Assembly: GCF_003006155.1 (NCBI RefSeq)
Contig: NZ_CP023559.1
Coordinates: 2,418,001-2,482,000 of the forward strand
DNA length: 64,000 bases
From: Salinicola tamaricis
GTDB taxonomy: Bacteria > Pseudomonadota > Gammaproteobacteria > Pseudomonadales > Halomonadaceae
Reading direction: 5' to 3'
Under the pieces are notes generated by a model. That model saw nothing but the letters and a program-made list of their open reading frames with translations, did not search any database and had not been told where the DNA came from. The first letter of the stretch is position 1; every line of letters begins with the position of its first letter. Shown piece by piece: positions 1 through 64,000 of this stretch. Position numbers and translations under genes: made by a program.

Positions 1-873
1 GGCTTACCCGCAGCGCCTCCCGCAGGGCGATGCCGCTGCGGGTGAGGATCGCCAGGGTGCGGGTCAGGCGCCCGGTGTCGAGTAGCCGGATCAGCTCGCC
101 CAGGCGCGGCAGACCGAGCAGCAGGGCGTCGAGCCTTGCCCGCGGCGCCGGGCGCCGCAGTACCCGTGCCGCCAGCGGTACGCTCAGCAGCAATAGCGCT
201 AGCAGCCATGGGCCCAGGCTCAGCATCAGGTGGGAAAGAGTGATCATCAGCCGGGTCAGCCACGGCAGCGCCATGTCGGAGCGCTCGAACTGCTGCGCCA
301 GGCGTGGCACCACCCAGGTCATCAGCCCGCTCACCACCGCCAGCGAGACCCCTGCCAGTACCAGCGGATAGACCAGCGCGGTGCGCGCCTTCTGGCGCTG
401 CGCCTGGACCCGTTCCAGATGGTCGGCCAGGCGTTCGAGCACCAGCGCCAGGCGTCCGGCGCGCTCGCCGGCGGCGACCAGCGAGCGGTAGAGCAGGTCG
501 AAGCTCGCGTGGGGCTTCAGGCTGTCGGCCAGCGAGTGGCCTTCGCGCACCCGAGTGCCCACCGCCAGCGCAGCGCCCGCTCGCGCTGGCGCTCGGCCTG
601 GCGGGTGAGGGCGTCGAGGGCGTCGCTGAGCGGGATGCCGGCGTCGATCAGCGTCGCCAGCTGGCGCGTGAGCAGCGCCAGGCTGGTGGTATCGAGGCGC
701 CCACGGCCCGCGCTGCGACCCGCGGCATCGGCGCTACGCACCAGCGCCAGGCGGCGCGGAAACAGACCACGCTCGTGCAGCAGCTGGCGCGCCTGACGCT
801 CGCTCTCAGCCTGCAGCACGTCGCGCTGGCGGCGGCCGTCGGGGCTCAGGGCCAGATAGCGATAGGTGGGCAT
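1..873 (-). CDS. gspF: Type II secretion inner-membrane platform protein GspF (3' end outside window, frameshifted)
   Basis: GspF is the polytopic inner-membrane platform protein that couples the GspE ATPase to pseudopilus assembly. The N-terminus (MPTYRYLALSPDGRRQRDVL) is typical of the family, and the frame contains the first T2SSF helical domain. The frame breaks near 565-580; after a one-base shift it resumes as a GspF-like sequence (TRVREGHSLADS, then helices and TGRLTRTLAIL) down to base 1. The ATG at 873 is preceded by GGAGAG. It follows gspE after a 126-base gap that holds a GCCCGTCA/TGACGGGC inverted repeat (905-912/929-936). The C-terminal domain lies beyond the window. Identity is secure; the break is probably a sequencing error. 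Confidence 0.88.
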
Positions 874-999
874 CGACTCTCCCCAGTAGCGATGTCGATA
901 TGACGCCCGTCACGCATCGCGACGGCCATGACGGGCATCGATGGCGCCGTAGTCTGACCCACGGTCGATGGCAGTTTGAGGTCAGCGCGGGCCGCGCGC

Positions 1000-2508
1000 T
1001 CAGCGGTGGATCGCACGCAGCACCTCGTCGAGGGCGGTTTCGCCCGCTGCCAGCCGCGCCAGCGCCGCCTGCGCCAGGCTCTGGGCGCCGGCCTGGCCGA
1101 AGGCGTACTCGGCCAGCGCCGCCTCCGGGGCGCGTTCGTGGATCATGCCGGCCAAATGGGCGTCAATGGGGATGAACTCGTAAAGCCCCAGGCGCCCGCG
1201 ATAGCCGCTGTGGTCGCAGCTCTCGCAGCCCTGGGGCTCGGCCAGCCGCGACAGCGTCTCGATGCCGGGCAGCCACTGGGCGTCGTCGGCTCGGCGCGGG
1301 CGCCACTCGCAGCACGCCGGGCACAGCCGACGCACCAGGCGCTGCGCCATCACTCCCTTGAGGCTGGTCGCCAGCAGAAACGGCTCGATGCCCATGTCGC
1401 GCAGGCGCGCGATCGCTCCCAGCGCACTGTTGGTGTGCAGGGTCGAGAGCACCAGGTGGCCGGTGAGACTCGACTGCACCGCGGTGGCGGCGGTCTCCAG
1501 ATCGCGGATCTCGCCGATCATGATCACATCCGGGTCCTGGCGCAGGATGGCGCGCAGGCCCCGGGCGAAGGTCAGCCCGGCATGGGGGTTGACCGGGGTC
1601 TGCCCGATACCGGGGATGGCGTACTCCACCGGGTCCTCGACGGTGAGAATGTTGCGGCTGCGGTCGTTGAGCGCATTGAGGCTGGCGTAGAGGGTGGTGG
1701 TCTTGCCCGAGCCGGTGGGCCCGGTGTTGAGCAGGATGCCGTTGGGCTGCTCGAGTACCCGGCGGTAGCGCTCGAGCACGGCCGGCGGCATGCCCAGGCG
1801 GTCGAGGTCGAGCAGCGCGGCGTGCTTGTCGAGCAGACGCATCACCACCCGCTCGCCGTGGATGCCGGGCAGGGTAGAGACGCGGATATCGACGTCGCGG
1901 CCGGCGGCGCGCACGGTGATGCGGCCATCCTGGGGCTGGCGCTTCTCGGCGATGTCGAGCCGCGCCATCACCTTGATTCGCGAGATCAGCACCGGCGCCA
2001 GCACCCGCGGCGGACGCAGCGCCTCGCGCATGGCGCCATCCACCCGCAGCCGGATCACCAGCTCGCGCTCGAACGGCTCGACGTGGATGTCTGACGCGGA
2101 CAGGCGCAGGGCCTCGGAGAAGACGCCGTTGATCAGCCGGATCACCGGCGCTTCGTTCTCGCTCTCGAGCAGATCCTCGGCGCGCGGCAGCTCCTGCATC
2201 AGGCTGTCGAGGTCGACGTGCTCGGCCAGGCCCTCCAGCAGCGCCGCGTTGTCGGCGCGTTCACCGTCGTGCAGCGCGGCCAGACGCGCCTCGAAGGTGT
2301 CGCCATCGAGCCACTCGCAGCCTTCGGCGCGGCCCAGGCGGCGCTGGATATCCTGTAGCACCTCGAGCTGCAGCGGCGATGGCGTGTCGCGGCACAGCAG
2401 GCGGTAACCCTGCGTGCCCGGGGCCAGCGCCACCCCGGCACGCTTGGCCAGTCGATAGGGCAGCGGCGCGAGGTCGTCGCCGGCGCTGAAGGCCGCGGTC
2501 GCGGTCAT
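1000..2508 (-). CDS. gspE: Type II secretion ATPase GspE
   Basis: This is the cytoplasmic hexameric ATPase that powers type II secretion. It is 502 residues and unbroken. Visible features are the Walker A motif GPTGSGKTTTLYASL, the Asp box (NILTVEDPVEY), a Walker B region (DPDVIMIGEIRD), the His box (STLHTNSALGAI) and a C-terminal tetracysteine zinc motif (CPAC...CESC), which marks GspE rather than a PilB-type ATPase. The frame is open upstream to 2685, but the ATG at 2508 is chosen because it gives a normal GspE N-terminus and because the probable gspD stop overlaps it as ATGA. It lies between gspD and gspF in the same operon. Confidence 0.93.
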   Translation of the reverse strand: MTATAAFSAGDDLAPLPYRLAKRAGVALAPGTQGYRLLCRDTPSPLQLEVLQDIQRRLGRAEGCEWLDGDTFEARLAALHDGERADNAALLEGLAEHVDLDSLMQELPRAEDLLESENEAPVIRLINGVFSEALRLSASDIHVEPFERELVIRLRVDGAMREALRPPRVLAPVLISRIKVMARLDIAEKRQPQDGRITVRAAGRDVDIRVSTLPGIHGERVVMRLLDKHAALLDLDRLGMPPAVLERYRRVLEQPNGILLNTGPTGSGKTTTLYASLNALNDRSRNILTVEDPVEYAIPGIGQTPVNPHAGLTFARGLRAILRQDPDVIMIGEIRDLETAATAVQSSLTGHLVLSTLHTNSALGAIARLRDMGIEPFLLATSLKGVMAQRLVRRLCPACCEWRPRRADDAQWLPGIETLSRLAEPQGCESCDHSGYRGRLGLYEFIPIDAHLAGMIHERAPEAALAEYAFGQAGAQSLAQAALARLAAGETALDEVLRAIHR

Positions 2509-4744
2509 GGCGCCAGGCTCCCAGGCGGCTGCGCTGGTCCGGGAAGAGCGCGCTCCAGCGCGGCTGACCCGGCGTGCTCGGCGCCGCGCTAGCCATACCC
2601 GCGCCAGTCGAAGGCGTACCGCCGGCCGAAGATGAGCCGCCGGCCGCTGTGGTGGCCGCTTCCCACGGCGCCAGCGCTTGGTCATCGTCGAAGCCGGCGA
2701 GCAGCTGCTGGGCGCGCATGTAGCGGTACTTGTCGGCGGTGGCGCTGTCCATCTGGGCGGCGTCGCGCAGCACCCGGGCGCGGATGAACACCATCAGGTT
2801 GCGCTTCTCCTGCTCGTCGCGGTTGTACTGGAACAGCTTGCCGATCAGCGGGATGTCGCCCAGTAGCGGCACCTGGGCCGAGCTCGAGTTGCCGGCGTTG
2901 CTGATCAGCCCGCCGAGCACCACGATGCCGCCGTCGCGAGTGATCACCGAGGTCTCGATTTCGCGCTTGTTGGTGACCACGTCGGAGGCCTGGACATTGG
3001 GATCGATCGACGACACCTCCTGAACGATGTCCATGCGAATGGTGTTGTCGGAGCTGATCGAGGGGCGGATGCGCAGGCTGACCCCGATATCCTCGCGCTG
3101 GATGATCTGGTAGGGGTTCTCGTTGAAGGTCGTGGAGCCGGTGACGAAAGGCACCTCCTGGCCCACCAGGATGTAGGCCTGGGCGTTGTCGAGGGTGGTC
3201 AGCGAGGGCGTCGACAGCAGATTGGTCTCGCTGTCGCTCTGCAGCGCGCCGAGCAGGGCGGCGAAGCTCACGCCGCTGTCGCTGACCCGGCCCACCCCGG
3301 CGCTGACCCCGGTGATGCTGCCGAGCAGCCGCGCCAGCTGGCTGGTGTCGTTGCGCGCGGCGGCGCCGGCGATGGCGTTGATCCCCGGCTGGCCGTCGGC
3401 GGCGTAGTTGAACCCGCCCACCGGCACCGTGCCGCTGCCGGAGAGATCGCCGAACAGCCACTGCACGCCCAGGCGCTTGGCGCGCGACTCGGTGATCTCG
3501 GCGATGATCGCTTCCACCGCTACCTGGGCGCGGCGGATATCGAGCTTCTTGATGATGCTGGCGTAGGCGTCGAGCCGCGCCGGCGGGCCGATCAGTACCA
3601 GGGCGTTGGTCGAGGGGTGGACAGCGAAGCCGACCGCGTCGTCGCCGCTGCCGAGGGTGCCGGCGAGCGCGGCGTTGCGGCTGGTGGCGTCCGGTAGCGC
3701 AGGCAGCCCGCTGCCGTTGCTACCCATGCCGCTGCTTGCGCTGGTGAGGCTGCCGCCCTGCAGGGCACCGCCACCACTGCCGGCGCGCTGCAGCAGTTGC
3801 TGTACCTGACTCTGGGGGTTGGCGCTGCCCGTGTTCTGGGCGCGGTCGCCGGTCAGCCCGGCGAGCACTGAGACCACCGATTCGGCGCTGACGTTGTCCA
3901 GATAGATCACCCGGGTGTTGCGCTGCTGTGCTTCGGCCTGGGGCTTGTCCAGCGAGGCGGCGAGCTGGCGCACCCGGGCCAGCCCAGCGGGGTCGCCGTA
4001 GGCCACCAGAGCGTTGGCGCGCGGATTGGCCACCACCTTCACCTGGCCGCCGCCCTCGCGCTGCATCAGCGTATCCAGGGTGCCGGCGAGTTCATCGGCG
4101 GAGGCGTGCTCGAGCGGCAGTACCGCGGCCTGGAGATCGCGCTGGCGGTCGAGACGCTGGGCCAGTTGGGTCAGTCGCTGGAGGTTGTCACGCCAGTCGG
4201 TGACCACCACCAGATGACTCTCCGGCCATGGCGTGACCGTGCCCACCTGGCTGTCGACCAGCGGCTGCAGCACGCCGGCCAGAGTGGCGGCGTCGAGGTT
4301 GCGCGTGGCGATCACGCTGGTGGCGACATTGCCCCCCTGGGCGTTGTCACCAAGCGGTAGCGGCTGGGTGCGCGAGGCCTGGGCCGGCACGATGCGCACC
4401 TGGCCGTCGGCGAGCGGCACCGTGGCGTAGCCGTTGATCTGCAGTTCGTTCTGGAACAGGCGGTAAAGCTCGTCGGCGCTCAGCCGGCGCTGGCTGGTCA
4501 ACGAGATGTTGCCCTGTACCCGCGGGTCGACGATGAAGGCGTGGCCGGTGATTCGCCCCACGCTGTCGATGAATTCGCGCAGGCTGGTCTGCTGGAAGTC
4601 GACGTCGTAGCGCGGCGTGGCGTCCGCTGCCGTGGTGCTGATGTCATCCCCGGGCGTCTGGGGCTGGGTCTGTGACTGGGCCGGGGTCGGGAGCAGCAGG
4701 GCCAGCAGCAGCGTGATCACCAGTCGATACGGCTGGGGTCTCAT
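2505..4744 (-). CDS. gspD: Type II secretion outer-membrane secretin GspD
   Basis: GspD forms the outer-membrane secretin channel. A signal peptide covers about residues 1-25 (LVITLLLALLLPTPAQSQ). An N0 domain follows (DVDFQQTSLREFIDSVGRI), then N1-N3 repeats, a Ser/Gly-rich insert and the secretin core with VGQEVPF, VTNKREIETSVITRDGGIVVLGGL and VPLLGDIPLIGKLF. As read, the frame continues past gspE's start to 2261. One base missing in a GGG run near 2525 would instead end GspD at the TGA at 2505-2507, overlapping gspE's ATG. That shorter end is taken because gspC/gspD overlap in the same way. No S-domain or pilotin gene is visible. Confidence 0.9.
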
Positions 4745-5247
4745 GGGGATGACTCCGAAAGCGTGGATGAAGTGGCGGCCGGTGTGCTCGGCCCGACGCG
4801 GACGATGGCGCCGCTGGGGACCGTGTCAGGCTCGGGCCAGGCCAGGCGCTCCAGGCGCCCATCGCGGGACAGCACCACGCCTTCGCTATCGATACGCGCC
4901 AGGGTGATGCCTGCGGCGATGCGATCCCCCGGCATCAGCGCGCGCTGACCGTCGGGGGTCGCCAGCACCACCAGCGAGTTCGCGCCTCGGCTCAGCGCCC
5001 GGCCGACCACCTGGTAGGGCAGGTCGGTGAGCGGGATGCGCGTGTCCGCCGCGATGGCCTGCGGCTGCCAGGCGGTGGGCACCGGCGGCAGCGCGGCGGG
5101 GTCGAGGATGAAGGTCGTCGGCGCCGAGACGGACGCGGCAGGCGCCAGCAGTCGTGCCGCGCCGCTCAGCGCTTGGGCCGCCAGCCACGCCAGCAGACAC
5201 AGCGCCAGCCACCGTGCCGGGGCGCTCAGCCAGGCCGGGGGCGTCAT
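4741..5247 (-). CDS. gspC: Type II secretion inner-membrane protein GspC (short form)
   Basis: GspC links the inner-membrane platform to the secretin. The product is about 168 residues: one transmembrane helix (WLALCLLAWLAAQALSGAARLL) followed by a periplasmic homology region (PYQVVGRALSRGANSLVVLATPDG ends the first half) that binds the N0 domain of GspD. It stops soon after the homology region, so it lacks the PDZ or coiled-coil domain carried by longer GspC proteins. The ATG at 5247 is chosen because its ATGA overlaps the stop of the upstream SoxB-like gene, and its own stop overlaps gspD's start. The open frame runs upstream to 5373 without a better start. Confidence 0.85.
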   Translation of the reverse strand: MTPPAWLSAPARWLALCLLAWLAAQALSGAARLLAPAASVSAPTTFILDPAALPPVPTAWQPQAIAADTRIPLTDLPYQVVGRALSRGANSLVVLATPDGQRALMPGDRIAAGITLARIDSEGVVLSRDGRLERLAWPEPDTVPSGAIVRVGPSTPAATSSTLSESSP

Positions 5248-7001
5248 ACGCTCAGACGCGCCTGCGGATGCCAGCCGGGATGCCCCTCGACGTAACGTGC
5301 CTCGACGCTCGGTGGCGTGGGAGCCGGCGGGGTGCCGCCGTGGTCGTTGAGATAGCGCTCCAGGCGCTGCCACAGCGGTTCGCCGCCGGCCTGGGGGCGG
5401 GCGCTGAAGCTGCGCCAGGTGATTCCGCCGGGCAGTGCATCGAGATGCGCGCGTTCTCCCGCGGCGGCGCCGTAGTCGAGCATCCAGTGGGTCGCCGAGA
5501 GGCGCGGCAGGTCGCGGCTGTCATTGAGGATCAGCGGCAGGCCTAGACTGCTGTCCAGCGCGCGTTCGAGCAGACGCTTCAGCGCGTCGGGGTCCGGCGC
5601 GAGATCGACGACCCGCGCCGGATGGCCGCCGCTCAGGCGCCACAGATGGTCGCGGGTGATCGTCTCGCCCGGGGCCAGCAGGGTGTCGTGGCGCAGCCCC
5701 GGGAGCAGGGCGCGGGTGGCATCGCTATTGGCACTGAGGGCGGCGGCGATCAGGCCGTCCCAGCTGCCGCCGACGCTGTCGCGGCGCCATAGCCAGCCGG
5801 GGGCGCTGCCCAGCGGGCGGTCGAGCCAGCCGGCATAGGGCGCGCGCAGGGCGTCGAAGCGTGTCTGGTGTTCCGCTGCCGCGGCGTCCGGCGTGACGTC
5901 GTTGCGCTGGAAATCGGCGTGGATCTGCCAACCGCTCTGGGTACTGCGACAGCTGAGATGAAAGAAGCCGCTGGCGTGGCTGCCGGGGAGACACAGTGGT
6001 ACCGGGGCGCCGTGGGGGGTGTCCACCGCGATCAGCGTGGGCCAGAAATCCTGGCCGCGGGCGCCTAGCACCAAGTCGACTCGCGGCAGCGTTCCGGCCA
6101 GCCAGCGTGCGGTGGCGCTGCCGGTGTCGGCCAATAGCACCACCAGATCGGCGCCTTCGGCGGCCTTGGCCACGCTCTCGGCCAGGGATCGGTACCACTG
6201 ATCGAGCGGGCGGGTCTCGTCCAGGGCGTTGGGGTCGCTGGCGCCGACCACCGCCACCTGGACGCCATCGCGTTCGAAGCGGGTCGCCACGCTGACGCCG
6301 GCGGGTGGCGCGGCCAGATTGCCCAGCACCGGGCGCGCGTAGTCGCGTAGAGCGCCGGGGCGCGCTGTGGCCAGAGTACGCGCTCGTCGCTGCTGACCCG
6401 GGCATCGCTGGCGAGCAGGCGGCTGGCGGCGACGCCGGCGCTGCCGTTGGCGAGATGCCCCAGGCCGCTGCCGCTCCAGCACTGGCCGTTCTCCAGGGTC
6501 AGAGTGCTCTTGGCGCCGAGTTCACGGCGCAGCCGCGCGAGTTGGGCGGCCAGGCCGCCATAGCCGGCGGTGTGGCGCCGCGCGGCGCTGCGAGGCGTAT
6601 AGAGGTCGGCCCATTCGGCGCCGGCACTGCCGACCAGCGTGGTCACGCCGTCCGCGGTGGCCCAGGGGGCGGCGCCGAGCAGTTCCGCCGGGCCGAGATA
6701 GGTGGCGGGGGCGACGATCCGCGTGGGACCGAGACACTCCAGGGTATCGGCGACGTAGAGCAGCTCGACCTGGTGTCCCGGTGTCGGTGCGCGTGCCGTG
6801 CGCGTCGAGATCGAAGACGTGGCGCAGCCGCCCAGCCCGGTACCGAGCAGCGCACCACCCAGGGCCGACGAGGCGACGGCGGATCGGGTCGCAGCGCCGG
6901 CCGTCGTTGGCCCGAGGGTCAATGGTCGGGACGCTGTTGGCCGGGGCGTCGATGGCTGGGGCGTCGATGGCCGGAGCGTCTATGGAAAGGGGGTCAGTCA
7001 T
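5244..7001 (-). CDS. SoxB/5'-nucleotidase-family exported protein with degenerate metal site
   Basis: The C-terminal two thirds follow the SoxB/UshA plan closely: a second-domain region with APYAGWLDRPLG, LWRRDSVGGSWDGLIAAAL, LLPGLRHDTLLAPGETIT and a final Tyr/Gly-rich region. In the first domain, positions that carry metal ligands in SoxB are replaced: FTDxH reads VADTL, DGGDTW reads ENGQCW, the GHWEF region lacks the His, SHNG reads ADTG, and GHTHD reads GARGQD. Catalysis is therefore doubtful. The N-terminus has three IDAPA repeats, an Arg-rich stretch and a small-residue hydrophobic segment ending LGGC, suggesting Tat or lipoprotein export. Frameshifts lie near 6360 and within the signal region (about 6850-6900). 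The start at 7001 has GGGAG upstream. No sox genes are nearby. Confidence 0.7.
6939..6983. repeat. Three 15-bp tandem repeats in the 5' end of the SoxB-like gene
   Basis: Units at 6939-6953, 6954-6968 and 6969-6983 are near-identical (GGCCGGGGCGTCGAT on the plus strand, with two or three substitutions). On the coding strand they encode IDAPAIDAPAIDAPA just after the start codon. The length is a multiple of three, so copy number can change without breaking the frame. Confidence 0.85.
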
Positions 7002-7064
7002 GGGGCTCCCGCGAATGATCCAACGCGGCGCACGGTCTTCGCCGCCGCCGGACTCGGCATCCTA

Positions 7065-7093
7065 ATGACTGGGAGATGACGGTTTCGTGACGC
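7065..7093 (-). promoter_or_regulatory. Pho-box-like direct repeats (three units) facing the SoxB-like/gsp operon
   Basis: On the minus strand three 7-mers, GCGTCAC (7093-7087), CCGTCAT (7082-7076) and CAGTCAT (7071-7065), are spaced exactly 11 bp apart, matching the CTGTCAT-N4-CTGTCAT form of PhoB sites at 5, 6 and 6 of 7 positions. The array ends 64 bp upstream of the chosen start at 7001. A weak CATTAG could serve as -10. Binding by PhoB is inferred. Confidence 0.55.
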
Positions 7094-7120
7094 CGCCAGG
7101 GCTCTGGCTCTGCCGCCAAG

Positions 7121-7138
7121 TCGTCATGGGGTTGTCAC
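7121..7138 (+). promoter_or_regulatory. Pho box upstream of phoX
   Basis: TCGTCAT-GGGG-TTGTCAC fits the 7-4-7 spacing of PhoB sites, with 5 and 6 of 7 matches to CTGTCAT/C. A TAAGTT or CTAAGT hexamer begins about 9-10 bp downstream, where the -10 of a PhoB-dependent promoter is expected. A hairpin CCCGGTGA/TCACCGGG (7172-7193) lies in the presumed leader. Confidence 0.6.
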
Positions 7139-7257
7139 GTTGCTGCTCTAAGTTGCCTCCGGGTAACGCAGCCCGGTGACCGCATTCACCGGGACGCCAA
7201 GTGGCCGGCGGCGCGCATCGCCGGCCCGGGCGCCATGGCATCAGTCGACCGTCATTA

Positions 7258-9475
7258 GTGGATCACTCACAGAGAGGGGACACCCCAGAGCAAGGAAATC
7301 GAGGATCATCGCGTTCCAACCAGAGCGGCAACGAGCCGTTCACGTCGGTACTCTCCCGCCGTGTCTCGCGTCGCGGCATCATGCAGGGAGGCGCCGGACT
7401 GGCCGCCATGGGCCTGCTCGGCGGGTTCGGTCTGGCCGGTTGCAGCAGTGACGATAGCAACGACAACGGCAGCGCCGGCGGCGGCTCTTCAGAAGCCACG
7501 CCGCTGGCGCTGGCGTTCGCCTCGATTCGCGGTTCGCGCACCAATGGGGTGGTGGTGCCCGAAGGCTATGTCGCCCAAGTGGTGATCCCCTGGGGGACGC
7601 CGCTCGACAACAGCGTTGGCGCCTGGTCCGCGGACCGCAGCGTGACGCCCGACTACCAGGCGGCCAGCGTGGGCATGAACCACGACGGCATGCACAACTT
7701 CGCACTGAGCGAAGAGAGCGCCTCGCGCGAGTTCATCATGGCGCTCAACAATGAATATATCGACCAGGATGCGCTGTGGGCGCCTCAGGGTGGCCCGACC
7801 AATGCTTCCAGCGGCGCGCGCCCGGCCGACGAGGTACGCACCGAAATCAACGCCCACGGCGTGACCCTGGTCAAGCTGATGCTCGATGCCAACGGCCAGT
7901 GGCGTGAAGAGCGCGGTTCGCGCTACAACCGTCGTATCACCTCGGCCACGCCGATCGAACTCGCCGGCCCGGTGCGCGGCAGCGACTACGTGATCACCGC
8001 CTACTCCACCAACGGCACGCGCACCCGCGGCACCAACAACAACTGCGCCAACGGCTACACCCCCTGGGGCACCTACCTCACCTGCGAGGAGAACTGGCCC
8101 AATGTCTTCACCAAGTCTAGCGACCGTATCCTGACGACGAGCGCCTGGGTCTGCCCGATGGCCGCGGCCGCTACGGCTGGGAGACCGCCCAGGGGGCACC
8201 AACGGGGAGTTCGCGCGCTTCAACGCCACGCCGAGCGCGGCTTCCGCCGCCGGCGACTACCGCAACGAGCCGCGTACCTACGGCTACGTGGTGGAGATCG
8301 ACCCCTACGGCAACACCGCCAGCGTGGGCACCGAGACCGCCGCGCTCAAGCGCACCCATATCGGTCGTTTCCGCCACGAGGGCTGCTGGCCGGGCAAGGT
8401 GATCGAGGGCGAGCCGGTGGTGTTCTACTCCGGCCACGACTCGCGCAACGAGTACATCTACAAGTTCGTCTCCAAGGCCAAGTGGGACCCCCAGGATGCC
8501 AATCGCCCGGGTCAGGACTACGACCGCCTGGCGATCGGCTCCAAGTACCTCGACGAGGGCACCCTCTACGTGGCGCGCTTCAACGCCGATGGCAGCGGCG
8601 ATTGGCTGCCGCTGACTCCGGACGCTACCACCCAGAACGGCCGGCCGCTGTGGCAGGCGCTCAATCTGGCCAACGAGCGCGATCTCGCCGGGGTCATCAT
8701 CAATACCTGCGACGCCGCCGACTTCATGGGCGCGACGCCGATGGACCGTCCCGAGTGGGGTACCGTCGACCCCTCCTCGGGCGAGGTCTACATGACCCTG
8801 ACCAACAACTCCAAGCGCACTGCCGAAGGCACCGCCGCCACCTACACCGATGGTGGTAGCGACATCGAGGCGCTCGGCGCGGGCTATGCCACGGCCCCGG
8901 TCAATGCCGCCAACCCGCGGCCCGACAACGAGGGTGGCCAGGTCATTCGCTGGCGCGAGCCGTCGCCCGCTGGCACCAACTTCGAGTGGGAAGTGTTCGT
9001 CTTCGGCGCCGCCGAGAATGATCCCGACAACTTCTCGGGTCTCACCGAGCTCAACCAGTTCGCCAGCCCCGATGGCCTGTGGTACGACGATCGCGGCGAC
9101 GGTCGCGGCATCCTGTGGATCGAGACCGATAACGGCTACGACAACGTCACCGACTACACCAACGACCAGGTGCTGGCGGTGGTGCCGGGTAACGTCAGCC
9201 GCGGCCCGGGAGACAAGGCGGTGATCGATGCCGCCGACCAGGCCCAGCTCAAGCGCTTCGCCGTCGGCCCCAACGGCTGCGAGGTGACCGGTATCTTCGC
9301 CACGCCGGACAAGACCTCGCTGTTCATCAACATCCAGCACCCGGGCAACTGGCCGGCCGATCCTGACGCCAACGTGCAGGATGCCACGGTCGCCATCCCG
9401 AAGTCGGGCAGCGTGCGCGCGCGTGCCGCCACCGTGGTGATCCGCAAGCGTGATGGTGGCGAGATCGCGGTCTGA
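7258..9475 (+). CDS. phoX: PhoX-family alkaline phosphatase, Tat lipoprotein-like (two frameshifts)
   Basis: PhoX is a calcium/iron-dependent extracytoplasmic phosphomonoesterase induced by phosphate starvation. The N-terminus carries a twin-arginine signal (SRRGIMQGGAGLAAMGLL) ending in GLAGC, which could be lipidated. Downstream are PhoX hallmarks: VGMNHDGMHNF, the GTYLTCEENWPN motif holding the metal-binding Cys-Glu-Glu, GRFRHEGCW, and the C-terminal FINIQHPG. Frameshifts near 8140 and in a G run near 8190 split the gene. The start is uncertain: GTG 7258 is used because sequence before the Arg pair (SGNEPFTSVLSRR) is conserved in PhoX, but other starts are possible. A terminator follows at 9521. 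Confidence 0.88.
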
Positions 9476-9520
9476 TCCGCGGCTATCTCGTCACGTAAAC
9501 CAACTCGTCACACAAGTTTT

Positions 9521-9545
9521 GGGCCGCGCACAGCGCGGCCCTTTT
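9521..9545 (+). terminator. Rho-independent terminator of phoX
   Basis: A perfect 9-bp stem GGGCCGCGC/GCGCGGCCC with an ACA loop is followed by TTTT, 46 bp after the phoX stop. Confidence 0.85.
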
Positions 9546-9858
9546 GCATTTGGGGCGAGCGCATGGGGGACTTACGCCAGTGGCGGGGGCCGAGGCAACG
9601 GCGCCGCACCCGCTGTCAGCGCGGCCCAGGCACCGCTGAAATGAGCGCGCGCGACGTGAGTACCCGGAACGTAAGAACCCTAGATGTCAGAACAGTGGCG
9701 TGCTGGTCTGGAGAGCGATATAGACCGCGCTCGGCCCCTGGATGAGTGCCAGCGCTGGGGATACGTGATAGGGCTAGCGTCGAGAATCGCTGTAAGGCAG
9801 CGCGGAGTGCTACGGATGGGGGCCTGCCGCGCCCTGGCCGGGCGCGGCGATAGTGATC
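9546..9858. other. Intergenic region between phoX and ppk1
   Basis: These 313 bases separate two convergent genes. Apart from the ppk1-side hairpin listed separately, no coding sequence with a plausible start and composition, and no RNA gene, was recognised. Confidence 0.5.
9826..9848 (-). terminator. GC-rich hairpin downstream of ppk1
   Basis: A perfect 9-bp stem GCCGCGCCC/GGGCGCGGC with a 5-base loop lies 11 bp beyond the ppk1 stop. No U-tract follows on the minus strand, so termination by this hairpin alone is uncertain. Confidence 0.45.
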
Positions 9859-12066
9859 TCAAGCCTGGCTGGCGTAGGCGTAGAGCAGCGTTTCCTGGGC
9901 GCTGACCGGCTCGGCGTCACCGCTCTCCTGCAGGTGGTACTGGCCTTCGCTATCGAGCACCCAGCTCTGGCAGTTGTCGACTAGGTAGGTGTCGAGGTCC
10001 TTGCGCACCTGCTGGGCGACCTTCTTGTCGAGCAGCGGGAAACAGGTCTCGACGCGGTGGAACATGTTGCGCTCCATGGCGTCGGCGCTGGAGCACCACA
10101 CCTCGTGGGCCCCGTCATTGCTGAAGTAGTAGACCCGGGTGTGTTCGAGGAAGCGACCGATGATCGAGCGCACGTGGATGTTCTCGGAGATCCCCGGCAC
10201 GCCAGGGCGCAGGCAACACATGCCGCGGATGATCAGATCGCAGCGCACGCCGGCCTGGGAGGCGCGGTAGAGCGCGCGGATCAGCTTGGGCTCGGTGATG
10301 GCGTTGCACTTGATCACCAGGCGCGCCTTCTTGCCGCTCTCGGCCAGCTTGGCTTCGCGCTCGATCATCGCCACCAGGGTGTCGTGGAGGGTGAAGGGCG
10401 CATGCAGCAGGGTGTTGATCTTGCGCGGCTTGCCCATCCCGGAGAGCTGCTGGAAGACGCGGTGAACGTCCTCGCAGAGCGCCTCGTTGGCGGTCATCAG
10501 GCTGTAGTCGGTGTAGAGCTTGGCGGTCTTGGCGTGGTAGTTGCCGGTGCCGAGATGCGCATAGTGGCGCAGTTCGCCCTTCTCGCGGCGCACGATATGC
10601 ATCATCTTGGCGTGGGTCTTGTAGGCCATCACCCCGTAGATGACGATGGCCCCGGCCTCCTGCAGGCGCGAGGCCAGCGCCAGGTTGTCGGCCTCGTCGA
10701 AGCGTGCCCGTAGCTCGATCACCACGGTCACTTCCTTGCCGCCGCGGGCTGCCTCGACCAGGGCACTGACGATCGAGGAGTCGGCGCCGGTGCGGTAGAG
10801 GGTCTGCTTGATCGCCATCACGTCGCTGTCGCGGGCGGCCTGGCGCAGTAGCTCCTCGACCGGCGTGAACGACTGGAACGGATGGTGCAGCAGGATATCG
10901 CCCTGGCGGATCATCGAGAACAGGTTGACGTCGCCGCGCACCTGCTTGGGCAGCCCCGGGGTGAAGGAGCGGTAGCGCAGGTCGGGTCGCTGGACGTCAT
11001 CCAGCACCGACATCAGCCGGGTCAGGTTGACCGGCCCGTTGACCCGGTAGAGATCCGCCTCGCCGAGCTCGAACTGCTTGAGCAGGAAGTCGATCAGGTT
11101 GTCCGGGCAGTTGTCGGCCACTTCCAGGCGCACGCCGCTGCCGTAGCGTCGAGCCAAGAGCTCGCCGCGCAGCGCCGAGGCAAGGTCCGAAACCTCTTCC
11201 GGGTCGACCGAGAGATCGGCGTTGCGGGTCAGGCGGAACTGATAGCAGCCCTCGACCTCCATGCCGGGAAACACCTCATGGGCATGGGCGTGGATCATCG
11301 ACGACAGGAACACATAGTCGGTGAAGCCTTCTTCGCACAGCGCCTCGGGCAGGCGGATCAGGCGCGGCAGCGAGCGCGGCGCGGGCAGGATAGCCAACCC
11401 GCCCTCGCGGCCGAAGGCGTCGGTACCGTCGAGCTCGACGATGAAGTTGAGGCTCTTGTTGACCAGTCGCGGGAAGGGGTGCGAGGGATCCAGCCCGATC
11501 GGACTGATCACCGGCGCGATCTCTTCCTCGAAGTAGTCGGCGACCCAAGCGGCCTGGGCCGGCGTCCACTGCGCGCGGCGGCGAAAGCGGATGTTCTGCT
11601 CCTCCAGCGCCGGCACCAGGGCATCGTTGAGGATGTGGTACTGGCGATCGACCTGTTCGTGGGCGATGCGCGAAATCTCCTCCAGCGTGCGCGCCGGTGG
11701 CAGGCCATCGGCGCCCACCTCTTCGTTGGCCAGGGCCATCTGGTGCTTGAGCCCGGCGACCCGGATTTCGAAGAACTCGTCCAGGTTGGAGGAGAAGATC
11801 AGCAGGAACATCAGTCGATTGAGCAGCGGATGTGAAGGATCCAAGGACTGCTCGAGCACGCGGATATTGAACTGCAGGTGTGACAACTCGCGGTTGAAGT
11901 AGAGCGTGGGATCGCTCAGGTCCGCCTGCGGCGAGGGGGTCGCCTTGGCGTGGATGCCCTTGCGGGTGCGGTTGACCCGCAGGGGCGGCGAGCTGCCGTC
12001 ATCGACCGGCAAACTGGTGCTGGCGAGTTCTCGACCGGAGCCGGGCGTGTCCTGGGTGTCTGTCAT
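9859..12066 (-). CDS. ppk1: Polyphosphate kinase 1
   Basis: PPK1 reversibly transfers the ATP gamma-phosphate to polyphosphate. The 735-residue product is intact. It starts the conserved region with [19 protein letters not shown], and has [17 protein letters not shown], the phospholipase-D-like segment [15 protein letters not shown] and [18 protein letters not shown], followed by the second His motif near [17 protein letters not shown] and the nucleotide-binding C-terminus. The ATG at 12066 is chosen over upstream in-frame ATGs because GGAGAA sits 6-11 bases before it. Polyphosphate storage fits the phosphate theme of the neighbouring phoX, but ppk1 next to hemB is also the ordinary pseudomonad order. 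Confidence 0.95.
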
Positions 12067-12118
12067 CGACTGTTCTCCACAATGATGTCCCGCACCCGGG
12101 CAGACGCGCCCGCGGTGG

Positions 12119-13337
<1,219 letters not shown>

Positions 13338-13386
13338 CTATCGAGTCGTGCGCGGTTATCAGGGCGCTGGCGTCGGTTCGCCGGGT

Positions 13387-14167
13387 TCAGTGCGTGGTAT
13401 CGGCGTCTGCTTCTTGCGTCCACGCGGCGCCGGCGTACCAGGCGCGCGAACAGGATGCCGACCTCGAACAGCAGCCACATCGGCACCGCCAGCAGGCTCT
13501 GCGAAATGATGTCGGGTGGGGTCAGCAGCATACCCACGACGAAGCAGATCAGGATCACGTAGGGGCGCTTCCTGGTCAGGCTCTTGACGTCGGTGATACC
13601 GGTCCAGATCACCAGAAAGGTGGCGATGGGAATCTCGAACGCCACGCCGAAGGCGAAGAACATCTTCAGCACGAAGTTGAGATAGGCGTTGATGTCCGTC
13701 ATCACCTGCACGTCCTGCGGGCCGGTGTGGACGAAGAAGCTGAACAGCAGCGGAAATACCACGTAGTAGGCGAAGGCCGCGCCGCAGTAGAACAGCACGA
13801 TGCTCGATGCCAGTAGCGGAAAGGCTAACGCCTTCTCATGGCGGTAGAGCCCCGGGGCGATGAAGGCCCAGGCCTGATACAGGATCACCGGCACGGCGGC
13901 GAAGATCGAGACCACCATGGTGAGCTTGAACGGAGCCAGGAACGGCGAGGTCACCTCGGTGGCGATCATGCGCGAGCCCGCCGGCAGCAGTGCGATCAGC
14001 GGCTCGGCGACGAAGCGGTAGATATCGTTGGAGAAGGCGTAGAGCACGGCGAAGATGGCGATCACCACGATCACCGCCTTCATCAGGCGCGAGCGCAGTT
14101 CGATGAGGTGCTCGATCAGCGGGGCCTGCGGTTGCTCTTCCTCCGGTGGGCGTGAGGCGTCACTCAT
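13387..14167 (-). CDS. tatC: Sec-independent protein translocase TatC
   Basis: TatC is the polytopic receptor for twin-arginine signal peptides. The sequence opens with [20 protein letters not shown] and has the usual six membrane segments, with [21 protein letters not shown] and [22 protein letters not shown]. The frame as read continues to 13031 through low-complexity Arg-rich and hemB-antisense sequence. A one-base shift after ARLVRRRR gives a short acidic tail (EADADTTH) and a stop at 13387, which matches the family length (about 259 residues). It overlaps tatB by ATGA. Confidence 0.9.
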
Positions 14168-14727
14168 CGGGTATTCGAATCCTTGTCCTCGGTACCGCTC
14201 GCCGGCGCGGGCAGATCATCCGCGGGTCGTGGCGGCGGATCGGCGGGGGCGGGGGGCGATACGGCGTCGAAGTGCTTCGCCGGGGCTGGGTCATCCGGTT
14301 GCGGCGAGTGTGACGCCGATGCCTGTTCGGACGAAGCGGCGTCGGGCAAAGCGGCGTCGGTCGGCGTCGAGTCGTCCGATGTGGCGCGCGCCGTGCCTGG
14401 GCGAGCTTCGTCGCTGCCGAGGGTCTTCTCAACCGCGTGGCGAGCCCGGCCCACGCCCTCGTCGAGCTGGCGTTGGCCCTGTTCGACCTCCTGCCTGACT
14501 CGGCCGACCCCCTCGTCGAGCTTGCGCTGCTGCTCGGCGAGTTTCTGGCGCAGCTCTTCTGCCTCCAGCTGGGAGGTGATCTCGCGCTGCATGTTGGCGA
14601 CGCTGCGGCGAATGCGGCCGATCCACAGCCCGGCGGTGCGGGCGGCAATGGGCAGGCGCTCCGGCCCCAGCACCAGCAGGCCGACGATGCCGATCAGCAG
14701 CAGTTCGAAAAAGCCGATATCGAACAT
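14164..14727 (-). CDS. tatB: Sec-independent protein translocase TatB
   Basis: TatB is the single-span membrane partner of TatC. The product is 187 residues, with the N-terminal helix [21 protein letters not shown] and the conserved GPERLP, then an amphipathic helix ([18 protein letters not shown]). A long charged coiled coil with KLDEGVGR repeats and a Pro/Ala/Asp-rich disordered tail follow. It sits between tatA and tatC in the usual order. The exported proteins PhoX and probably the SoxB-like protein are likely clients. Confidence 0.95.
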
Positions 14728-14733
14728 CGCCGC

Positions 14734-15003
14734 TTACTTGCGCTCGGCCTTGTCGTCGGCGCCCGACTTGATCTCGTCGCTATCGAAGCGGCTGTCCTGT
14801 GACGCCTGCTGGGAGTGGTCGATGCGCTGCTGAGAGGTGCTGTCCGCCTTCTCCTTGTCATCCTCGTCGTGCATCGCCTTCTTGAACCCCTTCACCGCGC
14901 CGCCCAGATCGCTGCCGACGTTGCGCAGTTTCTTGGTGCCGAAGATCAAGATGATGATCCCGAGCACGATCAGCAACTGCCAGATACTGATACCACCCAA
15001 CAT
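14734..15003 (-). CDS. tatA: Sec-independent protein translocase TatA
   Basis: TatA forms the size-adaptable Tat pore. The product is 89 residues, with the membrane helix [19 protein letters not shown], then [21 protein letters not shown], the hallmark hinge and amphipathic helix, and a charged tail. It is 6 bases upstream of tatB, so the two are almost certainly co-transcribed. Confidence 0.96.
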
Positions 15004-15071
15004 AACCTTACTCCTTGAGGCATGCGCCGAGGCGCTGACACGATTGACGCTGAATTGACCCTAGGTAGCGC

Positions 15072-15413
15072 TTACGGGTTTGGCTGCCGAGCCGCTTTTT
15101 CGTCCAGGCCGGAGACGCCGAAGCGTCGGGCCAGCTCGTCGAGCACGGCGCGATGGTCGACCTCCAGATGCGAGAGCATGACCAGGCTGTGGAACCACAG
15201 ATCGGCGACTTCGCCGACGAGTGCCTGCCGACTCTGCTCATCATCGGCCTTGACGTCCTTGGCGGCAAGCAGCGTCTCGGTCGCTTCTTCGCCCACCTTC
15301 TCCAGAATCTTGTTGAGACCCCGGTGATGAAGCTGCGCGACGTAGGAGCTTTGCGGGTCGGCGTCGCGGCGCTCGGCGAGCACGGCGGCCAATCGTTCGA
15401 GAGTATCACTCAT
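15072..15413 (-). CDS. hisE: Phosphoribosyl-ATP pyrophosphatase HisE
   Basis: HisE hydrolyses phosphoribosyl-ATP to phosphoribosyl-AMP in histidine synthesis. The product is 113 residues with the MazG-like helical motif: [26 protein letters not shown], then [13 protein letters not shown]. It stands in the ubiB-tatA interval, where pseudomonads carry hisI and hisE; hisI is not present here and must lie elsewhere if the pathway is complete. Confidence 0.93.
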
Positions 15414-15476
15414 GAGATGACAATCCTGAGTCTAAATAAGCGGTTCGCGAGCCGGGCCGCCGCGGGCGGCCCGCGC

Positions 15477-17102
15477 TCAGCGCCAGGCGAGCAGCGCCAC
15501 TCCCAGCAGCGCTGCAGCGACTACCGGCCACGGCTGCTGCTCGGCCCAGCCGAGCATCGGCTGCCAGCCCCAGCAGCCAGCACCAGCAGCAGCAGCCCCA
15601 GGCGTAGCCGGCGGGCGCGCGCGCCGGCGCGCTCGAAGCGCTGCTGCAGGCCACTCAGCGCGGCGGTCTGCTGGCGCCGCTGCCGACGCTGTTCGTCGCG
15701 CTCGGAGAGCGCCTGGTGGGCCAGCACCGGGAGCTCCGGCAACTGATGGGCCAGCTCCGGGGCGTGCTTCTTGAGCGTCTGCCAGAATCCCTTGGGGCCG
15801 GCACGCTCGCGCATCCAGCGCTCGAGATAGGGCCGCGCAGTGCTCCAAAGATCGAGGTCCGGATAGAGCTGGCGCCCCAGCCCTTCGATATTGAGCAGGG
15901 TCTTTTGCAGCAGCACCAGCTGCGGCTGCACCTCCATGTGAAAACGCCGCGCGGTCTGGAACAGGCCCAGCAGCACCTGGCCGAAGGAGATGTCCTTGAG
16001 CGGCTTCTCCAGGATCGGCTCGCACACCGCGCGGATCGCCGAGGCGAACTCGTTGGCCCGGGTGCCTTCGCCCGACCCAGCCAGACTCGATGTGCAGCAC
16101 CGCCACCTCGTAGTAGTCCTGGCGGAAGAAGGCCAGCAGGTTGCGCGCCAGATAGTCCTGGTCCTCCCGCGTGAGACTGCCGACGATGCCGCAGTCGATG
16201 GCGATATAGCGCGGCTCGGTGGGGTTCTCGCGGGAGACGAAGATATTGCCGGGGTGCATGTCGGCATGGAAGAAGTTGTCGCGGAACACCTGGGTGAAGA
16301 AGATCTCCACGCCGCGCTCGGCGAGCTTCTTGAGATCGGTACCCTGGGCCTTCAACGCCGCCACGTCGGCCACCGGAATACCCTCGATACGCTCCTGCAC
16401 CATCACCTGGCGATGGGTCAGCGACCAGTAGATGCTGGGCACATAGAGCAGCGGCGAGCTCTGGAAGTTGCGCTTGAGCTGCGAGGTGTTGGCCGCCTCC
16501 TTGTTGAGGTCGAGCTCGTCGAATAGCGTCGCTTCGTAATCCTCGACCACCTCGACCGGGCGCAGGCGGCGCGCCTCCGGCACCCGGCGCAGCAGCCGGG
16601 CGAAGGTGTAGAGCAGGCCGATGTCCTCGCGCATGGTGCGCTCGATGCCAGGGCGGATGATCTTGACCACCACGCGTTCGCCAGTATGCAGCTCAGCGGC
16701 ATGCACCTGGGCAATCGAGGCCGAGGCCATGGGCTCGGTCTCGAAGCTGGCGAAGGCCTCGGCGACCGGCTTGCCCAGCTCTTTCTCGACCATGGCGCGG
16801 GCGGTCTCGCCGGGGAACGGTGGCACCTGGTCCTGCAGCCGCTTGAGCTCGTCGGCGATATCCGGCGGCAGCAGATCGCGTCGGGTCGAGAGCATCTGGC
16901 CGAACTTGACGAAGATCGGCCCCAGCGACTCCAGCGCCAGCCGCAGCCGCTCGCCGCGGGTGTGGCTGCCAGTAGGGATGAGCCGGGCCGGGGCAAAGCG
17001 CCACAGCCAGCGCAGTACTGGCGGCAGGCGCTCCTGGGGCACCAGAGTATCGAGACGGTAGCGCGAGACGGTCCAGGCGATACGCATCAGCCGCAGACTC
17101 AT
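15477..17102 (-). CDS. ubiB: Ubiquinone biosynthesis ATPase/kinase-like protein UbiB (two frameshifts)
   Basis: UbiB is an atypical kinase-fold membrane ATPase needed for ubiquinone synthesis. Family motifs are the KxGQ loop ([16 protein letters not shown]), the Ala-rich nucleotide loop ([11 protein letters not shown]), the catalytic-loop [11 protein letters not shown] and the DCG variant of the metal motif ([10 protein letters not shown]), as in other gammaproteobacterial UbiB. A frameshift near 16075 and another near 15560 displace the C-terminal part, which ends in hydrophobic membrane segments. The start at 17102 overlaps the ubiJ stop by four bases. Confidence 0.92.
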
Positions 17103-17749
17103 GGGCGCGGCTCCTGTGCAGCACTAGCTGTGTGTTCGCGTTCGAGACGGGTGACCCGCGCCGAGAGACGGTCGACGCGCAGGCGCAGTGCGCTCAGGGC
17201 ATCACGGGCGACCTCGAGCTGATCCTGCCCGGCGATCAGTCGCGCTTCCTCGAACAGATATTCGCGCCAGTCCTGCTGCCACTCGCTGGCGTTGGCTCGC
17301 GCCTGGCGAGTCAGATAGCCGAGCGCACGGGCCAGGCCGTGGGCCGGGGTGGCACCGAGAGCCTGGGCCAGCGCGCCCTCCCAGTCCAGGTCGAGATCGA
17401 GCAGCAGCGTCTGCAGCGGCGCCAGCATGCCGGTATCGCCGCTGACGTCGAGATCACCGTTGAACAGCAGCCGCTCCAGCGAATCGCCGGCGACCCAGCG
17501 CTCGAGCACGTGGCGGTCGACGCCGATCACCAGATTGTCGTGCTGCTGCCAGTCGCTGATCCGGGAGATGCGGATGTCGGCGTCGGTGAAGCTCATCCGC
17601 AGCGCCAGCGGCGGTGCCTTGCTCACCAGGCGCAGGCTGCGGCCGTCGAGGGCGCGCAGACGTGAAGGCGTCGCCGGATCGCGCGCCAACAGCCGCGCGA
17701 TGGCCCGTTCCGCGGCCACCAGCGTGAAGTTGTCGACCACGCCAGCCAT
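17099..17749 (-). CDS. ubiJ: Ubiquinone biosynthesis accessory factor UbiJ (SCP2 domain)
   Basis: UbiJ binds ubiquinone intermediates and helps organise the Ubi complex. The product is 216 residues. It has an N-terminal SCP2 lipid-binding domain ([40 protein letters not shown]) and a C-terminal coiled coil ([26 protein letters not shown]). Position between ubiE and ubiB, with overlap to ubiB, supports the call. Confidence 0.92.
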
Positions 17750-17751
17750 GC

Positions 17752-18498
17752 TCAGAGCTTGATACCGCGGTGCAGGGCGACGATGCCCCCGGTCATGTTG
17801 GTGTACTCGACGCGTTCGAGTCCGGCGGTCTGCATCATGCCCTTGAGCGTTTCTTGGTCCGGGTGCATGCGGATCGACTCCGCCAGATAGCGGTAGCTGT
17901 CGGCGTCGTTGGCGACCAGTCGACCGACCTGCGGCAGTACCCGGAACGAGTACTGGTCGTAGGCCTTGGAGAGCAGGCCGTTGATCGGCTTGGAGAACTC
18001 CAGCACCAGCAGGCGCCCGCCGGGCTTGAGCACGCGGGTCATCGAGCGCAGCGCGGCATCCTTGTCGGTGACGTTGCGCAGGCCAAAGGCGATGGTGATG
18101 CAGTGGAAACTGTTGTCGGGGAACGGCAGGCTCTCGGCGTTCGCCTGCACGTACTCGACGTTATCGCCGACGCCGCTGTCGATCAGTTTGTCACGACCGA
18201 CCCGCAGCATCGAAGCGTTGATATCGGCCAGCACTACCCGGCCGCTGGGGCCGACGCGCTTGGCGAACTGGCGCGTCAGATCGCCGGTGCCGCCGGCGAT
18301 ATCGAGCACCCGATGGCCGGTACGGACACCGCTGCGCTCCAGGGTGAGATGCTTCCACAGCCGATGGATACCCAACGACATCAGGTCGTTCATCACGTCG
18401 TAGCGCGCGGCCACCGAATGGAAGACGTCCGCCACCCGGGCGGCCTTCTCCTCGACCGCGACCTGCTCGTAGCCGAAGTCGGTCGTGCGCTTGTCCAT
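17752..18498 (-). CDS. ubiE: Ubiquinone/menaquinone C-methyltransferase UbiE
   Basis: UbiE is the SAM-dependent C-methyltransferase of quinone synthesis. The product is 248 residues. It has [20 protein letters not shown], the SAM-binding [16 protein letters not shown], the [20 protein letters not shown] region and the FGLRNVTD and LVLEFSKP signatures. It starts the ubiE-ubiJ-ubiB run and ends two bases before ubiJ's start. Confidence 0.95.
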
Positions 18499-18652
18499 GT
18501 GCTTCTCCCCGAAAAGACGCTGTAGATCGCCGCGCGAACGCCGTCAACGGCGGCCGCGGCGAGGGCAGGCGGGTCGAGTCTTCGCTGACTCGGTCGATGG
18601 TGCATTGTAGCGTCTGGTCCGGGCCTTGTCTTTGCGCCGAGGCGCCGCGCCT

Positions 18653-19036
18653 TCACACCTGATGGATCTGGATCGTGCTCGGCTCGCGCGAGGCCCCGGC
18701 CTGTGCCAGCCGTGCCAGATAGTCGGCCCAGCGGGCCTCCTGTTCGGTCGCCAGCTCGTAAAGGTAGTCCCAGGTGTAGAGACCGCTGTCGTGGCCGTCG
18801 TCGAAGTGCAGCTTGAGCGCATAGCGTCCGGCCTGGGTGACGTCGAGCAGCCCGACGTGGCGCTTGCCGGTCTGCAGCACCGCTTCGCTGGGGTGATGCC
18901 CCTGGACCTCGGCCGAGGGCGAGTAGACCCGCAGCAATTCGATCGCCAGGCGGTAGCTGCTGCCGTCGGCATAGCCGAGTTCGAGTTCTCGGTCGCGCTT
19001 GTGGTAGTGCACGCGGGTGGGGACGGGGGCGGACAT
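18653..19036 (-). CDS. DUF971 (gamma-butyrobetaine hydroxylase-like N-terminal domain) protein
   Basis: The product is about 127 residues of a single DUF971 domain: HYHKRDRELELGYADGSSYR, LAIELLRVYSPSAEVQGHHP, then YALKLHFDDGHDSGLYTWDY. The domain occurs as the N-terminus of gamma-butyrobetaine hydroxylases and alone in proteins of unclear role, some linked to iron-sulfur handling. The ATG at 19036 is preceded by AGGAGG, which decides the start. The position between hslU and ubiE is the conserved pseudomonad order. The specific function is unknown. Confidence 0.85.
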   Translation of the reverse strand: MSAPVPTRVHYHKRDRELELGYADGSSYRLAIELLRVYSPSAEVQGHHPSEAVLQTGKRHVGLLDVTQAGRYALKLHFDDGHDSGLYTWDYLYELATEQEARWADYLARLAQAGASREPSTIQIHQV

Positions 19037-19143
19037 GGCGAAACCTCCTGGCGTGGGGCAGGCGCCCATGGGAAGAAGACGAGCGGCGCGACGCACGCGG
19101 GCCTCGAGACGTCGCAGGCCCCGAGACGCCGCAGGCCATAGAA

Positions 19144-19306
19144 CGCCTTTCACAACCGCTAGACGACGTGGGCTCATCCGGTGGCAGGGCGTCGCGAGGG
19201 CGCTGTGAACCCCTCCCTGGGCGCTACCTTTGCCATCCCTGGCAAAGGCCCCTCACTTTACCCCGCCGCCGGTGCCCATCGTCAGAGGGTCTGGAAATAG
19301 GCGCTA
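19144..19306. repeat. 163-bp intergenic repeat, copy 1
   Basis: This copy matches 21507-21669 in the same orientation at roughly 90% by eye, with only compensating one-base gaps. It holds a perfect 9-bp inverted repeat CCTTTGCCA/TGGCAAAGG around TCCC (19227-19248). It lies between the DUF971 gene and hslU and has no coding potential. Together with copy 2 it brackets hslVU. Confidence 0.88.
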
Positions 19307-19390
19307 TGTGTATCGAGTCCAGCGGACGTCGAGGCCAGCGTCATGATCGCCGCCGCGGGCACGCGCTTGGCATGCCTGCGGCGCTCGGGA

Positions 19391-20709
19391 TTACAGAATA
19401 TAGCGCGACAGATCTTCGTCCACCGCCAGCTCGCCGAGCTGGGCATCGACGTAGGCGCCATCCACCACCAAGGGGCTTGCGAAGTCGCCGCCCTGATAGG
19501 AGGCCTCCTCGAGCAGCCGCTCCATCACCGTGTGCAGGCGGCGCGCGCCGATATTCTCGGTGCCGTCGTTGACCTGCCAGGCGATCTCGGCGATCCGCGC
19601 GATGCCGTCTTCGGTGAACTGCACCTCCAGCCCTTCGGTGCCGAGCAGCGCTTGATACTGCTTGGTCAGCGCCGCCGAAGGTTCGGTCAGGATGCGCTTG
19701 AAGTCATCCGGGGTCAGGGCGGTGAGCTCGACCCGGATCGGCAGGCGCCCCTGCAGCTCGGGGATCAGGTCCGACGGCTTGGAAAGGTGGAAGGCGCCGG
19801 AGGCGATGAACAGGATATGGTCGGTGCGCACCATGCCGTGCTTGGTGGAGACGGTGGAGCCCTCGATCAGCGGCAGCAGGTCACGCTGCACACCCTCGCG
19901 GGAGACGTCGCCGCCGCTGCCGCCGGACTCGCCGCGCTTGGCGACCTTGTCGATTTCGTCGAGGAACACGATGCCGTTCTGCTCCACCGCTTCCAGCGCG
20001 CGCTGCTTGATCCCTCCTCGTTGACCAGCTTGGCGGCTTCCTCGTCCTGCAGCAGCTTCCACGCTTCCTTGACCGTGACCCGGCGGCTCTCTGTCTTCTG
20101 TTTGCCCATGTTGGCGAACAGGCTCTGCAGCTGGTTGGTCATCTCCTCCATGCCCGGCGGGGTCATGATATCGATGCCCTGGCTCGCCGGGGTGACCTCG
20201 ATATCGATCTCCTTGTCGTCGAGCTGGCCTTCGCGCAGTTTCTTGCGGAATACCTGACGCGTGCCGGAGTCGTCGCGGCCGCTGTCGTACTCGCTGCCCC
20301 GCGGGCGCGGCAGCAGGGCATCGAGGATGCGCTCCTCGGCGGCATCCTGGGCCTTGTTGCGGACCTCGGTCTTGGCTTGCTCGCGCACCATCTTGATCGA
20401 CATTTCCATCAGATCGCGCACGATCGACTCGACGTCGCGGCCGACGTAGCCGACCTCGGTGAACTTGGTCGCCTCGACCTTGAGGAAGGGGGCGCCGGCG
20501 AGCTTGGCCAGACGTCGCGCAATCTCGGTCTTGCCCACCCCGGTGGGGCCGATCATCAGAATGTTCTTGGGCACGATCTCGCCGCGCATGTCAGCGTCCA
20601 GGCGCATGCGGCGCCAGCGGTTGCGCAGGGCGATCGCCACCGCGCGCTTGGCGTCGTGCTGGCCGATGATGTACTGGTCCAGCGAATGGACGATCTCACG
20701 CGGGGTCAT
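19391..20709 (-). CDS. hslU: ATP-dependent protease ATPase subunit HslU (one frameshift)
   Basis: HslU (ClpY) is the AAA+ unfoldase of the HslVU protease. It has [20 protein letters not shown], Walker [10 protein letters not shown], the [20 protein letters not shown] segment, an inserted I domain (about residues 110-240), Walker [10 protein letters not shown], and the C-terminal SRYIL-type tail that docks into HslV. A frameshift near 20015 splits it. The ATG at 20709 lacks a good ribosome site; an ATG at 20762 has a GA-rich site but is out of frame as read, so the true start may be upstream. Sixty-six bases separate it from hslV. Confidence 0.93.
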
Positions 20710-20775
20710 GGCCGACTGGGTGTCGGTCGGTGCCGGGAGGGCGTTCTGGGTCCTGGGTCATGGCACTCGCTCTCG

Positions 20776-21294
20776 TCACAGCTCTTCGAGCGTGATGTGG
20801 TGATTGGTGAAGACGCAGATGTCGGCGGCGATGTTGAGCGACTTCTCGGTGATGTCGCGGGCGCCGAGCTCGGTGTTCTCGAGCAGTGCGCGGGCCGAGG
20901 CCTGGGCGAAGTGCCCGCCGGAGCCGATGGCGATGATGCCGCGCTCCGGTTCGACCACGTCGCCGTTGCCGGTGATGATCAGCGAGGCGCTCTTGTCGGC
21001 CACCGCCAACATCGCCTCGAGGCGGCGCAGGGCGCGGTCGGTACGCCACTCCTTGGCCAGCTCCACCGCGGCCTTGGTCAGGTGGCCCTGGTACTTCTCG
21101 AGCTGGGCCTCGAAGCGTTCGAACAGGGTGAAGGCATCGGCGGTGCCGCCGGCGAAACCGGCCAGCACCTGGCCACGATAGAGCCGGCGGACCTTGCTGG
21201 CGTTGCCTTTCATCACCGTGTTGCCCAGCGATACCTGGCCATCTCCCGCCAGCGCGACCTGGTCGCCACGGCGCACGGATACGATTGTGGTCAT
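20776..21294 (-). CDS. hslV: ATP-dependent protease subunit HslV
   Basis: HslV (ClpQ) is the proteasome-like peptidase. The product is 172 residues. The catalytic N-terminal threonine follows the initiator Met directly ([20 protein letters not shown]), which fixes the start at 21294 although the frame is open to 21378; AGGAG lies before it. [17 protein letters not shown] and [22 protein letters not shown] are family signatures. A sigma-32 promoter of the classic form was looked for upstream and not seen. Confidence 0.95.
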
Positions 21295-21797
21295 CAAGCT
21301 ACTCCTTGTGGCGCGCCGTCGGGAGCCGATCTGAAACGATCCGCCGCGACCGCTGGGGGCCGGGCGGCCGGCAACCACCCGACGGCGCCGAAAAAGACGC
21401 GCGGCATCGCCATATCGCGATGCGCCGTGCTGGCAGAGGTGTGGGCAGTCGGGGCGGAAATCAAGCGAAGCGGGTTATCGAAGGTGGCGGGCGGCCGATC
21501 TATGAGCGCCTTTCACAACCGCTAGACGACGTGGGCTTATCCGGCGGCAGGGCGTCGCGAGGGCGCTGTAAACCCTTCCCGGGCGCTACCTTTGCCATCC
21601 CTGGCAAAGGACCCTCGCTTTGCCCTACCCCCGGCGCCCATCGTCGGATGGGGTTGGAAATGGGCTCTAATCTGGACAGATAGGGCGAAGGCGGGGAAAA
21701 GAGCTGGTTGGGTAGGAGCGTGGGCAAGCGCCTCTCCGCCCCGGATCGATGTGCGTGACCGATCCGGGCAGGCGAGCGCACTGTTTTTCAGGCAGTG
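21295..21797. other. Non-coding region upstream of hslV
   Basis: This stretch holds the hslV leader, repeat copy 2 (21507-21669) and a 9-bp stem CCCGGATCG/CGATCCGGG (21740-21768). No protein gene is supported. It is unusually long for this otherwise compact run, because repeat copy 2 and the palindromic element at 21798 separate the ftsN-like gene from hslV. Confidence 0.6.
21507..21669. repeat. 163-bp intergenic repeat, copy 2
   Basis: Direct copy of 19144-19306 (offset 2363 bp). The internal hairpin CCTTTGCCA/TGGCAAAGG is conserved at 21589-21610, while the flanks of the hairpin carry most of the differences. That pattern is what is expected if the structure is kept. Confidence 0.88.
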
Positions 21798-21961
21798 CTT
21801 AGAGGGTGTTTACAAATTCGGCGAGCGAAGGCAAGACAAGGCAAAATCGGTCGAAAAACGGACCGGGCTGGCGCTCCAGTTTACACGGGGTAAATGAGCA
21901 TTTTGAGGCCGATTTTAACGCCGTATTGGCGAGCGCAGGCAGTTTGTAAACACTCTCTTAG
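21798..21961. mobile_element. MITE-like palindromic element
   Basis: The ends GAGGGTGTTTACAAA (left) and the complement of GAGAGTGTTTACAAA (right) form 15-bp terminal inverted repeats. TTA, or CTTAG if the ends are set differently, is repeated directly on both sides as a possible target duplication. Inner arms CAAAATCGG and CCGATTTTA extend the palindrome. The element is about 160 bp with no coding capacity. Its right edge contains the TAA stop of the ftsN-like gene (21958-21960). Confidence 0.7.
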
Positions 21962-22628
21962 TTCTGCAGCCGGATCATCAGCGGTCGATACCCTGTGTCA
22001 CCATCAGATCCTGGGCCCGATTGAGCTCGCGGGTATCGCGATAGGGGCCGACCTGGACCCGGTGCCAGATCTGGTTGCCGTTGGCGCGCACGTCATGATC
22101 TTGGCCAGCAGGCCGAAATCCTTGAGCCGGTTGGCGAGCCGTTCGGCATCGGCGATATCGCGGAACGACGCCGCCTGCAGCATGTAGCTGCCGGTCGCGG
22201 CGGGCTGCTTGGTCTGGTTGGCGGCGTCGTCGGCGGCCGCCTCTGGCGGCCTTGGCGGTGGTCTCGGGAGTGTTGCTACTGCTGTTCGGCGCGATCACCT
22301 CGGTTTCCGGCAGTAGGGTATAGAACTCGAAGGTGGGCGTGGCCGGTTGGGCGCTGCCGGTGCCCGCCTTGCCGCTTTCGCTGCTGCCGCTGCTGGCCTG
22401 GCTGCTGCTCGACTGGCTGGCTGGCTTGGGTACCACCGCGGCCACCGGCTCCGGCGAGGTGTGGTCGAGATACTGCGACAGCGCGAAGCCGCCGATCAGG
22501 CCGGCGATCGCCCACAGCCAGCCGGGGATACCGCTGACCCCCTGGCTATTGCCTGAACTGCGCGCGCGGGCGCGGGTGGTCGCGCCCTTGGGCGCGGCAC
22601 GTGAGTTCTGCGCGGGGCGTTTGGCCAT
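21958..22628 (-). CDS. FtsN-like SPOR-domain cell division protein (about three frameshifts)
   Basis: A cytoplasmic basic N-terminus is followed by one membrane helix (GWLWAIAGLIGGFALSQYL), a Ser/Gly/Pro-rich linker, FEFYTLLPETEVIAP and a C-terminal SPOR domain that binds denuded peptidoglycan (YMLQAASFRDIADAERLANRL and WHRVQVGPYRDTRELNRAQ). This is the FtsN layout, and the position between argS and hslV is where ftsN lies in pseudomonads. Frameshifts near 22240, 22100 and 21980 are needed; the last restores LMIRLQN and ends the gene at TAA 21958-21960, inside the edge of the palindromic element. Confidence 0.82.
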
Positions 22629-22631
22629 CCT

Positions 22632-24320
22632 CTACATCTCCTCGGGAGCACTGACGCCGAGCAGCGCCAATCCATTGCTGATCACCTGGCGCGCGGCCAG
22701 ACCCAGAGCCAGACGCGCGTTGCGCAGCCCGGCATCGTCGACCATGACTTTCTGGGCGTTGTAGCAGGTGTGGAAATCGCTCGCCAGATCGATCAGATAC
22801 TGGGCGATCTGGTGAGGCTCGCGGGCCTCGGCGGCGCGCTCCACGGTATCCGGGTAGCGCGCCAGGCGGTTCATCAGCGCCTTCTCCTGTTCGGCGTCGA
22901 GACGCTCCAGGTTGGCCATGGCGGTGGCGTGGTCGAACGCCTGGCCATCGCGCTCTGCCTTGCGCAGCACGCTGCACACCCGGGCGTGGGCATACTGGAT
23001 GTAGTAGACCGGGTTGTCGTTGGTCTGCGAACGGGCCAGGTCGATATCGAAGGTGAGCTGCGAATCGGCGCGGCGCGCGCGCGCGAGGAAATAGCGCGTG
23101 GCGTCACGCCCGACCTCGTCGATCAGGTCGCGCAGGGTGACATAGCTGCCGGCGCGCTTGGAGAGCTTGACCTCGACCCCGGAGCGCGTCACCAGCACCA
23201 TCTGGTGCAGCACGTAGTCGGGCCAGCCCTGGGGGATGCCGACCTCGAGCGCCTGCAGTCCGGCGCGCACCCGGGTCACCGTGGAGTGGTGGTCGGCGCC
23301 CTGTTCGTCGATCACCCGGGTGAAGCCGCGCTGCCACTTGTTGTGGTGGTAGGCGACGTCGGGCACGAAGTAGGTGTAGCTGCCGTCGGACTTGCGCATC
23401 ACCCGGTCCTTGTCGTCACCGAAAGCGGTGGTGCGCAGCCACAGGGCGCCGTCGGCCTCATAGGTGTGGCCGTTGGCGATCAGTTGCTCGACCGTCTCCT
23501 CCACCCGGCCCTCGGCGTAGAGCGAGGATTCGAGGAAGTAGACGTCGAACTCGACCTCGAATGCCTTGAGATCGAGATCCTGCTCGCGGCGCAGATAGGC
23601 CACGGCGAAGGCGCGAATTGCCGCCTCGTCCTCGGGGTCGGCGGCAGCGGTCACCTCGCGGTCATCGTCGCGGTCACCGTCTAGCCGGCCAGGTAGGCCT
23701 TGGCCACGTCGGCGATATAGTCACCGCGATAGCCGTCCGCCGGCCACTCGGCATCCTCAGGGGTGAGGCCGTGGACGCGCGCCTTGACCGAGTGCATCAG
23801 GTTGTCGATCTGAGCCCCGGCGTCGTTGTAGTAGAACTCCGACGTGACATCGTAACCGGTGGCCTCGAGCAGACGGCTCAAGCAGTCGCCGATCGCCGCG
23901 CCGCGGCCGTGGCCGACGTGCAGCGGGCCGGTGGGGTTGGCCGAGACGAACTCCACCTGGACCTTCTCGCCGGCGCCCTTGAGGCTGCGACCGAAGGTGT
24001 CGGGCATCGAGGATGGCGCTGACCACGCCGGCGATGGCGTCGGTGGCGGCGAAGAAGTTGATGAACCCGGGCCCGGCGATCTCCACCTGACGCACGGCGT
24101 CGCTCGACGGCAGCGCCGCGACCAGCTTGTCGGCCAGCTCGCGTGGCTTGAGGCCGGCCGGCTTGGCCAGCACCAGGGCGAGGTTGGTGGCATAGTCGCC
24201 GTGGGCCTTGTCGCGGGCCGGGTCGACCTTGATCGTCGGACTGACGTCGGCCGGCAGCTCGCCGCGCTGTTTGAGTGCCGCGACGGCGTCGTCGAGCAGT
24301 TGGATGATCGTCTCTTTCAT
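22632..24320 (-). CDS. argS: Arginyl-tRNA synthetase (two frameshifts)
   Basis: Class I synthetase charging tRNA-Arg. It starts [20 protein letters not shown] and has the add-1 domain, the HIGH motif as HVGHG within [18 protein letters not shown], a KMSKS-equivalent [15 protein letters not shown] and the C-terminal anticodon-binding domain ending LGVSAPEEM. Frameshifts near 24005 and 23685 must be closed. The reconstructed length is about 562 residues, normal for the family. As an essential single-copy gene, its breaks argue for sequence error. It ends 3 bases before the ftsN-like gene. Confidence 0.93.
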
Positions 24321-24470
24321 GGCCTGCTTCGTAGTCGTGGGGCCTGTCGCCCGGGGCATGGTCACCCGAGCTTGGCGCGGGTAAAAGGCCGCCATTATCG
24401 ATGATTGCGCACGGGCTTTAAACCCTGATGCGCCGGCCATCGGCGAGATGTCGGGTGAATGCGGGCGCGT

Positions 24471-26716
24471 TCAGCTCAGGCTCATCGGGTCGACGTCCAG
24501 CGACCAGCGCACCCGGCGCGAGGTTTCCTGCTCCAGCCGCGCGACCAGCCAGGCGGCGGCCTCGTGCAGCGCGCTGCGGCGCTCGGCGCTCAGCATCAGC
24601 TGGACATGGTAGCGGTTCTGGCGCCGCTCCATGGGCGCCGGCACCGGGCCCAGGGCGTGCACCGGCGAGCCGCGCGCGGCCAGCCACTCGCGCAGCGCCT
24701 CGCCGGCGGCCTCGGCGGTGGCCTGGGCGTCGGCCTCCTTGACCGCCTCGAAGCGCGCCAGCGCCAGATGACGATAGGGCGGCAGCGCGGCCAGACGGCG
24801 CTCCTCCAGCAGCTGGTAGGCGAGGGCGTCGTAGCCGATGTCTGCCAGCAGGCGAAGGTTGGGTCGCCGGATGCAGCGTCTGCACCAGCACGCGGCCGGG
24901 GCGCTCGGCGCGGCCGGCGCGGCCGGCGACCTGGATCAGCAACTGGGCGCTCTGCTCCAGGGCGCGGAAATCGCTGGCGTAGAGCCCGGCATCGGCGTTG
25001 ACCACCACCACCAGGGTGACATGCGGCAGATGGTGGCCCTTGGCCAGCATCTGGGTGCCGACCAGCAGGCTCGGCTCGCCGCGTCGGATCTCGCCGAGCA
25101 CCTGATCGAGCGCCTCCTTGCGCCGGGTGCTGTCGCGATCGATGCGATAGATCGGCGTCTTGGGAAATAGCGTCGCCAGCGTCTCCTCGGTGCGCTCGGT
25201 ACCGGCGCCCAGGGGGCGCAGGTCGGCGCTGCCGCAGCTAGGGCAGGCGTCCGGCTGCGGCTGCTGGTGCTCGCAGTGGTGGCACACCAGGCGTGGCGGC
25301 TGGCGGTGCAGGGTAAGGCGCGAATCGCAGTGGCTGCATTCGGCGATCCAGCCGCATTGGTGGCAGGCCAGCGAGGGCGAGAAGCCGCGCCGATTGATGA
25401 ACACCAGCACCTGCCCTTCCGCCGCCAGGGCCTGGCGGATCGCCTCGATCGTCGGCGGAATCAGCCCGCCCTGGCGCACGCGGCCGCGCAGGTCGGTCAG
25501 CTCCAGCCGCGCCGGGGCGTGGCGGCTGGCGCGGGTGGTCAGACGCAAATGGCGGTAGCGCCCGCTGCGCGCCTGGGCCAGGCTTTCGAGCGACGGCGTG
25601 GCGCTGCCCAGCAGGATCGGGATGCCCTCGCGGTGGGCGCGGGCGATGGCCAGATCGCGGGCGTGATAGCGCAGGCCATCCTGCTGCTTGAACGAGCCGT
25701 CGTGCTCCTCGTCGACGATGATCGCGCCGGGCCGCGCCAGCGGGGTGAAGATCGCCGAGCGGGTGCCGATGACCACTGGTGCCCGGCCGCTGCGCGCGGC
25801 CTCCCAGGCGTCTAGGCGCTCGAGGTCGGTGAGCCCGGAGTGCAGCGCCACTACCGGCACCCGGAAGCGCTTGCGAAAGCGCGCCAGAGTCTGCGGGGTA
25901 AGGCCGATCTCCGGCACCAGCACCAGCGCCTGCTTGCCCTGGCCGAGCACGGCTTCGATCAACTGCAGATAGACCTCGGTCTTGCCGCTACCGGTGACGC
26001 CGTGGAGCAGACAGGGGTGGTAGCGATCGAGCCCCTCGTGCAGTGCCGCCAGCGCCGCCGCCTGCTCGCGGTTGAGGGTCAGTGCCGGAGTCGCCAGCAG
26101 CGGCCCGGATGGCGCCGCCGATGCGGTCAGCGGCTCCGTGGCAGCTGACCAGGCCGCGTCGGGCCAGGCCCTGGAGCTGGGCGCGGGTGAAGCCCTGGGC
26201 GCTGACCGCGCTGGTGACCAGGCCGTGGCGATGCTGGGCGAGCAAGGTGACCAGCTCGCGCTGGCGCGGCGCGCGGCCGAGCTGTTCCAGCGCCGTCGCC
26301 TCCGCAGTCTCCAGACGCCAGCGTTCGCGGGTGCGCGCTTCCAGCGGGCGGCCCTGGCGCAGGGGCCCCGGCAGGGCGTTGTGCAGGGTGTCGCCCAGCG
26401 CATGCTGGTAGTAGCGCGCGGTGAATTCGCACAGCCACAGCCAGTCCGCCGGCAGCGGTTCGGCATCGAGGCAGGCGACGATCGGCTTGAGCTGGGCCGG
26501 CGACAGGTCGCTCTCGTCGGCGCAAGCGATGACGATGCCCACCAGCTCGCGACGCCCGAAGGGGACCTTGAATCGGATGCCCGCGCGCCAGCCGCCCGCC
26601 GGCGGGGCACCGGCGGGGCGGTAGTCGAACAGTCGGCGCAGCGGGGTGGGTACGGCGACCCGCAGCACGCGCGCCTGCGTGGCCGGCGCTACGGCGTCGG
26701 GCTTGAAATCTGCCAA
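24471..26716 (-). CDS. priA: Primosomal replication restart helicase PriA (two frameshifts)
   Basis: PriA is the 3'-to-5' helicase that reloads the replisome at stalled forks. It has the N-terminal DNA-binding domain (RVAVPTPLRRLFDYRP), Walker A GVTGSGKTEVYL, the DEEH box (VDEEHDGSFKQ), the zinc-binding cysteine region (CHQCGWIAECSHC ... CPSCGSADL) and VQTLHP-type C-terminal motifs. Frameshifts near 26130 and 24860 are required. The best start is TTG 26716, which directly follows GGAGG and gives LADFKPDAV. It is divergent from rpmE, as in related genomes. Confidence 0.93.
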
Positions 26717-26745
26717 TTGGCCTCCATTCAGAACAGTGCTAGAAT
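26717..26745 (+). promoter_or_regulatory. Candidate sigma-70 promoter for rpmE
   Basis: TTGGCC (26717-26722) and TAGAAT (26740-26745) are separated by 17 bp, with an extended -10 TG at 26737-26738. It starts immediately at the priA start codon on the other strand and would give a leader of about 175 bases. Confidence 0.4.
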
Positions 26746-26926
26746 GCTGCGCCTTCCGACGTAGGGTGCGTCTTTTATCCGAGGTGGCGCCGCCGGGCAA
26801 GTCCGGTGCCGCGAGACTTCGGGATTCCAGGCGTTCCGGTCGCGCGGGAGTCAACCGCTAATCCCTATCCGTGTACGGTGCCTGGCAAACGATCAGGTGG
26901 CGGTACACTGCCAGCGAGGCTTCACG

Positions 26927-27142
26927 ATGAAACAGGCTATTCACCCCGAATACAAGAAGGTCACCGCGACGTGTTCCTGCGGTGCGACCCATAGCGTCGG
27001 TACCACGGCGAGCGAAGATTTCCATATCGACGTCTGCTCCCAGTGCCACCCGTTCTACACCGGCAAGCAGAAGCAGGCGACCACCGGTGGTCGCGTCGAG
27101 CGCTTCAACAAGCGCTTCGGTGCTGCCGTACGTCGCGGCTGA
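26927..27142 (+). CDS. rpmE: 50S ribosomal protein L31
   Basis: L31 bridges the ribosomal subunits. The product is 71 residues, beginning [19 protein letters not shown], with the zinc-binding cysteines of the C+ form (CSC and CSQC). It has the FYTGKQK and [10 protein letters not shown] signatures. GAGG precedes the start. The zinc-binding type is exchanged for a zinc-free paralogue under zinc limitation in many bacteria; no paralogue is in this window. A terminator follows. Confidence 0.97.
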
Positions 27143-27200
27143 ACGACGTCCCGCCGGGCGTTCGCGCTCGGCCCGGTCGTTGAGCGACAACGTCGCTGAC

Positions 27201-27241
27201 CGACAACGATGCCCCGGCCCTGGCCGGGGCATTGTCGTTTT
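27201..27241 (+). terminator. Terminator of rpmE
   Basis: A stem based on TGCCCCGG/CCGGGGCA, extended by partly paired ACAACGA/TTGTCGT arms, is followed by TTTT at 27238-27241. It lies about 60 bases after the rpmE stop. Confidence 0.75.
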
Positions 27242-27291
27242 GGCCCTCTTGTTTTCCTGGCCCTCTTGTTTCCCTGGCTCTCCCGTCTTGT
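27241..27291. repeat. 17-bp tandem repeats after the rpmE terminator
   Basis: TGGCCCTCTTGTTTTCC (27241-27257) is followed by TGGCCCTCTTGTTTCCC and a degenerate third unit starting TGGCTCTCC at 27275. Confidence 0.75.
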
Positions 27292-27648
27292 CCGGCGCGA
27301 CTCGCACCCGGCTCTGTTCGTGCCCGGCTCGACCCACCTCTCTTCGCGGGCGCTTTTCTCGCTTGTTGTCTTCTCGCCTCCCGGCTCCCAGCTCTCTTCT
27401 TCCCTCCTTCTGGGCAGCTTCCTCTGCTGGTGCCAGCTCTGCGATACGCAGTAGCCGAGATGCGTGCGCGTCTTGATAAGGGATGCTCTATGGCTGGTTG
27501 GTTAGATATAAGTTGCAGCAAATGGCTGCGATATGAGCCAAAAAGGTATTCAATGGTCGCCAAGCTCCATCAATGTGTTCGCGTTGTCCGGGGCGGGGTT
27601 TTCCGTTAGGCTGGCGCCACCCAATGACCTGGATACGAGAAAAAGCCC

Positions 27649-28913
27649 ATGAGTGACGACAAGCGCCAGGCTGCGCTCGACTACCACGCCAAGCCTTTTC
27701 CGGGGAAGCTCTCGTCGAGCTGACCAAGCCGACGCAGACCGCCAAGCATCTGGCGCTGGCCTATAGCCCGGGGGTGGCCGAGCCGTGTCGCGAGATCGCC
27801 GCCAACCCCGAGGACGCCTATCTCTATACCGGCAAGGGCAACCTGGTCGCCGTGGTGTCCGACGGCAGCGCCATTCTGGGGGGCAATCTGGGGCCGCTGG
27901 CGAGCAAGCCGGTGATGGAAGGCAAGGGCGTGCTGTTCAAGCGCTTTGCCGGCATCAACTCGGTGGATATCGAGGTCGAGGCGGATTCCCCCCAGGAGTT
28001 CATCGATACCGTCGCCAACATCGCGCTGAGCTGGGGCGGGATCAATCTCGAGGACATCAAGGCGCCGGAGTGCTTCGAGATCGAAGCCGCGCTCAAGGCG
28101 CGCTGCAACATTCCGGTGTTCCACGATGACCAGCACGGTACCGCCATCGTCACCGCGGCGGGGCTGCTCAATGCCCTCGACATCGCCGGCAAGACCCTGG
28201 ACGCGGCGCGTATCGTGTGCCTCGGCGCCGGTTCGGCGGCGATCGCCTGCATGAAGCTGCTGCTGGAGTGCGGTGCCCGCGCCGAGAACATCTACATGCT
28301 CGACCGCAAGGGCGTGATCCATGCCGGACGTGACGATCTCAACGCCTACAAGGCGCAGTTCGCTACCCCGACCGATCGCCGCACCCTGGATGACGCCATC
28401 GAGGGGGCGGACGTCTTCGTCGGGCTCTCCGGCCCCAACCTGCTCAACGCCGAGCAGCTCAGCCGAATGGCCGCCGATCCGGTGGTGTTCGCCTGCTCCA
28501 ACCCGGACCCGGAGATCCACCCGGATCTGGCGCGCCAGACCCGCAGCGATGTGATCATGGGGACAGGGCGTTCCGACTACCCCAACCAGGTCAACAATGT
28601 CCTCGGCTTCCCGTTCATCTTCCGTGGTGCACTCGATGTGCGCGCCACCACGATCAACGAGGCGATGAAGATCGCCGCGGTGCATGCGCTCAAGGATCTG
28701 GCGCGGGAGCCGGTGACCCAGGAGGTACTCGACGCCTACGAGCTCGACGCGCTCTCCTTCGGCCGGGGTTACATCATCCCCACGCCGGTGGACTCGCGCC
28801 TGCTCGAACGCATCCCGGCCGCCGTGGCTCAGGCGGCGATCGACAGCGGCGTGGCGTGCAAGCCTTATCCGGCGCATTATCCGCTGAAGAGCGTCAAGGA
28901 TATCTACGGTTGA
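27649..28913 (+). CDS. maeB: Malic enzyme, short bacterial form (one frameshift)
   Basis: Malic enzyme decarboxylates malate to pyruvate with reduction of NAD(P). After a short N-terminus (MSDDKRQAALDYHAKPFPGK), family blocks are LAYSPGVAEPC, GNLGPLASKPVMEGKGVLFK, CNIPVFHDDQHGTAIV with the catalytic and metal ligands, the dinucleotide site VCLGAGSAAIAC, and ACSNPDPEI. A base is missing near 27712 (GKL-LVELTKP). At about 421 residues it lacks the phosphotransacetylase-like C-terminal domain of long MaeB. Cofactor preference cannot be told. A terminator follows at 28953. Confidence 0.92.
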
Positions 28914-28952
28914 GCGATTGAACGCGACCGCCGTAGCATTCTGAATCACACG

Positions 28953-28982
28953 ACTGCCGCCCTTCGGGCGGCAGTTGCGTTT
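28953..28982 (+). terminator. Terminator of maeB
   Basis: A perfect 10-bp stem ACTGCCGCCC/GGGCGGCAGT with a TTC loop (28953-28975), followed by a T-rich run. Confidence 0.7.
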
Positions 28983-29005
28983 GCGGCATTCGCCTACTGG
29001 CTATC

Positions 29006-29050
29006 ACTCACCAGCTATGCACTCACCAGCTATGCACTCACCAGCTATAC
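29006..29050. repeat. Three 15-bp tandem repeats spanning the stop of the DUF481 gene
   Basis: ACTCACCAGCTATGC is repeated at 29006-29020, 29021-29035 and 29036-29050 (last unit with one change). On the coding strand each unit contains AGC TGG TGA, so the final Ser-Trp-stop of the outer-membrane protein is present three times in frame. Confidence 0.9.
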
Positions 29051-29790
29051 AACAGCGACACCGAGGTGGTGGTGTCGGTGCGGGCGTCGGCATCCGGCGG
29101 TGGATGGGTGTTGCTCTTGACGTCGTAGGCGACACGCAGCGCCAGGTGGGAGTTGAGCTGGGATGTGATGGTCGAGAGCGAACGCGTGGTCACGCTGATA
29201 TGGGTCGCTTCCACCGACATCTCCTGGTCGAAGGAGATGTCCTCGCTGAAGTTGTAGGTGTAGTCGAGCGCCGAGTAGGCCAGCGGCAGGTCGTCGCTGG
29301 CCTTGCGCTTGTCGGCGTAGTCGTCGTGGCGATAGCCGGGGCCGACTTCGGCGGAGAGGGTGTGGGTGGGGCCGTTGAGCAGCTGGCGCCCGTAGCCGCC
29401 GATGGTGGTGAACTGCCAGGCGTAGCCGCTGAAACGGTCGCGCTCCCAGCGGGCGAAGCCGAACAGATAGTTGTCGTCGCTCAGCTCGTAGCGCTCGCGT
29501 CCGGCGACCAGATACTGCTCGCTGGTGGTGTTTTCATTGTCCTGCACACTGCGCGTCTCGGCGCGAAACGTGTGGGTGAAACGCCCGGTCAGCCAGGTCA
29601 GGCGCCCCTTGGCCAGCAGTGTCTGGGTATTGCTGTTGCCGGTCAGGCGGGTATAGCCGAGTTCCGCGCTGCCGCTGAAGTTGGGCGTGTCGTCATCGGG
29701 CGCCGGCGGCGCGTAGAACAGATCGGCGGACGCGCTCGAGGCCAGCAGGCAGGTGGCTAGCAGCAGCCAGCGGCAGCGTGGCAGGGGCAT
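29038..29790 (-). CDS. DUF481 outer-membrane beta-barrel protein
   Basis: The product is 250 residues: a signal peptide (CRWLLLATCLLASSASA), then a DUF481 barrel (FSGSAELGYTRLTGNSNTQTL, FTHTFRAETRSVQDNE, YLFGFARWERDRFSGY, PGYRHDDYADKRK) and a C-terminal tryptophan typical of outer-membrane strands (SVSLLYSW). DUF481 proteins are salt- or alkali-induced porin-like proteins of unclear substrate. The start at 29790 is chosen because it follows GGGAGA and begins the signal peptide; the frame is open further upstream. Confidence 0.85.
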   Translation of the reverse strand: MPLPRCRWLLLATCLLASSASADLFYAPPAPDDDTPNFSGSAELGYTRLTGNSNTQTLLAKGRLTWLTGRFTHTFRAETRSVQDNENTTSEQYLVAGRERYELSDDNYLFGFARWERDRFSGYAWQFTTIGGYGRQLLNGPTHTLSAEVGPGYRHDDYADKRKASDDLPLAYSALDYTYNFSEDISFDQEMSVEATHISVTTRSLSTITSQLNSHLALRVAYDVKSNTHPPPDADARTDTTTSVSLLYSW

Positions 29791-29830
29791 GACATCTCTC
29801 CCGGCATGGGGGCGACGAACGGTGGCACTG

Positions 29831-29861
29831 AAAACGGCCCTCGGGCCCGACCCGAGGGCCG
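29831..29861 (-). terminator. Terminator of mrcA
   Basis: A perfect 11-bp stem CGGCCCTCGGG/CCCGAGGGCCG with a 5-base loop. On the minus strand it is followed by TTTT, 58 bases after the mrcA stop. Confidence 0.88.
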
Positions 29862-29918
29862 CCACGACGGGCGTGGCGGGGCCTGCGGCGGGGCGGCAGG
29901 CACGCCGCCCGAGGCGCT

Positions 29919-32440
29919 TCAGAAGATCGCCTCGTAGGTGCCGGTGCCCTGGGAGCCACTCTGGTCTTCCAGCTCCGGCTTGATACCGCGGGGCTGGTAG
30001 TCGGGTACGTTCTGCTTGCGGAAGATCTCGTTGATGCCGCCGGGCTGGTCGTCGTGCAGGCGCTTGCCGGTATCGGGGTCGATGCGCACGCTGACGATAT
30101 CCGCCGGCGCTTCGGGGATCACCTGCGGGGTGCCCTTGAGCGCCGGGCCCATGAACGCCTTCCAGATCGGCAGGGCGGCCTGGGCGCCGTACTCGGCGGT
30201 GGTCGAGTTGTCATCCTTGCCCACCCAGACGGTGGTCACCAGCGAGTTGTTGAAGCCGGAGAACCAGGCGTCGCGCTGATCGTTGGTGGTGCCGGTCTTG
30301 CCCACGATGTCGGCGCGATTGAGCGACAGCGCGCCGCGTCCGGTGCCTTTCTCGATCACGTCGCGCAGGATACTGCGCAGGATATAGAGTGCATCCGGCT
30401 CGACCACCCGGGGGGCGATGCGACGCGGTTCGCCGTCGACCTCGGTCTGGGTGGCGTCGGCGGCACAGTCGCGGCAGGCGACCAGCGGGTTGGCCTCCTC
30501 GACCACGGTGTTGTGGCTGCCCTGGGTGATCTTGTCGATGTACCAGGGCGACACCTGGAAGCCACCGTTGGCCAGTACCGCGTAGGCGTTGGCGATCTCC
30601 AGCGGCGTCAGCGAGGCGCTGCCCAGCGCCAGTGACAGACCGTGGGGCAAACGGTCACGGGAGAAGCCAAAGCGTTCGAGGAAGTTGAGCGCGTTGTCGA
30701 GCCCCAGCGACTGCAGCACGCGGATCGTCACCAGGTTGCGTGAGGTGTAGAGGCCCACGCGCAGTCGGGTAGGACCGAGGAAGCGCTGCTCGGCATTCTC
30801 CGGACGCCAGTCGTCGGCGCCGAACTGCTCCATCACGATGGGGGCATCGTTGATGATGGTCGCCGCGGTCATGCCGCCCTCTTCCAGCGCGGCCAGATAG
30901 ACGAACGGCTTGAAGTTGGAGCCGACCTGGCGCTGGGCCTGGATGGCGCGGTTGAACTTGCTGGCGGAGAAACTGAAACCGCCCTGCAGCGCCTCGATCG
31001 CGCCGGTGTTGGGGTCGAGCACCACGATCGCGCCCTCGGCGCCCGGGCGCTGGCCCAGGCGCCAGTGATCGCCATCGCGCAGGATGCGTACCAGATCCCC
31101 GCGGCTGGCGATCGCCGCGGCATTGGCCGGCACGCCGCCACGCCACTTGGCGCTGTGATACTCCCGCGCCCACTTGAGGCCGTCCCAGTCGAGGGTAATT
31201 ACCTTACCGTCGGCATCGAGCACGCGCATCTGCTTGCCTTCGGTGGAGATCACGATGGCCGGCTGCAGCGGACCATAGGCGGGGGTGCGCTCGAGCACCT
31301 TGAGCCAGTTGCTGACGTCACCCTCGACCCCCTGGATCGTGGCCTGGCTGCTCTGAGCGGCCTGGCGTGCGGTCTGGATCACCTCGGGGGACTCCGACAG
31401 CTCCTCCTCCAGGCCCTTGCGCTCGGTTCGGTCCTGGGCTTCGACCAGGCTCGGCGGGACGTCCTTCTCCTCCGGCCCGCGCCAGCCGTGGCGGGTATCG
31501 TAGTCGATCAGCCCCTGCACCAGCGCATCACGGGCCTCGGTCTGCAGGCGGCTGTCGAGGGTGGTGGTGATGCGGATGTTGTCGGTATAGGCCTTGTCGC
31601 CGAAGCGCTCGACCGCGTAGCTGCGCGCCATCTCGGCGACGTAGGGGGCATCGACCTCGGTCTGGGCGATATGCCGGCTAGCGGTGATCGGTGCCTTGAC
31701 CGCTTCGTCGTAGGCGGCCTGGTCGATGAAGCCCAGCTCGCGCATGCGATAGAGGATCCAGTTACGCCGGATCAGCGCGCGCTCGGGGTTGGCCAGCGGG
31801 TTGAAGCTGGAGGGCGCCTTGGGCAGACCGGCGATCATCGCATACTGCGCCAGGGTCAGTTCGCCCAGGGGCTTGCCGTAATAGGTGTTGGCGGCGGCGG
31901 CGACACCGTAGGAGCGATTGCCCAGATAGATCTTGTTGACGTAGAGCTCGAGGATCTCGTCCTTGCTCAGAATCTGCTCCATCTGCAGCGCCAGCAGGAT
32001 CTCGCGAATCTTGCGGGTGAAGGTCTGATCGAGCGTGAGCAGGTAGTTACGCGCCACCTGCATGGTGATGGTACTGCCGCCGGACTGAATATCGCCGCTG
32101 GAGGCCAGCTCCACGGCGGCGCGCGCCAGCCCCTTGGGATCGACCCCGGGGTGGGTGAAGAAGCTGGCATCCTCGGCCGCCAGCAGGGCGTCGATCAGCG
32201 GCTTGGGAATCTGATCGAAGCTCACCGGCATGCGGCGCTCCTCGCCGTACTCGCCGATCAGCTTGCCATCCTCGGTATAGATGCGCAGCGGTGTCTGCAG
32301 TTCGTAGTTCTGCAGCTGGTGGACATCCGGCAGCCCCGGGGCGAAGTAGAGCGCGGCACCGACCACCGCCAGCAGGCGCCGGCGCCGAGCGAGAGCAGCA
32401 GCCAGAAGGCGGTGGACAGGAGTCGGGTAAAGAGCTTCAT
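29919..32440 (-). CDS. mrcA: Penicillin-binding protein 1A (one frameshift in the membrane anchor)
   Basis: Bifunctional peptidoglycan synthase. An N-terminal membrane anchor (MKLFTRLLSTAFWLLLSLGAG) is followed by a glycosyltransferase domain (AAEDASFFTHPGVDPKGLAR, GGSTITMQVARN, NKIYLGNRSYGV). An OB-like insert and the transpeptidase come next, with the SxxK serine in GSNFKPF, SRN and KTGTT. A frameshift near 32385 separates the anchor from the rest, so the start is placed at 32440. The reconstructed product has about 840 residues. It is divergent from pilM, the standard ponA-pilM arrangement. Confidence 0.94.
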
Positions 32441-32731
32441 GGGCAGAGTGCTATTCCTTGACGGAGGTCGGTGCGGCCGGTCGCGCGTCAGCCATCCCTG
32501 GCCTTGAGGATGTCGAACCAGCGGGCATTATATGGACGCGGCCGAATCGGGGCCAGTTTCCACCCCCTTCGGTTCCTGCAAGCAGCGCGCAATCTGTGTA
32601 ACGAAATGTCTCAAGTCGGCCGCCTACCCGCCGTTAAACGGGATTGGGATGATCACGTCCCCCACTTTCGCTGCCCGCTAATGGGTTGCCTGGCGAGGTC
32701 AGACAGTGTTGCCCCCGAAAAGGTCCCTGAA
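32441..32731. promoter_or_regulatory. Divergent mrcA/pilM promoter region
   Basis: The minus strand carries a perfect TATAAT at 32532-32527 about 90 bases upstream of mrcA, with only a weak -35. No equally clear promoter for pilM was seen on the plus strand; AAAAGG at 32719-32724 serves as its likely ribosome site. Confidence 0.4.
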
Positions 32732-33782
32732 TTGTTACGCCTGAAACGATCCCAGAGAGGCCTGGTCGGGGTCGATATCACCTCCGCCACGGTCAAGCTG
32801 CTCGAGCTCGAGCGCCATGCCGGGCGCCTGCGCATCGACAGCTATGCCGTGCGCCCGCTGCGCGAGGGGGCGGTGGTGGAGCGGCGTATCCGCGATCAGC
32901 GCGAGGTCGTCGATACCCTCAAGCGAGCGGTCGAACACGGCCGGCTGAAGTCGCGCCGGGCGGTGGTGGCGGTGCCCAACTCGGCGGCGATCACGCGCAA
33001 GCTGACGCTGCCCGCCTCGCTCAGCGACGAGGATATCGAGGCACGCATCCAGATGGAATCGGACAAGTACGTGCCGTTTCCGCTCAACGAGGTCGCCTTC
33101 GACTTCCAGCGTCTGGGTCGCCATCGGCGCTACGACGACCAGCAGGGTGATGCTGGTGGCCTGCCGGGTACAGGATATCGAGCTGCTCACCGCGACCCTG
33201 TCCGAGGCCGGCCTCGAGGCGGTGGCGGTGGATGTTGAGGGGTTCGCGCTGGAGCGTATGTGGGGCGATATGGCGAGCCAGTTCGACAGCGCCGACGCCG
33301 TGGCGCTGGTCGATATCGGTGCCAACCTGTGCGCCTTCCACGTGCTCAAGGGCGGCCGCATCGTCTATAGCCGCGACAACCTGTGCGGTGGGCGCCAGCT
33401 CACCGATGCCATCAGTCGTCGCTACCGCATCAGCTTCGAAGAGGCAGGACGGGCCAAGAAGCGTGGCGGCCTTCCCGATGACTATCGCCAGCAGGTGCTG
33501 ACCCCCTTCATCGATACCTTGATCCAGCATATCGGGCGTTCGCTGCAGCTCTACTATACCGCCGCCGGTCAGCAGGAGATCCGCCAGCTGGTGCTCGCCG
33601 GCGGCTCCTGCGTGCTGCCGGGCTTCGTCGATCGCCTGCGCGCTCAGAGCGGACTGGAGGCAACGCTGGCCAATCCGTTCGGTGACATGCGCGTGCATCC
33701 GCGCCTGGATGTCGACGCTCTGGCCGCCGACGCACCGGCGATGCTCACCGCCTGTGGGCTGGCCATGCGGGTGCGCGCATGA
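32732..33782 (+). CDS. pilM: Type IV pilus assembly protein PilM (one frameshift)
   Basis: PilM is the actin-like cytoplasmic protein that binds PilN in the inner-membrane alignment complex. It has GLVGVDITSATVKLLEL, RRAVVAVPNSAAITRKL, YVPFPLNEVAFDFQ, VALVDIGANLCAFHVL and AGGSCVLPGF motifs. The start is TTG 32732 (MLRLKRSQRG), judged from the family N-terminus and an AAGG eight bases upstream. A frameshift near 33140 must be closed. It overlaps pilN by ATGA. Confidence 0.92.
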
Positions 33783-34356
33783 GTGTCGAGATCAATCTGC
33801 TGCCGTGGCGCGAGCGCGAGCGCCAGCAGCGCACCCGGCGCTTCCAGCGGGGCGTGCTGCTGGCGCTGCTGCTGGGGCTGGTCGCCGGTGGATTGATCGC
33901 CCTGCATCAGCAGGCGCTGGTGCGTGCGCAGCAGGCCCGCCTGGGGATGATCGAGCGCCATACCCAGCAATTGACCCGGGACATCGAGTCGGTGCGCGAT
34001 TTTCGCCGCCTGCGCCAGCGCATGCTCGAGCAGATCGATCTGATCGGTACGCTGCAGGCGAGCCGGCCACTCACCGTCGAGGTCTTCGACCAGCTCACCG
34101 CCACGCTGGTCGATGGCTCCACTACACCAAGCTCGTGCGTCACGACCACACGCTCGAGCTAGATGGCGTCGCCGCTTCCAATCGTCAGGTCTCCGAGCAG
34201 ATGCGGCGTCTCGCCGCCAGCCCGGTGCTGGGGGTGCCGCTGCTCTCTGACGTCAGCGCCGGTGACGGCGCCGATGCGCCGCGCCGCTTTCAGATGAGCG
34301 TCGAGGAACAGCCGGCGGCGGAGGCCACCGACGCACCCGCGGTGGCGGCGCCATGA
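33779..34356 (+). CDS. pilN: Type IV pilus assembly protein PilN (one frameshift)
   Basis: PilN is a bitopic inner-membrane protein. The N-terminus SVEINLLPWRERERQQRTRR carries the INLLPWR motif that binds PilM, then one membrane helix (GVLLALLLGLVAGGLIAL), a coiled coil and a ferredoxin-like periplasmic domain. A base is missing near 34115 (VDG-LHYTKLVRHDHTLELDG). It ends with an Ala/Pro-rich tail overlapping pilO by ATGA. Confidence 0.9.
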
Positions 34357-35024
34357 GGGGGCTGCGGCGGTGCCGGCAGCGGCTGCGTGGCTGGGTGCAG
34401 GAGCAGGCGCGTCAGCTGCGCGAACTGCCTTGGCGCGAACTTGACCTCAAGGAGTCGGGCACCTGGCCCACCAGCCTGCAAGCGTTGATCGCGCTGGCGG
34501 TGTTCACCCTGGCCCTGCTGGCCATGCAGTGGCTGCTGGCATCATCGCCGCGGGCTGAGCACGCGCGTCTCGAAGCGCAGGAGACGCAGGCGCTTTCACG
34601 CTTCGAGACGCTCTCTTACCAGGCGATCAATCTGCCGATGATGCGCCAGCAGATGGGCGAGCTGAAGACGCGCATGCAGCGCGTGCTCGAACAACTGCCG
34701 AGTGATGCCGAGGTGCCCGCGCTGCTCGATGCGATCAGCGATGCCGCCCGCGAGCAGCAGTTGAGCATCGATAGCATCAAGCTCGAGCCGGCGGTGGCGC
34801 GCGAGTTCGTCTTCGAGCAACCATTCGATATCCAGGTACGCGGCGGCTATCACCAGATCGCCGCCTTCCTGGCCCAGGTCGCCGCCATGCCGCGCATCGT
34901 CACCCTGCACGACTTCACGCTGGCGCCAGTGGCGGACTCACCCACGCTGCGCCTGAAGATGCTGGCCAAGACCTACCGCTACCGCGAGACGGATGACGCC
35001 GCCGGCGCGGAGACTGGCTCATGA
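34353..35024 (+). CDS. pilO: Type IV pilus assembly protein PilO
   Basis: Inner-membrane partner of PilN. The product is 223 residues, intact, with a membrane helix (LQALIALAVFTLALLAMQWLL), a coiled coil (FETLSYQAINLPMMRQQMGE) and a periplasmic ferredoxin-like fold (FEQPFDIQVRGGYHQIAAFL). It overlaps both pilN and pilP by four bases, so translation of pilMNOP is probably coupled. Confidence 0.93.
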   Translation: MRGLRRCRQRLRGWVQEQARQLRELPWRELDLKESGTWPTSLQALIALAVFTLALLAMQWLLASSPRAEHARLEAQETQALSRFETLSYQAINLPMMRQQMGELKTRMQRVLEQLPSDAEVPALLDAISDAAREQQLSIDSIKLEPAVAREFVFEQPFDIQVRGGYHQIAAFLAQVAAMPRIVTLHDFTLAPVADSPTLRLKMLAKTYRYRETDDAAGAETGS

Positions 35025-35572
35025 TGCGCGCTCCGCGCCTGGGAGTGGCGATGGTCGCTTGCCTGTTGCTGGCCGGCTGCGGCGAGGCGCATCTGGATGC
35101 GCTGGAACGGCAGCTGCAGACGCTGCGCCAGAAGCCGGAAGGCAAGATCGCGGCGCTGCCGGAGATGCCCAGCTACTCGGTGGCGAGCTATCACGGCAGC
35201 GCCATGCGTAGCCCCTTCGCGCCCGCCGGGCAGGCCCTCGAGGCGCCGGTGTCGCCGGCCGAGCCCCGGGAGCAGCGCGAGCGTCAGCCGCTCGAGGCGT
35301 TTGCGCTGGAGAATCTTGCGCTGGTGGGCACGCTGAGTGTCGGCGACACACCGTCAGGGCTGATCCGGGCGCCGGACGGGCGTCTCTACCGGGTCTTCGT
35401 CGGCGACTATCTGGGGCGCGACCAGGGCCACATCGTGAAGATCACGCGGCGCAGTCTGAGCCTGGTGGAGCGCGTGCGCGACAGCCAGGGGGCGTGGCGC
35501 GAGCGTACCCGCCGGTTGAGCCTGGCCGCGACCGGCGAACAGGCCGCCGCCTCGCCGCAGAATTCGGGATGA
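35021..35572 (+). CDS. pilP: Type IV pilus assembly lipoprotein PilP
   Basis: PilP connects PilN/PilO to the PilQ secretin. The product is 183 residues with a lipoprotein signal (VAMVACLLLAGC), a disordered linker with the conserved MRSPFAPAG, and a C-terminal beta domain (LENLALVGTLSVGDTPSGLI, YRVFVGDYLGRDQGHIVKI). Intact. Confidence 0.93.
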   Translation: MMRAPRLGVAMVACLLLAGCGEAHLDALERQLQTLRQKPEGKIAALPEMPSYSVASYHGSAMRSPFAPAGQALEAPVSPAEPREQRERQPLEAFALENLALVGTLSVGDTPSGLIRAPDGRLYRVFVGDYLGRDQGHIVKITRRSLSLVERVRDSQGAWRERTRRLSLAATGEQAAASPQNSG

Positions 35573-35652
35573 GGGCCCGGGTACTGTCTGACAAGTCGAC
35601 CAGCGCCAACCGCCGCGGCGATGGCCCCAAGCAGATCAGCAGGAGAACGAGC

Positions 35653-37760
35653 ATGGCATGTCGATTCAGGTGGGTGAGCGGGCTGCTGGCCTTGCTGCTG
35701 CTGGGGCTGGCCGCACCGGCCTGGGCGGCGCCGAGTTTGACCGCGCTTGACTTCACCGAGCGCGGGCCTGGGCGTCTCGACGTCGAGCTGCACTTCAGCG
35801 GTGGGGTGCCGGAGGTGCGCGGCTATCGTACCGCCGCGCCGCCGCGGCTGGCGCTGGATCTGCTCGATACCACCAGCGCGCTGGCGCAGAGCCGCTTTGC
35901 ACTCGCCAGTGGTGGGGTCGAGTCGCTGCGCGTGCTGTCCGCCCAGGGGCGTACACGGCTGGTGTTCGCCCTCGACGAGGCGCACGACTACCGCCTGGAG
36001 CGGCGTGCGGATCGTCTGGTGGTGCATCTGGGCGCCGCACCGGCGGCCAGTGCCGAAGCGATGACGCCAGCGCCGGGTTTCGTCGCCGAAGCCGGACGCG
36101 AGGCACCCGATGTGAGTCGCGCCGCTGCCACCAGCCGGCCACGGGTCACAGCGCTCGACTTTCGCCGTAGCGACACCGACCACGGCGAGCTGCTGGTGAC
36201 CCTCGATCGACCCGGGGTAGCGGCCTCGGTCTCCGGGAGCGGGCGTCGGATCACTCTGACGCTGCCCGGCGTGGTGCTGCCGGACGCTCAGTACCAGACC
36301 CTCGACGTGAGCGACTTCGGCACTGCAGTGACCCCGTATCGTGCCGCGGCGCGATGCCGAAGGGATAAGCTTCGAGATCAGCGCGACGCGGGCGGTGGAG
36401 CCGCTGGTGACCCAGAACGGGCGTGAGCTGCGTGTAGAGCTCGCCCCTCAAGATGCAGGCACGCGCGCCGCGGCCAGCGGCAGCGCCGGCGCGCGACGCC
36501 GAGCTACAGCGGCAAGCCGGTGACGCTCGACTTTCAGGACATCCCGGTGCGGGATGTGCTCTCGATCATCGCCCAGGTCTCCGGGCTCAACGTGGTCGCC
36601 AGCGATAGCGTTCAGGGCAATGTCACCCTCAATCTGGTCGACGTGCCCTGGGATCAGGCGCTCGATCTGGTGCTGCAGAGCCGCGGTCTGGCGGCGCGGC
36701 GCACCGGCGACGTCATGGTGGTGGGCCGGCCGGCGAGCTGGCCAGCCTGCAGCGCCAGACCCTGGAGAGTCGTGAGCAGTCGCAGCAGCTGGCGCCGCTG
36801 ATCACCGAGTTCGTGCGATTCGCTACGCCAAGGCCGACACCCTGGCCGGGCTGCTGCGCGGTGGCGAAGGGGTGGGGCTGATGTCCGAGCGCGGCCGGGT
36901 GACCGTCGATGTGCGCACCAATACGCTGATCCTGCAGGACACCGCGATCAGCTGGAGGCGATCCGGCGTACCATCGAGCAGCTCGACGTGCCGGTGCGCC
37001 AGGTCCAGATCGAGGCGCGCATCGTCATCGCGCGTGGACAGCGCCACGCGCGAGCTGGGGGTCAACTGGGGGATGTCTTCGCCGGCCGGCGGGCGCTTCA
37101 ACCTCAGCGGCGCGCCGATGGTGACCCCTCCAGCTTGCCCACCACAGCGACGATCCTTCATCCTATGGCGGCGGTCTGGCGGTCGATCTGGGTAACGCCA
37201 CTCAACCCGCCAGCGCCTTCAGCTTTGGCTATCTCTCGGGTGACGTGCTGATCGACCTGGAGCTGCGCGCGCTGGAGAGCGAGGGCAAGAGCCAGACCAT
37301 CTCCCAGCCCAAGGTGATCACCGCCAACCAGCGCACCGCGGTGATCAAGCAGGGGCAGGAGGTGCCTTACCAGGAGGCGTCCTCCAGCGGTGCCACCACC
37401 ACCGAGTTCAAGGAGGCGGTGCTGTCGCTGGAGGTGACCCCGCAGATCACCCCGGACGACCGCATCATCATGGATCTGCGGGTCAACAACGACGACATCT
37501 CGGACACCCGCTTCGATGGCGCGCCGGCGATCGACACCAACGAGATCCAGACCCAGGTGCTGGTCGACAACGGCGAGACCGTGGTGCTGGGCGGCATTCT
37601 CACCTCGGAGCAGCTGCATACGCTGTTCAAGACGCCCTTCCTCGGCGACATCCCGGTGATCGGGCAGCTGTTCCGCTATACCCAGGAGAGCAATGAAAAG
37701 GTAGAATTGCTGATCTTCATTACGCCCAAGATCATCGAGGACAGACTGGCCATTCGCTGA
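35653..37760 (+). CDS. pilQ: Type IV pilus secretin PilQ (at least seven frameshifts)
   Basis: PilQ is the outer-membrane channel for type IV pili. It begins with a signal peptide ([16 protein letters not shown]), then two AMIN domains that bind peptidoglycan, the N0 domain ([20 protein letters not shown]) and N1. The secretin core follows ([40 protein letters not shown]). The frame must be shifted near 36340, 36500, 36735, 36818, 36945, 37033 and between 37125 and 37160; both sides of every break remain family-like. AGGAG precedes ATG 35653. Its stop overlaps the aroK start (TGATG). Confidence 0.88.
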
Positions 37761-38314
37761 TGCGGTCGCTTCCCAATCTTTTTCTCATCGGCCCCATGGG
37801 GGCCGGCAAAAGCACGATCGGCCGCCTTCTGGCGGCCGAATTGCAGCGCGAATTCCTGGATAGCGACCATCAGATCGAGGCGCGATGCGGGGCGAATATC
37901 CCGTGGATTTTCGACGTCGAGGGCGAGCAGGGGTTCCGCGACCGTGAGACGGCGATGATCGACGAGCTGACCCAGCGCAGCGAAGTGGTGATGGCCACCG
38001 GCGGCGGCGCGGTGATGCGCGAACTCAACCGCCAGTATCTGCGCGAGCGTGGCACCGTGATCTATCTGGCGACCACGGTCGAGCAGCAGATCCGGCGTAC
38101 CGCCCGCGACCGCAACCGCCCGCTGCTGCGCCATGCCAATCCCGAGCAGGTGCTGCGTGATCTGTTCGCGCTGCGCGACCCGCTCTATCGTGCTACCGCC
38201 GATCTCGTCGTGCGCACCGACCGCCGCAGCCCCAAGAGCGTGGTGGCGGATATCGTGCGTCGGGTCACGCGGCTCAGTCAGCCGCTCCAGGCCGAGGTCT
38301 CGCCGCCGCGCTAG
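37760..38314 (+). CDS. aroK: Shikimate kinase
   Basis: Phosphorylates shikimate in aromatic amino-acid synthesis. The product is 184 residues, intact, with Walker [16 protein letters not shown], the DSDHQIE substrate-binding segment, FRDRE and ATGGGAV. The lid contains RNRPLL. It starts on the pilQ stop (TGATG), a coupling conserved in gammaproteobacteria. Confidence 0.96.
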
Positions 38315-38352
38315 GCGTGCCGCTCCGTTTACTCGCAAAAGGGTCATCCGTC

Positions 38353-39465
38353 ATGACGCAGTCTCCTTCCGCCGCCATGGAGTCGCTCGACGTCGCGCTC
38401 GGCGAGCGCGCCTATCCCATCCACATCGGCGCCGGGCTGCTCGACGAACCGGGCTGTCTGCTGCCCTATCTGGCCGGGCGTCAGGTGATGATCGTCACCA
38501 ACGACACCGTGGCGCCTTACTATCTCGATCGGCTCCGTCACACCCTGAGCGGGGCGGATCTCGAGGTCTGCGAGGTGATTCTGCCCGACGGCGAGGCGAC
38601 CAAGACCCTGGCCTCGGTGGAGCGCATCTGGGATGCGCTGCTGGCGGCCGGCTTCAATCGCCGCTGCACCCTGATCGCCCTGGGTGGCGGCGTGATCGGC
38701 GACATGGCCGGCTACGCCGCGGCGAGCTACCAGCGCGGGGTCGCCTTCATCCAGGTGCCGACCACGCTGCTGGCCCAGGTCGACTCCTCAGTGGGCGGCA
38801 AGACCGGGGTCAACCACCCGCGCGGCAAGAACATGATCGGCGCCTTCTGGCAGCCGCGTGCGGTGCTCATCGATACCCAGACCCTGGCGACGCTACCCGA
38901 GCGCGAGCTCTCGGCGGGGCTCGCCGAGGTGGTCAAGTACGGCCTGATCTGGGATGCGGCCTTTCTCGACTGGCTCGAACGCGAGATGCCGGCGCTGCGC
39001 GCGCTGGATGCTGCGGCGATTCGCCATGCCATTCGCCGCAGCTGCGAGATCAAGGCGGAGATCGTCGCCGAGGACGAGACCGAGCAGGGCGTGCGTGCGC
39101 TGCTCAATCTCGGCCACACCTTCGGTCACGCCATCGAGGCGCACCAGGGTTACGGCAACTGGCTGCACGGCGAAGCGGTGGGCGCCGGCATGGCGATGGC
39201 CGCGGCGCTCTCGGCCGAGCGCGGCTGGCTCAGCGCGGCCGAGGTCGAGCGCATCGGTGCCGTGCTGGCGGCGGCGGGGCTGCCGCAGACCGCGCCTGCC
39301 GCCATGGGTGTCGCCGATTTCCTCGAGCGCATGCGTCTGGACAAGAAGAATCTCGACAGCCGCCTGCGGCTGATCCTGCTCGAAGCGCTGGGGCGCGCCG
39401 CAATCCACGACGATACCGACCCGGCCATGCTCGAACGTCTGATCGAGCGCTTCCCCCGCGCCTGA
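38353..39465 (+). CDS. aroB: 3-dehydroquinate synthase
   Basis: Second step of the shikimate pathway, an NAD-dependent cyclase. It is intact, 370 residues from ATG 38353. Signatures are [59 protein letters not shown], the metal-ligand region [10 protein letters not shown] and [14 protein letters not shown] start at the internal [14 protein letters not shown] is possible. No damX-like SPOR gene follows, unlike pseudomonads. Confidence 0.95.
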
Positions 39466-40184
39466 GGGTGCCATGCCGCCCGCCTGGCGCGGGCATGACG
39501 CGTCCGCTCAGTCTTCCTGGGGCGGCGCGTCTGTCTCGCCCGAGACGATAGCGCCCGGCCTGTTGTGAAGCCGCTCGTTCTGGGCTCGACCCCGCCGGCG
39601 GCGCTCGTTCATCGCGCTGTCGTCTTCGTCGGGTCAAACGCTTCGTCGCTCCAAACTTCCGCTGCGCTGCAGTTGCCACCGTCACCGTCACTACCGCCGT
39701 TGCCGCCGTTGCCGACTGTGCCTCCGCGCCATAGCGCATATTCACATCTGCTGCGTCGAGGGGTTGATGGCGAGCTGAGGCCTCGGTGCCGTAATGGGAT
39801 ATACCCGTAATTGGCATGCACTATGTCGTATCGGCATGGGTTGGTGGGACGGTTTTGGGGTGTCAATGTGTAACAGGTTCTTGGCTTAGACTTTGGTCTA
39901 AACTGGCTCGCTAAGCCGTTGAGCTGTCAGGGTATTTTTTTAGTTATAAATATAAGTCACAGATTTTCAATGGTTTTGTCGCCTGAGTCAGGCTAGGGCG
40001 CGATTGCGTTGGGACGGGGGAGTGGCTATTCTGGGCGGCCTTTTGACGCCGTTTCGTGGCGCCAGCGTCGGCGCGGGGTGACGCTGAAAACCGGCTTTCA
40101 GCCCGGCTCAGAATAATAAAAAACCTTGCATTATCTCCCTGTATTTTACCGAACGCAAGTTCCCCTGTTCTGTGAGGCACGCCC
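39466..40184. other. Long non-coding region between aroB and gltB
   Basis: These 719 bases show no supportable gene. The composition falls from GC-rich (with CCGTTGCCG-type simple repeats near 39690-39715) to AT-rich just before gltB. Two dyads are visible: TTAGAC/GTCTAA around TTTG (39886-39901), and GGCTTAG (39883-39889) with CTAAGCC (39911-39917), which overlap and could be alternative structures or an operator. CTGAAA/TTTCAG forms a small hairpin near 40084-40101. Confidence 0.5.
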
Positions 40185-46218
<6,034 letters not shown>

Positions 46219-46346
46219 GCTCAGGGTATGATGGCGAGAGCGCGTGATCCGGCGGCGCGGCGAATGGCCCCACGGGGTGGTGTCGGCGGCGCCGAATCGC
46301 TAGAGTGGCGCGCTTTCCCTGCATCGCAAACGCCAGAGGTAACCGC

Positions 46347-46589
46347 ATGATCCGACTCGAACGCAACATTCTCGACCAGGCCAACACGCTGATGCGCACG
46401 CTGGAAGATCACGTGCTCGACAGCGATGTCGACGACGCCGAGCAGGCGAGCGCGGTATGCCGCCAGCTGGAAGCGCTGCTGGCACTGGGCAAGACCCGCG
46501 ACAGCGGCATGTCCGACGAGTGTGCCGGCATGCTCGAAGAGATCGAGCGTCGCTCCCGGGTAATGGCTGCTCGCCTGCCGACGGCCTGA
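46347..46589 (+). CDS. Small acidic helical protein of unknown function
   Basis: Not recognised. The product is 80 residues, acidic, predicted almost entirely helical (IRLERNILDQANTLMRTLED, then EQASAVCRQLEALLALGKTR), with two cysteines and no membrane segment or signal peptide. AGAGGT precedes ATG 46347, and codon use matches the neighbours. It stands alone between gltD and the convergent oxidoreductase gene. A role in regulation or binding a partner is possible but nothing shows it. Confidence 0.6.
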   Translation: MIRLERNILDQANTLMRTLEDHVLDSDVDDAEQASAVCRQLEALLALGKTRDSGMSDECAGMLEEIERRSRVMAARLPTA

Positions 46590-46619
46590 GCCGCCGGCAG
46601 TCCGCGGCGCGGACACCGC

Positions 46620-47832
46620 TCAGCCCAACGGAATGCGTCCGCTGAGCGTGGTGGCATCCTGTGGCCCGCGTTCGGCGAGCACCTCGCGTGCGGCGTCGAG
46701 CGGGGCCTCGTCGAAACCGAGCAGCAGTACCCCCACCACGCGGCCTGATTCCAGGTGGCCCGAGTCTAGATGGGCCGACTCTAAATAGTAGACCCCTTTG
46801 TCAGCGTTGCTGTCGGCGACGATGTCGAGCGTGCTGTCGAGCCGCCCCAGCGCCTTCCAGGCGATATCGAAGACGTTGGAGTAGAAGTAGGGGGTGTGGG
46901 TGTAGGCCTCGTCGCTGCCGGCCATGATGCGCCCGACCGCAGCGCCCTGACAGTTGGCGTTGTCAACGTGCTCGGCGTGCCAGCGCCCGAGGATGCGGTC
47001 GGGGTAGGTGGCGACATCGCCGGCGGCGTAGATCGCGGCGTCGGCGGTGCGCAGCCGCTCGTCGACCAGGATACCGCCGTCGATCTCGAGTCCGGCCGCC
47101 TGCGCCAGTTCGGTGCAGGGCTCGACCCGAGTCCGAACATCACGCCGTCGGCGGCGAGCTCGCTGCCATCGTCGAGTTCTAGCGTGACCGTGCCGTCGGC
47201 CTCGCGACCCGCCTTCACCTTGCGCCCGCTGAGCAGCGCCACGCCGTGGTCGAGGTAGGTCTGGTGCAGGCGGTCGGCGACCTCCGGCGGCAGCATGCCG
47301 CCGCCCAGCACCGGTTCGGGGCAGATCAGGGTGACGCGGCAGTCGTTCTGGATCAGCGCCGCGGCCAGCTCGCTACCGATATAGCTGCCGCCGACCACCG
47401 CGATGTGGCGATTCTCGCCCGCCAGCCGGCGCAGATGGTCGTAGTCATCGACGCTGCGGAAGTAGCGCACCCGCTCGCTCTCGGCCAGATCCAGACGGAT
47501 CGGTTCGCAGCCGGTGGCGAGCAGCAGCTGGCCGTAGCCGAAGGTCTCGCCGTTATGGGTGGTGACCTTGCGCGCCTGGCGGTCGATGGCGCTGACCCGG
47601 GTATCGACGTGGAGCGTGGTACCGGGGTCCTGCTCCGGCTGCATCCAAATCTTGTCGTAGCCGAAGTCGGGATCGGTCCAGAGCTTCTTGGGAGCGCCGG
47701 GCGGGTCACCGGCCCGCGCGGCTCGGCGCCCAGAATGCCGATGCTGCCCTCGCTGTCGCGCTCGCGGATGCCGTCGACGGCGTTGGCGGCGACCATGCCG
47801 GCGCCGACGATGAGATAGTCGTAGCGTTGCAT
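46620..47832 (-). CDS. FAD/NAD(P)-dependent oxidoreductase, ferredoxin-reductase/AIF-like (two frameshifts)
   Basis: The N-terminus MQRYDYLIVGAGMVAANAVDGIR is an FAD-binding Rossmann motif. A second dinucleotide site is HIAVVGGSYIGSELAAAL, and a YAAGDVATYPDRILGR motif binds the flavin ribityl chain. There is no redox-active CxxC, so it is not a disulfide reductase; the plan fits rubredoxin or ferredoxin reductases and AIF-like proteins. The C-terminus contains VVGVLLLGFDEAPLDAAREVL. Frameshifts lie near 47700 and 47130. The electron acceptor is unknown and no ferredoxin gene is adjacent. Confidence 0.8.
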
Positions 47833-48101
47833 ATCCACTCCCTGGTTGGCTGGTGGCGGGCGTCCCATCCTTCCCCGATGGCGACGCCGGGAACTCGCGC
47901 TCGGGCCGCGTGACGGCACCGATAGCCTCAGCGTAGTTCACCTGCGCCGGCCTGGCGTGAAGCCACAGGGGAGAGGCAGCGATCCGTGACTGCGCTAGAA
48001 TGCGCGCCGGCCCGTCGATTCGCCGGCCACGCTGACAACAATCGCTTTCGCGCGGTCGAACGCCGCTGGCGCCCCGGCCGCTGCTCTGGAGAACAAACCC
48101 G

Positions 48102-49400
48102 ATGTCATCCTGGTTTCCGCACTGGCGCCGCGTCGACGCCAAGCGCGTCGCCCTGGTCGCCCCCGACGAGACGCTAGCCGCCCCCCAGACCCTGCTGATG
48201 GGGATCCAGCACGCCGTGGCGATGTTCGGCTCCACCGTGCTGGCGCCGCTGCTGATGGGCTTCGACCCCAATCTGGCGATCCTGATGTCGGGGATCGGCA
48301 CGCTGCTGTTCTTTGTCGTCGTCGGCGGTCGGGTGCCCAGCTACCTGGGCTCCAGTTTCGCCTTCATCGGTGTGGTGATCGCGGCCACCGGCTATGCCGG
48401 CAGTGGCGCCAACCCCAATATCGGCGTGGCGCTGGGCGGCATCATCGCCTGCGGCGTGCTCTACGCCCTGGTCGGGCTGGTGGTGATGGCGCTGGGCACG
48501 CGCTGGATCGACGTGCTGCTGCCGCCGGTGGTGACCGGCGCCATCGTCATGACCATCGGGCTCAACCTGGCCCCGGTGGCGGTGTCCAGTGTCGCCGGCT
48601 CCACCTTCGATTCGCTCATGGCGCTGGTGACCGTGCTGTGTATCGGCCTGGCGGCGGTGCTCACCCGGGGCATGCTGCAGCGGCTGCTGATCCTGATCGG
48701 GCTGATCGCCGCCTATGCGATCTATGCCCTGGTCACCAACGGTTTCGGCTGGGGCACGCCGATCGACTTCTCGGTGATCGGCGCCGCCCCCTGGCTGGGG
48801 CTGCCGACCTTCAGCGCGCCGCAGTTCGATCCCCACGCCATGGTCCTGATCGCGCCGGTGGCGGTGATCCTGGTGGCCGAGAACCTGGGGCACATCAAGG
48901 CGGTGGGCGCGATGACCGGGCGCGATCTCGACCCCTACATCGGGCGCGCTTTCTTCGCCGACGGCGTGGCTACCGTGGTCTCGGGCAGCGCCGGGGGCAC
49001 CGGCGTCACCACCTATGCCGAGAACATCGGGGTGATGGCGGTGACCAAGGTCTACTCGACGCTGATCTTCGTCGCCGCCGCCGGCTTCGCCATCCTGCTC
49101 GGTTTCTCGCCGCGCTTCGGCGCGCTGATCCAGACCATTCCAGGGCCGGTGCTGGCCGGAGCCTCGATCGTGGTGTTCGGGCTGATCGCGGTGGCCGGCG
49201 CGCGCATCTGGGTGCAGAACGCGGTCGATCTGGGCGATACCACCAACCTGATCGTAGTGGCGGTGACGCTGGTGCTGGGTGCGGGCAACTTCTCGCTGGC
49301 CCTGGGGGGCTTTACCCTGGACGGCATCGGGACCGCCACCTTCGGCGCCATCGCCCTGCATGCGCTGCTGCGCTATGGCGTCGGCGCGCGCAAGCCTTGA
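48102..49400 (+). CDS. Uracil/xanthine permease, NCS2 family (UraA/RutG-like)
   Basis: Proton-coupled nucleobase importer with about 14 membrane segments, 432 residues, intact. TLLMGIQHAVAMFGSTVLAPLLMGF is the family N-terminus; the substrate-site helices contain AENLGHIKAVGAMTGRD (Glu of TM8) and TTYAENIGVMAVTKVYS (TM10). The sequence favours the uracil branch over xanthine/urate carriers, but specificity is inferred. TGGAGAAC precedes ATG 48102. No pyrimidine catabolic genes adjoin it. Confidence 0.88.
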   Translation: MSSWFPHWRRVDAKRVALVAPDETLAAPQTLLMGIQHAVAMFGSTVLAPLLMGFDPNLAILMSGIGTLLFFVVVGGRVPSYLGSSFAFIGVVIAATGYAGSGANPNIGVALGGIIACGVLYALVGLVVMALGTRWIDVLLPPVVTGAIVMTIGLNLAPVAVSSVAGSTFDSLMALVTVLCIGLAAVLTRGMLQRLLILIGLIAAYAIYALVTNGFGWGTPIDFSVIGAAPWLGLPTFSAPQFDPHAMVLIAPVAVILVAENLGHIKAVGAMTGRDLDPYIGRAFFADGVATVVSGSAGGTGVTTYAENIGVMAVTKVYSTLIFVAAAGFAILLGFSPRFGALIQTIPGPVLAGASIVVFGLIAVAGARIWVQNAVDLGDTTNLIVVAVTLVLGAGNFSLALGGFTLDGIGTATFGAIALHALLRYGVGARKP

Positions 49401-49473
49401 GGTTGGCGTAAAAAACCGGCCCGCCGCGGTCGCCGTGCCGGCGGCCGCTCGATCACTGCCAGGGGTGACCCGC

Positions 49474-50181
49474 ATGAGAGATTCCCAATCCAGCGACCCG
49501 CAGTCCGGCGAGCAGTCGCTCGCGATGACCCGCGACGTGCTCGAACAGGACCGCCTGCGCCGCTACTTCGAGCGCACCTATCCCGAGGTGCCGCTGACCT
49601 CGCCGGCGGCGCTGGACGCCTCCGTGCGCGAGATGCTGGCGAGCGTGCCCGAGCCCGCCCGCGACCTCGATGGCGTCTATCTGTTCGCCTACGGCTCGCT
49701 GATCTGGAACCCCTGCGTTGAGGTCGCCGAGCGCCACACCTGCCGGCTCTACGGCTATCACCGCGACTTCTGCCTCAAGCTCGAGCACGGCCGTGGTACG
49801 CCCGAGTCCCCGGGGCTGATGCTGGCGCTGGCGCCGGGGGGCTCGTGCCGCGGGGTGGCGCTGCGGGTGCCGGCGGCCAACCTGGAGCGTGAGCTGACCC
49901 TGGTGTGGCGCCGCGAAATGCTCACTGGTGCCTACCAGCCGCGCTGGGTGCGCCTGAGCAGCGATATCGGCCCGCTGTGGGGTATCGCTTTCGTGATCAA
50001 TCCGGCCCACGATCGTTACATCGGACGTCAGTCCGACGAGACGGTGATCCGGCTCTTGCGTACCGGCCGTGGTGTGCTCGGCTCTTGCCGCGAGTATCTC
50101 GACAACACGGTCGGCGATCTCCACGCCCTGGGCATTCGCGATCATCGTCTGGAGCGGCTGCAGCGGGCGGTGCACGGCTGA
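49474..50181 (+). CDS. Gamma-glutamylcyclotransferase, ChaC family
   Basis: ChaC enzymes cleave the gamma-glutamyl group of glutathione as 5-oxoproline. The product is 235 residues, intact. The hallmark VYLFAYGSLIWNPC begins the domain, followed by RLYGYHRDFCLKLEHGRGTPESPGLMLAL with the usual charged residues, and FVINPAHDRYIGR. An N-terminal extension of about 65 residues is helical. AGGGGTG precedes ATG 49474. It lies between the permease and pyrG, probably as its own unit or with the permease. Confidence 0.87.
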   Translation: MRDSQSSDPQSGEQSLAMTRDVLEQDRLRRYFERTYPEVPLTSPAALDASVREMLASVPEPARDLDGVYLFAYGSLIWNPCVEVAERHTCRLYGYHRDFCLKLEHGRGTPESPGLMLALAPGGSCRGVALRVPAANLERELTLVWRREMLTGAYQPRWVRLSSDIGPLWGIAFVINPAHDRYIGRQSDETVIRLLRTGRGVLGSCREYLDNTVGDLHALGIRDHRLERLQRAVHG

Positions 50182-50241
50182 GCGCTGCGGTGACCGCGCT
50201 TTCGCGCAGCGCAAATTGAGCCGGCGGCCGCTCTCTGGTAG

Positions 50242-51978
<1,737 letters not shown>

Positions 51979-51983
51979 CCGCG

Positions 51984-52019
51984 GCGGGGGATGAAGCGAT
52001 TCATCCCCCGCTCTCTTTG
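51984..52019 (+). terminator. Terminator of pyrG
   Basis: A perfect 12-bp stem GCGGGGGATGAA/TTCATCCCCCGC closes a GCGA tetraloop and is followed by TCTCTTT, six bases after the pyrG stop. Confidence 0.9.
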
Positions 52020-52034
52020 TGCAGGGCTCATACT

Positions 52035-52080
52035 CTCTTTTCGGTACTCACTTTTCGGTACTCATGTACTTTTGGGTACT
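52035..52080. repeat. Tandem TTTTCGGTACT repeats between pyrG and eno
   Basis: CTCTTTTCGGTACT (52035), CACTTTTCGGTACT (52049) and CATGTACTTTTGGGTACT (52063-52080) form three imperfect units of 14-18 bp directly after the pyrG terminator. Confidence 0.8.
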
Positions 52081-52197
52081 CGTGCTGGCCGTGAAACGCC
52101 ACGCGGCGTCTCGTCGCGCCGGCGAAAGCTGGTAACATGAATCCGCTTTTCCGCGTTCGGCACACGCCGTGCCGGACGCTTCACGCTCACTGCTTGA

Positions 52198-53517
<1,320 letters not shown>

Positions 53518-53539
53518 AATCGCTGTAGACCGATAAACC

Positions 53540-53572
53540 AAGAAGGCCGCTCATTGAGCGGCCTTCTTGCGT
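53540..53572. terminator. Bidirectional terminator between eno and fdxA
   Basis: A perfect 13-bp stem AAGAAGGCCGCTC/GAGCGGCCTTCTT with an ATT loop. T-rich sequence follows on the plus strand (TTCTTGCGTTCTT), and the A-rich left side supplies TT after the stem on the minus strand. Confidence 0.85.
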
Positions 53573-53619
53573 TCTTCGGCAGCGAGCGTCCGATTGCGTC
53601 CGATTTGCGTAATGGCAAA

Positions 53620-53943
53620 TCAGCGTTCGAGCAGCTCGATCTTGTTGGGCTTGCCATCCCACTCCTTGGCATCTTCCGGCGGGTCCTTCTGCTCGGTGAT
53701 GTTGGGCCACACCTCGGAAAGCTCCGCGTTCAGCTCGATGAACTTCTCCTGGCCCGCCGGCAGTTCATCCTCCGAGAAGATCGCCTCGGCGGGGCACTCC
53801 GGCTCGCACAGGGCGCAGTCGATGCACTCGTCCGGATGGATGACGAGGAAGTTCGGGCCCTCATAGAAGCAGTCCACCGGGCAGACTTCGACGCAGTCGG
53901 TGTATTTGCACTTGATGCAGTTCTCGGTGACGACGAACGTCAT
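53620..53943 (-). CDS. fdxA: 7Fe ferredoxin FdxA
   Basis: Small electron carrier with one 3Fe-4S and one 4Fe-4S centre. The product is 107 residues: [28 protein letters not shown], then [20 protein letters not shown], and the long C-terminal extension ending [13 protein letters not shown], all typical of the Azotobacter-type family. It stands next to mutS as in pseudomonads. A 10-bp duplicated GCGTCCGATT (53586-53605) lies 15 bases beyond its stop. Confidence 0.96.
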
Positions 53944-54190
53944 GGGTGATCTCTCCTATTGCCGGGGCGGATACGCGGCTGGCCCCTCTTTTTCTCGGTC
54001 ACGGTCACTGGGTCGCGGCCTCTGCCGGCCGCTGTTCTTGCGTTTGCTGCCCGCTCACGACGCTCCACGCCGGTCGTGCCCGGGTATCCGCCATGCGCAC
54101 GCGGATGCCACGTTGGAATGGCGCCATATTCTAGGCGTCGCTCGCCGGCAGCGGCAAGTTGAGGCTGGGAACGTCTGGGAATGGCGTTAT

Positions 54191-54221
54191 GCCGTGGCGG
54201 GCCGAGCTGGCCCGCCACGGC
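54191..54221 (-). terminator. Hairpin downstream of mutS
   Basis: A perfect 13-bp stem GCCGTGGCGGGCC/GGCCCGCCACGGC with a GAGCT loop lies 10 bases after the mutS stop. No U-tract follows, as for the ppk1 hairpin. Confidence 0.55.
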
Positions 54222-54230
54222 GCCAGCCGG

Positions 54231-56819
54231 CTACGGCTTGGCCTTCCACTCGTAAAGTAGTTCCAGCGCCGCGCGCGGCGTGAGGGCGTCGACGTCCAGC
54301 GACTCCAGCGCCTCGACCAGCGGATGCGGCGGGGCTGCGAACAGGTCCGCCTGCTGCGGCGCGGCGGCATTGGCGGCCACGCCGCGCTCGGCCACGGCGG
54401 CCGGGGGCTGCTCGAGGCTGGCCAGCTTCTCGCGGGCACGTGCGATCACCGGCTGCGGCACGCCGGCCAGCTGGGCCACCTGGAGGCCGTAGCTCTGGCT
54501 CGCCGGCCCCTCTTCGACCCGGTGCATGAAGACGATGCCATCCTTGTGCTCGGCGGCGGTGAGGTGGACGTTGGCCACCGTCTCCTGCTGCTCGGCCAGC
54601 GCGGTCATCTCGAAGTAGTGGGTGGCGAACAGGGTGAAGGCGCGCGCACGGGCCAGATGCTCGGCGCTGGCCCAGGCCAGCGAGAGGCCGTCGAAGGTGC
54701 TGGTGCCGCGGCCGATCTCGTCCATCAGCACCAGGCTCTCGGCGGTGGCGTTATGGAGGATGCTGGCGGTCTCGGTCATCTCCACCATGAAGGTCGAGCG
54801 GCCGCCGGCGAGATCGTCGCTGGAGCCGATACGGGTGAAGATGCGATCCACCGGGCCGATCTCGGCACGCTCTGCGGGCACGAAGCTGCCGGTATGCGCG
54901 AGCAGGGCGATCAGCGCAGCCTGGCGCATGTAGGTCGACTTGCCGCCCATGTTGGGGCCGGTGATCACCAGCATGCGGCGGGCGTCGTCGAGCACCAGGT
55001 CGTTGGGCACGAAGGGGTGCTGGCTGACGTGCTCGACCACCGGGTGGCGGCCGCCGATGATCGCGAAACCGGGCGTCTCGCCGAGCTGCGGGCGCACGAA
55101 GTCGAGACTCCGCGCGCGCTCGGCGAAGGCGCACAGCACGTCCAGTGCGGCCAGCGCCCGGGCGGTGGCCTGCAGCGCGTCGAGCTCGGCGTTGAGGGTC
55201 TCGATCAGCCCCTCGTAGAGCAGCTTCTCGCGGGCCAGGGCGCGCGACTTGGCCGACAGCGCTTTGTCCTCGAACTCCTTGAGCTCGGGAATGATGAAAC
55301 GCTCGGCATTCTTCAGTGGCGTTGTCGCGTCTGGCGCCGAATATAGTCCCACCGGCACCTCGCGGGCCTGGGCCCGGGGAATCTCGATATAGTAGCCGTG
55401 GACCCGGTTGTAGCCGACCTTGAGTCCCCAGGCCGGTGCGCTCGCGCTCGCGCAGTTCGAGCTTCACCAGATAGTCGCCGGCGTGCTCGGCCAGGCCGCG
55501 GTACTCGTCGAGCTCGGCGTCGAAGCCCTCGCGGATCACGCCGCCGTCGCGGATCACTACCGGCGGGTTGTCGATCAGCGCCTGGCTGAGGGTCGCCGCC
55601 GTTTCGGGGTAGGGCGGATGTGCCGGGCCAGGTCGTCGAGGGCGCTCTCTCCCTCGATCGCGCCCAGCGCGCTCTGCAGTTGGGGCAGCGCATTGAGCGC
55701 GTCGCGCAGGCGGGCCAGATCGCGCGGGCGGGCGCTGCGCAGGGCAACTCGGGCGAGGATACGCTCGACGTCGCCGACCTCGCCCAGGATCTCGCGCAGC
55801 GCCAGATGGTCGTCCTGTTCCAGCATCAGCTGCACCGCCGCCTGGCGCGCACTGACCTGGGCGCGATCGCGCAGTGGCCGGTTGAGCCAGCGCTTGAGCA
55901 GGCGCGAGCCCATCGGCGTGGTGGTGGTATCGAGCACGCTGGCCAGGGTGTTGTCGCCGCTGCCGCCGAGATTGATGTCGATCTCCAGATTGCGGCGGCT
56001 GGCGGCGTCGATCACCACCGCGTCGTTGGCGGCTCTCGATGTTCAGCGCATATGACGTGGGGCAGGCGTGAACGCTGGGTGTTCGCGGGGCGTAGTCGAT
56101 CAGCACCCCGGCGGCGACCAGCGCGACCTCCAGATGGGTGCAGCCGAAGCCGCGCAGATCGGCCACCTGGAACTGGTCGCACAGCAGCGGTTGGCGGTCT
56201 CCAGGTCGAAGTGCCAGTCGTTCTGGCGGCGCAGCCCGGTGCGCTCGGCCAGCGCCGGGGGCAGGTCTGGGTCTCGGCGGCGAGCAGCTCGGCTGGTGCA
56301 GGCGATGGATCTCGGCCTGCATGTCGGCCTCGCCGTCGACCTCGAGCACCGCGAAGCGGCCGCTGGAGAGCTCCAGAGGCGATGCCCCAGCGTTCGCCGT
56401 GGCGGTGCAGGGCCACCAGCAGATTGTCGCGGCGTCGTCGAGAGCGCCTCGTCATGCAGCGTGCCGGGGGTGACGATCCGCACCACCCGACGCTCCACCG
56501 GCCCCTTGCTGGTAGCGGGGTCACCGATCTGCTCGCAGATCGCCACCGACTCGCCCGAGCGCACCAGCCGCGCGATAGGACTCGGCGCTGTGGTAGGGCA
56601 CGCCGGCCATGGGATCGGGGAGGCCGGCGGACTGGCCGCGCGCGGTCATGGTGATGTCGAGCAGCTTGGCAGCGCGCTTGGCGTCGTCGTAGACCAGTTC
56701 GTAGAAATCGCCCATGCGGTAGACAACAGCAGCACCTCGGGATGCTCGCGCTTGATCTTGAGGTACTGTGCCATCATCGGCGTATGCTGCTGGGCTTTGC
56801 TGGCGGCCGTATCCTGCAT
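54231..56819 (-). CDS. mutS: DNA mismatch repair protein MutS (eight or more frameshifts, mostly in the 5' half)
   Basis: MutS recognises mismatches and small loops. The N-terminus ([20 protein letters not shown]) leads to [21 protein letters not shown], the mismatch-binding domain. The C-terminal ATPase is unbroken from 55358 to 54231: [15 protein letters not shown] (Walker A), [17 protein letters not shown] (Walker B) and FATHYFEM. Between about 55400 and 56720 the frame changes many times (near 56715, 56575, 56445 and others down to 55400), each piece still MutS-like. The total length of about 862 residues is normal once these are closed. Confidence 0.88.
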
Positions 56820-57063
56820 GGCGTTACGAGGCTCTCTAGGTATCTTGGGGCATCATTGCGGCACGCGCCTCGCCGGGGCCGGCGAAGCATGAAGCATGAA
56901 ACATGGAGAAAGGCCGAAGGTTACCACGGGGGTCTGCGTCGCTGCATCGCTGATCGCCCACGCCGGGGTGATGCCGGTTCATGCCCGAGGTGTAGTGTTT
57001 TCAGTCTCACCGGCGGCGGGCGAATCGTTACAGTGGGTGAAATCGGCATCCGAGGACCCCCTC

Positions 57064-57249
57064 ATGGCCCGGCTGGTGCTCAATCACCTCAGTGACTCCA
57101 CGTTCAGGCTGCTCTCGATCGAGGCCAACCGGCGCAACGTCAACGTCAGCGAACTGGCGGTCATTCTGCTCGAGATCGCGGTCGCCGATCTGTGTGCCGG
57201 GGGTCACGCGCAGCCGTTGCCGCCCACCTATCCGCGCGAGGCCGAATAG
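57064..57249 (+). CDS. Small ribbon-helix-helix-like protein (orphan)
   Basis: The product is 61 residues: MARLVLNHLSDSTFRLLSIE, then EANRRNVNVSELAVILLEIA. A short basic beta strand followed by two helices resembles the Arc/FitA-type DNA-binding antitoxins. GAGG precedes ATG 57064. No PIN-domain or other toxin gene is adjacent: mutS is upstream on the other strand and pncC follows after about 200 bases. It could be a solitary repressor or the remnant of a toxin-antitoxin pair. The family call is from pattern only. Confidence 0.55.
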   Translation: MARLVLNHLSDSTFRLLSIEANRRNVNVSELAVILLEIAVADLCAGGHAQPLPPTYPREAE

Positions 57250-57446
57250 TCGCCCGCCGGGGCGCGCTTGTGCTGTGCGTTGGCCGAGCGCGTTGCGTCG
57301 GCGCGCAAAGCTCGCATACTACGCACCAGACACCACTCGCATGCCACCCTTCACAACCGCGATCATGCGTGTGTCAGCACCGGCATGACACGACGCGCCT
57401 GTGCGGGAGACGAGGCCGGCGCAGCGATCGAGCCGCAGGAGACCCC

Positions 57447-57974
57447 ATGAGCTTGCCAACCGACTATCCGCTGCCCCCCGGCAGTGATCAGGACCCGCAG
57501 GTGCTCGCCCGACGCCTGGGCGAAGCCTGCCTGGACGCCGGCTGCTTCGTCACCACGGCGGAGTCGTGTACCGGCGGTGGCGTGGCCGAGGCGATCACCG
57601 CGATCGCCGGGAGTTCGGGCTACTTCGCCAGCGGCTACGTCACCTACGCCAATGCCGCCAAGCAGCGCATGCTGGGGGTGTCGGCGCAGACGCTAGAGGC
57701 GCATGGGGCGGTCAGCGCGGCCACCGTGCGCGAGATGGTCGCCGGCGCCTGCCGCGACAGCGGCGCGGAGCTCGGCGTGGCGATCAGCGGCGTGGCCGGC
57801 CCTGGCGGCGGCAGTGCCGAGAAGCCGGTGGGCACGGTATGGTTCGCCTGGGGCGATGCCGAGGCCCAGCGAGTGGCGTGCTTCCGGCTGCCGGGGGAGC
57901 GTGCCGCGGTGCGCGCCCAGGCGGTGGCGATCGCCCTGGCGGGGCTGCTCGAATCGCTCGTCGCCAAGGCCTGA
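57447..57974 (+). CDS. pncC: Nicotinamide-nucleotide amidase (CinA C-terminal domain)
   Basis: PncC deamidates NMN to nicotinate mononucleotide in NAD salvage. The product is 175 residues, intact: FVTTAESCTGGGVAEAITAI, FASGYVTYANAAKQRMLGV and GVAISGVAGPGGGSAEKPVG are family blocks with the catalytic Ser/Lys region. It lacks the N-terminal CinA domain. AGGAG precedes ATG 57447. Its place just before recA is conserved in gammaproteobacteria. Confidence 0.93.
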   Translation: MSLPTDYPLPPGSDQDPQVLARRLGEACLDAGCFVTTAESCTGGGVAEAITAIAGSSGYFASGYVTYANAAKQRMLGVSAQTLEAHGAVSAATVREMVAGACRDSGAELGVAISGVAGPGGGSAEKPVGTVWFAWGDAEAQRVACFRLPGERAAVRAQAVAIALAGLLESLVAKA

Positions 57975-58080
57975 GGGGCACTTGGCGCTGGCCTCGCCGG
58001 GCGCGATCCCGGAAAATGCAGCGACGCACGCGGAAAATCGATGCGAGGATATAGGCGCGAGCGATTTTTTTTCGCCATAC

Positions 58081-58100
58081 TACTGGCTAATCATACAGTG
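58081..58100 (+). promoter_or_regulatory. LexA (SOS) box upstream of recA
   Basis: TACTGGCTAATCATACAGTG has the CTG-N10-CAG core (58083-58098) and flanking TA/TG of gammaproteobacterial LexA sites. It is 150 bases upstream of recA and overlaps the likely promoter, preceded by a T8 run. Repression by LexA is inferred from the site and the gene. Confidence 0.85.
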
Positions 58101-58250
58101 ATCGGGCGGCCTGGCCGTCTCGCCCGTCGCAGCGGATTCTCGAGCCGAGCCGGCTGACGGAGTGTCCAGAGGCGGCGGGCACTTTCCGGCCGCCATTCCA
58201 CGACGCCAGCTTTCCAAGGCTCGTCTTCGACGTACTCACAGGAGACTTTC

Positions 58251-59319
<1,069 letters not shown>

Positions 59320-59392
59320 CGCGAGGCGGGGCAGGCGGTTGGGTTGAAGGCGCGCGCGATGTTCAGGTCGTCACCGAGGAGGAGGGCACGCC

Positions 59393-59848
59393 ATGGCTGA
59401 CGCTGCGGAGATCCCGCCCCGGGAGCGGGCGATCGCACTACTGGCACGCCGCGAGTACAGCCGCGCCGAGCTCGAACAGCGCCTGGCGGCCAAGGGCGTC
59501 GAGTCGGATGAGATCGCCGCCACCCTGGACACGCTGGCGGCGGAAGGGCTGCAGTCCGACACCCGCTTTGCCGAGATCTTCGTGCGCTCCCGGGTGCAGC
59601 TCGGTCACGGCCCGGTGCGGATTCGCGGCGATCTGGCCCAGCGCGGCATCGACGACGCCCTGGCCGCGCTGGCCCTCGAGGCGGAGGCGCCGGACTGGCA
59701 GGCGCTGGCGTGTCAGGCCCTGGCCAAGCGCTTCGCCGGGCCCGGTAGCACGCCCCGCGAGCGGGCCAAGCGCGAACGCTTCCTGGCCGGGCGCGGGTTC
59801 GGCTTCGATCAGGTGCGCCACGCCATGCGCCACGCCTGGGAGGTCTGA
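59393..59848 (+). CDS. recX: RecA regulator RecX
   Basis: RecX binds RecA filaments and restrains them. The product is 151 residues, intact, of tandem three-helix repeats: AIALLARREYSRAELEQRLAAKG, LAAEGLQSDTRFAEIFVRSR, GHGPVRIRGDLAQRGI and FLAGRGFGFDQVRHAMRH. It is probably co-transcribed with recA and hence under LexA control. Confidence 0.94.
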   Translation: MADAAEIPPRERAIALLARREYSRAELEQRLAAKGVESDEIAATLDTLAAEGLQSDTRFAEIFVRSRVQLGHGPVRIRGDLAQRGIDDALAALALEAEAPDWQALACQALAKRFAGPGSTPRERAKRERFLAGRGFGFDQVRHAMRHAWEV

Positions 59849-62991
<3,143 letters not shown>

Positions 62992-63056
62992 ACCGACATA
63001 CACGGCGGCCGCCACCCCAGGGCGGCCCACAACGCTAGGGAGTGACGAACAGACTC

Positions 63057-64000
63057 ATGGCGCTATACTACAAAAGTTTGGTGGGACCTCGGTGGGCACC
63101 GTCGAGCGGATCAAGGCGGTCGCGGAGAAGGTCAAGCGCTTCCGTGACGACGGTCATCAGATCGTGGTGGTGGTGTCCGCGATGAGCGGCGAGACCAATC
63201 GCCTGATCGACCTCGCCAGCCAGATCAACGAGGATCCCACCCCGCGCGAAATGGACATGCTGGTCTCCACCGGCGAGCAGGTCACCATCTCGCTGCTGGC
63301 CATGGCCCTGCATCAACTGGGCGTACCGGCCACTTCCTACACCGGGGCGCAGGTGGGTATCCGCACCGACAGCGCGCACACCAAGGCGCGTATCCAGCGC
63401 ATCGAGACCGATGACCTCAAGGAAGACCTGGCCGAGGGTCAGGTCGTCGTGGTCGCCGGTTTCCAGGGGGTCGATGAAGAGGGCAACACACCACCCTCGG
63501 TCGCGGCGGGTCGGACACTACCGGCGTGGCGCTGGCCGCGGCCCTGGGCGCCGACGAGTGCCAGATATACACCGACGTGGACGGGGTCTACACCACCGAC
63601 CCGCGGGTCTGCTCCAAGGCGCAGCGCCTGGAGCGCATCACCGTCGAGGAGATGATCGAGCTGGCCAGTCTCGGCTCCAAGGTGCTGCAGATCCGCTCGG
63701 TGGAGTTCGCCGGCAAATACAATGTACCGCTTCGCGTGCTGTCGAGCTTCGAGGAAGGGCCCGGCACGCTGATCGTGGCAGACGAGGAAATCGAATCGAT
63801 GGAAGAACCGCTGATCTCCGGTATCGCCTTCACCGCCAACGAAGCCAAGCTGACGCTGCTCAACACCCCCGACGTCCCCGGGGTCGCGTCGCGCATTCTC
63901 GGCCCGATCGCCGATGCCAACATCGAAGTCGACATGATCGTGCAGAACGTGGCGCCGACCGGCGACTACACCGACTTCACCTTCACCGTGGGCAAGGGCG
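63057..64000 (+). CDS. lysC: Aspartate kinase (3' end outside window, two frameshifts)
   Basis: Phosphorylates aspartate, the first step to lysine, threonine, methionine and ectoine. [22 protein letters not shown] is the kinase N-terminus with a base missing near 63072; a second break lies near 63490 ([17 protein letters not shown]). [33 protein letters not shown] and the start of the ACT regulatory domains ([22 protein letters not shown]) follow. The gene runs past base 64000. The alaS-lysC order is usual in gammaproteobacteria, with csrA expected next. Confidence 0.93.

Follow-up and report, generated by a model that had tools for sequence, protein, structure and literature searches.

The uxpA-like locus

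The window (the whole stretch of 64,000 nucleotides analysed) carries a run of type II secretion system (T2SS) genes on its minus strand, headed by a uxpA-like gene that lies back to back with phoX (Table 1). In the ORF list of the window the uxpA-like gene consists of three frame pieces on the minus strand (7001-6522, 6922-6065 and 6482-5244), and its stop overlaps the start of gspC, as the first-pass annotation had stated. The product of gspC matches Pfam T2SSC at 1.2e-05 with 25.6 bits, just below the cut-off of 27, and the gspD place in genome G000 gives a TIGR02517 match of 524.7 bits. The neighbouring phoX is also in three frame pieces, the 3' one of which matches Pfam PhoX at 1.7e-63. 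When the intergenic region was shuffled 300 times, the score of the Pho-box-like site that points toward the uxpA-like gene was never reached.

Table 1. Features of the uxpA-like locus, in coordinates of the window
Feature	Position	Strand	Details
uxpA-like gene	5244..7001	minus	Tat/lipoprotein signal and SoxB-fold domain without most metal ligands
ATGA overlap of uxpA-like stop and gspC start	5244..5247	minus	TCAT on the plus strand
gspC, short form, 168 aa	4741..5247	minus	87% identity to sister GspC
gspD, secretin	2516..4744	minus	comparison with sister genome
gspE	1000..2508	minus	ORF list and comparison with sister genome
gspF	2..873	minus	one frame change; truncated by window edge
phoX, alkaline phosphatase, divergent neighbour	7290..9475 (start approximate)	plus	Tat and lipobox signals
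Pho-box-like site toward uxpA-like gene	7065..7082	minus	CCGTCATCTCCCAGTCAT, score 12/14
Second Pho-box-like site, toward phoX	7121..7138	plus	TCGTCATGGGGTTGTCAC, weaker score of 10.5

Two frame changes interrupt the uxpA-like gene of the window. Because hemB, phoX and gspF are split alike, making four of the ten conserved genes compared with the sister genome, and because the frame is open in ten relatives at 49% identity or more (567-610 codons from stop to stop), the breaks are most likely a matter of the assembly and not of decay. Ten pairs of relatives give dN/dS values of 0.06-0.27, which is purifying selection.

Distribution and identity of the family

Scanning the collection of species genomes with two peptide patterns (LTLENGQC and [YF]V[ED]GHPGW), which favours proteins with those motifs, gave 68 loci with a member of this family. 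Members occur in Salinicola, Halomonas, Kushneria, Modicisalibacter, Litchfieldella and Phytohalomonas, and also in many Pseudomonas, in Marinobacterium, Marinospirillum and Terasakiispira, and in one genome labelled Pantoea. The order of a SoxB-like gene followed by gspC, for which a search in other halomonads had been proposed, therefore recurs both there and in further genera. PhoX is the divergent neighbour in 61 of the 68 loci; the seven without an adjacent PhoX are five from Marinospirillum and two (L089 and L095) on contigs that start inside the gene. GspD lies downstream on the same strand in 67 loci, and the remaining one, L093, is cut by a contig end.

Loci of the putida group have the order gspK-phoX-uxpA-gspC-D-E-F-G. 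The locus tags of P. putida BIRD-1 given in the available part of PMC5082522 follow the same order (gspK 1091, phoX 1093, uxpA 1094, in full PPUBIRD1_1094, and gspG 1099), and on account of this match in gene order the family is identified as the UxpA of the phosphate-linked T2SS of P. putida. The statement in the first-pass annotation that no such type II component was known has to be withdrawn, because the gene at the corresponding place in P. putida is already named UxpA and described as a putative phosphatase (PMC5082522). The gene thus has both a name and a designation as phosphatase, and its family has long been filed with phosphatase and sulfur enzymes. In P. putida KT2440 we take uxpA to be PP_1044.

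Relationship to SoxB

The window piece matches the NCBIfam model for SoxB, TIGR04486, at E=5.6e-20 with 71.1 bits, and five full-length members (G008, G030, G118, G155 and G586) score 109.5-157.9 bits against the same model, all of them below its curated cut-off of 550. When the profile of the UxpA family is compared with the PDB, SoxB is the best sequence match (2e-50). An AlphaFold model of the relative L028, made with a 64-row alignment (pLDDT 86.5, pTM 0.88), likewise has SoxB as its best Foldseek match (2wdc and 4uwq, TMq 0.73-0.76, identity 22-23%). Structure prediction and comparison with SoxB had been suggested as a check, and together with the profile match they bear out the earlier claim that the SoxB-type fold is kept along the protein. 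In a tree of 29 UxpA, 15 SoxB and 1 nucleotidase-like rows, UxpA forms one clade (100/100) apart from SoxB (99/99), within which Marinospirillum is the first branch when the tree is rooted on one distant row. Matches to Pfam metallophos and 5_nucleotid_C are absent from the window pieces and from L028, L053, L081, L094 and L197; the true SoxB L025 does match 5_nucleotid_C.

Loss and replacement of the metal ligands

The ligand positions were read from an alignment of 64 full-length relatives with 26 true SoxBs, the fragments L087, L089, L093 and L095 of the 68 loci being left out. All 26 SoxBs keep the ligands of TDxH, GGD, HWE, SHNG and GHTHD. In UxpA the first of these motifs has become A-D-x-L, its Asp being kept in 64/64 members and its His replaced by Leu in 59/64, the five that still have His all coming from Marinospirillum. 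The Asp of GGD is Gln in 64/64, the His of HWE is Ser in 64/64 with the Glu of the same motif kept in all of them, the His of SHNG is Asp in 64/64, and the His pair of GHTHD is Arg (64/64) and Gln (63/64). Asp66 and Glu187 are retained. The claim that the protein is stripped of its metal ligands is accordingly correct for six positions and too strong for the first Asp and the HWE Glu, both of which remain in every member.

The same replacements are found in 38 of 38 distinct UxpA proteins retrieved by profile search and not by peptide pattern, a set drawn from 44 loci after two short pieces (L118 and L125) and duplicates were dropped, which overlaps the set of 64 in species and in which 37 proteins also carry a search pattern. 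All 38 keep the replacement Gln and the C-terminal GHPGW. Across the 566 columns of the alignment 72 are invariant, and these include the kept Asp and four of the six replaced positions (hypergeometric 0.003, six positions); without the Gln, which lies in a search pattern, three of five replaced positions are invariant (hypergeometric 0.016). The metal site is thus conserved in its new form. The retained His and Gly of Marinospirillum suggest that the ligands were lost stepwise.

An intact metal site in the same gene context, which the first-pass annotation had named as an observation that would refute it, was found in none of the 64 full-length or 38 profile-found relatives. The loss of ligands throughout both sets agrees with the first-pass preference for a pseudo-enzyme over a thiosulfohydrolase, and UxpA is very probably a pseudo-enzyme of the SoxB family, a claim that is far surer than any role as an accessory of the T2SS. 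No description of the lost ligands was found in the literature searched.

Export signals and the C-terminal tail

A twin-arginine motif followed by a lipobox is present in 64/64 UxpA under a lenient pattern, a stricter lipobox pattern having missed L036, L037 and L039. The residue after the lipobox Cys is Ala in 31, Ser in 31 and Thr in 2, and never Asp. Lipoproteins of Acinetobacter that depend on the T2SS carry a stretch of Gly/Ser or Asn/Asp after this Cys, according to the available part of PMC12802150. Scored as at least four of seven residues of one class, such a sorting motif occurs in 8 of 64 UxpA versus 51 of 56 lipobox-bearing neighbouring PhoX, and by the stricter rule given in that part of the paper (more than four, PMC12802150) in 3 of 64 versus 31 of 56, the motif having been defined in other species than those scored here. 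Three further PhoX (L041, L045 and L046) have no lipobox. Because the motif is common in PhoX and rare in UxpA, the comparison suggests export of PhoX and retention of UxpA.

At the other end of the protein, GHPGW is present in 64/64 UxpA (as GHPGWHP in 61) with synonymous codons varying freely, and most residues of the tail region in the L028 model have a pLDDT below 50. The motif itself belonged to one of the two patterns used to find the loci. It occurs in 0 of 26 SoxBs, 19 of which have NPG within their last 40 residues, and the GHPGW tail may have arisen by change of an older feature. Conserved and probably flexible, it might serve to bind a partner.

Association with one type II secretion lineage

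Of the 66 loci scored, 55 have a start codon in the gspC frame that overlaps the uxpA stop by 4 nt and 9 have one that overlaps it by 1 nt, 64 in all, so that the coupling to the secretion operon claimed for the window holds for the relatives as well. Two loci were not scored (L087, which has no gspC frame, and L093, which is cut), and the two exceptions are L041, in which the script picked the wrong frame, and L058, in which the start lies 3 nt past the stop. The overlapping start is ATG in 30 loci and GTG or TTG in 34; the latter are the weaker cases, since any base except C before TGA makes one and their support is the open gspC frame only.

Of 275 genomes in the window's taxonomic family, 41 score above the GspD cut-off, and the 32 with UxpA are all among them. 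The count of 32 was reached after G001 (34 bits) was dropped from 33, and it includes partial copies in the fragmented genomes G147, G185 and G186. The nine genomes with GspD and no UxpA comprise six of one genus and three singles (G020, G201-G205, G164, G180 and G212). Six of the nine loci, that is all except those of G202, G203 and G205, belong to other T2SS lineages with a GspE that is 50-54% identical or unmatched, and UxpA was absent from the other T2SS lineages examined. In the Pseudomonadaceae, the family of G586, 11 of the 198 genomes scanned have UxpA, and exactly these have a GspD of the UxpA-linked type, ten UxpA matches of 28.5 bits or less having been dropped. The UxpA matches score at least 762 bits and the GspDs at least 915, the next best GspD scoring 665.5, a gap that is partly built in because UxpA-linked GspDs served to train the profile. 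None of the 198 genomes showed a GspD of this type without UxpA. UxpA tracks one T2SS lineage.

Three further ideas were considered and set aside. GspC is 138-191 aa long in 46 of 65 loci and 255-317 aa in 19, and all of these loci have UxpA, so UxpA does not in general make up for the C-terminal part that a short GspC lacks. Nor does UxpA generally stand in for GspN, since four genomes of the genus Marinospirillum hold both on one contig. Among the other genomes with UxpA only G214 passes the Pfam cut-off for GspN (39.4 bits), and it does so at a site distant from gspD. In G000 and G030 gspM is followed by a gene of about 240 aa that would be gspN to judge from its position and length, but it does not match T2SSN. 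Selenocysteine at a TGA in three members from the genus Marinospirillum was also rejected, the codon being an ordinary stop in L122 and the corresponding loci, where it lies two residues before the end of the profile.

A proposed role for UxpA

The explanation favoured here, to which we give an even chance, is that UxpA is a metal-free pseudoenzyme, a periplasm-facing lipoprotein dedicated, as an accessory, to a single T2SS lineage. It would be exported in folded form by Tat, become lipidated at its N-terminus and stay in the envelope facing the periplasm. There it would most likely hold folded Tat-exported clients near GspC/GspD, the clients being PhoX in most species and other proteins in Marinospirillum. 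The former two-metal site, in which the kept Asp is now joined by conserved Gln, Ser, Asp and Arg, would serve for binding or structure and no longer for catalysis. Against an accessory role it counts that UxpA has Tat and lipobox signals as PhoX does and could itself be a client, and that in most species it neighbours PhoX and is preceded by a Pho box, an arrangement that would fit a role in phosphate equally well. Also to be weighed here is a BIRD-1 protein, reported to be non-secreted, that has the Pfam domains metallophos and 5_nucleotid_C; the source leaves unstated whether this is UxpA, and the members scanned have neither domain.

Phosphate or secretion

The main rival, which we hold possible and clearly less probable than an accessory role, is that UxpA works together with PhoX on the surface or outside the cell, being itself a T2SS client that binds organic phosphate or activates PhoX in the manner of ElpS. 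This would suit the divergent PhoX found at most loci and the Pho-box-like sites upstream of uxpA in 53 of 59 loci outside Marinospirillum (shuffle fraction of 0.05 or less; L033, L040, L043, L046, L052 and L056 fail the test). It would also suit the behaviour of UxpA in BIRD-1, which rises by 3.24 log2 on Pi depletion and goes undetected in a phoBR mutant (Table 2 in the available part of PMC5082522). The precedent is ElpS of Caulobacter crescentus, a Pi-starvation lipoprotein beside a T2SS, overproduction of which raises extracellular phosphatase activity and for which such a role has been proposed (available part of PMC2996285). However, few UxpA bear the sorting motif of PhoX, and in the available part of PMC5082522 BIRD-1 UxpA appears among the whole-cell proteins, where it is designated a putative intracellular phosphatase.

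Marinospirillum also speaks against a PhoX partner, and offers a natural experiment that separates a secretion role from a phosphate role. It keeps uxpA at the gspC start with no adjacent PhoX, a Pho box is present in 0 of its 5 loci, and no PhoX match was found anywhere in five of the six genomes of the genus searched. A subtilase gene lies directly upstream of uxpA in L197 (6.2e-22) and farther upstream, beyond DUF1501 and DUF1800 genes, in L160. Since uxpA stays with gspC here in the absence of both Pho box and adjacent PhoX, UxpA follows the T2SS rather than phosphate. The alternatives of a secreted client and a phosphate-ester binder, which the first-pass annotation had entertained, are weakened by the same observations in Marinospirillum and by the scarcity of sorting motifs.

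Other explanations

A bolder version of the accessory role, which we consider doubtful, would make UxpA an obligate subunit of one T2SS lineage, recruited by gutting a sulfur-oxidation enzyme. In SoxB a channel receives the tail of the carrier protein, as in the SoxB-SoxYZ complex 4uwq; in UxpA the same channel would grip tails of clients or of the machine without cutting them, and the GHPGW tail would dock on GspC or GspD. To our knowledge no other part of the T2SS derives from a metallohydrolase.

UxpA could instead be an ordinary client of the T2SS, with a function of its own related neither to phosphate nor to the machine, and its position could reflect mere linkage of client and machine. 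The signals shared with PhoX would allow this, and ElpS, in the available part of PMC2996285, gives an example of a client-like gene beside T2SS genes. However, a client of this kind would be expected to be lost or to move, yet the pairing with one type of GspD is exceptionless in the 198 Pseudomonadaceae genomes and its position immediately ahead of gspC is conserved between families, which makes this reading unlikely. Even less probable is that UxpA is still an enzyme whose remodelled pocket supports another chemistry, with one metal or none. The invariant columns at the replaced positions and the retention of Asp66 and Glu187 would agree with such a chemistry, but of the five His of the catalytic site four are lost in 64/64 members and one in 59/64. 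That the gene of the window is a decaying pseudogene or a sequencing artefact, as its two frame changes might indicate, is hardly credible given the genes broken alike around it, and at the level of the family it is refuted by the open frames and purifying selection in relatives.

A protein that appears as a phosphatase in the literature on phosphate scavenging is very probably without two-metal activity, and counting UxpA as a capacity for using organic phosphorus or thiosulfate could mislead. If UxpA serves the T2SS, the lineage responsible for PhoX export in Pseudomonas would have a partner that has been overlooked.

Comparison with known systems

Among lipoproteins associated with type II secretion, ElpS resembles UxpA in being induced by Pi starvation, in being encoded beside a T2SS and in apparently not being a phosphatase itself, but it differs in reaching the surface without the T2SS, as far as the available part of PMC2996285 describes it. 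It does not appear to be a relative, since Caulobacter vibrioides is not among the 10 of 14 control genomes matched by the SoxB model. GspN is similar as a T2SS accessory tied to lipoprotein clients (available part of PMC12802150), and differs in being described as a beta-taco fold. SoxB (2wdc, 4uwq) is the closest match to UxpA in the PDB in both fold and sequence profile, but six of the seven Asp and His positions of its metal site are changed in most members of UxpA, and the UxpA loci have T2SS genes and phoX as neighbours. The UxpA of P. putida occupies the same place in the gsp/phoX cluster and was matched by order, not sequence; its annotation as a 2',3'-cyclic-nucleotide 2'-phosphodiesterase or putative intracellular phosphatase (available part of PMC5082522) contrasts with the family described here, which is without most of the ligands.

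Assembly quality and taxon labels

Within window positions 1-14727, frame changes split four of the ten conserved genes compared (hemB, phoX, uxpA and gspF). The completeness of the genome containing the window (G000) is 93.25, against 96-100 for 17 genomes of the same genus, and the assembly therefore probably contains many indels. Among the loci with a UxpA cluster, L078 is a contig labelled Pantoea whose cluster is Pseudomonas-like, and L089 is a metagenome-assembled genome labelled Pseudomonadaceae whose cluster is Marinospirillum-like; both labels may be wrong.

PhoX copies, export signals and the T2SS cluster

Twin-arginine signals are common to PhoX and UxpA, the genes of which lie near hemB, tatC and tatB in the window. 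G000 carries a second PhoX gene, located past the opposite end of the T2SS cluster that adjoins uxpA. In three Halomonas loci (L041, L045 and L046), the UxpA-adjoining PhoX has a twin-arginine signal, but a search for a lipobox in these three proteins found none; judging from these signals, they may be released instead of anchored.

Within the T2SS cluster, a gene of ~240 aa follows gspM in G000 and G030 (stretches L195 and L196), where gspN would be expected. Neither copy matches Pfam T2SSN, and the product is either a divergent GspN or another protein. GspC ranges from 138 to 317 aa across the UxpA clusters (L028-L095), the short form occurring in most Pseudomonas and in the window's group.

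Positions of the genes discussed
Feature	Location	Strand	Remark
hemB, tatC, tatB	window 12122-14727		
~240-aa gene after gspM	L195:9967-10689		at gspN position
~240-aa gene after gspM	L196:2987-3721		at gspN position
Second PhoX gene	L195:1611-3959 (G000:C1:2403859-2405844)		open frame
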